NCBI GenBank assembly: GCA_016867135.1
Contig: VGKH01000006.1
Coordinates: 1 to 44,179 of the forward strand
Reading direction: 5' to 3'
DNA from: Candidatus Omnitrophota bacterium
GTDB lineage: Bacteria; Omnitrophota; Gorgyraeia; VGKH01
DNA length: 44,179 nucleotides
Part shown: in pieces, positions 1-44,179 of the stretch
How positions within the stretch are numbered: the stretch's first letter is position 1
How the letters are laid out: every line of letters begins with the position of its first letter
Translations under genes and position numbers: made by a program
Notes under the pieces: model-generated
Databases searched by the model: none
The model's input: only the letters and a program-made list of their open reading frames with translations
Told to the model about the DNA's origin: nothing

Positions 1-357
1 CAGGGCATCTATACTATTTTTAGTTATCTTTAAAGGAACGTTGGCTGCCTCTTTTAGTGATTTCTGATATAGGGCGAGAGACTTTTTCTTGTTTTTAGCA
101 ACCTTATTATAAGTTATAACATCTAAATCGACCAATTCAAGCAAATTTTTTCTTATTTTTTCGCTTTTTTTAAGCGTTCCTTTGATTTCTTGCTCAAACT
201 GCTTGTATTTGTCTTTTCCGACGGTGAAATTAGCTACCATTGACAAAAGCGCAGCGCCCAAAGCTGCGGCTAAGGCCGCGGCAGAACCTCCGCCAGGAGC
301 GGGTTTTTTAGCCGCTAAATCATCTAAATATTTTTTAATTGAATGGTTACGATACAT
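1..357 (-). CDS. fchA: Methenyl-THF cyclohydrolase / formimino-THF cyclodeaminase family protein (partial, 3' end outside window)
   Basis: The first 119 residues are visible; the C-terminus runs off the left edge. The N-terminus carries the Gly-rich signature PAPGGGSAAALAAALGAAL (about residues 20-38) of the FTCD_C cyclodeaminase family, followed by a long helical region. Family members act on 5,10-methenyl-THF or formimino-THF. A consensus AGGAGG sits just upstream of the ATG at 357, which fixes the start. The gene lies directly downstream of formate-THF ligase on the same strand, so the two probably supply consecutive steps of folate one-carbon metabolism: formate to formyl-THF to methenyl-THF. 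Cyclohydrolase (FchA) and cyclodeaminase functions cannot be separated from this fragment; the fhs context favours FchA. Confidence 0.85.
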   Translation of the reverse strand, partial: MYRNHSIKKYLDDLAAKKPAPGGGSAAALAAALGAALLSMVANFTVGKDKYKQFEQEIKGTLKKSEKIRKNLLELVDLDVITYNKVAKNKKKSLALYQKSLKEAANVPLKITKNSIDAL

Positions 358-368
358 TTTACCTCCTA

Positions 369-492
369 AATCCCAATTTTCAAATACTACCAATACTACC
401 AAACAAATCCAAATTTCCAAATCCCAAAATCAGCTTAGGATTTGGGTTTTGGGATTTATTTGGGATTTTGTAGTATTTGGATTTTGAATTTA
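369..492. repeat. Intergenic imperfect hairpin, AAATCC/TACTACC words
   Basis: The gap between fhs and the cyclodeaminase gene is an imperfect inverted repeat. The left half repeats AATACTACC and CAAATCC-type words and the right half repeats their complements (GGATTTGGG, GGGATTT, TAGTATTTGG). The halves meet around 431-438. It begins right at the fhs stop and ends just before the next Shine-Dalgarno. It is one of about a dozen such elements in the window. Confidence 0.75.
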
Positions 493-2184
493 TTAAAATA
501 GCCCCCTTACTTTTCCATTTTCATCGATATCTACTTCTTCTCCTGCCGGATGTGTGGGAAGACCGGGCATGGTCCTCATTTGGCCGCATAGAGGATACAA
601 AAATCCCGCCCCAACCGAAGCGCGAACCTCGCGGATAGGCAATATAAAACCTTCGGGCCTGCCCTTTAATGTCGGATCATGCGAAAGAGATAGATGCGTC
701 TTGGCCATGCAAATCGGCATCTTGTTAAATCCTAAACGCGTAAAATCACTAATCTGTTTTTCGGCCTCAGGAGCATATTCCACATCTTTTGCACCGTAAA
801 TTTTAGTAGCGATAGTTCTTATCTTTTCTTTAATGGGAATATCTAAAGGATATAAAAATTTAAAATCACTCTTTTTCTCGGCTGCCTTTATAACTGCCCT
901 GGCTAAATCCATCCCGCCTTCCGAGCCTTTCAACCAGACCTCGCTTAAAACGCAATCATCGGCTCCCGCCTCTTTTGATTTTCTAATTATTAAATCAATT
1001 TCTTTTTGCGTATCTGTCGTAAATTTATTAACTGCAACAACCACGGGCACGCCGAATGCTTTCATATTTTCAATATGTTTCTTGAGATTACAAAAACCTT
1101 CTTCTAGTGCCTGAAGGTTTTCTTTAACCAGCCCTTCTTCCAAAGGCTTGCCTGCGACGACATTAAATTTTCCGCTATGCATCTTTAATGCCCTGATGGA
1201 ACAAACCAACACGACAGCATTTGGAACAAGCCCTGATATACGGCACTTGATATCAAAGAACTTCTCTGCCCCGCAGTCCGCTCCGAATCCCGCTTCAGTG
1301 ACAACAAAATCCGCCAGACGCAAAGCAATCCTATCGGCGATAATTGAGCTATTTCCATGGGCGATATTAGCAAATGGGCCGGCATGTACCAAGACGGGAG
1401 TGTTTTCCAGCGTCTGAATTAGCGTGGGCTTGATAGCATCTTTTAATAATACTGTCATGGCTCCAGCTACTTTAATATCTTCGGTAGTCACTGGTTTTCC
1501 GTCAAGAGTCTGAGCCATTACGATATGGGATATCCTTTTCCTCAAATCAGATAAATTATCTGCCAGGGCCAAAATCGCCATAACCTCGGACGCCACGGTG
1601 ATATCAAAACCTGAATCGCGCGGGATACCGTCATCTTTTGTCCCTAAGCCGACCTTTACGTTACGTAAATATCTATCTGAAATATCTACTACCCTACGCC
1701 AGCTAATCTTGTCTGTATCGATCTTCAATTTGTTTTTCTTAAAGATATGATTGTCCAAGAATGCTGCGGCTAAATTATGCGCCAGGCCAATAGCGTGGAT
1801 ATCGCCGGTAAAATGCAAATTAAAATCTTCCATCGGTACTACTTGAGAGTAACCGCCGCCTGCCGCGCCACCCTTTATGCCGAAAACTGGCCCCAGGGAT
1901 GGCTGGCGTATACAGGTGATTGTCTTTTTTAATTTGTTTAACGACATGCCAAGACCGATTGTAGTTACGGTCTTTCCTTCTCCCAATGGCGTAGGGGTGA
2001 TTGCGGTTACTAAAACATACTTCCCTGGAGGTCTGTTTTGAACCCTTTTTAAAATATCTAACGAGACCTTTGCTTTATAATTGCCGTAAAGTTCTAGCTC
2101 GTTTTCTCTTATGCCAATTTTCTTGGCGATCTCTTTTGCAGGCTTCATCCTTGCCTGTTGCGCAATTTCTATATCGGAAAACAT
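493..2184 (-). CDS. fhs: Formate--tetrahydrofolate ligase
   Basis: ATP-dependent ligation of formate to tetrahydrofolate giving 10-formyl-THF, a cytosolic step of the methyl branch of the Wood-Ljungdahl pathway and of general C1 supply. The protein is 563 residues, the usual length. The nucleotide-binding loop TPLGEGKT is at about 65-72, followed by the conserved GGAAGGGYSQV segment, the FNLHFTGDIHAI segment and the C-terminal MRTMPGLPTHPA segment. The start at 2184 has a strong GGGGG ribosome-binding site 4 bases upstream. It sits downstream of yraN with a 9-base gap and upstream of a cyclodeaminase-family gene. It may serve acetogenesis or only purine and formyl-Met synthesis; the window does not decide. 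Confidence 0.97.
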   Translation of the reverse strand: MFSDIEIAQQARMKPAKEIAKKIGIRENELELYGNYKAKVSLDILKRVQNRPPGKYVLVTAITPTPLGEGKTVTTIGLGMSLNKLKKTITCIRQPSLGPVFGIKGGAAGGGYSQVVPMEDFNLHFTGDIHAIGLAHNLAAAFLDNHIFKKNKLKIDTDKISWRRVVDISDRYLRNVKVGLGTKDDGIPRDSGFDITVASEVMAILALADNLSDLRKRISHIVMAQTLDGKPVTTEDIKVAGAMTVLLKDAIKPTLIQTLENTPVLVHAGPFANIAHGNSSIIADRIALRLADFVVTEAGFGADCGAEKFFDIKCRISGLVPNAVVLVCSIRALKMHSGKFNVVAGKPLEEGLVKENLQALEEGFCNLKKHIENMKAFGVPVVVAVNKFTTDTQKEIDLIIRKSKEAGADDCVLSEVWLKGSEGGMDLARAVIKAAEKKSDFKFLYPLDIPIKEKIRTIATKIYGAKDVEYAPEAEKQISDFTRLGFNKMPICMAKTHLSLSHDPTLKGRPEGFILPIREVRASVGAGFLYPLCGQMRTMPGLPTHPAGEEVDIDENGKVRGLF

Positions 2185-2193
2185 CTTACCCCC

Positions 2194-2577
2194 TTAATAA
2201 AGATAATGACTATCTAATAAAAATGCGTTTTTAATAACATTGATCTTATCTTTTTCTGGAAGATTTTGTATTACAGTGACGATGTCAAAACGTGCGGATT
2301 TTTTAAGCAGATTTTTATGTTTTAAATACAATAAAGCCATTTGCGACAGCTTATGTTGTTTATGCCTGGTGATTGCTTCTTCGGGAGAACCCTTTTGATC
2401 ACTAGACCTGGTCTTTACTTCTACAAAGCAGATGCAGTCTTTATCTTTGGCGACAATATCAATTTCGCCGAGTGAGGTGCGAAAATTCTTATCTAAAATT
2501 TCGTAGCCGTTATCCTTTAAGAATTCTACTGCCTTCTTTTCTCCGGCTAGACCTAGCTCGATTTTTTCTTTTGACAT
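2194..2577 (-). CDS. YraN family (UPF0102) nuclease-fold protein
   Basis: A 127-residue member of the UPF0102/YraN family, a restriction-endonuclease-like fold of unsettled function. The fold's motifs are visible: GEID (about 37-40), then a strand ending in VEVKTRS (about 52-58), giving the E/D...ExK pattern of PD-(D/E)xK nucleases. The N-terminal GLAGEKKAVEFL helix is typical. The start overlaps the end of rnhB by 25 bases, an arrangement common for rnhB-yraN pairs and suggesting translational coupling. A DNA-processing role is inferred from fold only. Confidence 0.9.
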   Translation of the reverse strand: MSKEKIELGLAGEKKAVEFLKDNGYEILDKNFRTSLGEIDIVAKDKDCICFVEVKTRSSDQKGSPEEAITRHKQHKLSQMALLYLKHKNLLKKSARFDIVTVIQNLPEKDKINVIKNAFLLDSHYLY

Positions 2578-3203
2578 TTTATGGGGATAAAACTCTTCCG
2601 GTGAAAAATTGACGGACCAAACTTTCTTATTGCCCTGATATGATCCTCGGTGCCATAACCCTTATGTTTTGAAAACCCGTATTTTGGCTGGATCTCATCC
2701 AAAACTAACATCATTCTGTCACGGGTTACTTTTGCGATAATCGAAGCGCAAGCGATTGACAGGCTCTTTGAATCGCCCTTAATAATACTTTTTATTGAAC
2801 AAGGCACATTTAATACGAGTGAGCCGCCGTCGATTAAAGCGCAAACTGATTGTTTGAATTTACTTTTGGCGATTTTATGCTTCTTGGGCAATTTAGAAAA
2901 CAAATCAAAAAGCGCCTTCTGCATGGCTAAACGAGTTGCCTGCAAGATATTTATTTCATCAATCGCGCTTTCGCTGACCACTCCTAATCCAAAAAACGAT
3001 TTTTCAATAATCTCTTTGAATGCCTTTTCCCGCTGTGAAGCCGAGAGTTTTTTTGAGTCGTCAATCCTGTTTTTGAAACGCCTATCTTTAAGCCAAACCG
3101 CAGAAGCAACAACCGGACCAGCTAAAGGCCCGCGGCCGGCTTCATCAACCCCGACAACGAATTTAAAGCCGTTTCTTTTGGCTTTATTTTCGTAGTAAAG
3201 CAT
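2553..3203 (-). CDS. rnhB: Ribonuclease HII
   Basis: Cleaves RNA in RNA-DNA hybrids and at single ribonucleotides in DNA. The 216-residue protein carries the acidic active-site set: D20 and E21 in the DEAGRGPLAGP motif, an Asp at about 125 in ALIDGG, and an Asp at about 162 in VTRDRMM. The DSKKLS motif of type 2 RNases H is at about 49-54. The ATG overlaps the rplS stop as TAATG, so translation is probably coupled. The C-terminus ends in a Lys/Ser tail that overlaps the yraN start. Confidence 0.96.
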   Translation of the reverse strand: MLYYENKAKRNGFKFVVGVDEAGRGPLAGPVVASAVWLKDRRFKNRIDDSKKLSASQREKAFKEIIEKSFFGLGVVSESAIDEINILQATRLAMQKALFDLFSKLPKKHKIAKSKFKQSVCALIDGGSLVLNVPCSIKSIIKGDSKSLSIACASIIAKVTRDRMMLVLDEIQPKYGFSKHKGYGTEDHIRAIRKFGPSIFHRKSFIPIKCQKKKSS

Positions 3204-3547
3204 TATTGTTCTGTTTCTACTTTGGTGGCCTGTTTTCCGATTCTCTCTCGAAGGTAATAAAGCTTGCTTCTTTTGGCCTTAGATTTTTTGACTAAGGTAA
3301 TCTTATCGATAGTGGGAGAATGCAAGGCAAACACCCTCTCCACTCCCTCGCCAAAAGATATTTTTCTTACCGCAAAACTCTCATTTGTACCTGAGCCGCG
3401 TCGGCTGATAACCACTCCTTCAAAATCATGGATGCGGAATTTATCAGCCTCCGGGACCTTAACCGACACAACTACCGTATCGCCAGGCTTAAAATCCGGG
3501 ATATCTTTTTTAAGGTATGCTGACTCTATTTCTGAGATCTTCTTCAT
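3203..3547 (-). CDS. rplS: 50S ribosomal protein L19
   Basis: A 114-residue ribosomal protein of the large subunit, at the 30S-50S interface. Recognised by the SH3-like core [12 protein letters not shown], the [12 protein letters not shown] segment, the [16 protein letters not shown] segment and the C-terminal KLYYLRER motif, all in order. A run of GGAGG-type sequence lies just upstream of the start. It follows trmD by 15 bases, the classic trmD-rplS order; the usual upstream partners rpsP and rimM are not here. Confidence 0.97.
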
Positions 3548-3562
3548 TTTTCTCCTCCTCTT

Positions 3563-5399
<1,837 letters not shown>

Positions 5400-5560
5400 T
5401 TATGATTACGGTTACGTTTAAGGGTGATGGTTACGATGCCCGTTTCGTCTTTCGGTTACGTTAATCGTAATAAATTTTGGCGTTACCGTTACCATAACCG
5501 ATACCTGCCTGCCGGCAGGCAGGCGGGCTTCGTTACCTTAACCGTAGCCCAATCCCATGA
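5400..5560. repeat. Intergenic imperfect hairpin, GGTTACG words, with a perfect 20-base palindrome
   Basis: The tgt-queA gap repeats GGTTACG on the left and CGTTACC on the right, forming an imperfect inverted repeat. Embedded at 5504-5523 is a perfect GC-rich palindrome (CCTGCCTGCC and its complement). No gene is visible here. Confidence 0.75.
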
Positions 5561-5575
5561 GCTTACATTCAAAAT

Positions 5576-6589
5576 CTATAAAATTAACATTGCATCGCCA
5601 TAACTATAGAATCTGTATTTTTTATCAATTGCCTCTTGATAAGCCCGCTTTATCAAATCAGTGCCTGCGAATGCGCAAACCAACATGAACAAAGTCGTGC
5701 GCGGAAGATGAAAATTAGTAATGAGCGCATCGACCAGCTTCAGTTTATATCCGGGATAGACAAATAGATTAGTTTCGCCCTTTATTTCTTTTACACCTAA
5801 CCCTTCGGCGATCGTCTCAAGGACGCGAAAACTGGTGGTGCCTACGGCGATAATTTTTCTTCCGCTGGTCTTGGCATTCTTAATTTCTGAAATTGTTTTC
5901 TTGGGCACCCTGAACTCTTCGCTGTGCATTTTATGTTTCCTGATATCATCTTCTTTTACGGCATTAAACGTCGCGTAATTTACATGCAGGGTGACATTCG
6001 CTATTCTTATTCCTGATTTTTTAATCTTTGAAAGCGACTCTTTAGTAAAATGCAAGCCCGCGGTAGGCGAGGCAACCGAACCTTTGTTTTTGGCATATAC
6101 CGTCTGATAATGTGTCTTATCGATTGCCTCCGGTTGTCTTTTTATGTATGGCGGCAAAGGAATAAACCCTAATTTTAGAATCTGGGAAGCATTACGCGTA
6201 TTAAAACGCACGATCTTTTCTAGAGGATCTTTAAGTCTCGCTGAAATCTTACCGCCGTTAAAAATAATTTTTTCATTCAGATTGAGCCTCTTAAGCGGCC
6301 TAATTAATGTCTTATAGGAATATCCGTCGGATAATGCCTGGAGCAGAAAAACCTCAACCCTTCCCCCGGTCTGACGTCTTCCTATAAGCCTGGCGGGGAT
6401 CACCTTGGTATCATTTAAAACCATCAGGCTATCAGAAGGCAAATATTTTAATATATTACAGAACTTATCGCGATAGATTTTCTTGGATTTTCTATCAACA
6501 ATTAATAAACGCGCCTGGTCTCTTTTTACTAGAGGGTACTGAGCGATACGCTCTTTGGCAAGGACATAATCAAAAATAGAAAGCTTCAT
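5576..6589 (-). CDS. queA: S-adenosylmethionine:tRNA ribosyltransferase-isomerase
   Basis: Transfers and isomerises the ribosyl moiety of SAM onto preQ1 in tRNA to give epoxyqueuosine. The open frame extends to 6631, but the family N-terminus MKLSIFDYVLAKERIAQYPL begins at the internal Met at 6589. The extra 14 codons are translated intergenic repeat, so the shorter start is chosen (337 aa). Conserved segments include RDQARLLIVDR, LNDTKVIPARLIGR, GSVASPTAGLHFT, VGTTSFRVLE and the C-terminal NFHLPRTTLFMLVCAFAG. No Shine-Dalgarno is visible, because the repeat element abuts the start codon. Confidence 0.96.
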   Translation of the reverse strand: MKLSIFDYVLAKERIAQYPLVKRDQARLLIVDRKSKKIYRDKFCNILKYLPSDSLMVLNDTKVIPARLIGRRQTGGRVEVFLLQALSDGYSYKTLIRPLKRLNLNEKIIFNGGKISARLKDPLEKIVRFNTRNASQILKLGFIPLPPYIKRQPEAIDKTHYQTVYAKNKGSVASPTAGLHFTKESLSKIKKSGIRIANVTLHVNYATFNAVKEDDIRKHKMHSEEFRVPKKTISEIKNAKTSGRKIIAVGTTSFRVLETIAEGLGVKEIKGETNLFVYPGYKLKLVDALITNFHLPRTTLFMLVCAFAGTDLIKRAYQEAIDKKYRFYSYGDAMLIL

Positions 6590-6590
6590 T

Positions 6591-6702
6591 TTAAAAAGTA
6601 AAAAGTAAAAAGTAAAAAGGCAAAAGCACAACTAAAAAGTTAAAAGTTATCAATTTTGACTTTTGACTTGTACTTTTTACTTTTTCCTCTTGACTTTTTA
6701 CT
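6591..6702. repeat. Intergenic imperfect hairpin, AAAAAGT words (copy 1 of 3)
   Basis: The left arm is AAAAAGT-type repeats and the right arm is ACTTTTT-type repeats. It fills the gap from the SpoIID-like stop to the queA start. Positions 6614-6648 match 41800-41834 at 33 of 35 bases, so this is a dispersed element and not only simple sequence. Confidence 0.8.
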
Positions 6703-7854
6703 TTATTTGGTGATTTCACTGCCGGGATAGTAATATTTCAGAATCTCATCATACTTAAAACCGCACTCAGACATTGATTTTGCGCCCCACTGGCACAATC
6801 CTACTCCGTGTCCCCAGCCTTTACCTTCAAAATCTACGTAATAACCGCGCATTATGACATTAAAATTCGTGCTTTTGATAATATTCGGCCCTACGACCAT
6901 ACGGAAATCTTTACCAGAAATATAAATTTTACTCCCGCGACGGTCAATGATTTCAAGCTTATCTACTCTACCCGAATTATTTCTTTCTAGAACATGAATC
7001 TCTTTTATCAGACCGATTTCCCTTCCAGACTTAATTAATTTGACCTGGATATCGGCTAACCTCAAGTTTATCTTCCATTTTGAGTGCGGAGATTTCGCGC
7101 AAAAATCACAGGGTTTGCCTTTTAACGGAGGTAGATCTATATTCCAAAGCTTTGCAGCATCTTCCGTGTGCCCAGCGCAGTTTGCATGGAAATAAGTAGG
7201 GAATATCTCTGCGTTATAAGTCAAATACTCTCCTAAAGTCTGGCTCACTGCTTTATTCGTACGGTATTTCTCCGAAGTCTGCCCGCCGTAAACCTGAGAA
7301 TAGATATCGTTTGTTAAATCGTAATCGTTCTTCTCGCTGCCTTTCTTCTGGTAAAGCGCATAGGTCCTGGCCGCAACTGCCTGAGCCTTGATTGCTTCAA
7401 GAGGCCATTTATGCGAGACCTCATGATAAAGAACTCCGCGGATATAATTTTCTACATCAATATGGTTTACAACCAGGAGAGTCTTATCCTGCTGACGTAT
7501 AATATCTACCTGGCCGCGGAAACGTCGCTTATCGATATATATCGCCGCGTCTCTTTTAGGCATTATCTTTATCCCAAAAACCTTTAAGTAGATATACGGG
7601 CCAATCTGTATCCCAAAATTAGTGGGAGTAACAGCAGAATTACCAAGTCCCTTGTATTCGGAAAGCAATTCATTGGTCCCCAAGGAATAAATACTAAATG
7701 GCCCCTTTATCACAAGCATAACCGAAGGTTTGCCTCTGGCTATCGCAACCCTCACGATTTCTCCTGACTTAGGAGGCATAGGCGGCTGCGAAAATCCTAA
7801 CAAGGAAATTGCAAACACCGAGATTATTAAAATACGGGCTATCTTTTTGACCAT
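6703..7854 (-). CDS. SpoIID/LytB domain-containing exported protein
   Basis: A 383-residue exported protein with an N-terminal signal segment (KKIARILIISVFAISLLGFS) and a SpoIID/LytB domain. Family hallmarks are visible: the NYIRGVLYHEVSHKWPLEAIKAQAVAARTYAL segment split over about 135-170, the HANCAGHTEDA segment and the C-terminal GWGHGVGLCQWGAKSM motif. In the family, SpoIID is a lytic transglycosylase on stem-peptide-free glycan and LytB enhances an amidase; here a cell-wall remodelling role is inferred. The start overlaps the upstream DUF2905 gene by 16 bases. Confidence 0.9.
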   Translation of the reverse strand: MVKKIARILIISVFAISLLGFSQPPMPPKSGEIVRVAIARGKPSVMLVIKGPFSIYSLGTNELLSEYKGLGNSAVTPTNFGIQIGPYIYLKVFGIKIMPKRDAAIYIDKRRFRGQVDIIRQQDKTLLVVNHIDVENYIRGVLYHEVSHKWPLEAIKAQAVAARTYALYQKKGSEKNDYDLTNDIYSQVYGGQTSEKYRTNKAVSQTLGEYLTYNAEIFPTYFHANCAGHTEDAAKLWNIDLPPLKGKPCDFCAKSPHSKWKINLRLADIQVKLIKSGREIGLIKEIHVLERNNSGRVDKLEIIDRRGSKIYISGKDFRMVVGPNIIKSTNFNVIMRGYYVDFEGKGWGHGVGLCQWGAKSMSECGFKYDEILKYYYPGSEITK

Positions 7855-8063
7855 AGCATTAAAATTAAACTCAAGACAACACTAATCAAGATACTTGTGG
7901 TTATAGGAAAATATAAAGTTAGGTTTTTCTTCTGAATATATATATCTCCTGGCAGCTTTCCTATCCAGGGGATTTTGTTGCCAAAAACAAAAACTATCCC
8001 CACCAAGACTAAAATCACCCCGGCAATAATCAAAATCCTACCTAAAAAACTAACTTCGTTCAT
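7839..8063 (-). CDS. DUF2905 small membrane protein
   Basis: A small membrane protein of the DUF2905 family, function unknown. It has two predicted membrane segments (LGRILIIAGVILVLVGIVFVF and a second hydrophobic stretch near the C-terminus) flanking the family signature KIPWIGKLPGDIYI. The frame is open to 8084, but a GGAGAA Shine-Dalgarno precedes the Met at 8063, so the 74-residue form starting MNEVSFLG is preferred. Overlap with the SpoIID-like gene suggests co-translation. Neighbouring ruvB and queuosine genes are a frequent setting for this family in other bacteria (general knowledge, not checked). Confidence 0.85.
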   Translation of the reverse strand: MNEVSFLGRILIIAGVILVLVGIVFVFGNKIPWIGKLPGDIYIQKKNLTLYFPITTSILISVVLSLILMLWSKR

Positions 8064-8090
8064 AGCGTTCTCCAGTGAGACCACGATTTA

Positions 8091-8187
8091 CGGAATGATA
8101 ATGCCCACCTTCGTCAAACACTTAAAATGTTTGACTTCGGCGAGGTCTCGACGAAGCTCGAACAGCGAAGTCGGAAACGTAAATCGT
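8091..8187. repeat. Intergenic multi-armed inverted repeat
   Basis: Outer arms ACGATTTACG (8092-8101) and CGTAAATCGT (8178-8187) enclose a second stem formed by CAAACA and TGTTTG around 8116-8133, and further GAGACC/GGTCTC and CTTCGTC/GACGAAG complements. It could fold as a branched structure in RNA. It lies between queH and the DUF2905 gene. Confidence 0.65.
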
Positions 8188-8199
8188 TCGGTCGAACTG

Positions 8200-8257
8200 G
8201 ACCCCTCATACCAATTGGCTTATAGACAAAACTAAATTCCCAATTGGTGTGGGGGTC
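8200..8257. repeat. Inverted repeat with ACCCCCACACCAATT-type ends (copy A)
   Basis: A left arm of about 19 bases ending CCAATTGG (8200-8218) pairs with CCAATTGGTGTGGGGGTC (8240-8257) around a loop of about 20 bases. The right arm matches the ends of the inverted repeat at 34282-34390, so the two are related dispersed elements. Confidence 0.7.
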
Positions 8258-8274
8258 AAATTCAGCCAAACAAC

Positions 8275-8820
8275 TTATGTTCGCTTCGCTCCATAAGTTG
8301 TGGCTTCATTTGAAAACAAACAACCGCAATACTTCTGGCAATACAGGCCCAATTCCTTCGCCTTACTATGAGCCTGGCGAAACCCTGGCCTAAAATCTTC
8401 AAAGATGAATTTTACGCCAGTCGCCTTTGCGATATCCTCTCCAATTTTCCTAATCTTCTCGATATCCTGATAGGGACTGACTAAAAGCGTCGTCGAGAAA
8501 CAATCAAAACCTTTGTCTTTAGCAAGCTTCGCTGTCTTTTCCAGGCGCAGCTTCCAACAAAGCTCGCATCTACCAGGCGATTTTTCATTACCTGCCACCG
8601 CCCTGAAGAACTCTTCGGGATTATAAGCTTCCGCGAAGTTGACCTTAATATTTTGCGCGCTTGTTAAATCCTCTATCGCTTTCTTTCTATTTTTATACTC
8701 AGATAGAGGATGTATATTTGGATTATAAAAGAACCCTTCTACAATATAACTTTTTTTGCTTAAAACCTCGTAAGGATAAATAAGACAAGGCCCACAGCAG
8801 ACATGGAGCAATAATTTCAT
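8275..8820 (-). CDS. queH: Epoxyqueuosine reductase QueH
   Basis: Reduces epoxyqueuosine to queuosine in tRNA, the non-orthologous replacement of the cobalamin enzyme QueG. The 181-residue protein has the family N-terminus with HVCCGPC (about 6-12), the GRCELCWKLRL segment and the C-terminal YCQKYCGC cluster, supplying the cysteines for its metal sites. The SD AAAGG precedes the ATG. It is separated from queA and tgt by two envelope genes but lies on the same strand. The last nine or so codons are made from a hairpin (8271-8300, CAACTTATG/CATAAGTTG), so the C-terminal tail after FSNEA is probably repeat-derived. Confidence 0.94.
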   Translation of the reverse strand: MKLLLHVCCGPCLIYPYEVLSKKSYIVEGFFYNPNIHPLSEYKNRKKAIEDLTSAQNIKVNFAEAYNPEEFFRAVAGNEKSPGRCELCWKLRLEKTAKLAKDKGFDCFSTTLLVSPYQDIEKIRKIGEDIAKATGVKFIFEDFRPGFRQAHSKAKELGLYCQKYCGCLFSNEATTYGAKRT

Positions 8821-8830
8821 TTTCTAACCT

Positions 8831-9859
8831 TTAAAATAACTCCTTTTGCTCACTTTTGATCGGAAGACCGAAATGTTCAAATGCTAATTTTGTGATTTGC
8901 CTGCCTCGCGCCGTTCGTTTGATATATCCGGCCTTAAGCAAATACGGCTCCACGCAATCAACGATTGTGTCTACTTCTTCATTCAAAGTCGCTGCTAAGG
9001 CCTCAACTCCCACCGGGCCGCCATCATAAGCCTCAATGATAGTCTTTAAGACCCGGCGGTCAACTTCATCAAGGCCCGCCTTATCAATCCTTAGGTTATC
9101 AAGCGCGGAATCAACAATTGCTTTATTGACTCTGGGCCCGGATTTCTTGACTTGAAAATAATCCCTTACCCTGCGCAGGAGCCTATTGGCAATCCTGGGC
9201 GTGCCTCTTGAGCGCCTGGCAATTTCATTGCAGGCATCGTCTTCAATCTCTAATGATAGTATTTTTGCGGAATGATTAATGATTTTACTTAATTCTTCAA
9301 CCGGATAAAAGTCCAAATGATAGAACATGCCGAAACGCTCGCGTAGTGGCGCAGTAAGAAGCCCGCTGCGCGTAGTTGCCCCGACTAAAGTAAAAGGCTT
9401 TAAGTTAAATTTAATCGTCTTGGCATACGGCCCTTTATCAATGACAAAATCTATCTGAAAACTTTCCATAGCCGGATACAGAAATTCCTCTACGACTTTT
9501 GAAAGCCTGTGAATCTCGTCTATAAATAAGACATCGCCTTGTTCTAAATTGGTCAAAATACCGATTAGATCTCCGGCGCGCTCAATAGCTGGGCCAGAGG
9601 TAGCGGTAATTTTGGTATCCATCTCATGAGCGATAATATGGGCAAGAGAAGTCTTACCAAGACCAGGAGGCCCAGAAAGCAAAACGTGTTCCAGCGGCTC
9701 GTGTCTCTGCTTTGTTGCCTGCAAAGCCACCTTTAGATTATCCACCAACTCTTTCTGGCCGACAAACTCGGGAAGCTTTTGCGGACGAAGAGAAATATTT
9801 AAAACTACATCCTCTTCCGTCTCCTGATTAACTATCAGTTTTTGGCGCTTTTCCTCCAT
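8831..9859 (-). CDS. ruvB: Holliday junction branch-migration helicase RuvB
   Basis: Hexameric AAA+ motor that drives branch migration of Holliday junctions with RuvA. The 342-residue length is typical. Walker A GPPGLGKTS and Walker B LFIDEIHRL are present, with LRPQKLPEFVGQ at the N-terminus, the sensor GATTRSGLLTAPLRERFG and the C-terminal winged helix (GPVGVEALAATLNEE, then YIKRTARGR). It overlaps the end of scpA by 32 bases. ruvA and ruvC are not in the window. Confidence 0.97.
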   Translation of the reverse strand: MEEKRQKLIVNQETEEDVVLNISLRPQKLPEFVGQKELVDNLKVALQATKQRHEPLEHVLLSGPPGLGKTSLAHIIAHEMDTKITATSGPAIERAGDLIGILTNLEQGDVLFIDEIHRLSKVVEEFLYPAMESFQIDFVIDKGPYAKTIKFNLKPFTLVGATTRSGLLTAPLRERFGMFYHLDFYPVEELSKIINHSAKILSLEIEDDACNEIARRSRGTPRIANRLLRRVRDYFQVKKSGPRVNKAIVDSALDNLRIDKAGLDEVDRRVLKTIIEAYDGGPVGVEALAATLNEEVDTIVDCVEPYLLKAGYIKRTARGRQITKLAFEHFGLPIKSEQKELF

Positions 9860-10592
9860 ATGGTTTTATATTCTCCTTATTTCTCATAATTGTAATTTCG
9901 CCGAATAGCTGCCTTTGGATTACATTTATCTCTTTCAATCTTATCAGTTCCAAAATTGCCAAGAAATTAGCTACTACCTCCAATTTACTCTTTGATTTAT
10001 CAAAGAGTTCCTGGATACTAATTTCCTGTTTCAGAAGCAACAAATGCAGAATATCGTGGATTTTCTGCTCAACCGTGAACTCATCCTTCATTACCTCGTA
10101 GAATGTTTCGCGGGGTATGTCTTTAAGAGCCTTGGAAAACGCGCTGATTAAATCAAAAAGACTGGCTTCAAAAAATACCTCTCCCGGCTCTCTTAAGAAT
10201 CTTTCTTCTGTCTCGGTGTCAGGCGGACGGATAAAAACGTTCTTTCTTGCCAATTCTCTCTGCCTTAATTCTTCCGCGGCTTCTTTGTATTTCTCATATT
10301 CAAGAAGCCTGTTTACCAAATCAGCTCTGGGATCTACGATTTCTTCCTCAGGAGCGACCTCGGGCTGCGGCAATAACATCTTTGATTTTATCTGCATTAA
10401 TGTTGCCGCCATAACCAGGAAATCTCCGACGATATCCAGATCCAGCATTTTTATTAATTCAATATATTGCAGATACTGCTCGGTAATCTCCGATATCGGT
10501 ATATCGCAAATATTGACTTCATTCTTCTTGATTAAATACAGTAGAAGATCCAAAGGCCCTTCAAAGAAATCTAATTTTATCTTATGAGTCAT
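9828..10592 (-). CDS. scpA: Segregation and condensation protein A
   Basis: The kleisin subunit of the bacterial SMC condensin, bridging SMC heads with ScpB. It is 254 residues, with the family N-terminus FEGPLDLLLYLIKKNEVNI, DIPISEITEQYLQYI, the middle VMAATLMQIKSKMLLP helix and a C-terminal winged helix (VVANFLAILELIRL). scpB is not adjacent: upstream is trpS (one base between them) and downstream ruvB, with overlap. Confidence 0.95.
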   Translation of the reverse strand: MTHKIKLDFFEGPLDLLLYLIKKNEVNICDIPISEITEQYLQYIELIKMLDLDIVGDFLVMAATLMQIKSKMLLPQPEVAPEEEIVDPRADLVNRLLEYEKYKEAAEELRQRELARKNVFIRPPDTETEERFLREPGEVFFEASLFDLISAFSKALKDIPRETFYEVMKDEFTVEQKIHDILHLLLLKQEISIQELFDKSKSKLEVVANFLAILELIRLKEINVIQRQLFGEITIMRNKENIKPYGGKAPKTDS

Positions 10593-10593
10593 C

Positions 10594-11574
10594 TTATGCT
10601 TTAAATACTGCTTTTTTTGCCGAATCCAACGTCTCGAAAGCTAACTCGCCTGCTTTTTTTGCGCCATCCGAGAGTATTTTCTTAATGATAGATTTATTCT
10701 TAAGTATATCTACGCGCTTTTTTTGAATCGGCGCTAATGTTTCAATAAGCGCATCGGCTAATCTCTGTTTACATTCCGTGCAGCCGAGCTTGGCATTGAT
10801 ACACCAATCTTGAACTTCATCTTTCTTTTGAGGATTGAATACTTCATAATAACTGAAAACATTGCAGATGTCTGGATGGCCCGGATCGGTCAATCTGATC
10901 CTTTTGGGGTCGGTGAACATCTTCTGGGTTTTCTCTTTAATCATGGATGAAGAATCCGATAAATTTATTGTATTGTCATAGCTTTTGCTCATTTTTCTTC
11001 CGTCGGTGCCTAAAAGTTTTGGTACTTTAGTCAGAATCGCCTCCGGCTCAGGAAATACATTGCTGTATAAATGATTGAATCTTCTGGCGATTTCGCGCGT
11101 AAGCTCTAGATGTGGTAGTTGATCCTGCCCAACCGGAACGGCATCTGCTTTATAAACTAAAATATCTGCTGCCTGTAATACCGGATAACCCAGGAAAGCA
11201 TATGTGCTCAAATCTTTGTTTTTAATCTCTTTTAGCTGCTCCTTATAAGTCGGACAGCGCTCAAGCCATCCCAAAGGAGTAATGCAGGAGAAAATCATAT
11301 CCAGCTCTAAATGCTCTTTGACATCGGATTGAACAAATATCACGGATTTCTTAGGATCTATGCCGCAGGCTATCCAATCAGCGACGTTATCAATGGCGTA
11401 TTCGTTCATCGATTTTGCGTCTTCATATTCGCTCATAAGCGCGTGCCAATCGGCAACCATAAAAAAACAATCATATTTATCCTGTAATTTTGCCCAATTG
11501 CTTAAAGCGCCAACCAAATGGCCCAAGTGGAGCCTGCCCGTCGGACGCATACCGCTTAAAATTCTTTTCTTCAT
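10594..11574 (-). CDS. trpS: Tryptophanyl-tRNA synthetase
   Basis: Class I aminoacyl-tRNA synthetase charging tRNA-Trp. It is 326 residues. The HIGH-equivalent is in GRLHLGHLVGA near the N-terminus and the KMSKS loop is exact, within LGTDGRKMSKSYDNTI (about 195). The VPVGQDQLPHLELTREIARRFN region is split over about 145-165. It sits seven bases after infB and one base before scpA, inside the long translation/replication run. Confidence 0.97.
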   Translation of the reverse strand: MKKRILSGMRPTGRLHLGHLVGALSNWAKLQDKYDCFFMVADWHALMSEYEDAKSMNEYAIDNVADWIACGIDPKKSVIFVQSDVKEHLELDMIFSCITPLGWLERCPTYKEQLKEIKNKDLSTYAFLGYPVLQAADILVYKADAVPVGQDQLPHLELTREIARRFNHLYSNVFPEPEAILTKVPKLLGTDGRKMSKSYDNTINLSDSSSMIKEKTQKMFTDPKRIRLTDPGHPDICNVFSYYEVFNPQKKDEVQDWCINAKLGCTECKQRLADALIETLAPIQKKRVDILKNKSIIKKILSDGAKKAGELAFETLDSAKKAVFKA

Positions 11575-11580
11575 CTTAAA

Positions 11581-13833
11581 CTAGGCATCCTCCTTAAGTT
11601 TTCTCGCGATCTTCTCTATTTCATAGACTTGGACTATATCGCCTTGTTTATAATCATCGAAATTGCTCAAGGTAAGCCCGCATTCAAAACCCTCTTCGAC
11701 CTCGCGGACATCATCCTTAAATCTTTTTAGGCTGGAAAGCTGGCCTTCGTATACGACTTCGCCATTACGCAAAAGTTCAGCCACGGCATTACGAACAACC
11801 CTGCCTTTCTGAACAAAACAACCGGCAACGCTTCCTGACCTAGAGGAAAGCTTGAAAACTTGCCTGATTTCTATTCTGCCCAAGAATTTCCTTTTTATCT
11901 TTGGCTCCAGCAAACCTTCCAATGCAGCCTTTATATCATTTGTGGCGTCGTAAATAATCCTGTATATCCGGATGTCCACGCCTTCTTTATCCGCCATTTC
12001 TTTGGCTTGAGGCTCTATGTCGATATGAAAACCGATAATTACCGCGTTAGATGCGGCTGCCAAGACCACATCGGAATTATTGATTGAACCGATACCGGAA
12101 TGTATAGTGGTAAGCTTTACTTCTTTTGTGGATAATTCTTCCAGTGAATCTTTAAGCGCTTCCAGAGATCCCTGCACGTCGGTTTTGATGATAATATTTA
12201 ATTCTTTTACCTTGCCTTCTTTGACCTGAGAATATAAATCTTCCAGGCTAATTCTTTGAATAGGTTGCATCTGTTTTTGTTTCTGTATCTCCTGCCGCTT
12301 CAGACAAATCTCTTTTGCCTTTTTTTCGTCTTCGGTAACCAAAAACTGCTCTCCGGCTTCTGGCACTCCGGAAAGGCCAAGAATCTCAACCGGCATTCCA
12401 GGATTAGCCTGGTCTATGGGCAGTCCTTTATCATTTAATAATGCCTTAATCTTTCCGTAATGCGTCCCGGCAATAACTATATCTGATTTCTTCAATACGC
12501 CGTTCTTAACGATTAATGTAGCGATAGGACCCTTATCTTTGGTGAGCTGCGCCTCTACGACTACGCCCGAGCCCCTTTTATTATAATTGGCTTTTAGTTC
12601 TAGTAGCTCAGCTTCCAGGAGTATCATCTCCAAAAGATTATCTATCCCATCGCCGGTCTTAGCTGAAACCCCCGCAACAACTGTTTTACCTCCCCAGTCC
12701 TCGGCTAAAAGATTTAATTCTGCCAGTTGTTTCTTTGCTCGGTCTACATCGGCCTGCTGCCGATCAATCTTATTTAACGCAACGATTATAGGGACCCCCG
12801 CGGCTTTTGCATGGTCTAAAGCCTCTACCGTCTGCGGCATTACGCCTTCATCGGCAGCTACAACCAAAACAACTATGTCAGTGACATTAGCACCCCTTGC
12901 ACGCATGGCAGTAAAAGCTTCGTGGCCAGGAGTATCTAAGAAAGTAATCTTTCCTTTATTAATCTTTACTTCGTAAGCTCCGATGTGTTGGGTGATTCCT
13001 CCGTGCTCTTTTTCAGCAACCTTGGTTTTTCTTATAGTATCCAGAAGCGAAGTCTTGCCGTGATCAACATGCCCCATAAAAGTAACTACCGGCTGGCGCC
13101 ATGATAATAACGCTTTATCCTCGACCATCTTATGTTCGTCAATAAGCTTTTCTTCTTCGGTCAAGGTTTTTCGAAAAGCGAAATCAAGGTTTGGAGCAAT
13201 CTTAGTCACCGTAGCTTCATCTAAAGGCTGATTTATAGTAGTCATTATCCCCATTTTTATCAATTTGGCGATAATGACATTTGGTTTTTCCTGGAGTTTA
13301 ACAGACAGATCTTTTACGGTTATGGGTATATTTATTTCTATTTCTTTTCCCGGAGGCTTTATCGCTTCTTGTGGCGGAGGAGCCATTTCCTTTGGCGGCG
13401 CTGGCTTGACTTCCCTAGAAACAAAGGGTTTTCTTTCTTCAGCTATCGCGGGTTTTATCTCTTTTTCTAAAGCTGGTTTTGTTTCCTTTATTGGTTGAGG
13501 CTTGATTTCTTTAACCAGGTGTGTTTTAGGTTCTTTTGCCGTGGCAGCAACTGGGACCTCTTTAGCTTTGGCTTCTTTTTTTACTGCCTTTGTCTTAACA
13601 GCAGGTTTTTCTTTTTTTTCTTTAATCGGCTTCTTGGATACGGACTTGGGTTTTGACTTGGCTTTTTCTTTTGTTGCCACCTTAACCTTTTTGGGACCTT
13701 TTTTAACCAAATCAATCGCCTCTTTAGAGACAACGCTCATCTGGCTCTGAACTTTAATGCCTAAGCCTTGAAACTTATCTATAAGCTCCTGGCTTGAGAT
13801 TCTTAATTCTTTAGCTAATTCATGAACACGCAT
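11581..13833 (-). CDS. infB: Translation initiation factor IF-2
   Basis: GTPase that places fMet-tRNA on the 30S subunit and promotes subunit joining. It is 750 residues: an N-terminal IF2_N helix domain (1-50), a Lys/Pro/Glu-rich low-complexity linker (about 50-165), a second IF2_N domain (about 168-220), the G domain with GHVDHGKT (254-261), DTPGHEAF and NKID, then domains II, III and IV. The ATG overlaps the nusA stop as TAATG, giving the usual nusA-infB coupling. rbfA and truB, often next in this operon, are absent; trpS follows. Confidence 0.97.
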   Translation of the reverse strand: MRVHELAKELRISSQELIDKFQGLGIKVQSQMSVVSKEAIDLVKKGPKKVKVATKEKAKSKPKSVSKKPIKEKKEKPAVKTKAVKKEAKAKEVPVAATAKEPKTHLVKEIKPQPIKETKPALEKEIKPAIAEERKPFVSREVKPAPPKEMAPPPQEAIKPPGKEIEINIPITVKDLSVKLQEKPNVIIAKLIKMGIMTTINQPLDEATVTKIAPNLDFAFRKTLTEEEKLIDEHKMVEDKALLSWRQPVVTFMGHVDHGKTSLLDTIRKTKVAEKEHGGITQHIGAYEVKINKGKITFLDTPGHEAFTAMRARGANVTDIVVLVVAADEGVMPQTVEALDHAKAAGVPIIVALNKIDRQQADVDRAKKQLAELNLLAEDWGGKTVVAGVSAKTGDGIDNLLEMILLEAELLELKANYNKRGSGVVVEAQLTKDKGPIATLIVKNGVLKKSDIVIAGTHYGKIKALLNDKGLPIDQANPGMPVEILGLSGVPEAGEQFLVTEDEKKAKEICLKRQEIQKQKQMQPIQRISLEDLYSQVKEGKVKELNIIIKTDVQGSLEALKDSLEELSTKEVKLTTIHSGIGSINNSDVVLAAASNAVIIGFHIDIEPQAKEMADKEGVDIRIYRIIYDATNDIKAALEGLLEPKIKRKFLGRIEIRQVFKLSSRSGSVAGCFVQKGRVVRNAVAELLRNGEVVYEGQLSSLKRFKDDVREVEEGFECGLTLSNFDDYKQGDIVQVYEIEKIARKLKEDA

Positions 13834-15041
13834 TAAGCCTCTTTCTCGGTTTCAGTAGTAAGTTTAATTGCCTCTTCAATTATACCTTCGGCTTTCTTCT
13901 TTCCAAGACCCTTGATCTTCGAAAGCTCCTCTATATTTGTTTTAGCTAGCTTCTCCAAACTGTCAAAGCCGGCTTCCTTTAAATTATCTGATAGCTTAGC
14001 ACCTACTCCTGCAAGCGCAGTCAACTCTATCTTTTTCTTGACTGGCGTCTTTTCTTTTTTCTGTTTAGTCTCTTTTTTTTCTTTAGGCTCTTTTTCTTCT
14101 TTTGTCTCCTCGGTACGGATATCCAGTTCCCATCCCGTAAGTTTTGAAGCCAATCTTACATTCTGGCCATGTTTTCCTATAGCCAAAGAGAGTTGATCCT
14201 CGGGCACGATTACCTGCGCCCGATGCGCCTCTTTATCAAAAGTTATTTTTTGGATCTTGGCAGGGCTTAGGGCGGCAACTACAAAGTCATTATTGTCCTC
14301 CGACCAGCGCACGATATCGATTTTCTCTCCGTGTAGCTCCATGACGATATTCTTTACCCGCTGCCCGCGCATACCTACGCAGGCTCCGACGCAATCCACT
14401 TTTTCATCTTTTGACCAAACAGCGATCTTGGTGCGCTCTCCCGGCTCGCGGGCAATCGCTTTTATCTCAACAATGGATTCGTAAATTTCTGGAACCTCCA
14501 GCTCAAACAATTTTCTAACCAAATTAGGGTGAGTGCGCGAAAGAACTATCTGCGGGCCTTTGGATTCTTTTTTTACATCGATGACATAAGAACGTATGCG
14601 CTCTCCCTGATGAAACTCTTCTTTGATTGATTGTTCACTCTTGGGAATAAACCCTTCTGTCTTATTCAAATCCACTATGATATTACCTCGCTCAAATCTA
14701 TAAACGCTCCCGCTTACTATCTGGCCGACCCTGCCTTGGAATTCGCCAAAAATTACATCCTTTTCTGCCTCACGAATCTTCTGAATGATAACCTGCTTGG
14801 CCGTCTGGGCAGCGATGCGACCGAAATCCTTAGATTTTATTTCTTTATTCCCTGCAAAGGCCCGGATTTTTCCCGTCTCTTTATCAAGCTCTACCTTGAT
14901 TTCTGCCTCGGGATCAACGTCTTTCCAGACTCTCTTGGCAGCGCTAACCAAAGCGGATTCCACTGCCTGAAGCAGTACATTTCTGTCTATGCCTTTGTCG
15001 CGTTCAATCTGTTCAAGTATTGCTATTAACTCGCCGTTCAT
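13833..15041 (-). CDS. nusA: Transcription termination/antitermination factor NusA
   Basis: RNA-polymerase-associated factor controlling pausing, termination and antitermination. It is 402 residues: the NusA N-domain (about 1-125), S1 domain (about 130-200, GQIVSGSVYRFERGNIIVDL), then KH1 and KH2 (GACVGMRGQRVKNIVMEL; LAIGKHGQNVRLASKLTGW). After a highly charged Lys/Glu linker comes a C-terminal helix-hairpin-helix domain (ALAGVGAKLSDNL, KIKGLGKKKAEGI) in place of the acidic repeats of gamma-proteobacteria. It lies in the canonical rimP-nusA-infB order. Confidence 0.96.
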   Translation of the reverse strand: MNGELIAILEQIERDKGIDRNVLLQAVESALVSAAKRVWKDVDPEAEIKVELDKETGKIRAFAGNKEIKSKDFGRIAAQTAKQVIIQKIREAEKDVIFGEFQGRVGQIVSGSVYRFERGNIIVDLNKTEGFIPKSEQSIKEEFHQGERIRSYVIDVKKESKGPQIVLSRTHPNLVRKLFELEVPEIYESIVEIKAIAREPGERTKIAVWSKDEKVDCVGACVGMRGQRVKNIVMELHGEKIDIVRWSEDNNDFVVAALSPAKIQKITFDKEAHRAQVIVPEDQLSLAIGKHGQNVRLASKLTGWELDIRTEETKEEKEPKEKKETKQKKEKTPVKKKIELTALAGVGAKLSDNLKEAGFDSLEKLAKTNIEELSKIKGLGKKKAEGIIEEAIKLTTETEKEA

Positions 15042-15056
15042 ATCAAACCTCTTTAA

Positions 15057-15509
15057 TTAGAATATATATTTTGCCTTATTTATCTTTTCCAAAGGTATCT
15101 CTATTTGTTCACCTTCAAACTCTATAACAACAACGTTGTCTTTAGCCGAGATGATTTTCCCGCTTAGTTCAATTTTCTCCTGGATCTTTTCTTTCAGGAA
15201 CATTATAACATCTTTGCCTGTTGCCCTGATAAAATCTTTTATAGTCATAAGCGGCCGGTCTAGCCCGGGAGAAGAAACCTCCAAAACGAAACTTTCCTGG
15301 ATAAAATCCTGATTTTCCAAGACCTGGCCGATTTCTTCGTTCAATTTAACGCACTCTTGGAGGCTTATTCCGCCTGTAGGCTTATCTACCAATAATTTCA
15401 GAATAATCTTATTTCTGTCCCTTTGAATATGCAGGTCAACCAGATCAATAACCTGGCTTTCCAATAAAGGCATAACTAATTCTTTAATCTTATTAACATA
15501 CGCATTCAT
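15057..15509 (-). CDS. rimP: Ribosome maturation factor RimP
   Basis: Assembly factor for the 30S subunit. The 150-residue protein has the two-domain RimP pattern: an N-terminal alpha-beta domain (VIDLVDLHIQRDRNKIILKLLVDKP, about 17-42), the motif FVLEVSSPGLDRPL (about 83-96) and a C-terminal SH3-like barrel ending IPLEKINKAKYIF. It lies 16 bases before nusA and 6 bases after proS. Confidence 0.94.
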   Translation of the reverse strand: MNAYVNKIKELVMPLLESQVIDLVDLHIQRDRNKIILKLLVDKPTGGISLQECVKLNEEIGQVLENQDFIQESFVLEVSSPGLDRPLMTIKDFIRATGKDVIMFLKEKIQEKIELSGKIISAKDNVVVIEFEGEQIEIPLEKINKAKYIF

Positions 15510-15514
15510 TTTAA

Positions 15515-16771
15515 CTAGCTACCTTTCTTTATGAGGCCAGCAATCTTACTTACAACTGAATTCTTATCTACTGTAATTATCTTTTTTTCTCGCCTTAAAC
15601 CTATTTCAACTTCGCCTTTTTGAAGATTCTTCTCCCCGATAGTCACTCTTAAGGGGATACCGATTAAATCTGCATCCTTAAATTTCACGCCTGCCGTACC
15701 TTCTCTATCATCAAGCAAGACTCTAAATCCTTTTTTTTCTAGCTCGCTATAATATTTCTTAGCCAAACCAACGACTTCTTCATTGGATGACTGAACCGGC
15801 AATATCAATACATCAAATGGGCTAATATCTTCTGGCCAGATTATTCCATCCTCGTCGTGATTCTGCTCTATGATAGCTGAAATCAAACGGCTGACACCTA
15901 TCCCGTAGCAACCCATAATAATCGTTTGCTGCTCGCCCTTCTCATCAAGAAAACAAGCGCCCAAGGCTTTACTATATTTTGTTCCTAATTGAAAGATGTG
16001 TCCGACCTCTATGGTCTGTTTTTTCTCTAGAGGAGTATTGCATCTAGGGCATTTTTGTTCCTTATCCTCTGTCAAAGTCTTCACAAAGTCGCATTTTTTG
16101 CAGAATAAAACTATATCTTCTCCGCTCTGCGCCGGAACCATGAACTCATGCGAAACGCTTCCGCCCATAATGCCGGAGTCTGCTTCGGTGATAAGAAACT
16201 TTATCCCGCATCGCGTAAATATTTTCTTATAAGCCGTAAACATTACTTCATAATTCTTCTCTAGGCCTTTTTGATCGCGGTCAAAACTATAAGCATCTTT
16301 CATTACAAATTCACATGCGCGTATAATGCCGAAACGAGGACGAATCTCGTCGCGAAACTTCGTCTGGATCTGATAAAGCACGACCGGCAACTGCCTGTAG
16401 GAACTTACATGGTTTTTAACTAATTCTGTTATCACCTCTTCGTGTGTGGGGCCGAGGCACAAATTCCTTCCTCGCCTATCCTGAAAACGAATCATTGTTT
16501 CGGCTAACTGCTGGTCTCTGCCGGTTTTCTTCCATAATTCCAAAGGCTGAATACAAGATAGTAGCAATTCCTGCGCTCCGGATGCATCCATCTCTTCTCT
16601 AATTATTGTTTCTATCCTATTTAAAACCATTAACCCTAGAGGAAGATAGATATAAACTCCGGAAGTAAGCATGCGAATCATTCCGGCTCTCAATAAAAGT
16701 TTGTGGCTCGCTGCCTCTGCGTCCTGAGGCGCCTCTTTTAAAGTAGGAATAAAAGCTTTTGACCAAAACAT
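15515..16771 (-). CDS. proS: Prolyl-tRNA synthetase, short form without the INS editing domain
   Basis: Class II synthetase charging tRNA-Pro. Class II motifs are present: motif 2 around TKFRDEIRPRFGIIRACEF and motif 3 at GCYGIGVSRL. At 418 residues it is about 150 shorter than the common bacterial form (about 570). The missing part maps between motifs 2 and 3: two Cys pairs, CKKC (224-227) and CPRC (241-244), are joined by only 13 residues where long forms carry the INS editing domain. The C-terminal anticodon-binding domain is intact. Mischarged Ala-tRNA-Pro would have to be cleared in trans. Alphaproteobacterial ProRS shows a comparable loss. Confidence 0.95.
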   Translation of the reverse strand: MFWSKAFIPTLKEAPQDAEAASHKLLLRAGMIRMLTSGVYIYLPLGLMVLNRIETIIREEMDASGAQELLLSCIQPLELWKKTGRDQQLAETMIRFQDRRGRNLCLGPTHEEVITELVKNHVSSYRQLPVVLYQIQTKFRDEIRPRFGIIRACEFVMKDAYSFDRDQKGLEKNYEVMFTAYKKIFTRCGIKFLITEADSGIMGGSVSHEFMVPAQSGEDIVLFCKKCDFVKTLTEDKEQKCPRCNTPLEKKQTIEVGHIFQLGTKYSKALGACFLDEKGEQQTIIMGCYGIGVSRLISAIIEQNHDEDGIIWPEDISPFDVLILPVQSSNEEVVGLAKKYYSELEKKGFRVLLDDREGTAGVKFKDADLIGIPLRVTIGEKNLQKGEVEIGLRREKKIITVDKNSVVSKIAGLIKKGS

Positions 16772-16775
16772 ATCT

Positions 16776-17834
16776 CTATCCTTTTTCTAATTGCTTAAGA
16801 ATAAAATCAATGGAATCTTTCTGCGAAGTCTTCTTGATAACTTTTCCTTTCTTAAACACAAGCGCTAGGTTTCTGGTAAAGGCTATGCCCATATCCGCCT
16901 GCTTTGCCTCGCCTGGCCCATTAACAATACAACCCATTATGGCGATTTTCTTTGCTGACGACTTGCCATTTCTTGATGGTGAGCCATCTACTTTATTCTT
17001 GATGAGATTTACAATCTTTATCAAATCTACTTGGCAGCGGCCGCACGTCGGACAACTTATGATTTCCGGAGAAAAATTCCTTAATCCCAGCGATTGCAAT
17101 ATCTCCTTAGAAACCATTATTTCATCTTCTGGTCTGCTAGTCAAGGAAACCCTAATAGTATCTCCGACACCTTCCTTAAGTAAAGATCCGATTGCTAGCG
17201 TTGATTTTATAGTGCCGGGTATCAAAGGACCGGTAGCAGTCACGCCTAGATGAAGCGGATAATCACAAAGTTTAGCTAATTTTTCATAAGCGCTAATAGT
17301 ATCTTGCACTTCAGAAGCCTTTAAGGACACCACAATATCAAAAAACTTTAATCTCTCTAAGGTCTTTATATAATCCAAAGCGCTTTTGACCATTGAGTTG
17401 ACTAAAGAACTGCTACTTTTCCTAAGCGAACCTGAATTTACTCCCACCCTAATAGGGATTTTATATTCTTTTGCGCAAGCGACTACTTCTTTTATCTGAT
17501 TGAGCTCGTAAATATTGCCAGGATTAAGCCTGATTTTATCAACGCCGTTTTTAATCGCCTCGATAGCAAACTGATAATTAAAATGTATATCTGCGACTAG
17601 AGGCATTCCTGTTTTCTTTTTGATCTCTTTTATCGCCCTAGCATCGCCTATGTCTTTTACGGCGATACGGACAATCTCGGCCCCGATATTTTCTAATTGA
17701 TTTATCTGCTTTACGGTTGCCGAAACATTCTTAGTCTCGGTTTTAGTCATGCCCTGGATGGATACAGGGTTCCCGCCGCCAATACGAATATTGGAGACCT
17801 TTACAACTCTTGTTTTTCTTCGCTTATATGACAT
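16776..17834 (-). CDS. ispG: 4-hydroxy-3-methylbut-2-enyl-diphosphate synthase
   Basis: [4Fe-4S] enzyme converting MEcPP to HMBPP in the MEP isoprenoid pathway. It is 352 residues, the short bacterial form without the plant-type insert. It shows the N-terminal GGGNPVSIQGMTKT, the TIM-barrel segments VADIHFNY and RLNPGNI, and the C-terminal cluster cysteines in CPTCGRC and MGCIVNGPGEA. It ends 4 bases before proS and starts one base after the HD-GYP gene. Together with dxr and uppS it marks an isoprenoid/envelope operon. Confidence 0.97.
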   Translation of the reverse strand: MSYKRRKTRVVKVSNIRIGGGNPVSIQGMTKTETKNVSATVKQINQLENIGAEIVRIAVKDIGDARAIKEIKKKTGMPLVADIHFNYQFAIEAIKNGVDKIRLNPGNIYELNQIKEVVACAKEYKIPIRVGVNSGSLRKSSSSLVNSMVKSALDYIKTLERLKFFDIVVSLKASEVQDTISAYEKLAKLCDYPLHLGVTATGPLIPGTIKSTLAIGSLLKEGVGDTIRVSLTSRPEDEIMVSKEILQSLGLRNFSPEIISCPTCGRCQVDLIKIVNLIKNKVDGSPSRNGKSSAKKIAIMGCIVNGPGEAKQADMGIAFTRNLALVFKKGKVIKKTSQKDSIDFILKQLEKG

Positions 17835-19229
17835 TTAAATTATCTGGATGAATTTTTCAACTACTTCTTTATCAAAAAGAGTTCCCGAGTGCCTGCGTAA
17901 CTCTTCTTTTGCTTCTAACGTGCTCATTGCCTGGCGATAAGGCCGATTAGAAGTCATGGCATCAAAGGCATCAGCTACAATCATTATCTTAAGAGGCAGG
18001 GATAGTTCCTGCCCATCTAATCCTTCGGGATAACCTGAACCATTTAATCTCTCATGGTGAAAACGAATAAGGTTACGCAGCTTCTCAAAAGACCTGATTG
18101 GCTTTAAAATATTCTCTCCTATTAATGGATGTTGCTGGATAAGCTTCAACTCGTCTTTCGTTAAAGGAGTGGTTTTACGCAATATCTCATCGGGTATTCC
18201 GATTTTTCCTATATCATGGACTATGCTTGCATCCCTGAGCATCTTCACGGTATCTTCATCTAAGCCGAATTCTTTTGCGATCCTTTCGCAATATTCTCCC
18301 ACGCGCTTGCTATGGCCTCTTGTGTACGGATCCCTGGCATCCACTGCCATAGCAAGGGCATTAATAGTTTCAATATAGGTCTTCTCAACATCCAGGCTTA
18401 AGCGATAATTCTCTAAAGCGATAGAAATGTGGCTGGCTAAGTCACTAAGAATAAAAAGATCGTCTTCTGTGAAATCCGTAGAATCCAACTTGTCATTTAA
18501 TACTATAATCCCGTTTGTTCTGTTGCTATAAATAAGCGGCACGCAGATAACCGAAACGCCGTATCCACTTTCAGATTTTGGCAATACTACTGGTTTTCCT
18601 TTTTTCACGACAGAACCTAGGAAGCCTTCGCCTATTTTTAAGGAATGGCTCTGTATCTGTTCTTTTCCGACGGATATCTTAGTAATTAATTCGCTCTGTT
18701 CGTCATCGGTTAACATCAATTTTCCATTTTTTGCGCCGATCGTCTCAATAGTAGTAATAACTATTAACTCCAGGAATTTATCTATATCCTGAAAAGAAGC
18801 GACTGCCCTGCCTACGCGAGAAAGAATATCCTGTATCAGCCTTTTAGACCTTTGCAGCTCACGGATATTATCTTCTAATCTTGATGTTATTTTATTGAAT
18901 GCCTTGGATAGTTCGTCAATTTCGCCCGCTTCGTCGGTTTTTTCCAGCTGAACGGAGTAGTTACCGTTTGCAACCGTTTTAAAACCCTTTGATAACTGGA
19001 CAAAAGATTTAATCATATTCTTGGTTATCCAGAATCCTGCCAGAGCAGAACACATTATCCAAAATATCAACCATCTTATTTGGGCAGCATTGATTTCTCC
19101 TCTTGGGGTTGTAACAAAATAAACTATGTAAAGCAATAATAATATTGGCAACAGCGACATAAGAACAGCTGATAATAAAAATTTGCGCCATATAGTATCG
19201 TGTTTTATGGATTTCATTTTCAAGCCCAT
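17835..19229 (-). CDS. Membrane HAMP-GAF-HD-GYP signalling protein (probable c-di-GMP phosphodiesterase)
   Basis: A 464-residue inner-membrane sensor. Order of parts: two transmembrane helices (about 17-39 and 50-69) with a very short external loop, a HAMP linker (about 67-122), a GAF domain (about 140-275) and an HD-GYP domain (about 285-464). HD-GYP residues are intact: H306 in RGHSKRV, H338-D339 in VHDIGKIGIPD, the HH pair at 391-392 and GYP at 399-401. The family hydrolyses cyclic di-GMP. With nearly no periplasmic domain, the signal is probably sensed by the GAF domain or the membrane. An SD (AGGTAGGG) precedes the ATG at 19229. Its placement between rseP and ispG is unusual for a signalling gene. 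Confidence 0.93.
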   Translation of the reverse strand: MGLKMKSIKHDTIWRKFLLSAVLMSLLPILLLLYIVYFVTTPRGEINAAQIRWLIFWIMCSALAGFWITKNMIKSFVQLSKGFKTVANGNYSVQLEKTDEAGEIDELSKAFNKITSRLEDNIRELQRSKRLIQDILSRVGRAVASFQDIDKFLELIVITTIETIGAKNGKLMLTDDEQSELITKISVGKEQIQSHSLKIGEGFLGSVVKKGKPVVLPKSESGYGVSVICVPLIYSNRTNGIIVLNDKLDSTDFTEDDLFILSDLASHISIALENYRLSLDVEKTYIETINALAMAVDARDPYTRGHSKRVGEYCERIAKEFGLDEDTVKMLRDASIVHDIGKIGIPDEILRKTTPLTKDELKLIQQHPLIGENILKPIRSFEKLRNLIRFHHERLNGSGYPEGLDGQELSLPLKIMIVADAFDAMTSNRPYRQAMSTLEAKEELRRHSGTLFDKEVVEKFIQII

Positions 19230-19237
19230 ATTAATCC

Positions 19238-20323
19238 CTACCTTATATTACTAACAAAACCTACGATTTTATCGATTATGCCGTATCTTACCAAATCATT
19301 ATAAAAAACAAACAATGCCATAAAAACAATTAACCCTAAGCCTACCCGGTTGATCCAATCATCTATATTTTGAGAAAGACGCCTTCCCCTTATTTTCTCT
19401 AGAGATAATAAAAATATATGGCCGCCATCAAGAACCGGCAGTGGAAGCAAATTAAATATGGCCAAGCTCATGCTTAATATCGCCACAACATAAATTAAAT
19501 ATATGATACCTTCTTCCGCGGCTTTGGTAGTTATAATGAATATCCCTAAGGGGCCGGTAACAGATTCCTTCAAAGAAATACCGCCGGTTGCCATCATATA
19601 TAAAGCTTTGTAAGTCAAGCCGGTCATAGACAATAGTTTCTTAGCCCCCTCAATAACAGCCTTGCCGAGAGGATATTTTATTTGGACGAATTCTTCTTTT
19701 GGCTTTATCCCGATTAAACTGACTTTTTCTTCCTGGCCGAAAATGTTTTTGATTGTATCTCTTTGGGGCAAAATAAATAATTTAATTTCTTTATTCGCTC
19801 TTAAAACCGTTAAATCTAATTTTCCCTCTTTCTTATTAAAAACTATCTGCTGCAATTCTTCCCAGTATTTAACATTCTTTCCGTCAATATTTGTTATCTT
19901 ATCCCCGGGCAACAACCCTGCTTCTTTACCCGGGAAACCATCCATTAACTCGCCTACTTCTGTTGTAAGCGAAGGAAAACCCATAAAAAATACTAAGCAA
20001 AAACATACAAAAGCCAAAACATAATTTAATATTGGGCCGAACAACACTATGCTAGCGCGTTGTCCTGGCGGCCTAGAAAAATATTCCCATTTATTGCCTT
20101 GAAATTCATCAGGAGTATCGCCAGCCATTTTGACATATCCACCGAAAGGAATGAGGGCGATGGCGTACTCCGTATCATTTCGCTTTTTACTTAGCAATAC
20201 GGGGCCGAAGCCTAAGACAAATTTCTCAACCCTTACGCCCAAAGATTTTGCCACGATAAAATGGCCAAACTCATGGATCACAATCAAAATACTTATTACG
20301 ATTATAAATATAAAAAATGACAT
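19238..20323 (-). CDS. rseP: RIP metalloprotease RseP (site-2 protease)
   Basis: Intramembrane zinc protease that releases anti-sigma factors and clears signal peptides. It is 361 residues, with HEFGH (residues 17-21) in the first membrane helix, the FGFGPVLLSKK-type loop, a single PDZ domain (about 115-190, AGLLPGDKITNIDGKNV) and the C-terminal membrane motif NLLPLPVLDGGHIF. It follows dxr by 4 bases, in the familiar uppS-cdsA-dxr-rseP order. One PDZ domain, as in many non-enteric bacteria. Confidence 0.95.
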   Translation of the reverse strand: MSFFIFIIVISILIVIHEFGHFIVAKSLGVRVEKFVLGFGPVLLSKKRNDTEYAIALIPFGGYVKMAGDTPDEFQGNKWEYFSRPPGQRASIVLFGPILNYVLAFVCFCLVFFMGFPSLTTEVGELMDGFPGKEAGLLPGDKITNIDGKNVKYWEELQQIVFNKKEGKLDLTVLRANKEIKLFILPQRDTIKNIFGQEEKVSLIGIKPKEEFVQIKYPLGKAVIEGAKKLLSMTGLTYKALYMMATGGISLKESVTGPLGIFIITTKAAEEGIIYLIYVVAILSMSLAIFNLLPLPVLDGGHIFLLSLEKIRGRRLSQNIDDWINRVGLGLIVFMALFVFYNDLVRYGIIDKIVGFVSNIR

Positions 20324-20327
20324 AGCT

Positions 20328-21467
20328 TTAGTTTATCAGTTTTTGAGCCTGCGCTCTTGCCCATTTATCAACAGAAATAATCTCGTTTAAACCCGGATTT
20401 CTTAAAACTTTGTGCCTGGATAAAACAGAATTTATAATCCTATAGATATCTAAATATCCTATTTTCTCTTCTAAAAAAGCTCCTACCGCTATTTCATTTG
20501 CAGCATTTAAAACGCAAGGCGCGGTGCCTCTAAGCCTAGCTGCCTTATAAGCCAAGCCTAAACAAGGAAATTTGTCAAAATCCGGCTTATCAAAAGCAAG
20601 ATTGAGGCTTTTAAAATCTAAAGACTTTAATACTCCCTTCCAGCGCGCCGGATACGTAAGAGCGTATTGAATAGGGAGCCTCATGTCGGTAACTCCCAGC
20701 TGGGCGATAATTGAACCGTCAATGAATTCTACCATAGAATGCACGATAGCTTCCCGATGAATAAGAATTTCTATCTGTTCCGGCTTAACATCAAACAACC
20801 ACATGGCTTCAATCAACTCTAAGCCTTTATTAATTAATGTGGCTGAATCTACCGTAACCTTCTTGCCCATTTTCCAGCGTGGATGTTTTAAAACTTCTTT
20901 AACAGAAATATTCTTTAATCTGCTAACTGGCGCATCAACCAAAGGCCCTCCGGAAGCAGTCAGATAAATCTTCTTTAATTCCTTTTTGTTTCTATCCTGA
21001 AGGCACTGGAATATCGCGCTCTGTTCGCTGTCGATAGGTATAATCTGAGTATTATATTTTTTGGCCTCTTTCATAATAATGGAGCCAGCCATAACTAAAG
21101 CCTCTTTGTTGGCCAAGGCAACAGTTTTTCTTTGCCTTATCGCTTCCAGGACCGATTCAAGAGCGCTGCTTCCAGAGATGGCAACAACTACCAAATCAAT
21201 ATCTTTGGAAGCGATCATATTCTTTAAACCAGAATTTGTATCACAAACTTTAATCCTGCCATTAATATCTTTTCTTAAGGCTGAAATCTTATCTTCTCTT
21301 ATAGCAACGTATTCAGGGCTATAATCCTTAATTTGGCTTCTTAATAATCCTATATTATTATAAGCGCTAAGCCCTATTACTTTAAGCCTGTCGGAAAATT
21401 CCGAGACAATATCCAATGTGTTTTGTCCGATGGAACCAGTCGAACCCAAAACTGCTATATTTTTCAT
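20328..21467 (-). CDS. dxr: 1-deoxy-D-xylulose 5-phosphate reductoisomerase
   Basis: NADPH-dependent rearrangement of DXP to MEP, the committed MEP-pathway step. It is 379 residues: NADPH-binding GSTGSIGQNTL (about 8-18), ALANKEALVMAG (about 117-128), metal and substrate segments PIDSEQSAIFQCL, TASGGPL and the HPRWKMGKKVTVDSATLINKG region split over about 190-210. The ATG overlaps the cdsA stop as ATGA, implying coupling. Confidence 0.97.
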   Translation of the reverse strand: MKNIAVLGSTGSIGQNTLDIVSEFSDRLKVIGLSAYNNIGLLRSQIKDYSPEYVAIREDKISALRKDINGRIKVCDTNSGLKNMIASKDIDLVVVAISGSSALESVLEAIRQRKTVALANKEALVMAGSIIMKEAKKYNTQIIPIDSEQSAIFQCLQDRNKKELKKIYLTASGGPLVDAPVSRLKNISVKEVLKHPRWKMGKKVTVDSATLINKGLELIEAMWLFDVKPEQIEILIHREAIVHSMVEFIDGSIIAQLGVTDMRLPIQYALTYPARWKGVLKSLDFKSLNLAFDKPDFDKFPCLGLAYKAARLRGTAPCVLNAANEIAVGAFLEEKIGYLDIYRIINSVLSRHKVLRNPGLNEIISVDKWARAQAQKLIN

Positions 21468-22270
21468 GCTAGCACCGTACTCATATAGAAATAGAAAGCC
21501 GGGATAGTAAACAAAAGGCTATCTATCACATCCAAAACCCCGCCAATCCCGGGGAAGATTGCTCCAGAATCTTTTGCTTGGCAATTACGTTTTATTAACG
21601 ATTCAGACAAATCGCCAAGTTGACCCAAAATACCGAAAAACATTCCCAAGGCAAGTAAATGAAAATTGGAGAAAACTGCCTTTTCTGGCAAGAATGATTT
21701 ACTGGCTAACGCGGCTAAAACAGAAAAAACAATAGCGGCAATAGCCCCCTCTACCGTTTTCTTTGGACTAATCCGAGGAATCAAGGCCCTCTTTCCCCAG
21801 CGCGAACCAATAAGGTAGGCCCCAATATCCCCAAATTTTGTAATCAACACTATAGCCGCAACTAAATTAGCTCCATAAGGCAAAAACCTTAATTTTATGA
21901 TAAAGCTAAAAAACCACGCTATGTAGAGAATCCCGAATACCGTAGTTGAAATACTCACCACCGCTTGAGATTCTTCTCTTCTGGTAAACTGCAAAAGAAA
22001 AATAGCTAATAACGTTAAAACTATAAAAAGCAATTCCCAATTCTTGGTAAGCTCGAATCTAAAAGTAATAGACAGAGGGATAATTACTCCAATTGCCATG
22101 CCAAAATATTTATATACGTAAATGCCCTGTCTTTCGATTAATTTGAAGAATTCATAAAGCCCTCCAACAATCAAAAAAATTGCAAAGACAGGGCAAAACC
22201 ATTTATAGATAATGGCCAACATCGTAATCGCTACTAAGAAAATTGAGCTCAGTATCCTTTTTGTCAACAT
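21464..22270 (-). CDS. cdsA: Phosphatidate cytidylyltransferase
   Basis: Integral membrane enzyme making CDP-diacylglycerol from phosphatidate and CTP. It is 268 residues with about seven hydrophobic segments. The C-terminal signature region SLIKRNCQAKDSGAIFPGIGG is present (about residues 222-242), followed by VLDVIDS. The classical signature has GHGG and DR at the positions that read GIGG and DV here; the Lys-Asp pair is kept. It lies between uppS (4-base gap) and dxr (overlap). Confidence 0.93.
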   Translation of the reverse strand: MLTKRILSSIFLVAITMLAIIYKWFCPVFAIFLIVGGLYEFFKLIERQGIYVYKYFGMAIGVIIPLSITFRFELTKNWELLFIVLTLLAIFLLQFTRREESQAVVSISTTVFGILYIAWFFSFIIKLRFLPYGANLVAAIVLITKFGDIGAYLIGSRWGKRALIPRISPKKTVEGAIAAIVFSVLAALASKSFLPEKAVFSNFHLLALGMFFGILGQLGDLSESLIKRNCQAKDSGAIFPGIGGVLDVIDSLLFTIPAFYFYMSTVLA

Positions 22271-22274
22271 ATCT

Positions 22275-22985
22275 CTATTTTGATACTATATCCCCAAAAC
22301 GTCTTTGTCTTGACTGAAAATCTTTAATCGCATCTAATAAATCTTCTCTATGGAAGTCAGGCCAGAATTTCTTGGTAAAATAAAGCTCTGCGTAGGACAG
22401 CTGCCAGAGAAGAAAATTGCTGATACGCATTTCCCCAGAGGTGCGTATCAAAAGATCGGGGTCTGGCGTATCGGCGGTATATAAGAATTCAGAAAAATTA
22501 TCTTCGTTAATCTGCTCAATATCGTTTTTTTTCATTAATATTGATTTTGTCATCTTTTTAGCCGCGTCGACTATCTCGGTTCTTCCCCCATAGTTAAGAG
22601 CTAAGTTTAAGGTAAGCCCGGTGTTGTTTTTAGTAAGTTTTTGGGTATTTCTTAATTTCTCGATGATATTCTTCGGGATTGGATCTTCCCTTCCGATAAC
22701 TCTCAATCTAATATTATTTTTATTTAACTCGGCTAGCTCCCTATCAAGGAATCTTTCTAAGGCTCCCATCAACATGCTGATTTCTCTTCTCGGCCTTTTC
22801 CAGTTCTCTGTGGAGAAAGCAAACAAGGTTAAATACTTGATGCCGATTTCATTGGCTACCTTAACTATTTTCTTAAAATTATCAATCCCTGCCTTGTGTC
22901 CGGCTGCGCGAGGCAGGCCTCTTTGTTTCGCCCATCTGCCATTACCGTCCATGATTATTGCTATATGCTGAGGTAAAGTCTCCAT
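22275..22985 (-). CDS. uppS: Isoprenyl transferase (undecaprenyl diphosphate synthase type)
   Basis: Cis-prenyltransferase making the C55 lipid carrier for peptidoglycan and LPS. The 236-residue protein shows IAIIMDGNGRWAKQRG near the N-terminus (catalytic Asp in DGNGRW), AGHKAG, FAFSTENWKRP, and the C-terminal DLLIRTSGEMRISNFLLWQ with PDFHREDL. It is the first gene of the long downstream run; a terminator lies just upstream at 23020-23045, so a transcript probably begins between them. Confidence 0.96.
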   Translation of the reverse strand: METLPQHIAIIMDGNGRWAKQRGLPRAAGHKAGIDNFKKIVKVANEIGIKYLTLFAFSTENWKRPRREISMLMGALERFLDRELAELNKNNIRLRVIGREDPIPKNIIEKLRNTQKLTKNNTGLTLNLALNYGGRTEIVDAAKKMTKSILMKKNDIEQINEDNFSEFLYTADTPDPDLLIRTSGEMRISNFLLWQLSYAELYFTKKFWPDFHREDLLDAIKDFQSRQRRFGDIVSK

Positions 22986-23019
22986 ATATCCGTTTTGTAT
23001 AATTTATTAGCTTTCACTA

Positions 23020-23045
23020 AAATGGGGGATATCTATCCCCCATTT
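23020..23045 (-). terminator. Intrinsic-type terminator hairpin after the coiled-coil gene
   Basis: A perfect 11-bp stem, AAATGGGGGAT with ATCCCCCATTT, closes a 4-base loop. It lies about 65 bases downstream of the 23111-23467 gene and just upstream of uppS. The A/T-rich base of the stem could serve transcription from either side; a true U-tract is weak (TTTTAG on the minus strand). Confidence 0.75.
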
Positions 23046-23110
23046 ATGAAAAATGACTTAAGTGTAATTAGAAAGATTAATAAAATGAAAAAATCATAGA
23101 ATTTGAGATG

Positions 23111-23467
23111 TTACTGCCGGCATCTAACCAAGGCCTCTTTTAAATTGTTCTCAAGCGCCTGCTTCAGCTTTGTCATCTTCTCAAGCTCCAGCCTTAGTTC
23201 TTGATTTATTAAATTCTGGTCCTCCAACTGCTTATTCAAACCTTCGATGTTCGCCTGGGCATTCTTAAGCTGGCTTTCAATTGATTCCATTTTGGGAGTT
23301 AAATTTACCAATTTCTCTTCGTTTTCCAGGCGCAATACCATCTCTTTTTGAAGAGCTTTCTTGCTATTCTGGGAAGATATGCTTGCACTAATTGCCAATA
23401 CTAAACACATGATAGTTAAAATAACGAGGGCAATCATAATCCTATCTTTAAGCTGTTCATCCAACAT
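23111..23467 (-). CDS. Small single-pass membrane coiled-coil protein, function unknown
   Basis: A 118-residue protein with one hydrophobic segment (about 10-30) followed by a continuous heptad-rich, highly charged coiled coil to the C-terminus (LEKMTKLKQALENNLKEAL and similar). I do not recognise a family. It lies 49 bases after the OmpA-like lipoprotein and before a strong hairpin, so the two probably form a two-gene transcript. A periplasmic tether or division-associated role is possible but not shown. The only purine-rich ribosome-site candidate is 17 bases from the ATG, so the start is less certain. Confidence 0.75.
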   Translation of the reverse strand: MLDEQLKDRIMIALVILTIMCLVLAISASISSQNSKKALQKEMVLRLENEEKLVNLTPKMESIESQLKNAQANIEGLNKQLEDQNLINQELRLELEKMTKLKQALENNLKEALVRCRQ

Positions 23468-23516
23468 ATAACTTGTTTAATCCCCCTCTCTAATCTAATA
23501 ATCTAGGAAAAGAAAT

Positions 23517-24182
23517 TTACTTTAAATTCTCTTCTGGTTCTTCTAATGCGCTCGGGGTCATGGCTTTCTCGGCGCCTCTTGCTTTAACAAACTTCGGCAG
23601 AATTATTATCTCAACTCTTCTATTCATTTTTCTGCCTTCAGGATTATCATTTGGAGCTACAGGCCTGAATTCTCCACAACCAATAGCAGATACTTTCTCA
23701 GGAGCTAATCCTTTTTTGTCAATTAAATAATGCAAAACACTCATTGCCCTGGCACTGGATAATTCCCAATTTGATTTCCAGCCAGAATATTTGATAGGCT
23801 GATTATCGGTGTGACCTTCTATGCCGATTTCCATATTAGGTACTTCCTGTTGTATAACACCAGCAATTTTATCTAACGCGGAGTAAGCCTCTGAGCGTAT
23901 CTTAGCCTTCCCGGAATCAAACAGAACCTCAGCTACAAAGGTAATAACCAGCCCTTTGTCGGTTAACTCTAAACGAACTTGCTTGTCGGCGATTTCCTGC
24001 CTAAGTCTGTCTTCCAGGAGCGACTTCGTGCTCTTTAACTGGCTTAATTGGTCTTCCAACGCGCCGATCCGTTCGATATCCGAACGTCTCCCCTTTTGGA
24101 ATATTATGGTGCAACCCACTAATCCCAAACTAATTATTATAATTACAAATAGATGAAAAAACCTTGCTATGCGACTACTCAT
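23517..24182 (-). CDS. OmpA-like peptidoglycan-binding lipoprotein
   Basis: From the preferred start at 24182 (consensus GGAGG just upstream; the frame is open to 24230) the protein is 221 residues. It has a lipoprotein signal with lipobox LVGC (acylated Cys at 24), a short coiled coil (about 35-65) and a C-terminal OmpA/MotB domain with EGHTDNQPI, NWELSSARA and NRRVEI motifs that grip peptidoglycan. The domain is closest in look to MotB, but the lipobox and the lack of a plug or motor helix favour an outer-membrane tether like Pal. It heads a cassette with its own promoter at 24221-24249. Confidence 0.88.
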   Translation of the reverse strand: MSSRIARFFHLFVIIIISLGLVGCTIIFQKGRRSDIERIGALEDQLSQLKSTKSLLEDRLRQEIADKQVRLELTDKGLVITFVAEVLFDSGKAKIRSEAYSALDKIAGVIQQEVPNMEIGIEGHTDNQPIKYSGWKSNWELSSARAMSVLHYLIDKKGLAPEKVSAIGCGEFRPVAPNDNPEGRKMNRRVEIIILPKFVKARGAEKAMTPSALEEPEENLK

Positions 24183-24220
24183 AGCTAACCTCCTTTTTTT
24201 GGCTTTTTTGGATAAGTTTA

Positions 24221-24249
24221 ACAATAACACAACCCATTCTCAAAGTCAA
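24221..24249 (-). promoter_or_regulatory. Sigma-70-type promoter for the OmpA-like lipoprotein cassette
   Basis: On the minus strand, TTGACT (24249-24244) and TATTGT (24226-24221) are separated by exactly 17 bases. The promoter lies between the purA stop and the lipoprotein start, about 40 bases upstream of the ATG. It is the best promoter-like sequence seen on the minus strand. Confidence 0.65.
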
Positions 24250-24256
24250 GGACTTA

Positions 24257-26781
<2,525 letters not shown>

Positions 26782-26794
26782 ATGCTTCTCCTTT

Positions 26795-28567
26795 TTATTT
26801 TACAATCTTCTCTAGCTCTTCCACGGGAGTATCTTCCTTGACGCCGAATATTTCTTGATTATTCAAAAGAAACAAAGGCCCATAGGAAACTTTAAGTTCT
26901 GCAACTAAGCCAATATTCTCCCTTAAGAGCTCCACTGATTCTTCCGACTCAATGCATTTTTTTATTTTATTCGCATCTAGCCTCAGGCTCTTAGAGCAAA
27001 GAGAAAGACTATCTTTGCCTAAGTTATCAATATGACAAAACATATATTCCCACATCTTTTTAGGGTATATTGACATGACGCATAATGCTTGTTTATCTTC
27101 TGCAATTTCAGCGTCTCCGAATGGAGCGCTAAAATTACCTAATTTATTATCTTCTGCGGCTAAGAAATGGATGTTAAAATCGATTTTTCTACCAACCCTG
27201 CCAATCAAATCTTTAGTTTTCTCTAGCGTCTTCTTTGCAATTTTATCCCTCAGGCTTATGAATAAATCCAGCCTATTATTTTGTACAGGCCTATCTAGAA
27301 AATACGATACTCCGACGATAAAAGGATTAAGAAAATAATAATTATCCCTTTCTACTACGGTATGGCTGCTTGAAAAATATGGATAATTAGGGTGCTTGGA
27401 TATTTCTTTTGATACTATATAAATAGGCAGCATGTTAACGTCTAGTTTTGCAATGATTTCTTTTGCCCTTGGACTTTCGCTATCAAGATAATTGACCTCT
27501 CCTACAGGGAAGCGGGTTCCGATCATATCCAGGGTGCTTTGGATATTGCAAGTCTTGCATATCTTAGGAACTATTATAGTCAAATTGACCTTGGCAATCG
27601 GCTCATAAACACAGGCAGCATTTTTTTCTCCTGCATCTTTACATTTTCCGATAAATCCTGGCTTATAACATTCCGGATCTCTAAAGCAGGCAGGTAAGAA
27701 AGAATTTATCTCTTCGTCGTCAGCGATATCCTTACTCATAGGGATATTCTTTTTAACGGAATTTGTAATTACGCCATTTTCTACATCAAGCTCTAAAAGC
27801 CCCAAAGTCCTACCCCACTGAAAAGGCGTCAGATATATAGCAGAATTTAACTTTTGAGGCAGGCTCATATCCGTCTCATTGCTAATAATAATATCGATTC
27901 CTGCGACTTGCTCTGCAACCTGCTTATCCAGATCTTTTCCTAACTGGCTCAATAATACTATAATATCTACTTTCTTCTTTAGGATACTTACGTTTGCCTG
28001 GATTTTCTTCAATGCTTCCGAGGCATCCTCTTTGAATTCAAAACCTCCGGCAGTCTTTATTCCCAGAGGCGAGATACCGATGATCCCGATTTTTATTTTG
28101 CCGACCTTCTTAATCATATAAGCCTGAACTTTAGGCAAATCCAAATTGCACGATAAGAATTTAATTTTCTTTTGTTTAACCTTATCCAAAAGAAAATCCT
28201 TTCCGAAATTAAACTCATCAGCACCGATATTGACGGCATCGTAACCCATGATTTCCATACCCTTAAAATAGATCTCTGTGCGTTTCTTGTCCATCTCGGG
28301 AGTCGTGGCATCAATATCTTGCAGGCCAGAAGCGAAGAAATTTCCGCTGTCAACCAATAAAATGTTCGGATAGTCTTTTCGAAGTTGTTTTATCTTTGTG
28401 GCTCTACGGGCAATCCCGCCGTCGGGAGCTGCCGGGCAATGACAAGCATACAAACTTGCAGATGTATTTCCCGTATAAACTATGGCTATCTTCTCGGCGA
28501 ATACTAAATTACAAGAAAACAATAAGCCAAAACATGCTAATATTGCCGGCAATAATCTACTCTTCAT
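26795..28567 (-). CDS. Exported metallophosphatase-fold / thioredoxin-like fusion, probable pseudo-phosphatase
   Basis: A 590-residue exported protein (signal peptide to about 24). Residues 25-285 follow the UshA/SoxB-type metallophosphatase layout, but the ligand positions look replaced: the usual ND.HG reads GNTSA, the second motif reads SGN, GNHEFD reads GADEFN, LSHLG reads LSQLG and the final G-H-x-H motif reads SNETD. A CHCP motif (42-45) follows motif I. A four-Cys segment (294, 300, 309, 319) leads into a thioredoxin-like domain with KICKTC (Cys 337 and 340) and a likely cis-Pro at about 381. A second thioredoxin/GILT-like domain (about 460-590) has Cys 496, 511, 524 and 538 but no CxxC. 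A DUF1573-CcdA protein precedes it by 9 bases. A periplasmic thiol-redox role is inferred. Confidence 0.75.
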   Translation of the reverse strand: MKSRLLPAILACFGLLFSCNLVFAEKIAIVYTGNTSASLYACHCPAAPDGGIARRATKIKQLRKDYPNILLVDSGNFFASGLQDIDATTPEMDKKRTEIYFKGMEIMGYDAVNIGADEFNFGKDFLLDKVKQKKIKFLSCNLDLPKVQAYMIKKVGKIKIGIIGISPLGIKTAGGFEFKEDASEALKKIQANVSILKKKVDIIVLLSQLGKDLDKQVAEQVAGIDIIISNETDMSLPQKLNSAIYLTPFQWGRTLGLLELDVENGVITNSVKKNIPMSKDIADDEEINSFLPACFRDPECYKPGFIGKCKDAGEKNAACVYEPIAKVNLTIIVPKICKTCNIQSTLDMIGTRFPVGEVNYLDSESPRAKEIIAKLDVNMLPIYIVSKEISKHPNYPYFSSSHTVVERDNYYFLNPFIVGVSYFLDRPVQNNRLDLFISLRDKIAKKTLEKTKDLIGRVGRKIDFNIHFLAAEDNKLGNFSAPFGDAEIAEDKQALCVMSIYPKKMWEYMFCHIDNLGKDSLSLCSKSLRLDANKIKKCIESEESVELLRENIGLVAELKVSYGPLFLLNNQEIFGVKEDTPVEELEKIVK

Positions 28568-28576
28568 ATTCCACCT

Positions 28577-29731
28577 CTATCTAATAATGATTAAAAGAAA
28601 CAAACCTAGGGCAAAGAAAAGCAATGCCGTTAGTAATTTTATTTTCGCAAGATGTCGCTGGGCTAATTTTGCAAAAACCTGGGAAGTTACTCCCCATAAA
28701 GCAAACAAGAATATTATAAGCAAAGGCACGATAAACATAAGATTATATAACATCAAATACATCCATGCCTTAGTTTTTAATTCCGGCATCTTCATTATAT
28801 AGACTATCGTCGGTAGATACAACTGGCCCGTACAGACAGATTCCAAGATTGATACAATAAATCCGCAGCTTAACGCAGTAAAAGCCAAGCGTATAAGATC
28901 CCTGCTTTTGGTAGCGTCTTTCCTGTCATCTGTCTTTTCTCTGATAGTCTCTTGAATTTTCCTCTTGATAATCCCGGGAAGTTTTAATTTTATTTTCTCG
29001 GCATCTTTGGTCTTATTGAAAATCCACCAATCGTACAAACTTATTGCTCCTAAAATCAAAGCGAATATAGCAACTACGATGTAAATAATTTGAGACACTA
29101 AATTAAATATCGCAATTCTCCTTAAGAATTCAAAAAGCCCCAGACCCAACCCCAGATACGTTAAAAATACGGCTAAGATAAAGAATAATCCCAAAATTAC
29201 AGTCTGCTTACGGTTATAACCTGCGAATGCTAGGAATGAAATAAAGAATATGAGAACTGTAAAGGCGCAGGGATTTATACCGTCAATTAGACCGGCCGTG
29301 ACAATTGTCAGCCAACTAAAAGATTTAAACCGCTCTAAAATAACTGCTTTCTCGGGGCGTATATCAGCCAAAAGCTTGATAGTCAAAAGCGGCTGTTTAG
29401 GATCATTAGTATTAATGAAAATGTATTTTACCGTCGGACCTGTGAAACCGGTTGTATCAAATTGAAACAATATAGTTAATTTCTCTTTAGGCGCAAGTTT
29501 AACTGACCCTGAAGGCTCAACAATCTTAACGCAGCCGCAGTCCACCCTTAACGGCTCAACTGCCAACTCCGTGTCTCCAGAATTCTGCACTACAAAGGAA
29601 TATCCATAGACTTTGCCTTCCGCCATTAAAGGCAGTTCAAAAGTCTTTTCTTTAACTGCGATTTGAGGAGCGGCAAAAACATTAGTTGTAATTAACAGAA
29701 CTAAAAGCGTAAAAAATATTAGCTTTTTCAT
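28577..29731 (-). CDS. DUF1573 domain fused to a CcdA/DsbD-type membrane thiol transporter
   Basis: A 384-residue protein: signal peptide (1-20), a DUF1573 immunoglobulin-like periplasmic domain (about 25-122) with the characteristic DCGC (64-67), then a membrane domain with six or more hydrophobic helices. The membrane part carries the two cysteines expected of CcdA-type reductant carriers: GINPCAF (C155) and SVCTGQLYLP (C300). Such carriers pass electrons from cytosolic thioredoxin to periplasmic thiol proteins. The adjacent CxxC-bearing fusion protein is the obvious partner. The gene starts directly after the stop of the small upstream gene, so the three form an operon. The specific client is unknown. 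Confidence 0.85.
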   Translation of the reverse strand: MKKLIFFTLLVLLITTNVFAAPQIAVKEKTFELPLMAEGKVYGYSFVVQNSGDTELAVEPLRVDCGCVKIVEPSGSVKLAPKEKLTILFQFDTTGFTGPTVKYIFINTNDPKQPLLTIKLLADIRPEKAVILERFKSFSWLTIVTAGLIDGINPCAFTVLIFFISFLAFAGYNRKQTVILGLFFILAVFLTYLGLGLGLFEFLRRIAIFNLVSQIIYIVVAIFALILGAISLYDWWIFNKTKDAEKIKLKLPGIIKRKIQETIREKTDDRKDATKSRDLIRLAFTALSCGFIVSILESVCTGQLYLPTIVYIMKMPELKTKAWMYLMLYNLMFIVPLLIIFLFALWGVTSQVFAKLAQRHLAKIKLLTALLFFALGLFLLIIIR

Positions 29732-29947
29732 TTATCTTGTGCACCTGGCCTTTATCTCTTTGGACATCGCTTCTATCTGTTTTAGAATCTCTGTTTGTTG
29801 TATTAGTATCTTATCCAATTTTTCCGTTATTTGAGAACCTAGTATGGAGCCTGAAGCCGTATCTTGGGCAGAAATATTCTTAAAAAAAGAAAAATATATT
29901 GCTAAAAACACTAATAGAACAATAAAAAGCAAATTTACTTTCCTCAT
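29732..29947 (-). CDS. Small single-pass membrane-anchored protein
   Basis: A 71-residue protein from the preferred ATG at 29947, which has a GGAGGGG ribosome site 9 bases upstream; the frame could begin at a TTG at 29971. One hydrophobic N-terminal segment (about 4-22) is followed by a helical, coiled-coil-like tail rich in Ile, Gln and Glu, ending KARCTR. No family is recognised. It sits between serA and the DUF1573-CcdA gene with no gap to the latter, so it is probably a small accessory subunit of that redox unit. Confidence 0.7.
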   Translation of the reverse strand: MRKVNLLFIVLLVFLAIYFSFFKNISAQDTASGSILGSQITEKLDKILIQQTEILKQIEAMSKEIKARCTR

Positions 29948-29976
29948 CGTGTCGTGCCCCTCCAATCGCAAATTTT

Positions 29977-31557
29977 TTATAGCTTGATTACCTTCGCAGA
30001 AATGATATTTTCAGACTTTTTAATCTTCTCTAACACATCTGCCGGCACCGGGCTATCGACATTGATGACGGAAATTGACTTGCCGCCGGCTTCTTTCCTG
30101 CCAAAAGTCATCGCGGCGATATTGATTTTATTGTTCCCGAGCAATGTTCCCACGGCGCCGATAATACCCGGCTTATCCTGATTATGGATGATTATCATAT
30201 AACCTTGCGGGATCGCTTCTACATAATAATCCTCTATCTTTACTATTCTGGGCTTATTATTGCTTGAAAGGGTTCCGCCTACAGTCAATTTTGTTTTATC
30301 AGTCAAGACATCCACTGAAATGAAATTTACAAATTCTTCCTCGGTTTCAGACTTTGCCTCCTGGATCTTTATCCCTCTTTCCTTGGCCAGGCTAAGCGCA
30401 TTAACAAAATTGACCGTCTCTTGGACGACCGGCTCAAGGAATCCTTTTACCAATGCCATGGTTAAAGGCTCAGTCCTCTGCTGGGTTATCGGACCGCTAT
30501 AATTTATATCCACCTGTTTTATCCTTCCTTCTGCCAGCTGGCTAGACAATTGCCCTAGTTTTTCGCAAAGATTAATATAGGGCTCCAAAACTTTGAAAGT
30601 CTGGGGATCAACCGAAGGATAATTTGCCGCGTTTCTGACACCCCTGCCTAAAAGCGCGTCTCTTACCGCCTCGGAAACTTCAATGGCAACATTTACCTGC
30701 GCTTCTTCGGTAGATGCCCCTAAATGCGGAGTCAAGACTATATTGTCCAGCTTCAATAAAGGAGAGCCGGTCGGTGGCTCATTTTCAAAGACATCGATTG
30801 CAGCTCCGGCGATTTTCTTTGACTCAAGGGCTTTAGCCAAAGCCTGCTCGTCGATAATCCCGCCTCTGGCGCAATTAATAATCTTTGTCGTTGGTTTCAT
30901 AAGCGCAAACTCTTTATCGGAAATCAGATGCTTTGTTTCATCGCTTAGAGGAGTATGTATCGTGATGTAATCGCCGCGGGATAAAACTTCTTTTAATTCC
31001 ACGACTTCTACGCCCATCTGCTTTGCTACTTCAAGAGAAATAAAGGGATCAAAAGCAATAACCTTCATCCCGAATGATAACGCCCTTTTGGCAACCTCTG
31101 AGCCTATCCTTCCTAAGCCCACAATGCCTAAAACCTTGCCGTAGAGCTCAGTGCCCATAAATTTTGAACGCTTCCATTCTCCGGCTTTTAGGGATGAGCA
31201 TGCCTGCGGGATGCTTCTTGATAAAGATAAAATCATGCTCATAGTATGCTCGGCGGTAGAAATAGTATTTCCTCCCGGCGTATTCATGACGATGATGCCT
31301 CGGGCAGTAGCTGCTTCTAAATCTACATTGTCCAATCCCACTCCGGCACGGCCGATGACTTTAAGATTGCTAGCGGCATCAATTATCTCTTTAGTTACTT
31401 TTGTCCCGCTTCTTACCACAAGCGCATCATAATCCTTGATAATCTGCTTTAATTCTTCGGGTTTGAGTTCGGTCTTAATATCAACCGTAAGCTCTTTCTC
31501 TTTTTTAAGTATCTGCACTCCCTCATCCGATAGTTTATCGCTTATCAAAACCTTCAT
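29977..31557 (-). CDS. serA: D-3-phosphoglycerate dehydrogenase
   Basis: NAD-dependent oxidation of 3-phosphoglycerate, the first step of serine synthesis. It is 526 residues, the long type: a catalytic and NAD domain (1-310; GLGRIGSEVAKRA, NCARGGIIDE, TPHLGAST with the catalytic His), an intervening ASB domain (about 320-450) and a C-terminal ACT domain (about 452-526, IIHNQDKPGIIGAVGTLL). The ACT domain suggests serine feedback. The gene follows the class V aminotransferase by 35 bases, which gives the pathway's first two steps in order. Confidence 0.97.
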   Translation of the reverse strand: MKVLISDKLSDEGVQILKKEKELTVDIKTELKPEELKQIIKDYDALVVRSGTKVTKEIIDAASNLKVIGRAGVGLDNVDLEAATARGIIVMNTPGGNTISTAEHTMSMILSLSRSIPQACSSLKAGEWKRSKFMGTELYGKVLGIVGLGRIGSEVAKRALSFGMKVIAFDPFISLEVAKQMGVEVVELKEVLSRGDYITIHTPLSDETKHLISDKEFALMKPTTKIINCARGGIIDEQALAKALESKKIAGAAIDVFENEPPTGSPLLKLDNIVLTPHLGASTEEAQVNVAIEVSEAVRDALLGRGVRNAANYPSVDPQTFKVLEPYINLCEKLGQLSSQLAEGRIKQVDINYSGPITQQRTEPLTMALVKGFLEPVVQETVNFVNALSLAKERGIKIQEAKSETEEEFVNFISVDVLTDKTKLTVGGTLSSNNKPRIVKIEDYYVEAIPQGYMIIIHNQDKPGIIGAVGTLLGNNKINIAAMTFGRKEAGGKSISVINVDSPVPADVLEKIKKSENIISAKVIKL

Positions 31558-31592
31558 TAAACTTTCCCTCCGTCCTGAAATTTTGTTTTGAA

Positions 31593-32741
31593 TTAGCCTG
31601 AGACCTTTTTTGCAGCTGCGACTCCGCTCCCCTTTTTGATGTTCGGATGCTGTGTAAAATATCCCATTTCATCCAAAACCGTCTCCATCGTGGTCAGGGC
31701 TAAAATTATATCATCCTTATTTATGTAACCCATATGGGCTGCGCGGAAAACCTTTCCTTTTAATTCCGATTGTCCCCCGGCAATGGTAACGCCATATTTA
31801 TCCTTCATGGTCTCTACCATCTTCTCTCCGTCGAGACCCACAGGAACGTTTATCGCGGTTACAGCGTTGGACATACAATTGGCATCGGCAAAAAGCGTAA
31901 ATCCCAAAGCTTTTGCTGCGCTTCTGATTGCCTCTCCCATAAGTTTGCAACGCTTGAAAATATTCTGCAAGCCCTCTTTCTGCATAATCTTTATACTCTC
32001 ATTTAAGGCGATAACAAGCCCTATCGCCGGAGTCCAAGGCGTATCGGTCTTATCTAATGCCTTTTTGGCGGCTTTCAAATCAAAATAATATCTTGGCGAT
32101 TTTGATTCTGCGACTAATTTCATAGCTTTAGGGCTAACACTTATCAATCCCAAACCCGGCGGAAGCATAAGACCTTTCTGGGAACCGGAAACTACTACGT
32201 CTACTCCCCAATTATCGGTCTGGATATCAACTGCTCCTAAACCACTTATTGCGTCGACTACTAAACAGGCGGATGTATTTCTCACCACTTCGCCCAGCGC
32301 CTTTATATCGGTATCAACGCCGGTCGAGGTTTCGGTTAAAGTGGCATATACTACCTTAATATCTTTATCGGCATTTAACTTTTCAGCTATAACCTTGGGA
32401 TCAACTGCTTTTCCCCAAGGAACATCCACGACTATGGAAACAGCTTTATAGGCTTTACAAAGCTCAGTCCATCTCTCGCCGAATTTTCCTCCCTGGATAG
32501 TTATGGCTTTATCGCCGGGAGAAAGTAAATTAGCCACTGCTGCTTCCATCGCTCCAGTTCCGGATGAGGCGAGAATAAACACGTCATTTTTAGTCTGAAA
32601 AATCTCTCTTAGACCTTGCTCTGATTCCTTGAGGACCTGTTGAAATTGCGATGTCCTGTGATGAATAATCGGTCTTGCTAATGCCTCGCGTACCTGTGGA
32701 GGTATCGGCGTCGGCCCCGGTGTCAATAAACGCTGTTCCAC
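31593..32741 (-). CDS. Class V PLP aminotransferase (alanine/serine-glyoxylate type), probable phosphoserine aminotransferase
   Basis: A 382-residue fold-type I aminotransferase with the small-domain start LLTPGPTPIPPQV, the LSSGTGAMEA-like SSGTGAMEAAV cofactor loop, the VVDAISGLGAVDI segment and the PLP lysine in SGSQKGLMLPPG (about 190-201). Sequence looks like the alanine-glyoxylate aminotransferase family. Its position directly before serA suggests it supplies phosphoserine from phosphohydroxypyruvate, since no canonical SerC is visible; this is inference. It starts with GTG, with a GAGG ribosome site upstream. The last 20 residues form a Lys/Ala-rich tail. Confidence 0.88.
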   Translation of the reverse strand: MEQRLLTPGPTPIPPQVREALARPIIHHRTSQFQQVLKESEQGLREIFQTKNDVFILASSGTGAMEAAVANLLSPGDKAITIQGGKFGERWTELCKAYKAVSIVVDVPWGKAVDPKVIAEKLNADKDIKVVYATLTETSTGVDTDIKALGEVVRNTSACLVVDAISGLGAVDIQTDNWGVDVVVSGSQKGLMLPPGLGLISVSPKAMKLVAESKSPRYYFDLKAAKKALDKTDTPWTPAIGLVIALNESIKIMQKEGLQNIFKRCKLMGEAIRSAAKALGFTLFADANCMSNAVTAINVPVGLDGEKMVETMKDKYGVTIAGGQSELKGKVFRAAHMGYINKDDIILALTTMETVLDEMGYFTQHPNIKKGSGVAAAKKVSG

Positions 32742-32750
32742 TTTCTTACC

Positions 32751-33356
32751 TCACTTTTTCTTGGTTGATGCGATTACCTCATCAATTAATCCGTATTCTT
32801 TTGCTTCTTCCGGAGACATAAAATAGTCTCTGTCTGTATCTTTTTGGATTTTCTCCAAAGGCTTGCCAGTATGTTGGGCAAGGATTTCGTTAATCTTATC
32901 TCTTAAGCGCAAAATCTCTTTAGCCTGGATAGATATATCTGCTGCCTGGCCACGAATGCCGCCCCATGGCTGATGAATCATAATCCTGGAATGCGGAAGC
33001 GCATAGCGCTTGCCTTTTGTGCCTGCGGCAAGAAGAAGCGCGCCCATACTTGCCGCCTGGCCCACGCAGTAAGTGCAGACATCGGGCTTAACAAACTGAA
33101 TCGTATCATAAATAGCTAATCCCGCAGTCACAAGACCGCCTGGAGTATTAATATAAAGATTTATATCTTTATTCACATCCTCCATCTGCAAAAAAAGCAT
33201 CTGCGCGATAATTAAATTTGCCACATTATCATCTACGGGAGTCCCGACAAAAATAATTCTATCTTTAAGCAAGCGCGAATAGATATCATATGCCCTCTCT
33301 GCCCTGCCTGTCTGCTCCACGACTATCGGTACCAGGGTTTGCATTCTCTCGTCCAT
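32751..33356 (-). CDS. clpP: ATP-dependent Clp protease proteolytic subunit
   Basis: Serine peptidase of the Clp degradation machine. It is 201 residues, with the catalytic Ser in [14 protein letters not shown], the His in [11 protein letters not shown] and the Asp in [11 protein letters not shown]. The N-terminus [19 protein letters not shown] is typical. It follows trigger factor (1 base between them), the classic tig-clpP pair, but clpX is not downstream; an aminotransferase follows instead. Confidence 0.97.
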
Positions 33357-33357
33357 A

Positions 33358-34257
33358 TTAAGCCCCTCCTTCTTCCTGCCATTTGGCTTCCTTTAATAAA
33401 AATTCCATGACCTTTGCCGTTTTATGTTCCGGCTTGCCAACCTTTATATTTTCAAGTTCCGCAATTTTATCCAGGATAAAGTATAATTTAACATCGTTTA
33501 ACGCTAGCGGCTTTAATTTCTCCCTCATAGTCTGTTCTTTAGATTCAATTTCCTCTTTTTTGACTCCTTGCTGAGCCATGCGATGTTTTGTATCCTCTAC
33601 CAAATAATCTAATTGCTTGGCTAAAGAGCTCTGCGGGATTTCCAATTCAGAATTCTTAAGCAACTGTTCCGCTACTTGATTTTCTACGTCGTTTCTCGCC
33701 TCCTGTTGCTTAGAAAGCTCCATCTGGCTTTTTATCGTCTCCTCTAATTCTTTAAGATTAGGATAGCCCAGTCCTTTGGCAAAAGAATCATCAATCGGAG
33801 TCTTATCATCCAAGCCCTGTGATTTACGGATGAATTCAAAACTCTTTTTCAAATCCTCGTCGGTAACACTGACTTTCTTCCTTTTTACCTCAACACCCTT
33901 GTATTTCTTGATTTTTACTTCCGGCACGACCTCAAAGGAAGCCCTAAACGAAAGCCCGCCATCCTTGAACGACACATCAGAGACCTCGGGTAAATTTACC
34001 GGCATTAAATTCTCTTTTTCCAGGGCTTCTTTATAAGAATTAGGGATCAAATCTTTTAGGACCTCTTCTTTCGCTAATTGGCCGTGTTCTGATTGGACCA
34101 AATGCAGCGGTGCGGTTCCGGGGCGAAAACCCTTAATCTGGGCTTTCTTCTGGATCATTTTATAGATTTCATCAAATTTCTTCTCCACGACATCTTTGGG
34201 GATATCAATGATCATTTCTCTTTTGCAGGCATCAATTTTCTTGACAGATGTATTCAT
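33358..34257 (-). CDS. tig: Trigger factor, short form without the PPIase domain
   Basis: Ribosome-associated chaperone binding nascent chains at the exit tunnel. The ribosome-docking signature KGFRPGTAP (about 42-50) and the N-terminal domain (1-115) are clear, as is the C-terminal helical arm domain. At 299 residues it is well below the usual 420-450: after [17 protein letters not shown] (about 130-146) the sequence passes directly to the arm helices, so the FKBP-type PPIase domain is missing. The adjacent clpP confirms identity. A chaperone without prolyl isomerase activity is inferred. Confidence 0.92.
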
Positions 34258-34281
34258 CTTAACGTGTCCTCACTTCAATAA

Positions 34282-34390
34282 ACCCCCACACCAATTTTAG
34301 CAAAGGGGTATGTTTCATAGAAAAACGCTTTGTCCTATTCCCTACCCACACAATTTAATATCACGCTGTTTCTAGAATTGGTGTGGAGGT
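34282..34390. repeat. Inverted repeat with ACCCCCACACCAATT-type ends (copy B)
   Basis: Left arm 34282-34300 and right arm 34372-34390 pair at 17 of 19 positions (the right arm reads CTAGAATTGGTGTGGAGGT). They enclose about 70 bases with no gene and a partial third copy of the word (CCCACACAATTT, about 34345). The element resembles a miniature inverted-repeat transposon or a regulatory hairpin. Related ends occur at 8240-8257. Confidence 0.7.
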
Positions 34391-34396
34391 GAATTC

Positions 34397-34415
34397 CCCC
34401 GACGTCACGTCGGGG
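34397..34415 (-). terminator. GC-rich hairpin directly after lptB
   Basis: CCCCGACGT and ACGTCGGGG pair around a single central base, four bases after the lptB stop. No T-tract follows on the minus strand, so it may be a factor-dependent or mRNA-protecting hairpin instead of a simple intrinsic terminator. Confidence 0.55.
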
Positions 34416-34419
34416 TCAT

Positions 34420-35142
34420 TCACATCCTAAATTTTTCTCCGAGATAAATCTGGCGCGCCTTGGGCTCGTTAATCAATTGTTCGGCGCTGCCAGAGATTAA
34501 AATCTTCCCTTCCGCAATCAGATAAGCCCTGTCTGTAATCGAAAGTGTCTCCCGGACATTATGATCGGTAAGTAAAATACCTAATCCCTTGGCTTTTAGT
34601 TCTTTTATTATTTCTTGCGCATCGGCTACGATAATCGGGTCAATCCCGCTAAACGGCTCATCCAAAAGTATAAACGACGGATTGGTCACCAATGCGCGAG
34701 TTATTTCCAGCCTCCTTCTTTCTCCGCCGGAAAGTGTATAGGCCTTATTTTTTGCAAGATGCGCGATATTTAATTCACTCAATAGTTTCTTTAATCTTAT
34801 GCGCCTTTCAGCCCGGGTAATGTTTAAAGTTTCTAAAATTGCCAGGATGTTGTCTTCTACAGAGAGCTTGCGGAAGATCGAGGCGTCCTGAGGCAAATAC
34901 CCCATACCTAAACGGCAACGGTCGTGGATAGCCAGGCGCGTGATATCCTTTTGATCAAAGGATATCTTGCCTTCTTCAGCCGGAATAATGCCTACGATCA
35001 TATAGAATATCGTTGTTTTCCCGGCTCCGTTAGGGCCAAGCAGGCCGACGATCTCTCCTCTTTTGATTGAAAAGCTTACTCCGTTTACCACCCTGCGGCC
35101 ATCGTAGGTCTTGGCTAAGCCGCTAGTTTCCAAAAGCCGCAT
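34420..35142 (-). CDS. lptB: LPS export ABC transporter ATPase LptB
   Basis: Cytoplasmic ATPase of the LptB2FGC complex that extracts LPS from the inner membrane. It is 240 residues, with Walker A GPNGAGKT, the family's GYLPQDASIFRKLSVEDNI Q-loop region, signature LSGGERRRLEI, Walker B LLDEPFSGIDP and the switch His in LLTDHNVRETL. It overlaps the LptC/LptA gene by 20 bases. rpoN, which often follows lptB, is not here. Confidence 0.96.
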   Translation of the reverse strand: MRLLETSGLAKTYDGRRVVNGVSFSIKRGEIVGLLGPNGAGKTTIFYMIVGIIPAEEGKISFDQKDITRLAIHDRCRLGMGYLPQDASIFRKLSVEDNILAILETLNITRAERRIRLKKLLSELNIAHLAKNKAYTLSGGERRRLEITRALVTNPSFILLDEPFSGIDPIIVADAQEIIKELKAKGLGILLTDHNVRETLSITDRAYLIAEGKILISGSAEQLINEPKARQIYLGEKFRM

Positions 35143-35941
35143 TATCTAAAACTCCTTCTTCCGAATAAAGAATTAATCTCGGCCGTCCTATAAGAGTCAT
35201 TTTCTTATCAACGGCAGTATAGACAGCTGCCTGGCTGTAGCTTTCGTTCCCGTCTCTAAAAATCCTGACATTGCCTTTAGCCACAATCTTGACTATTGAT
35301 TTGGTCTGTGAATCAAAATAAACTTCCATTTTATTTGACGACATTTGTCCCCGTTCATCTTTGACAACCACATTATCGTTAAACACCGCCATAGAATTCT
35401 GGTAATCAATATCCAATGGTCCGTCGCAAGTGATAACGGTCCTATTTAAATTCTTGTTTTCATCCTGAGAAGAAATCTCCACCTGGACTTCTTCTTTTAG
35501 TCTTGCCTTTTTCAAATCTGTATTCGCTTCTGCGCCGGTTCCTGTGGCAACAATATTAGCTTGCTCAATCTTTACATTGTCAGACGTGGTTATAAGATTA
35601 GATGTGCGGTTCCAATCCAGCGAATCGGTCGTTAACCTTGAGCCGCTTTCGGTTGTGGCAACGACATCTCTTTCCAGGTGCATATCTCCGCTAGACTTGT
35701 TCAGATTCCCCGTCTGTGCTTTAAGATTAACTTTTTCTTGTCCATAGAGATCGGCATCAATGTTTTTAAGCCTCACCGAGTCTTCCAGCACGTCGGCGGT
35801 CTCGCCTCTTACCTCCCAGGTCTTCTCGCCAGTTTTGGAGTGGCCGGAAAGATTGAATTCCGAAAATTGCTGATCGGCATCCTGAGAATGAGCTGTCGCG
35901 CAAAAGAAAAATAAAACTACCACAAATATTATTAAACGCAT
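35123..35941 (-). CDS. Periplasmic LptC-LptA fusion-like LPS transport protein
   Basis: A 272-residue exported protein (signal 1-19, ending AHSQ). Residues about 25-155 look like an LptC beta-jellyroll (GEKTWEVRGETADV, LTTDSLDWNRTSNLITT, VKIEQANIVATGTGAEA). Residues about 163-262 look like an OstA/LptA repeat domain (VITCDGPLDIDY, MAVFNDNVVVKDERGQMSSNKMEVYF, VKIVAKGNVRIFR). One protein therefore seems to cover the inner-membrane-facing LptC and part of the LptA bridge. Its start forms TAATG with kdsC and its end overlaps lptB. The N-terminal anchor could remain uncleaved, as in LptC. Confidence 0.85.
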   Translation of the reverse strand: MRLIIFVVVLFFFCATAHSQDADQQFSEFNLSGHSKTGEKTWEVRGETADVLEDSVRLKNIDADLYGQEKVNLKAQTGNLNKSSGDMHLERDVVATTESGSRLTTDSLDWNRTSNLITTSDNVKIEQANIVATGTGAEANTDLKKARLKEEVQVEISSQDENKNLNRTVITCDGPLDIDYQNSMAVFNDNVVVKDERGQMSSNKMEVYFDSQTKSIVKIVAKGNVRIFRDGNESYSQAAVYTAVDKKMTLIGRPRLILYSEEGVLDNAAFGN

Positions 35942-36462
35942 TATTTCAGATATTTGCTGATGACTTTATTCCACTTACCTTGAGATTTCAAAATAAGCTC
36001 GATTGCCTCGCGTACTGCGCCTTCGCCGCCTTTGCGCTTAGTTATGTAGTGGGAAACTCTTTTTGCTTCTTGCGCGGCATTGGCGACGGCCACGGATAAT
36101 CCGGCTCTTTTTAGGACGGGAATGTCAATCAATTCATCACCGATAAAACAAACGTTCTCGTTCTTTAATTTCGATTGTCTTAAGATTTTTTGATAAGTCG
36201 CAAGCTTATCTTCGCAATTCTGATAAGCTTTAAAAACTTTTATATCTTTGGCGCGAAAACTTACCACTCGGGAATAGCGGGCAGACAAAATAATAGTATT
36301 AATCCCTGCCCTCTTTAACAAGACAACGCCCAAACCATCCTGGACATCAAAAAATTTAAGCTGTTTTCCGTTTTCATCCAGGACAATCTTCCCGTCGGTC
36401 ATGACGCCGTCTACATCTAATATCAAGAGTTTTATCTTCTTTGCTTTTTCTCTAATATTCAA
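35941..36462 (-). CDS. kdsC: 3-deoxy-D-manno-octulosonate 8-phosphate phosphatase
   Basis: HAD-family phosphatase making Kdo from Kdo-8-phosphate. The 173-residue protein has the type C0 HAD pattern: LLILDVDGVMTDG (nucleophile and acid Asp), the second motif IILSAR and the GDELIDIPVLKRAGLSVAVANA C-motif, split over about 109-130. No ATG is available; translation appears to begin at TTG 36462, four bases after an AAAGGAG ribosome site. It is coupled to the LptC/LptA gene by a TAATG overlap. Confidence 0.95.
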   Translation of the reverse strand: MNIREKAKKIKLLILDVDGVMTDGKIVLDENGKQLKFFDVQDGLGVVLLKRAGINTIILSARYSRVVSFRAKDIKVFKAYQNCEDKLATYQKILRQSKLKNENVCFIGDELIDIPVLKRAGLSVAVANAAQEAKRVSHYITKRKGGEGAVREAIELILKSQGKWNKVISKYLK

Positions 36463-36476
36463 ATGGCTCCTTTAAT

Positions 36477-36611
36477 CTCGAAGCACGAAATCCGAAGCAC
36501 GAAACAAATTCGAATTCTCTAATTTTCGAATTTTCAAAACCGACTTGTTTCTGTTATTAGAATTTCGGTCCTTAAGATTTGTTTCGGATTTCGATATTCG
36601 AATTTCGAATT
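36477..36611. repeat. Intergenic imperfect hairpin, CGAAGCACGAAAT / TTCGAATT words
   Basis: The left arm has tandem CGAAGCACGAAA and TCGAATT words; the right arm has ATTTGTTTCGGATTTCG and CGAATTTCGAA complements. It fills the kdsD-kdsC gap up to the kdsD stop. Confidence 0.75.
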
Positions 36612-36616
36612 TTCTA

Positions 36617-37576
36617 TTATACCAAACCTGCTTTTAAAAGGTCCTGCACATCCAATAGTCCTATCGGCCGGCCGTTTTTATCCACTACCGGAACCTCATC
36701 TATCTTTCTGTCCTGCAAAATCCTTAAAGCTTCAGCGGCCAAGGTTTCTTTAGTTACAACCGTTGGCCTCTTGGTCATTACCTCTTTTACTTTTTTCTCC
36801 GATAGATTCGCGTCTACTTCCAAATGCCGGCGGAGGTCTCCGTCGGTAAATATGCCGACAAGCTTGCCTCTGTTGTCAACAATAGAGGCTGAACCCGCCC
36901 GGGCTTTAGTTACGGCAAATAAAACATCTTTGATTTTCTTTTCCTGATTAACCACCGGATTGGATTTCTTCATGCGCATGATATCTTCCACGGTCAAAAG
37001 TAATTGCTTGCCCAATGTCCCGCCGGGATGATAAAAGGCGAAATCCTCTTTCTTAAATCCCTTTTTATCTAAAAGGCAGACCGCCAAGGCATCGCCCATG
37101 GCTAACATCGCAGTTGTGCTTGCCGTCGGAGCCAGATTCAGGGAACACGCCTCTTTCTTGACGCTGACATCCAACACAGCATTGCTGTATTTGGCTAAAG
37201 TGGATTTGGTATTTCCGGTCAAAGCGATAATCTTAGTGCCGATCTTCTTAAGCAAAGGCAGGAGGTCTCTTATCTCTTCGGTCTCCCCACTCTTGGAAAT
37301 CACGATTACGATATCTTCTTTTGCCACCCTGCCCAGGTCCCCGTGGATAGCCTCCACAGAATGCATCCATAGGCTGGGAGTCCCTACCGACGAGAGCGTA
37401 GCTGATATCTTCTGGCCGATGATCCCGCCCTTTCCCATTCCGGTAACCACTACCCTGCCCTTGCAGGCATAAATCAAATCCACTGCCTTCTCGAAAGTCT
37501 TATCGATTCTTTTAATCAAAGAATTTATGGCTTCAGACTCAATTTTCAAAACTTCTTTCGCGCGTCTTAGTATCAT
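36617..37576 (-). CDS. kdsD: Arabinose-5-phosphate isomerase
   Basis: Interconverts ribulose-5-phosphate and arabinose-5-phosphate for Kdo synthesis (KdsD/KpsF type). From the ATG at 37576 (SD AAAGGTG upstream; an in-frame GTG at 37585 is less likely) the protein is 319 residues. It has a SIS domain (about 30-165; VVVTGMGKGGIIGQKISATL, SKSGETEEIRDLLP, FYHPGGTLGKQLL) followed by two CBS domains (about 195-315). The gene sits between kdsA and kdsC in the Kdo cluster, each gap filled by a hairpin element. Confidence 0.95.
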   Translation of the reverse strand: MILRRAKEVLKIESEAINSLIKRIDKTFEKAVDLIYACKGRVVVTGMGKGGIIGQKISATLSSVGTPSLWMHSVEAIHGDLGRVAKEDIVIVISKSGETEEIRDLLPLLKKIGTKIIALTGNTKSTLAKYSNAVLDVSVKKEACSLNLAPTASTTAMLAMGDALAVCLLDKKGFKKEDFAFYHPGGTLGKQLLLTVEDIMRMKKSNPVVNQEKKIKDVLFAVTKARAGSASIVDNRGKLVGIFTDGDLRRHLEVDANLSEKKVKEVMTKRPTVVTKETLAAEALRILQDRKIDEVPVVDKNGRPIGLLDVQDLLKAGLV

Positions 37577-37600
37577 TTGAATCACCTTTATTTTTTTCTT

Positions 37601-37682
37601 AACGCAGATTGTCGCAAATCAAACGCGGATTAACGCAGATAAATCTGCGACCATCTGCGTGCAATCTGCGAATATCTGCGTT
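37601..37682. repeat. Intergenic hairpin, CGCAGAT word repeated every 10-11 bases
   Basis: Arms of 40 bases (37601-37640 and 37643-37682) pair at 30 of 40 positions without gaps and are separated by only two bases. Each arm carries four copies of the word CGCAGAT or a variant at 10-11-base spacing. This is the cleanest example of the window's hairpin class. Confidence 0.85.
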
Positions 37683-37702
37683 CAAAAAGTCCCTTTTTAA
37701 AT

Positions 37703-38536
37703 CTATTTTTTAATCCTAAAAGATCGAAGGAACCTGTCTATCCCGGTTGCCTGGACTAAAATTGTCTTTAATTCTTTAGGCGTGATCATGTTTGGCCCGT
37801 CACTCAAGGCCTTCTTGGGATTTTTATGCACCTCAACAAACAACCCGTCGCAACCTACTGCCACAGCCGCTCTTGCTAGATGGGAAACAAAATGCTTTTC
37901 TCCGGCTGATGCCGTGCCTTTCCCTCCCGGAAGCTGTACGCTATGCGTCGCATCATAGACAATAGGATAACCGAATCTTCGCAAGATTACCAGCGAGCGG
38001 AAGTCGCTCACCAGATTATTATAGCCGAAGCTAGTACCCCTCTCAGTAATGAAAATATTTTTATTGCCCGCGCTCTCAATCTTTTTTATGATCTGCGCCA
38101 CATCCCACGGCGCTAAAAATTGTCCCTTTTTAATATTGATGACTTTGCCGGTTTTTGCCGCAGCGACGACCAAATCCGTCTGGCGGCACAAGAATGCCGG
38201 AATCTGGATTACATCCAAGACCCTGGCCGCCTCTTTTGCCTGCCCCGACGAATGGATATCGCTAAGAATAGGCACATTTAATTCGTCTTTGATTTTTTTC
38301 AGAACCTTTAATCCCTTAGATAACCCCGGCCCGCGATAAGACGATATCGAAGTGCGATTAGCCTTATCAAAACTGGATTTAAAAATAAACGGGATGCCCA
38401 GGCTCCTGGTAATCTTCTGGATTTCTTTCGCCGTGTCAAAACAATCCTTGGGGTCCTCAATCACGCAAGGCCCGGCGATCAATACAAACGGCGCTTTGGA
38501 ACCAATTGTTATATTCTTAACTTTAATCTGTTTCAT
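37703..38536 (-). CDS. kdsA: 3-deoxy-8-phosphooctulonate synthase
   Basis: Condenses PEP and arabinose-5-phosphate to Kdo-8-phosphate. The 277-residue protein shows IAGPCVIE, FKSSFDKANRTS, GLKVLKKIK, SDIHSSGQAKEAARVLDVIQIPAFLCRQTDL (split over about 94-124), the INIKKGQFLAPWD loop and FVEVHKNPKKALSDGPN near the end. The ribosome site AGG lies 9 bases before the ATG. Its substrate comes from kdsD next door. Confidence 0.97.
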   Translation of the reverse strand: MKQIKVKNITIGSKAPFVLIAGPCVIEDPKDCFDTAKEIQKITRSLGIPFIFKSSFDKANRTSISSYRGPGLSKGLKVLKKIKDELNVPILSDIHSSGQAKEAARVLDVIQIPAFLCRQTDLVVAAAKTGKVINIKKGQFLAPWDVAQIIKKIESAGNKNIFITERGTSFGYNNLVSDFRSLVILRRFGYPIVYDATHSVQLPGGKGTASAGEKHFVSHLARAAVAVGCDGLFVEVHKNPKKALSDGPNMITPKELKTILVQATGIDRFLRSFRIKK

Positions 38537-38574
38537 TTTTGTACCTAATTTTAACTAACCAAAAAATATAAATA

Positions 38575-38703
38575 TTAAACTCTAAGCACTAAACTCTAAA
38601 CCCTAAATAAACTCAAAACTCCAAACACAAAACTCAAAATTTTGGGTTTTGAATTTTGAGTTTGTGATTTGTTTAGAGTTTAGGGTTTCGGATTTAGGGT
38701 TTA
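38575..38703. repeat. Intergenic imperfect hairpin, AAACTCTAAACCCTAAA words
   Basis: The left arm repeats AAACTC and CTAAACCCTAAA words (telomere-like in appearance) and the right arm repeats GAGTTT and TTTAGGGTTT. The arms meet near 38640. It fills the kdsB-kdsA gap. Confidence 0.8.
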
Positions 38704-38711
38704 ACATCATT

Positions 38712-39449
38712 TTAAGCTACTTGCTCTTCTGCTAATCTTTTTTTTACCAACTCCAAATCTTCCGGCGTGTCCACGCTGATAGTATCAATGCTGGTCTCTA
38801 CAGTCTTAATTTTATAACCCGACTCTAGAGCCCTGAGTTGTTCCAGTTTCTCCGCCTTCTCCAGGTTGGATTCGGGCAGATTCTTAAAGGTAAACAAGAA
38901 ATCCTTTGTGTAAGCATAAATACCCAGGTGCTTATAATAAACCTGGTCAACATTCTCATCGCGCAGATAAGGAATAGAAGCGCGCGAGAATAAAAGCGCG
39001 AAATTATTCCGGTCAATGACTACCTTGACGACATTGGGATTGTTTAATTCCTCTTTGTTTGAAATCTTCTTTATTAATGTTGCCATGGCTATTGAAGGCT
39101 CATCCAGGATCGCCCGCGCCAGGCTGTCAAGCATTGTAAAATGGATCAACGGCTCATCTGCCTGGATGTTTATCACTATCTTTACATCCAATGGCTGCAC
39201 GATCTCGGTAAGCCGATCAGAACCTGATTCATGGTCTTTTGAAGTCAAAACAACATTGGCCCCGAAATCTTCGGCGATCTTTTTGACTCTTTCATCATCG
39301 CAGGCGATAATCAAATCATCCAACATCTTGGATTGCTTTGCCCTTTCCCAGACGTGCTGGATCATCGGCTTGCCTAAAATATTTGCTAAGATTTTGCCTT
39401 CAAAACGGGTTGATGCGTATCTTGCAGGTATGATTCCCACGACATTCAT
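38712..39449 (-). CDS. kdsB: 3-deoxy-manno-octulosonate cytidylyltransferase
   Basis: Activates Kdo with CTP to CMP-Kdo for lipid A-core assembly. The 245-residue protein has the nucleotidyltransferase start VVGIIPARYASTRFEGKIL, the IACDDERV segment, TSKDHESGSDRLTE and NIQADEPLI motifs, and the C-terminal SIDTISVDTPEDLE segment. It lies 5 bases after the heptose kinase gene. Confidence 0.97.
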   Translation of the reverse strand: MNVVGIIPARYASTRFEGKILANILGKPMIQHVWERAKQSKMLDDLIIACDDERVKKIAEDFGANVVLTSKDHESGSDRLTEIVQPLDVKIVINIQADEPLIHFTMLDSLARAILDEPSIAMATLIKKISNKEELNNPNVVKVVIDRNNFALLFSRASIPYLRDENVDQVYYKHLGIYAYTKDFLFTFKNLPESNLEKAEKLEQLRALESGYKIKTVETSIDTISVDTPEDLELVKKRLAEEQVA

Positions 39450-39454
39450 GATTA

Positions 39455-40474
39455 TTATCTGATCCTTTCAATTAATTCTTTAGGGCTGACTGTGGCGGTT
39501 CCGATCTTGCCGACGACGATTCCTGCCGCGTAATTGGCTAAATGCGCAGCTTCCAACAATTTCGCGCCCGATGCCAACGCAAGAGTAAAAACCGCGATTA
39601 CCGTATCTCCGGCGCCGGAAACATCAAAAACTTCCCTGGCAACCGTAGGGATATTCAAGGATTTGGCCTTATCTTTGGCAAATAGCTGCATGCCCTGTTC
39701 GCCCAAAGTAATCAAAACCGCTTTTGAATTGAGATATTTCAATAATTCCTTGCCTGCTCTGTCAATATCGCTTGCAGTACGCAGCTTATCGCTATAAATA
39801 TGCAACTTATTTTCTGCGTCCCTTATCTTGATATCCCTGATGGCATTTTCTGCTTCGCTTCTATTGGGAGTTATGGCGGTAATCCCTAAATCTCTATACA
39901 TACTGAAATGCTCTTCCTTGGGATCGACGGTGATAATCTTTTTTCCCGCCGCCACATCCCTTATGTATTTCAACAGATTTTCGGTGATGACGCCCTTTCC
40001 GTAATCTTCAATGATAATCGCATCAAACTTATTCAGATTTTTCTTAATAAAACCGGCTACTTTCCGTGTCGAATCTTTGCTCAGCTCGCCGGTCTGCTCC
40101 CAGTCAACCCTGACCACCTGCTGACGCTGGGCAATAACGCGGGTCTTTAAGATCGTCCTGCGGTTTTTATCCTGGACAATCGCATTGGTATCTATTTTCC
40201 TTTTCTTTAATTCCGCGAATAGATATTCCGCGCGACGGTCTTTTCCCACCACTCCCAAAAGCGTGGTTTTTGCTCCCAGGCTCGTAATATTGCTGGATAC
40301 GTTGCAAGCTCCACCGGGAATATATTCTCTTTCTTCTGCGCGCACAACCGGAACAGGAGCTTCCGGCGAAAGGCGGCTTGCCTTTCCCCAGATAAATTCA
40401 TCCAGGATCAAATCCCCGATGACGAGAATCTTTGCCTTTTTAAAATTGTGAACTAGTTTTATTAAGTTATTCAT
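39455..40474 (-). CDS. rfaE1: ADP-heptose pathway sugar kinase (RfaE domain I type)
   Basis: PfkB-family kinase phosphorylating D-glycero-D-manno-heptose 7-phosphate at C1 for LPS core synthesis. It is 339 residues: VIGDLILDEFIWG, RLSPEAPVPVV, GGACNVSSNITSLG near the N-terminus and the catalytic DVSGAGDTVIAVF near the C-terminus. Only the kinase domain is present; the adenylyltransferase half of bifunctional HldE is not fused here. The location next to kdsB supports the LPS role. Confidence 0.93.
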   Translation of the reverse strand: MNNLIKLVHNFKKAKILVIGDLILDEFIWGKASRLSPEAPVPVVRAEEREYIPGGACNVSSNITSLGAKTTLLGVVGKDRRAEYLFAELKKRKIDTNAIVQDKNRRTILKTRVIAQRQQVVRVDWEQTGELSKDSTRKVAGFIKKNLNKFDAIIIEDYGKGVITENLLKYIRDVAAGKKIITVDPKEEHFSMYRDLGITAITPNRSEAENAIRDIKIRDAENKLHIYSDKLRTASDIDRAGKELLKYLNSKAVLITLGEQGMQLFAKDKAKSLNIPTVAREVFDVSGAGDTVIAVFTLALASGAKLLEAAHLANYAAGIVVGKIGTATVSPKELIERIR

Positions 40475-40484
40475 CTTGCTATTT

Positions 40485-40558
40485 CTATACGCTACACCCT
40501 AAACGCTATACCCTACATCCTCCAGGGTATAGGGGTTAGGGTATAGGGTGTAGTTATA
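40485..40558. repeat. Intergenic imperfect hairpin, CTACACCCTA / TATACCCTA words
   Basis: Left words CTACACCCTA and CTATACCCTA pair with right words TAGGGTATAGGGTGTAG across a short centre (about 40519-40524). The element runs into the stop codon of the downstream-strand neighbour at 40554, so it overlaps that gene's last codons. Confidence 0.8.
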
Positions 40559-41492
40559 ATTCTTCAATTATCGCACTCGCCAAAAGCGGCAGCATTATCT
40601 CATGATGGCCGATAATATAATATCCTTTACCCGTGCCTTGAGTGGGACGGTGCACGATATTCTGCTGCGGCCGGTAATGGAAAATCATATCAAAGTTTGC
40701 CGTGGTAAAATTCTTGACCTTATATCCTAAGTTTCTTGCCACGGTCAAAGCTTTTAAAAATACTTCCGGCAACATAACCGCCGAGCCGAAATTCATCAGC
40801 ACTCCTCCGTCGCCTAATTTAGAAACCTCGGCGATAAAATTATGGAAATCTTTTAATGATGCCTGGCCTATTGCTGCGCCGCTGCACGACATATGCTGAT
40901 GCACGATATCAGTCCCGATGGCAATATGGACGCTCACCGGCACATTATTTTTATAAGCAGCGTAAACTACGCTTAGGTCCTTAAACTTTAATCTCTTATC
41001 CTTCTCAATTGCCTTGCCCACGGATTTTCCGATTCCGGTATTGGCATGGGCAGCAGACTTAATCGCCTCATTAATAAATCGCGATGTTTCATCTGCCATG
41101 CCGAATGACCCGTCGAGGATTGCCTTATCCACGTCTTCGCTAGTCTTTCCCATAAACGCCAGTTCAAAATCATGGATGATGCAGGCGCCATTTAAGGCAA
41201 TAGCAGTGATGACTTTTCTTTCAATCAAATCAATGATTACCGGGCTTAGGCCGCATTTAATTACATGCGCGCCCATCATCAGAATCACTGGTTTTTTCTT
41301 CTTTCTAGACTCAACAACGGCAGATACGACTTTACGTAAATCCTGCGCCTTTAAAACATTGGGCAAGCTCTGATAAAATTTGCGGAAGCTATTGCCTTTC
41401 TTGTAGATAGAGGCAAAATCTTCCACATTGACCTTGCTTTGCCTTCGGCCGAGTGAATAAGTCTTGATTTTTTGTAAGTTTATCTTGCTCAT
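40554..41492 (-). CDS. Deoxyhypusine synthase-like protein of unknown function
   Basis: A 312-residue cytosolic protein. It shows a Rossmann-type start LMMGAHVIKCGLSP (about 71-84), then NGACIIHDFELAFMGKTSEDV (split around 101-121), HMSCSGAAIGQAS (about 216-228) and FHYRPQQNIVHRPTQG near the end. The first two segments remind me of bacterial proteins assigned to the deoxyhypusine synthase superfamily, but the lysine-containing active-site loop of true deoxyhypusine synthase is not evident and bacteria lack eIF5A. It sits directly before the heptose kinase and Kdo genes, so an LPS-linked or sugar-related role is possible. No specific reaction is claimed. Confidence 0.7.
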   Translation of the reverse strand: MSKINLQKIKTYSLGRRQSKVNVEDFASIYKKGNSFRKFYQSLPNVLKAQDLRKVVSAVVESRKKKKPVILMMGAHVIKCGLSPVIIDLIERKVITAIALNGACIIHDFELAFMGKTSEDVDKAILDGSFGMADETSRFINEAIKSAAHANTGIGKSVGKAIEKDKRLKFKDLSVVYAAYKNNVPVSVHIAIGTDIVHQHMSCSGAAIGQASLKDFHNFIAEVSKLGDGGVLMNFGSAVMLPEVFLKALTVARNLGYKVKNFTTANFDMIFHYRPQQNIVHRPTQGTGKGYYIIGHHEIMLPLLASAIIEEL

Positions 41493-41516
41493 AGTAGTTA
41501 GAAAAACAACTTCTTT

Positions 41517-41701
41517 AACACAGATATTATTTTACGTCTATAGTTTATCGGTTTCGGCATCGGCCACGTATCGTAAATCGTTGTAGGTTTCGTTTGTCGT
41601 TTTTTGACGATAGACGATTAACGCTGACTTTTTTAGACGATACTCAACCGAAACCCAAACCTTTTTTAACGAAACCCTATAAATCTGTGACTATCTGTGT
41701 T
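41517..41701. repeat. Nested inverted repeat, CTGTGT outer words and CGTAAATCG inner words
   Basis: Outer arms AACACAGATA (41517-41526) and TATCTGTGTT (41692-41701) are perfect complements. Between them sits a second set of words, GTTTCGG and CGTAAATCG on the left, with CGATTAACG and CCGAAAC on the right. It looks like one hairpin element lying inside another. Confidence 0.7.
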
Positions 41702-41780
41702 CAAAAATAGCTTTCATCCGAATAACAACAAATTCTATCATAACTTGAGATTTTCGTCAACAGTTCGTATATTAATGTTG

Positions 41781-41892
41781 AAAGTAAAAAGTCAAAAGGA
41801 AAAAGGCAAAACCACAACTAAAAAGTCAAAAGTTCTATACTTTTTACTTTTGCCTTGTACTTTTTCCTTTTTACTTCTCACTTTTTCCTTTC
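41781..41892. repeat. Intergenic imperfect hairpin, AAAAAGT words (copy 2 of 3)
   Basis: The left arm AAAGTAAAAAGTC... pairs with the right arm ...ACTTTTT. Positions 41800-41834 match 6614-6648 at 33 of 35 bases; positions 41861-41886 are identical over 26 bases to 43001-43026. Confidence 0.8.
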
Positions 41893-41910
41893 CAGAGGGC
41901 GCACCTTGTT

Positions 41911-42900
41911 TCACAACCTCACCCCGCTAAGCGCTAGCTTGGCCGCCTCATATCCTTTATCAATCGCCTCTTTGCCGCGATAAAACTCCAGCGTATCAAT
42001 ATGGCCCACGTCCGGTGAGATGATGATATCCGCATCCTTGATCTGCCCTTGGGCGATTTTATTTTCCATATAATCAATCGCCTGGGTCAAAACGCTAAAT
42101 ATGCTGGGCGTGTCTGCATCTGTTTCATGGACGTGCGCGGGTTTTGCTGCTTGAAAACTCTCCAAAAATCCTTTTAAATTCTTCATCGGGCCGCTGGAAT
42201 CCTGCGCTAACAAATCAATTTTATGATAGATATCTTCAATAATCCCGGTTTTGACTTCCGAGACATTCCCTTTCGCAGAAACTTGCGCATGTTTTGCAGC
42301 ATTATCTTTTGTCCGGCTCTTTGTTTTCTTGGCAACCCGCACAGCGTTGCTGGCAATGATATAATTAGCGCCCATTTCCCTGGCTAATTTTATCGGCACA
42401 GGATTGAGGATCCCGCCGTCAACTAAAAATTTCCCCCCGATTTTAATCGGCGTAAATACCACAGGTATTGAAATACTTGCCCTTACCGCCTCAAGGACCG
42501 AGCCTTCTTTTATTACTACGCCTTCTCCGGAATCCAAATCCGTAGCCATAACCGCTAAGGGGATTCTTAAATCCTTAAACTGGGCATCGCCGATAATCGC
42601 CTTTAATAATTCCCTTACCTTTTGGCCCTGGACAAAACCTTTAAATAAAAGCGCCAGATTAAAATCAGCCAGCTCTAAAAGCCTGCGCCAGTCGGTCCTC
42701 AAGACCACCTGTTCAAACTCGACGATACTGCCGTTTTTGGCATAGCATGCGCCGACGAGTGAACCGATACTGCTTCCGGCGATAAAATCAATCGGGACTT
42801 TTCGCTCTATCAATGCCTTAATCACGCCGATATGCGCCAAGCCCTTCGCCGCGCCGCTACTTAAAACTAATCCGATTTTCTTTTTTCTGAAAAACAACAT
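41911..42900 (-). CDS. Patatin-like phospholipase family protein
   Basis: A 329-residue lipid acyl hydrolase of the bacterial RssA/NTE type. Seen: the oxyanion-hole segment SGAAKG (15-20), the nucleophile elbow GSSIG (Ser44) and the catalytic Asp161 in LVDGGILNPVPI, so the Ser-Asp dyad is intact. The middle (about 195-270) is a less conserved insert. There is no signal peptide; the protein probably acts in the cytosol or at the inner membrane. Its substrate is unknown. It is flanked on both sides by AAAAAGT hairpin copies. Confidence 0.92.
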   Translation of the reverse strand: MLFFRKKKIGLVLSSGAAKGLAHIGVIKALIERKVPIDFIAGSSIGSLVGACYAKNGSIVEFEQVVLRTDWRRLLELADFNLALLFKGFVQGQKVRELLKAIIGDAQFKDLRIPLAVMATDLDSGEGVVIKEGSVLEAVRASISIPVVFTPIKIGGKFLVDGGILNPVPIKLAREMGANYIIASNAVRVAKKTKSRTKDNAAKHAQVSAKGNVSEVKTGIIEDIYHKIDLLAQDSSGPMKNLKGFLESFQAAKPAHVHETDADTPSIFSVLTQAIDYMENKIAQGQIKDADIIISPDVGHIDTLEFYRGKEAIDKGYEAAKLALSGVRL

Positions 42901-42927
42901 TTATAAATCCCTATCTTTCTAAATATT

Positions 42928-43030
42928 TTAAGTAAAAACTTAAAAGGAAAAAATAAAAAGCACAAGTCAAAATTCAAAAGTTTTGACTTTTACCTTGTGG
43001 TTTTTCCTTTTTACTTCTCACTTTTTACTT
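42928..43030. repeat. Intergenic imperfect hairpin, AAAAAGT words (copy 3 of 3)
   Basis: The left arm AAGTAAAAACTTAAAAGG... pairs with the right arm ...CACTTTTTACTT. It shares 26 identical bases with copy 2. It reaches the stop codon of the HEPN-like gene. Confidence 0.8.
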
Positions 43031-43775
43031 AAACTAAGTTATCAGGACCTGGTCTTGGGTTGATCCTGGAATCAGGATCGTATTTTTTGAGTAACTTCTC
43101 TATCTCTTCTACAGAAGGTGGAATCATGGGTTTCCTTCTCTTCGAAGGAGGTTCTGTTTTCATAAATTTACCATCTGGATATCTATCCTCAAGCCAGGGT
43201 TTTGCTATTCTTTTTATACTGCTTATCAGCTGTTTTTCATGTCTTATTAGTAAATTATGCAAAGCATTTACTGAATCAGTTACCAAGCATAATTCTTTAC
43301 TTGATACTGTCTTCGTAAGCCTAACGGAGTGCAAAACTGTATTTCTCCAATCTTGAACAATGAGCAGACCGCATCTCGTTTTCTCTATTTCTTTTTGGTC
43401 TACGATTAAATTTAAATTGTGGCCTGTAATCATTTGATAAAAAGTAATATGTTGTTTTCTGAATAATTGATTCTTATCAATTTTCACAATATTTTCCGGA
43501 AAGATAAATTGCTTGTTGATTTGCTGTATCGAAAAACCGTTCTTTAAATAAGCGCCCTTAAGATAAAACTCCACCCCAATTCCTAAATACGCAGTTCTTA
43601 ATTCATTATCAACCCACGTCCACTTGGAAGAAAAAAAGGGCTGAGGCCAAAATTTATTTTCCCCATAAGTAAAATGGTCAGATTTAAGTAACAGCTCGAA
43701 CCCAACTAAGCAATAGTTCTTCCATAATCTTCTTTTGGGCGATTCTATTTCTTTATTATAAAACCATGCACTCAT
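43029..43775 (-). CDS. HEPN-like domain protein, function unknown
   Basis: A 248-residue protein of no recognised family. The middle has a helix reading AYLGIGVEFYLKGAYLKNG (about 62-80), like the first HEPN helix, and a later DWRNTVLHS segment with the RNxxxH motif (R144, N145, H149) typical of HEPN ribonuclease-type domains. The C-terminal 50 residues are Pro/Lys-rich and probably disordered. HEPN proteins often act in toxin-antitoxin or defence systems; here no nucleotidyltransferase partner is next door, only a frameshifted small ORF and an IS edge. No strong ribosome site is visible. Domain assignment is tentative. Confidence 0.6.
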   Translation of the reverse strand: MSAWFYNKEIESPKRRLWKNYCLVGFELLLKSDHFTYGENKFWPQPFFSSKWTWVDNELRTAYLGIGVEFYLKGAYLKNGFSIQQINKQFIFPENIVKIDKNQLFRKQHITFYQMITGHNLNLIVDQKEIEKTRCGLLIVQDWRNTVLHSVRLTKTVSSKELCLVTDSVNALHNLLIRHEKQLISSIKRIAKPWLEDRYPDGKFMKTEPPSKRRKPMIPPSVEEIEKLLKKYDPDSRINPRPGPDNLV

Positions 43776-43797
43776 ATTTGAATTTCCGCAATTTCCA

Positions 43798-43818
43798 GGG
43801 ACACGTACCTATTTTCCA
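43798..43818. repeat. GGGACACGTACC / TATTTTCC motif
   Basis: A short motif upstream of the HEPN-like gene that resembles sequences I associate with REP-type elements near IS200-like transposases. A distant look-alike (GGACCGTTTCC then ATTTAT, 44004-44021) lies about 200 bases away. Only suggestive. Confidence 0.3.
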
Positions 43819-43835
43819 GAAATTCGAAGCGGCTA

Positions 43836-44035
43836 CTATTTTTGGTCTTTATTATGCTTTGTTGCTTCATTTATTATCATATCGAAATCTTTATAGAACA
43901 TTCTTAAGGCATCGATATCTTTAAATATATGTTTACCATCGTACATTAAATGACTGTTTTTTCTTTTATACACGCGATGCGGATAATGTACCTCAGTACC
44001 TCAGGACCGTTTCCATTTATCTCTTGTTCTATCAT
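43836..44035 (-). pseudogene. Small ORF frameshifted by an 8-base tandem duplication
   Basis: Minus-strand reading from ATG 44035 gives MIEQEINGNGPEV and is thrown out of frame by a tandem TACCTCAG duplication (43989-43996 and 43997-44004, plus strand). Removing one copy restores a continuous 63-residue frame that continues HYPHRVYKRKNSHLMYDGK and ends ATKHNKDQK at the TAG at 43836. The product is not recognised. The N-terminal side is close to the IS30 element edge, so the gene may also be truncated. It lies about 60 bases upstream of the HEPN-like gene on the same strand. Confidence 0.6.
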
Positions 44036-44087
44036 TAACTTACGCTAGAAGTGGTTAGGTTCAAGGATCTAATGCAACACTTTTATC

Positions 44088-44096
44088 TGTTATAAT
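44088..44096 (+). promoter_or_regulatory. Extended -10 promoter of the transposase
   Basis: TGT followed by TATAAT forms a perfect extended -10 (TGn-TATAAT) about 30 bases before the transposase ATG. No good -35 is seen, as expected for extended -10 promoters. Confidence 0.6.
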
Positions 44097-44126
44097 AGCT
44101 TTTATAGCAGAAGAAAGGAGTTGCTT

Positions 44127-44179
44127 ATGATCTCGTACCAAAGGCTTAGTTTCATAGAACGAGAAGAAATCAGTCGTAA
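44127..44179 (+). CDS. IS30 family transposase (N-terminal fragment, runs off the right edge)
   Basis: The visible 17 residues, MISYQRLSFIEREEISR, match the start of the IS30 helix-turn-helix domain (Y..L...ER.EI). An AAAGGAG ribosome site lies 6 bases before the ATG. It is the only plus-strand gene called in the window. The catalytic DDE domain lies beyond the window. Confidence 0.75.
   Translation, partial: MISYQRLSFIEREEISR

Follow-up and report, generated by a model that had tools for sequence, protein, structure and literature searches.

A CcdA-like membrane protein and a redox-converted UshA-like protein as a candidate extracytoplasmic thiol-reductant relay in Omnitrophota

The window, the whole stretch of 44,179 nucleotides analysed here, comes from an Omnitrophota bacterium, a member of an uncultured group. 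It holds three real genes, P1, P2 and P3, all on the minus strand, as are the features described below. P1 (29732..29947) encodes 71 residues from the ATG at 29947, or 79 residues from the TTG at 29971. P2 (28577..29731), defined by its open reading frame, Pfam, alignment, modelling and profile comparison, encodes an exported 384-residue protein with a DUF1573 domain and a CcdA-like membrane domain. P3 (26795..28567), defined by its open reading frame, NCBIfam and modelling, encodes an exported 590-residue protein made up of an UshA-like domain, a four-cysteine segment, a thioredoxin fold and a DsbA-like fold. The reading frames, lengths and spacing agree with the first-pass annotation, with a gap of 0 bases between P1 and P2 and 9 bases between P2 and P3.

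P1 consists of an N-terminal signal or anchor and a short helical tail. Its homologues came from the same genus only (50% identity), apart from a weak match in one further genome (G032, E 7e-4), and it is missing where there is no space between SerA and P2. P1 is an accessory, lineage-specific gene confined to two families, which rules out the three genes as a conserved unit.

The DUF1573 domain of P2 (residues 25-117; 29381..29659) has a PapD/HYDIN-like Ig fold. Its assignment was borne out by PF07610, which matched with E 2.9e-11 and 43.7 bits against a Pfam gathering cut-off of 26.1, and Foldseek matched the domain to a HYDIN PapD-like domain (E 5e-8). NF041425 (OS_HP2) also matched (E 5e-14), at 52.4 bits, below its curated cut-off of 100. 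The domain carries a CxC motif, C65-G-C67 (29531..29539), invariant in 12/12 complete P2 proteins; its counterpart in selenoprotein relatives of the DUF1573/OS_HP2 type is UGC or UxC (PMC13188914, PMC2398784). This cysteine pair had been overlooked on the first pass.

The membrane domain of P2 (28580..29338) was recognised by profile-profile comparison with members of PF02683. The alignment covered 204 columns and paired both cysteines with the two redox cysteines of the family, which lie in PC motifs of the first and fourth of its roughly six helices (P 5e-5; the control, an unrelated membrane protein, gave 0.6). C155, in an NPCAF motif (29267..29269), aligns with the PC motif of CcdA and DsbD, and C300, in an ESVCTGQ motif (28832..28834), aligns with their PCT motif. 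These two putative membrane redox cysteines, already proposed from the sequence, are invariant in all 22 aligned homologues. The Pfam model PF02683 (DsbD_TM) itself matched 0/22 P2 homologues at E 0.1, and found a canonical CcdA encoded elsewhere in the same genome. The structure model of P2 was poor (pLDDT 69), with membrane helices of low confidence; a structural search with it matched the Ig part alone and gave no membrane-domain match, and a PDB sequence search gave no membrane-carrier chain matching the domain. The 260-residue homologues (L256-L260) were considered as classical CcdA and set aside, being degenerate and not Pfam CcdA. Among named families, ArsG (NF040495; E 5.6e-6) came closest to the membrane domain, in 18 of the 22 homologues; its score was 25.9 bits, where the cut-off is 200.

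The N-terminal domain of P3 (residues 23-291; 27695..28501) is a degenerate UshA/SoxB-like metallophosphoesterase domain. NCBIfam and PDB profiles support the fold suggested by the first-pass annotation, with a 5'-nucleotidase fold at E about 1e-21 and a model pLDDT of 93.9. NF041198 (UshA_like_PCGU) matched only the N-terminal half of P3 (E 3.5e-37; 128 bits, below the cut-off of 275), and the SoxB family TIGR04486 matched with E 1e-23 and 83.5 bits, below its cut-off of 550. Where UshA has its dimetal ligands D41, H43, D84, N116, H217 and H252, P3 has N, S, N, A and Q, and no histidine. Among 60 homologues the equivalent of D84 is kept in one and that of N116 in four, and no His stands among the residues listed for the H117 equivalent. 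On this loss of metal ligands we rejected P3 as an active nucleotidase or phosphatase.

The same domain carries a CxC motif, C42-H-C44 (28436..28444), with C42 kept in 58/60 and C44 in 57/60 homologues. UshA-like selenoproteins of the NF041198 type have a CxU motif as its counterpart (PMC13188914, PMC2398784). Judged from the alignments, the domain appears to be a former metallophosphatase that now has a redox cysteine pair in its active-site region. The phosphatase-like fold had been taken for a substrate- or partner-binding module, a role too modest for a domain in which the metal ligands are gone and the CxC is more conserved than the CxxC described below. Neither C42/C44 nor the segment that follows the domain had been noticed earlier. 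That segment (27611..27688) contains C294, C300, C309 and C319, present in 60/60, 60/60, 60/60 and 58/60 homologues, which probably form two structural disulfides.

Residues 325-590 of P3 had been read as a single thioredoxin-like region. Their thioredoxin-like nature is supported by the beta-alpha-beta model, the CxxC, a cis-proline and weak thioredoxin and DsbA profiles, but there are two folds, not one. The first (residues 325-425; 27293..27595), modelled with pLDDT about 87-97, gave weak matches to PDB thioredoxin profiles (E 0.006-0.02, the best natural match at E 0.006). It contains the site C337-K-T-C340 within KICKTC (27548..27559), confirmed here, with C337 and C340 kept in 55/60 and 56/60 homologues, and the cis-proline P381, which is invariant among homologues. 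The second fold (residues 428-590; 26798..27286) is DsbA/GILT-like, with structural cysteines and without a CxxC. Of 30 members, 9 gave a PF01323 match there (best 9.4e-8) and 6 a GILT match. The domains and cysteine sites described so far are conserved over dozens of genomes, which takes them beyond chance.

An electron path through C337/C340 had been suggested. It cannot be obligatory, because one family (f45) has lost the CxxC of P3 yet keeps the UshA CxC, and also the DUF1573 CxC where P2 is complete. This bears on the idea that P3 chiefly isomerises or reduces the disulfides of exported proteins, similar to DsbC or DsbG, with its chemistry at C337/C340, the UshA-like domain binding clients and P2 keeping P3 reduced. 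A CxxC kept in about 92% of homologues, the invariant P381, the DsbA/GILT-like second fold and the thioredoxin-only versions of P3 that occupy the same chromosomal slot in two genomes (G028 and G044) would all fit such an enzyme. We nevertheless consider it unlikely, as the f45 proteins still have their CxC sites and their pairing with P2, and as the natural fusions of one family (f19) join the UshA-like domain straight onto Trx-CcdA without the P3-type C-terminus.

These fusions are part of the evidence that links P2 and P3. The f19 form, UshA[CHC]-Trx[CxxC]-CcdA[NPC, CTGQ], occurs in six genomes with every site intact (709 residues in L038). DUF1573-Trx-CcdA and Trx-CcdA-DUF1573 fusions were also found, so that DUF1573 comes before Trx-CcdA in some cases and after it in others, by fusion or as a neighbour. 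This CcdA-like protein was present in 75/79 carriers of the UshA-like domain and in 41/206 non-carriers (raw counts, ignoring phylogeny); 4/79 carriers had no clear CcdA-like match. The proposal that P3-type proteins are functionally linked to the DUF1573-CcdA-like protein is thus upheld by both co-occurrence and independent fusions.

Gene order is looser. P3 is an old, class-wide gene that holds a fixed slot, ClpP-AGXT-SerA-P3-HMGL-PurA, and of 86 distinct proteins only 12 have P2 next to them, across four separated lineages. Of the three-gene system put forward in the first-pass annotation, the link between P2 and the P3 type stands and the conserved unit does not, with P1 in two families and P2 mostly away from P3. 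Relatives do routinely carry the genes apart as far as adjacency goes, but the genes still occur together. Plasmid searches gave no useful context. It could be argued that P2 and P3 are neighbours by chance operon packing, with P3 using another donor or none and P2 serving other clients: P3 stands alone in its slot in most relatives, the genes around it are housekeeping genes and a canonical CcdA lies elsewhere in the genome. This is the least probable of the explanations we weighed, since adjacency is maintained in the four lineages at roughly 35-45% identity, and the separate UshA-Trx-CcdA fusions and strong co-occurrence also speak against it.

The weak ArsG match raises another explanation, that P3 handles a chalcogen, metal or metalloid. 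The UshA-like and DUF1573 domains would then bind sulfur or selenium species or thiophilic ions at their CxC/CxU sites, and the CcdA-like protein would be an ArsG-resembling transporter. CxC motifs are able to bind soft metals, ArsG is the best named match in most of the P2 homologues, and the f19 and cytochrome-type forms retain some metal ligands next to the CxC. However, the ArsG score is far under its cut-off, P3 proper is without metal ligands, and no arsenic or mercury genes were noticed in the flanks read. The fusion to a CxxC thioredoxin and the two CcdA cysteines point instead to electron transfer, and we regard metal or chalcogen handling as very unlikely.

A Sox or cytochrome c setting had also been envisaged, and the genomes do not bear it out. 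No SoxY was found in 59 genomes, including that of P2 and P3, by a search run without a positive control; with this and the unmet SoxB cut-off we rejected a Sox-like pathway. This genome and most carriers lack the genes for cytochrome c assembly (PF01578), and cytochrome c maturation is therefore not the job of these proteins. VKOR-coupled oxidation was rejected, as no VKOR was found in the carriers, this genome among them.

We put at roughly 0.6 the probability that P2 and P3 work together as a relay that passes thiol reductant outward, in the manner of DsbD, CcdA and ScsB. Behind this lie the domain identities, conserved cysteine pairs, loss of UshA ligands, co-occurrence and repeated module fusion observed here, from which we infer which way and in what order the electrons move, which partners touch directly and what the substrate is. 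The CcdA-like domain would receive electrons from cytoplasmic thioredoxin through C155 and C300. A thiol module, the DUF1573 CxC in P2 and a thioredoxin CxxC in most relatives, would take them on outside the membrane and hand them to the CxC of the UshA-like domain of P3. The thioredoxin folds of P3 itself may assist in exchange or docking. What the relay finally reduces is probably an oxidised sulfur species beyond the cytoplasm, such as a disulfide or persulfide.

Selenocysteine at a motif usually marks that residue as redox-active, and the UshA-like and DUF1573 domains both come from families with selenocysteine at the corresponding motif, which favours the relay. Relays from CcdA, DsbD or ScsB to periplasmic thiol proteins are also known (PMC5403849). 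Against it, the membrane domain of P2 lies below Pfam DsbD_TM detection and is poorly modelled, most carriers have P2 and P3 apart, and the canonical CcdA of the genome could serve P3 instead.

A broader proposal, which is tentative and on balance doubtful, is that DUF1573 (CxC/UxC) and UshA-like (CxC/CxU) domains form a general, unrecognised extracytoplasmic redox pair, a hydrolase turned oxidoreductase, with sulfur or selenium species, inorganic or bound to thiols, as its target. Its electron input would be modular, through CcdA-like and thioredoxin domains in Omnitrophota and multihaem cytochrome c in other bacteria.

The relay seems to be a route, not described before, by which reducing power is exported from the cytoplasm, and it links two orphan (seleno)protein families. 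The UshA-like (CxU) and DUF1573/OS_HP2 (UGC) proteins, which selenoproteome surveys list with no function assigned, are now tied to a CcdA-like carrier by neighbourhood and fusion, which offers a testable role for both. The relay also suggests a route from phosphatase fold to redox protein, and that a CcdA-type carrier can serve something other than cytochrome c maturation where the assembly genes are absent.

The open literature searched contained no paper joining P2- and P3-type proteins and, as first supposed, no named system with this layout. Several known systems share parts of it. SoxB thiosulfohydrolase and the UshA/CD73 5'-nucleotidases have the metallophosphoesterase fold of P3, SoxB being the best-scoring characterised family after NF041198, but P3 lacks the dimetal ligands and the nucleotidase C-terminal domain, and has no SoxY to go with it. 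ArsG with an ArsF-like thioredoxin resembles the weakly matching membrane domain and the relatives with a CxxC thioredoxin domain, but the score is low and there are no obvious arsenic genes nearby. NF041198 proteins share the UshA-like domain, in which GG and basic residues come after the CxC or CxU. Only one relative with the full architecture turned up in the phylum (L126, at 223 bits against a cut-off of 275); it adjoins a tandem DUF1573 gene and ends in a multihaem cytochrome c, whereas P3, at 128 bits, ends in thioredoxin folds. OS_HP2 (NF041425) has the identical type of Ig-like domain; P2, at 52 bits, has cysteine at both motif positions and its DUF1573 is fused to the CcdA-like membrane domain.

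The reductant-export systems of DsbD, CcdA and ScsB are also among the closest. DsbD combines an Ig-like alpha domain, a membrane beta domain and a thioredoxin gamma domain, and the DUF1573-Trx-CcdA fusions resemble this plan, with a membrane domain bearing one cysteine pair fused to thioredoxin and to a cysteine-bearing Ig-like domain. In contrast to DsbD, the membrane domain here falls outside the PF02683 model, the Ig-like domain is a PapD/HYDIN-like DUF1573 with a CxC, the thioredoxin is N-terminal to the membrane domain and the partner is a converted UshA-like protein. The Omnitrophota proteins thus add a DsbD-type composite with a new partner.

Three closely packed genes lie on the minus strand of the window, as the first-pass annotation had described: P1 (29732-29947, 71 aa), P2 (28577-29731, 384 aa) and P3 (26795-28567, 590 aa), separated by gaps of 0 and 9 bases. 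The two membrane cysteines it reported in P2, C155 and C300, and the KICKTC site in P3 were also found. The genes are flanked by SerA (29977-31557) and an HMGL-like gene (25546-26781). Among named relatives, 'Candidatus Omnitrophota bacterium isolate RA.bin136' is the closest (P3 71% identical), which places the window in Omnitrophota. The wider neighbourhood (21464-34257; trigger factor-like gene, ClpP, AGXT, SerA, P3, HMGL-like, PurA, OmpA-like) combines serine biosynthesis with housekeeping functions and is kept in many Omnitrophota families, making it a useful syntenic marker.

Residues 23-291 of P3 match the NCBIfam model NF041198, 'UshA-like (seleno)protein' (E 3.5e-37, 128 bits, below the cut-off of 275), and the same part matches SoxB below cut-off (E 1e-23). 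The AlphaFold model of P3 (pLDDT 93.9) matches the fold of the CD73/UshA 5'-nucleotidases. Ligand positions were assigned by alignment with solved nucleotidases and conservation was counted over 60 homologues. The UshA metal ligands have been lost: the D84 equivalent is Asp in 1/60, the N116 equivalent is Asn in 4/60, and His is among none of the residues listed for these homologues at the H117 equivalent. P3 of the window retains none of the ligands examined. A CxC motif (C42 in 58/60, C44 in 57/60) occupies the loop following the first strand, the region of the ancestral metal site; selenoproteome surveys record the UshA-like family with a CxU motif (PMC2398784, PMC13188914).

The UshA-like domain is followed by a four-cysteine segment (C294, C300, C309 and C319, each in at least 58/60 homologues), a thioredoxin fold with a CxxC (C337 in 55/60, C340 in 56/60) and a second, DsbA/GILT-like fold without one. 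The proposal that P2 C155/C300 feed C337/C340 does not hold as an obligatory step, because family f45 has lost this CxxC yet keeps the UshA CxC, the CcdA cysteines and, in every complete P2, the DUF1573 CxC. Among variants, P3 of L173 continues into a 925-aa ORF at the expected HMGL-like position, which reflects a gene fusion or else an error in the sequence, and two genomes (L034:5373-6410 in G028; L044:5550-6422 in G044) carry in the same slot a shortened P3 comprising the thioredoxin part only.

DUF1573 of P2 (residues 25-117) has a PapD/HYDIN-like Ig fold with an invariant CxC (C65, C67; 12/12); in selenoproteome surveys this family carries Sec as UGC or UxC (PMC13188914, PMC2398784). The Pfam DsbD_TM model does not match the P2 membrane domain. 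Profile comparison with canonical Omnitrophota CcdA and E. coli DsbD aligned 204 columns (P 5e-5; 0.6 for an unrelated membrane protein as control) and placed both membrane cysteines on CcdA/DsbD motifs. We call the domain CcdA-like and regard it as a divergent paralogue. At other places, the genome of the window also encodes one canonical CcdA and two more DsbD_TM-family genes (C78, C10, C51). Small homologues of the CcdA-like domain (258-269 aa; L256-L258, L260) have degenerate cysteines.

P3 is long established in the class, where it occupies a fixed slot (ClpP-AGXT-SerA-[P2]-P3-HMGL-PurA). Among 86 distinct P3 proteins, 12 are encoded next to P2; these fall into four separated lineages (f1+f32, f12, f45, f46), so the pairing is old or has arisen repeatedly. 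Genomes that lack this adjacency usually encode, at another site, a CcdA-like protein carrying a CxxC thioredoxin at its N-terminus, often adjoining or fused with a CxC DUF1573. Across 285 genomes of the phylum, a CcdA-like protein occurs in 75/79 carriers of the UshA-like domain versus 41/206 non-carriers (Fisher p 2e-33, uncorrected for phylogeny; about 60/64 carriers when fused and adjacent cases are excluded).

Natural fusions join the same modules. Six genomes (f19) encode a single chain, UshA[CHC]-Trx[CxxC]-CcdA[NPC, CTGQ], with all sites intact. Others are DUF1573-Trx-CcdA (L082, L261), Trx-CcdA-DUF1573 (L083, L266, L269, L270, L274), DUF1573-Trx (L092) and P3-type thioredoxin repeats joined to CcdA (L039, L042, L265); a different class has genomes (L263, L264) in which Trx-CcdA adjoins a protein of P3-type thioredoxin folds. 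One 1113-aa protein (L042:996-4334, L043) contains repeats of thioredoxin folds, both P3-type and CxxC, and has the CcdA-like membrane domain at its C-terminus. In G068, from another Omnitrophota class (L126:1360-3977), a tandem DUF1573 gene adjoins a UshA-like protein that carries a PCGC motif, terminates in a tetrahaem cytochrome c and matches both halves of NF041198. This lone example suggests a pairing of DUF1573 with the UshA-like domain that can draw on different electron sources.

The mechanism with the best support is a DsbD/CcdA/ScsB-type relay, of which the known systems are summarised in PMC5403849; its direction and contacts here are our inference. Electrons would start at cytoplasmic thioredoxin and pass to the cysteine pair of the CcdA-like domain, then to an external thiol module (the DUF1573 CxC or the thioredoxin CxxC), and from there to the CxC of the UshA-like domain and a substrate. 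A role in cytochrome c maturation is unlikely, because the assembly genes are absent from this genome and most carriers. VKOR is absent from this genome and the carriers, and a search of 59 genomes, run without a positive control, found no SoxY. On the G068 cytochrome-type locus and the shared Sec motifs, DUF1573 and UshA-like domains may be redox partners in general, with an electron input that can be exchanged. We found no paper linking these proteins in the open-access literature searched. The component parts fall in, or near, known families, and the composite plan of the system resembles that of DsbD.

Follow-up and report, generated by a model that had tools for sequence, protein, structure and literature searches.

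A UshA-like domain that carries none of the canonical residues of its metallophosphatase site has probably been turned into an extracytoplasmic thiol-redox module in an Omnitrophota bacterium, as judged from sequence and predicted structure. The domain lies at 27719-28495 on the minus strand of the window, that is, of the whole 44,179-nt stretch of DNA that was analysed. According to the mechanism that we propose, the dithiol of a CxC motif (C42-H43-C44) would be the working site, and a CcdA-type membrane protein would carry electrons across the membrane to a thioredoxin-like unit of the same protein and/or directly to the CxC. The CxC might then reduce a disulfide, a persulfide or another oxidised substrate in the former phosphate pocket, or it might pass the electrons on. 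The cysteine pair would in this way take the place of the CxU of UshA-like selenoproteins. We infer the redox cycling of the CxC, the electron supply by CcdA, the absence of metal and any substrate from the comparisons presented below.

The gene occupies positions 26795-28567 of the minus strand and encodes a protein of 590 aa, whose domain borders were set with profiles built for this analysis and with two AF2 models (pLDDT 92.0 for the UshA-like part and 94.8 for the C-terminal part). Residues 1-24 (28496-28567) read like a signal peptide in the translation, with an AF2 helix at 5-20 of low pLDDT, which suggests that the protein is secreted or extracytoplasmic. The UshA/5′-nucleotidase-fold domain (residues 25-283) is followed by a four-Cys segment (residues 285-325, 27593-27715) with C294, C300, C309 and C319, for which no clear Pfam hit was found, then by a thioredoxin-like unit (residues 326-427, 27287-27592) and finally by a DsbA/GILT-like unit (residues 428-590, 26798-27286), all on the minus strand. 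The sequence-only reading had placed a degenerate metallophosphatase domain at 27700-28500, an extent that does contain the domain as delimited here; it had overlooked that the protein is much larger than this domain and fuses it to the three segments just described. Thioredoxins match the thioredoxin-like unit weakly in a PDB profile search (E 0.008-0.05), and alignment shows that the unit holds the features of a thioredoxin oxidoreductase, a CxxC (CKTC, 337-340) and a cis-Pro motif (L380-P381). As for the last unit, VIA aligned residues 144-307 of the C-terminal model with GILT (Z 17.4, 158 residues aligned, rmsd 3.5) and with DsbA (Z about 15-16; S. aureus DsbA, Z 15.9). The Cys pair of a CxxC active site is absent at 430-451 from this unit in all 47 orthologs, and its cysteines C496, C511, C524 and C538 lie within a helical insert.

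Residues 25-283 are clearly predicted to carry the 5′-nucleotidase/UshA fold, and we regard this assignment as secure because phmmer, NCBIfam and VIA-align on the AF2 model concur. Among PDB sequences, phmmer found 7d0v (1.1e-13), CD73 (3e-11), 2z1a (1.7e-8) and SoxB 4uwq (3.7e-8), and VIA-align of residues 20-320 gave 2z1a (Z 32.1, rmsd 2.7, 268 aligned), with CD73 at Z about 31 and SoxB 2wdc at Z 30.3 (rmsd 2.4, 258 aligned). The earlier claim that the metallophosphatase framework is kept is thus borne out, with Z scores of 30-32. The NCBIfam matches were to NF041198 (3.5e-37), SoxB (1e-23) and UshA and cyclic phosphodiesterase models, all of them under the curated cut-offs, and the Pfam Metallophos model gave no match to the 590-aa protein. 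Neither did Pfam match a C-terminal 5′-nucleotidase substrate domain in it, the C-terminus being DsbA/GILT-like instead. Among named groups, the UshA-like (seleno)protein families with CxU or CxxU come closest by profile score, but the window protein misses their cut-offs: it reaches 128.2 bits against 275 for NF041198 (UshA_like_PCGU) and 55.4 against 140 for NF049981 (UshA_like_Sel_2). SoxB TIGR04486, the second-best NCBIfam match, is at 83.5 bits against 550. NF041198 is over its cut-off in none of 285 Omnitrophota genomes. The match of the window protein to this model includes the CxU/CxC feature after motif I (C42-H-C44) and stops at model position 273, so that the C-terminal part of the model (395-519) is unmatched. 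A PF00149 search of the bacterium's own genome showed five further metallophosphatase places.

The active-site positions of E. coli UshA, which we take to be D41, H43, D84, N116, H117, H217, H252 and Q254, with H117 as the general acid and not a metal ligand, correspond in the window protein to N34, S36, N76, A116, D117, Q208, E231 and D233, respectively. By alignment and on this numbering, 0 of 8 ligand or catalytic positions is canonical. Two independent alignments gave the same letters, HMMER pairwise (motifs II-V) and MAFFT against intact enzymes including E. coli UshA, and they confirm the earlier statement that all canonical metal ligands are replaced; at motif V the replacement stands, but not the "His pair" said to have been lost there, since UshA has H252 and Q254 at these places. 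In the MAFFT comparison, eight canonical domains (L108-L111, L115, L116, L118 and L121, including SoxB, Deinococcus, Sporosarcina and Bacteroides sequences) kept the motifs over their aligned parts, the starts of L108, L110 and L121 being unaligned and E. coli UshA being complete through motif V in one of two runs. A plasmid tblastn search returned only canonical-type annotations, four of which were taken as controls.

How far does this loss extend beyond the window protein? In one alignment of 47 Omnitrophota orthologs, with a same-genome copy reached by two tools included only once, the canonical residue survives at D41 in 4, H43 in 37, D84 in 0, N116 in 4, H117 in 0, H217 in 13 and H252 in 17 sequences, and Q254 appears as Q or N in 5. 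No canonical position is left in five orthologs (the window protein, its genus mate, L013, L015 and L016), one is left in 19, two in 9, three in 13 and four in a single sequence. Total ligand loss is therefore a property of the window's genus and three other sequences, and partial loss one of the whole family. With D84 absent family-wide and all ligands absent from the window protein, the dinuclear metal site is gone, and the window domain would be metal-free. The former ligand columns are among the more variable of the 259 columns of the domain, with entropy ranks of 154 (D84), 170 (D41), 212 (N116), 223 (H217), 229 (H252) and 251 (Q254); the exception is H43, at rank 89 the sole fairly conserved one. 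A five-residue remnant, E-H-D-H-H, is kept by L039, the sister of the lineage formed by the window protein and its genus mate (SH-aLRT 93 in a quick tree). The set E/D-H-D/N-H-H without D84 is found in 12 of 48 rows, the outgroup L078 included, and shows at least 7 state changes on the tree. Their direction is likely that of repeated loss, though no more than likely given the long branch to the outgroup. The sequence-only reading had allowed that homologs retaining the ligands would speak against it; L039 does retain this remnant, but neither the bridging Asp (D84) nor the full canonical site is kept by any of the 47 orthologs.

Against these variable columns stands the CxC (28436-28444, minus strand), which lies within a CHCP motif directly after the former motif I. 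C42 and C44 are kept in 47/47 orthologs and have zero entropy. This contrast argues for the redox role and supports the earlier suggestion of a pseudoenzyme or a repurposed site, perhaps using the CHCP. Each of C294, C300, C309 and C319 is likewise kept in 47/47, as is the LP of the cis-Pro motif, and C337 and C340 are kept in 44/47. The three exceptions (L047, L057 and L061) have lost C337 and C340 together and all retain the CxC, a persistence that also speaks for the redox role of the latter. L053 likewise lacks both C496 and C538, and because of these joint losses we suggest that 337-340 and 496-538 form cysteine pairs. L015 and L016 have none of the four helical-insert cysteines; these two, L008 and L059 show CxxC instead of CxC. 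Among the domains listed in the MAFFT comparison, every full-length CxC domain has a broken canonical site, and the CxC occurs in none of the eight canonical domains. Heme binding by the CHCP was rejected, as it is not a CXXCH and this motif is absent from the window protein, and so was selenocysteine, the codons being for cysteine only. No in-frame stop codons were seen inside the relatives' matches among those listed.

The case is wider than the sequence-only reading had it, since the UshA-fold CxC domain recurs with redox partners. In one family (six sequences) the CxC domain and a CcdA membrane domain share one ORF, and in other families a Trx-DsbA unit and CcdA do so. At L158, from another class of Omnitrophota, the CxC domain (EPCGC) precedes four CXXCH motifs, that is, a tetraheme part, and a DUF1573 gene (with SCGC) lies directly upstream and runs into the CxC-domain ORF. 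As both halves of NF041198 find a match in this ORF, whose CGC is equivalent to the CxC of the window protein, its PCGC appears to be the counterpart of "PCGU" in the name of the model. An Armatimonadota protein of 1189 aa (L079:4914-8480, plus strand) combines two UshA-like CxC domains with Trx/DsbA-like units and a cytochrome c region, and the part of NF041198 at model positions 395-519 is multiheme in both L158 and L079. Across all loci covered, 78 proteins matched the domain over at least 180 residues, and in these we counted redox modules (CcdA, Trx/DsbA or two or more CXXCH in the chain), taking as positive those with CxC or CxxC followed by GG; six proteins, including E. coli UshA, fell short of this length and were left out. 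A module was present in the same chain in 67 of 70 full-length CxC domains versus 0 of 8 without CxC. The 67 of 70 is inflated by the fact that the positive set was largely gathered by homology to a query bearing Trx/DsbA, and the controls without CxC are few. The cytochrome fusion and some CcdA fusions were reached also through the N-terminal domain family. Both the count and the fusions to CcdA and hemes argue for the redox reading. Two of the three exceptions stand at contig ends, and the third, L113, has its Trx/DsbA part in an overlapping ORF that follows (1468-2667 and 2634-3794, plus strand), a state that may reflect a split gene or an assembly frameshift. Two ORFs of 1113 aa (L152:996-4334, plus strand, and L153:1892-5230, minus strand) carry repeated Trx/DsbA-like units and a CcdA domain in one chain.

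Directly upstream of the UshA-like gene, at a gap of 9 nt, is a gene (28577-29731, minus strand) whose product, by Pfam and motif alignment, joins a DUF1573 domain (CGC at C65-C67) to a CcdA-like membrane domain. It scores 43.7 bits with DUF1573 (PF07610), over the cut-off of 26.1, and 52.4 bits with the OS_HP2 (seleno)protein model NF041425, under the cut-off of 100; the NPCAF and CTGQ motifs of its CcdA-like domain are aligned in 8 relatives. Only 8 of 39 Omnitrophota loci have such a gene next to the UshA-like one, which counts against the redox reading. Across 99 relatives, however, a strong CcdA match (E below 1e-30) is found in 13 of 15 genomes with a full-length ortholog versus 26 of 84 others (Fisher p 7e-5, kinship being ignored), which counts in its favour. 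G011 and G069, where the protein is present and an intact CcdA match is absent, again weigh against it. The CcdA-like matches at G064:C211, G005:C1 and G011:C67 contain in-frame stops and may be copies in decay.

Might the gene simply be decaying? The loss of ligands looks stepwise and the domain is absent in one lineage, yet this explanation is already contradicted and we give it hardly any credence. The frame is open, the window protein is 71% identical to its genus mate (dS between the two is saturated), and the Nei-Gojobori dN/dS of the UshA-like domain is 0.092 for L015/L016 (zero canonical residues), 0.100 for L012/L014 and 0.104 for L067/L068 (one each) and 0.223 for L043/L044 (three each). 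Purifying selection still acts on the domain in relatives without any ligand; from the pairs with zero or one canonical residue it follows that it is not simply decaying, and their values of 0.09-0.10 are in line with a redox role. That the protein is still a phosphatase or nucleotidase with other ligands is just as remote: the fold is intact (Z 32), but in the family almost all ligand columns vary freely and Asp84 is kept in 0/47. The absent domain concerns the G028 ortholog (L150:6376-7410, minus strand), a protein of 345 aa encoded between serA and purA that consists of the four-Cys segment and of the Trx and DsbA-like units behind a signal-like start. With the whole CxC domain missing, the domain must be dispensable there, which counts against the redox reading.

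That same lineage fits a scaffold pseudoenzyme, where the UshA-fold domain would serve the Trx/DsbA-like part only as a docking site for a substrate or partner, with the CxC as a structural disulfide, since the rest of the protein can be kept without the domain. A CxxC and a cis-Pro motif are present in the Trx unit itself, and Vps29 provides a precedent, described in the accessible text as a degenerate metallophosphoesterase fold that serves as a scaffold and has Asn for the bridging Asp, as in the window protein (PMC2674652). Vps29 differs in being part of the eukaryotic retromer, and a CxC goes unreported for it in that text. We nevertheless consider a scaffold unlikely, because the CxC is fused to CcdA and hemes without any Trx unit, persists when the Trx CxxC is lost and, in named relatives, has Sec in CxU, hardly what a structural bond would need (PMC2398784, PMC13188914, from the accessible parts of both). 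The CxC could also bind one metal (Zn, Fe or Cu) with remaining His, Asp or Glu residues, making a mononuclear enzyme or a metal-handling protein. Such a site would agree with the coherent E-H-D-H-H of sister and outgroup sequences (12 of the 48 rows), with the same set in L078 and L079 from other phyla, and with the metal binding of Vps29, which has Asn and Asp in exchanged places according to the accessible text (PMC2674652). We find it quite improbable, however, for the window protein no longer has the set, whose state changes at least 7 times on a tree where the CxC is retained.

The redox reading also draws on known selenoproteins. The accessible text of a 2008 GOS survey describes UshA-like (COG0737) selenoproteins with CxU and OS_HP2 (DUF1573) selenoproteins with UxC, its discussion distinguishing UshA-like from those families whose Cys-based redox motif is conserved (PMC2398784), and that of a 2026 review lists NF041198 (CxU), NF049981 (CxxU) and DUF1573 (UGC) (PMC13188914). 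Sec in these CxU and UxC motifs argues for a redox site. Our literature search, with limited coverage of subscription journals, found no paper on the function of the window protein. It resembles NF041198 in its UshA fold, in a Cys pair at the same place, in its apparent secretion and, through L158, in a DUF1573 neighbour, but scores below the cut-off, has Cys and not Sec, and ends in Trx and DsbA-like units and not in a multiheme cytochrome. NF049981 shares the fold and a Cys/Sec motif, there CxxU as opposed to CxC. UshA, CD73 and the 5′-nucleotidases have the fold of residues 25-283, whereas the window protein lacks their metal ligands and C-terminal substrate domain and has the CxC. SoxB thiosulfohydrolase, which handles cysteine-bound sulfur, is alike in fold (Z 30) but keeps its di-metal ligands. 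DsbA, GILT and thioredoxin with CcdA/DsbD are matched in the C-terminal fold, the CxxC and cis-Pro motif of the first unit and the CcdA-type neighbour; the lack of a CxxC in the DsbA-like unit and the fusion to a UshA fold set the window protein apart. We anticipate, tentatively and as a generalisation that we lean slightly against, that CxC/CxU UshA folds might be a separate class of thiol (selenol) oxidoreductases of non-thioredoxin fold, where a dithiol replaced the two-metal centre and which are wired interchangeably to CcdA, thioredoxin/DsbA or multiheme cytochromes and to DUF1573 CxC partners, the window protein being a ligand-free end state. If so, a hydrolase fold would have been converted to electron transfer, and a single phylum would preserve many intermediate stages in the loss of its metal site. 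Since the fusions point to partners (CcdA, Trx/DsbA, multiheme cytochrome and DUF1573), the function of UshA-like selenoproteins becomes testable. Only a remainder of the UshA-like domain is recognisable in one family (L020, L024 and L148), with a CxxC (CLPC/CILC) about where GGxARR otherwise stands.

The wider neighbourhood is biosynthetic. A serA-like gene (29977-31557) marks the upstream end of a conserved cluster, which continues downstream of the UshA-like gene with a homocitrate/isopropylmalate-synthase-like gene (leu, 25546-26781) and ends with a purA-like gene (24257-25534), all on the minus strand. The order serA-(ccdA)-ushA-leu-purA is kept in Omnitrophota, to which, or to similar labels, 39 of 41 homologous loci in named records belong; serA was hit in 37 and leu in 38 of these 39, the misses being at contig ends. 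As serA abuts leu directly in 12 of 16 regions picked for having no linked copy, the UshA-like gene sits in an older cluster. Functional coupling to serA, leu or purA was rejected as evidence; the cluster is uninformative on redox work and was counted against the redox reading. The leu product falls under every NCBIfam cut-off shown, and most relatives of the class have it at 66-89% identity over almost its whole length, with its gene adjoining serA or the UshA-like gene.
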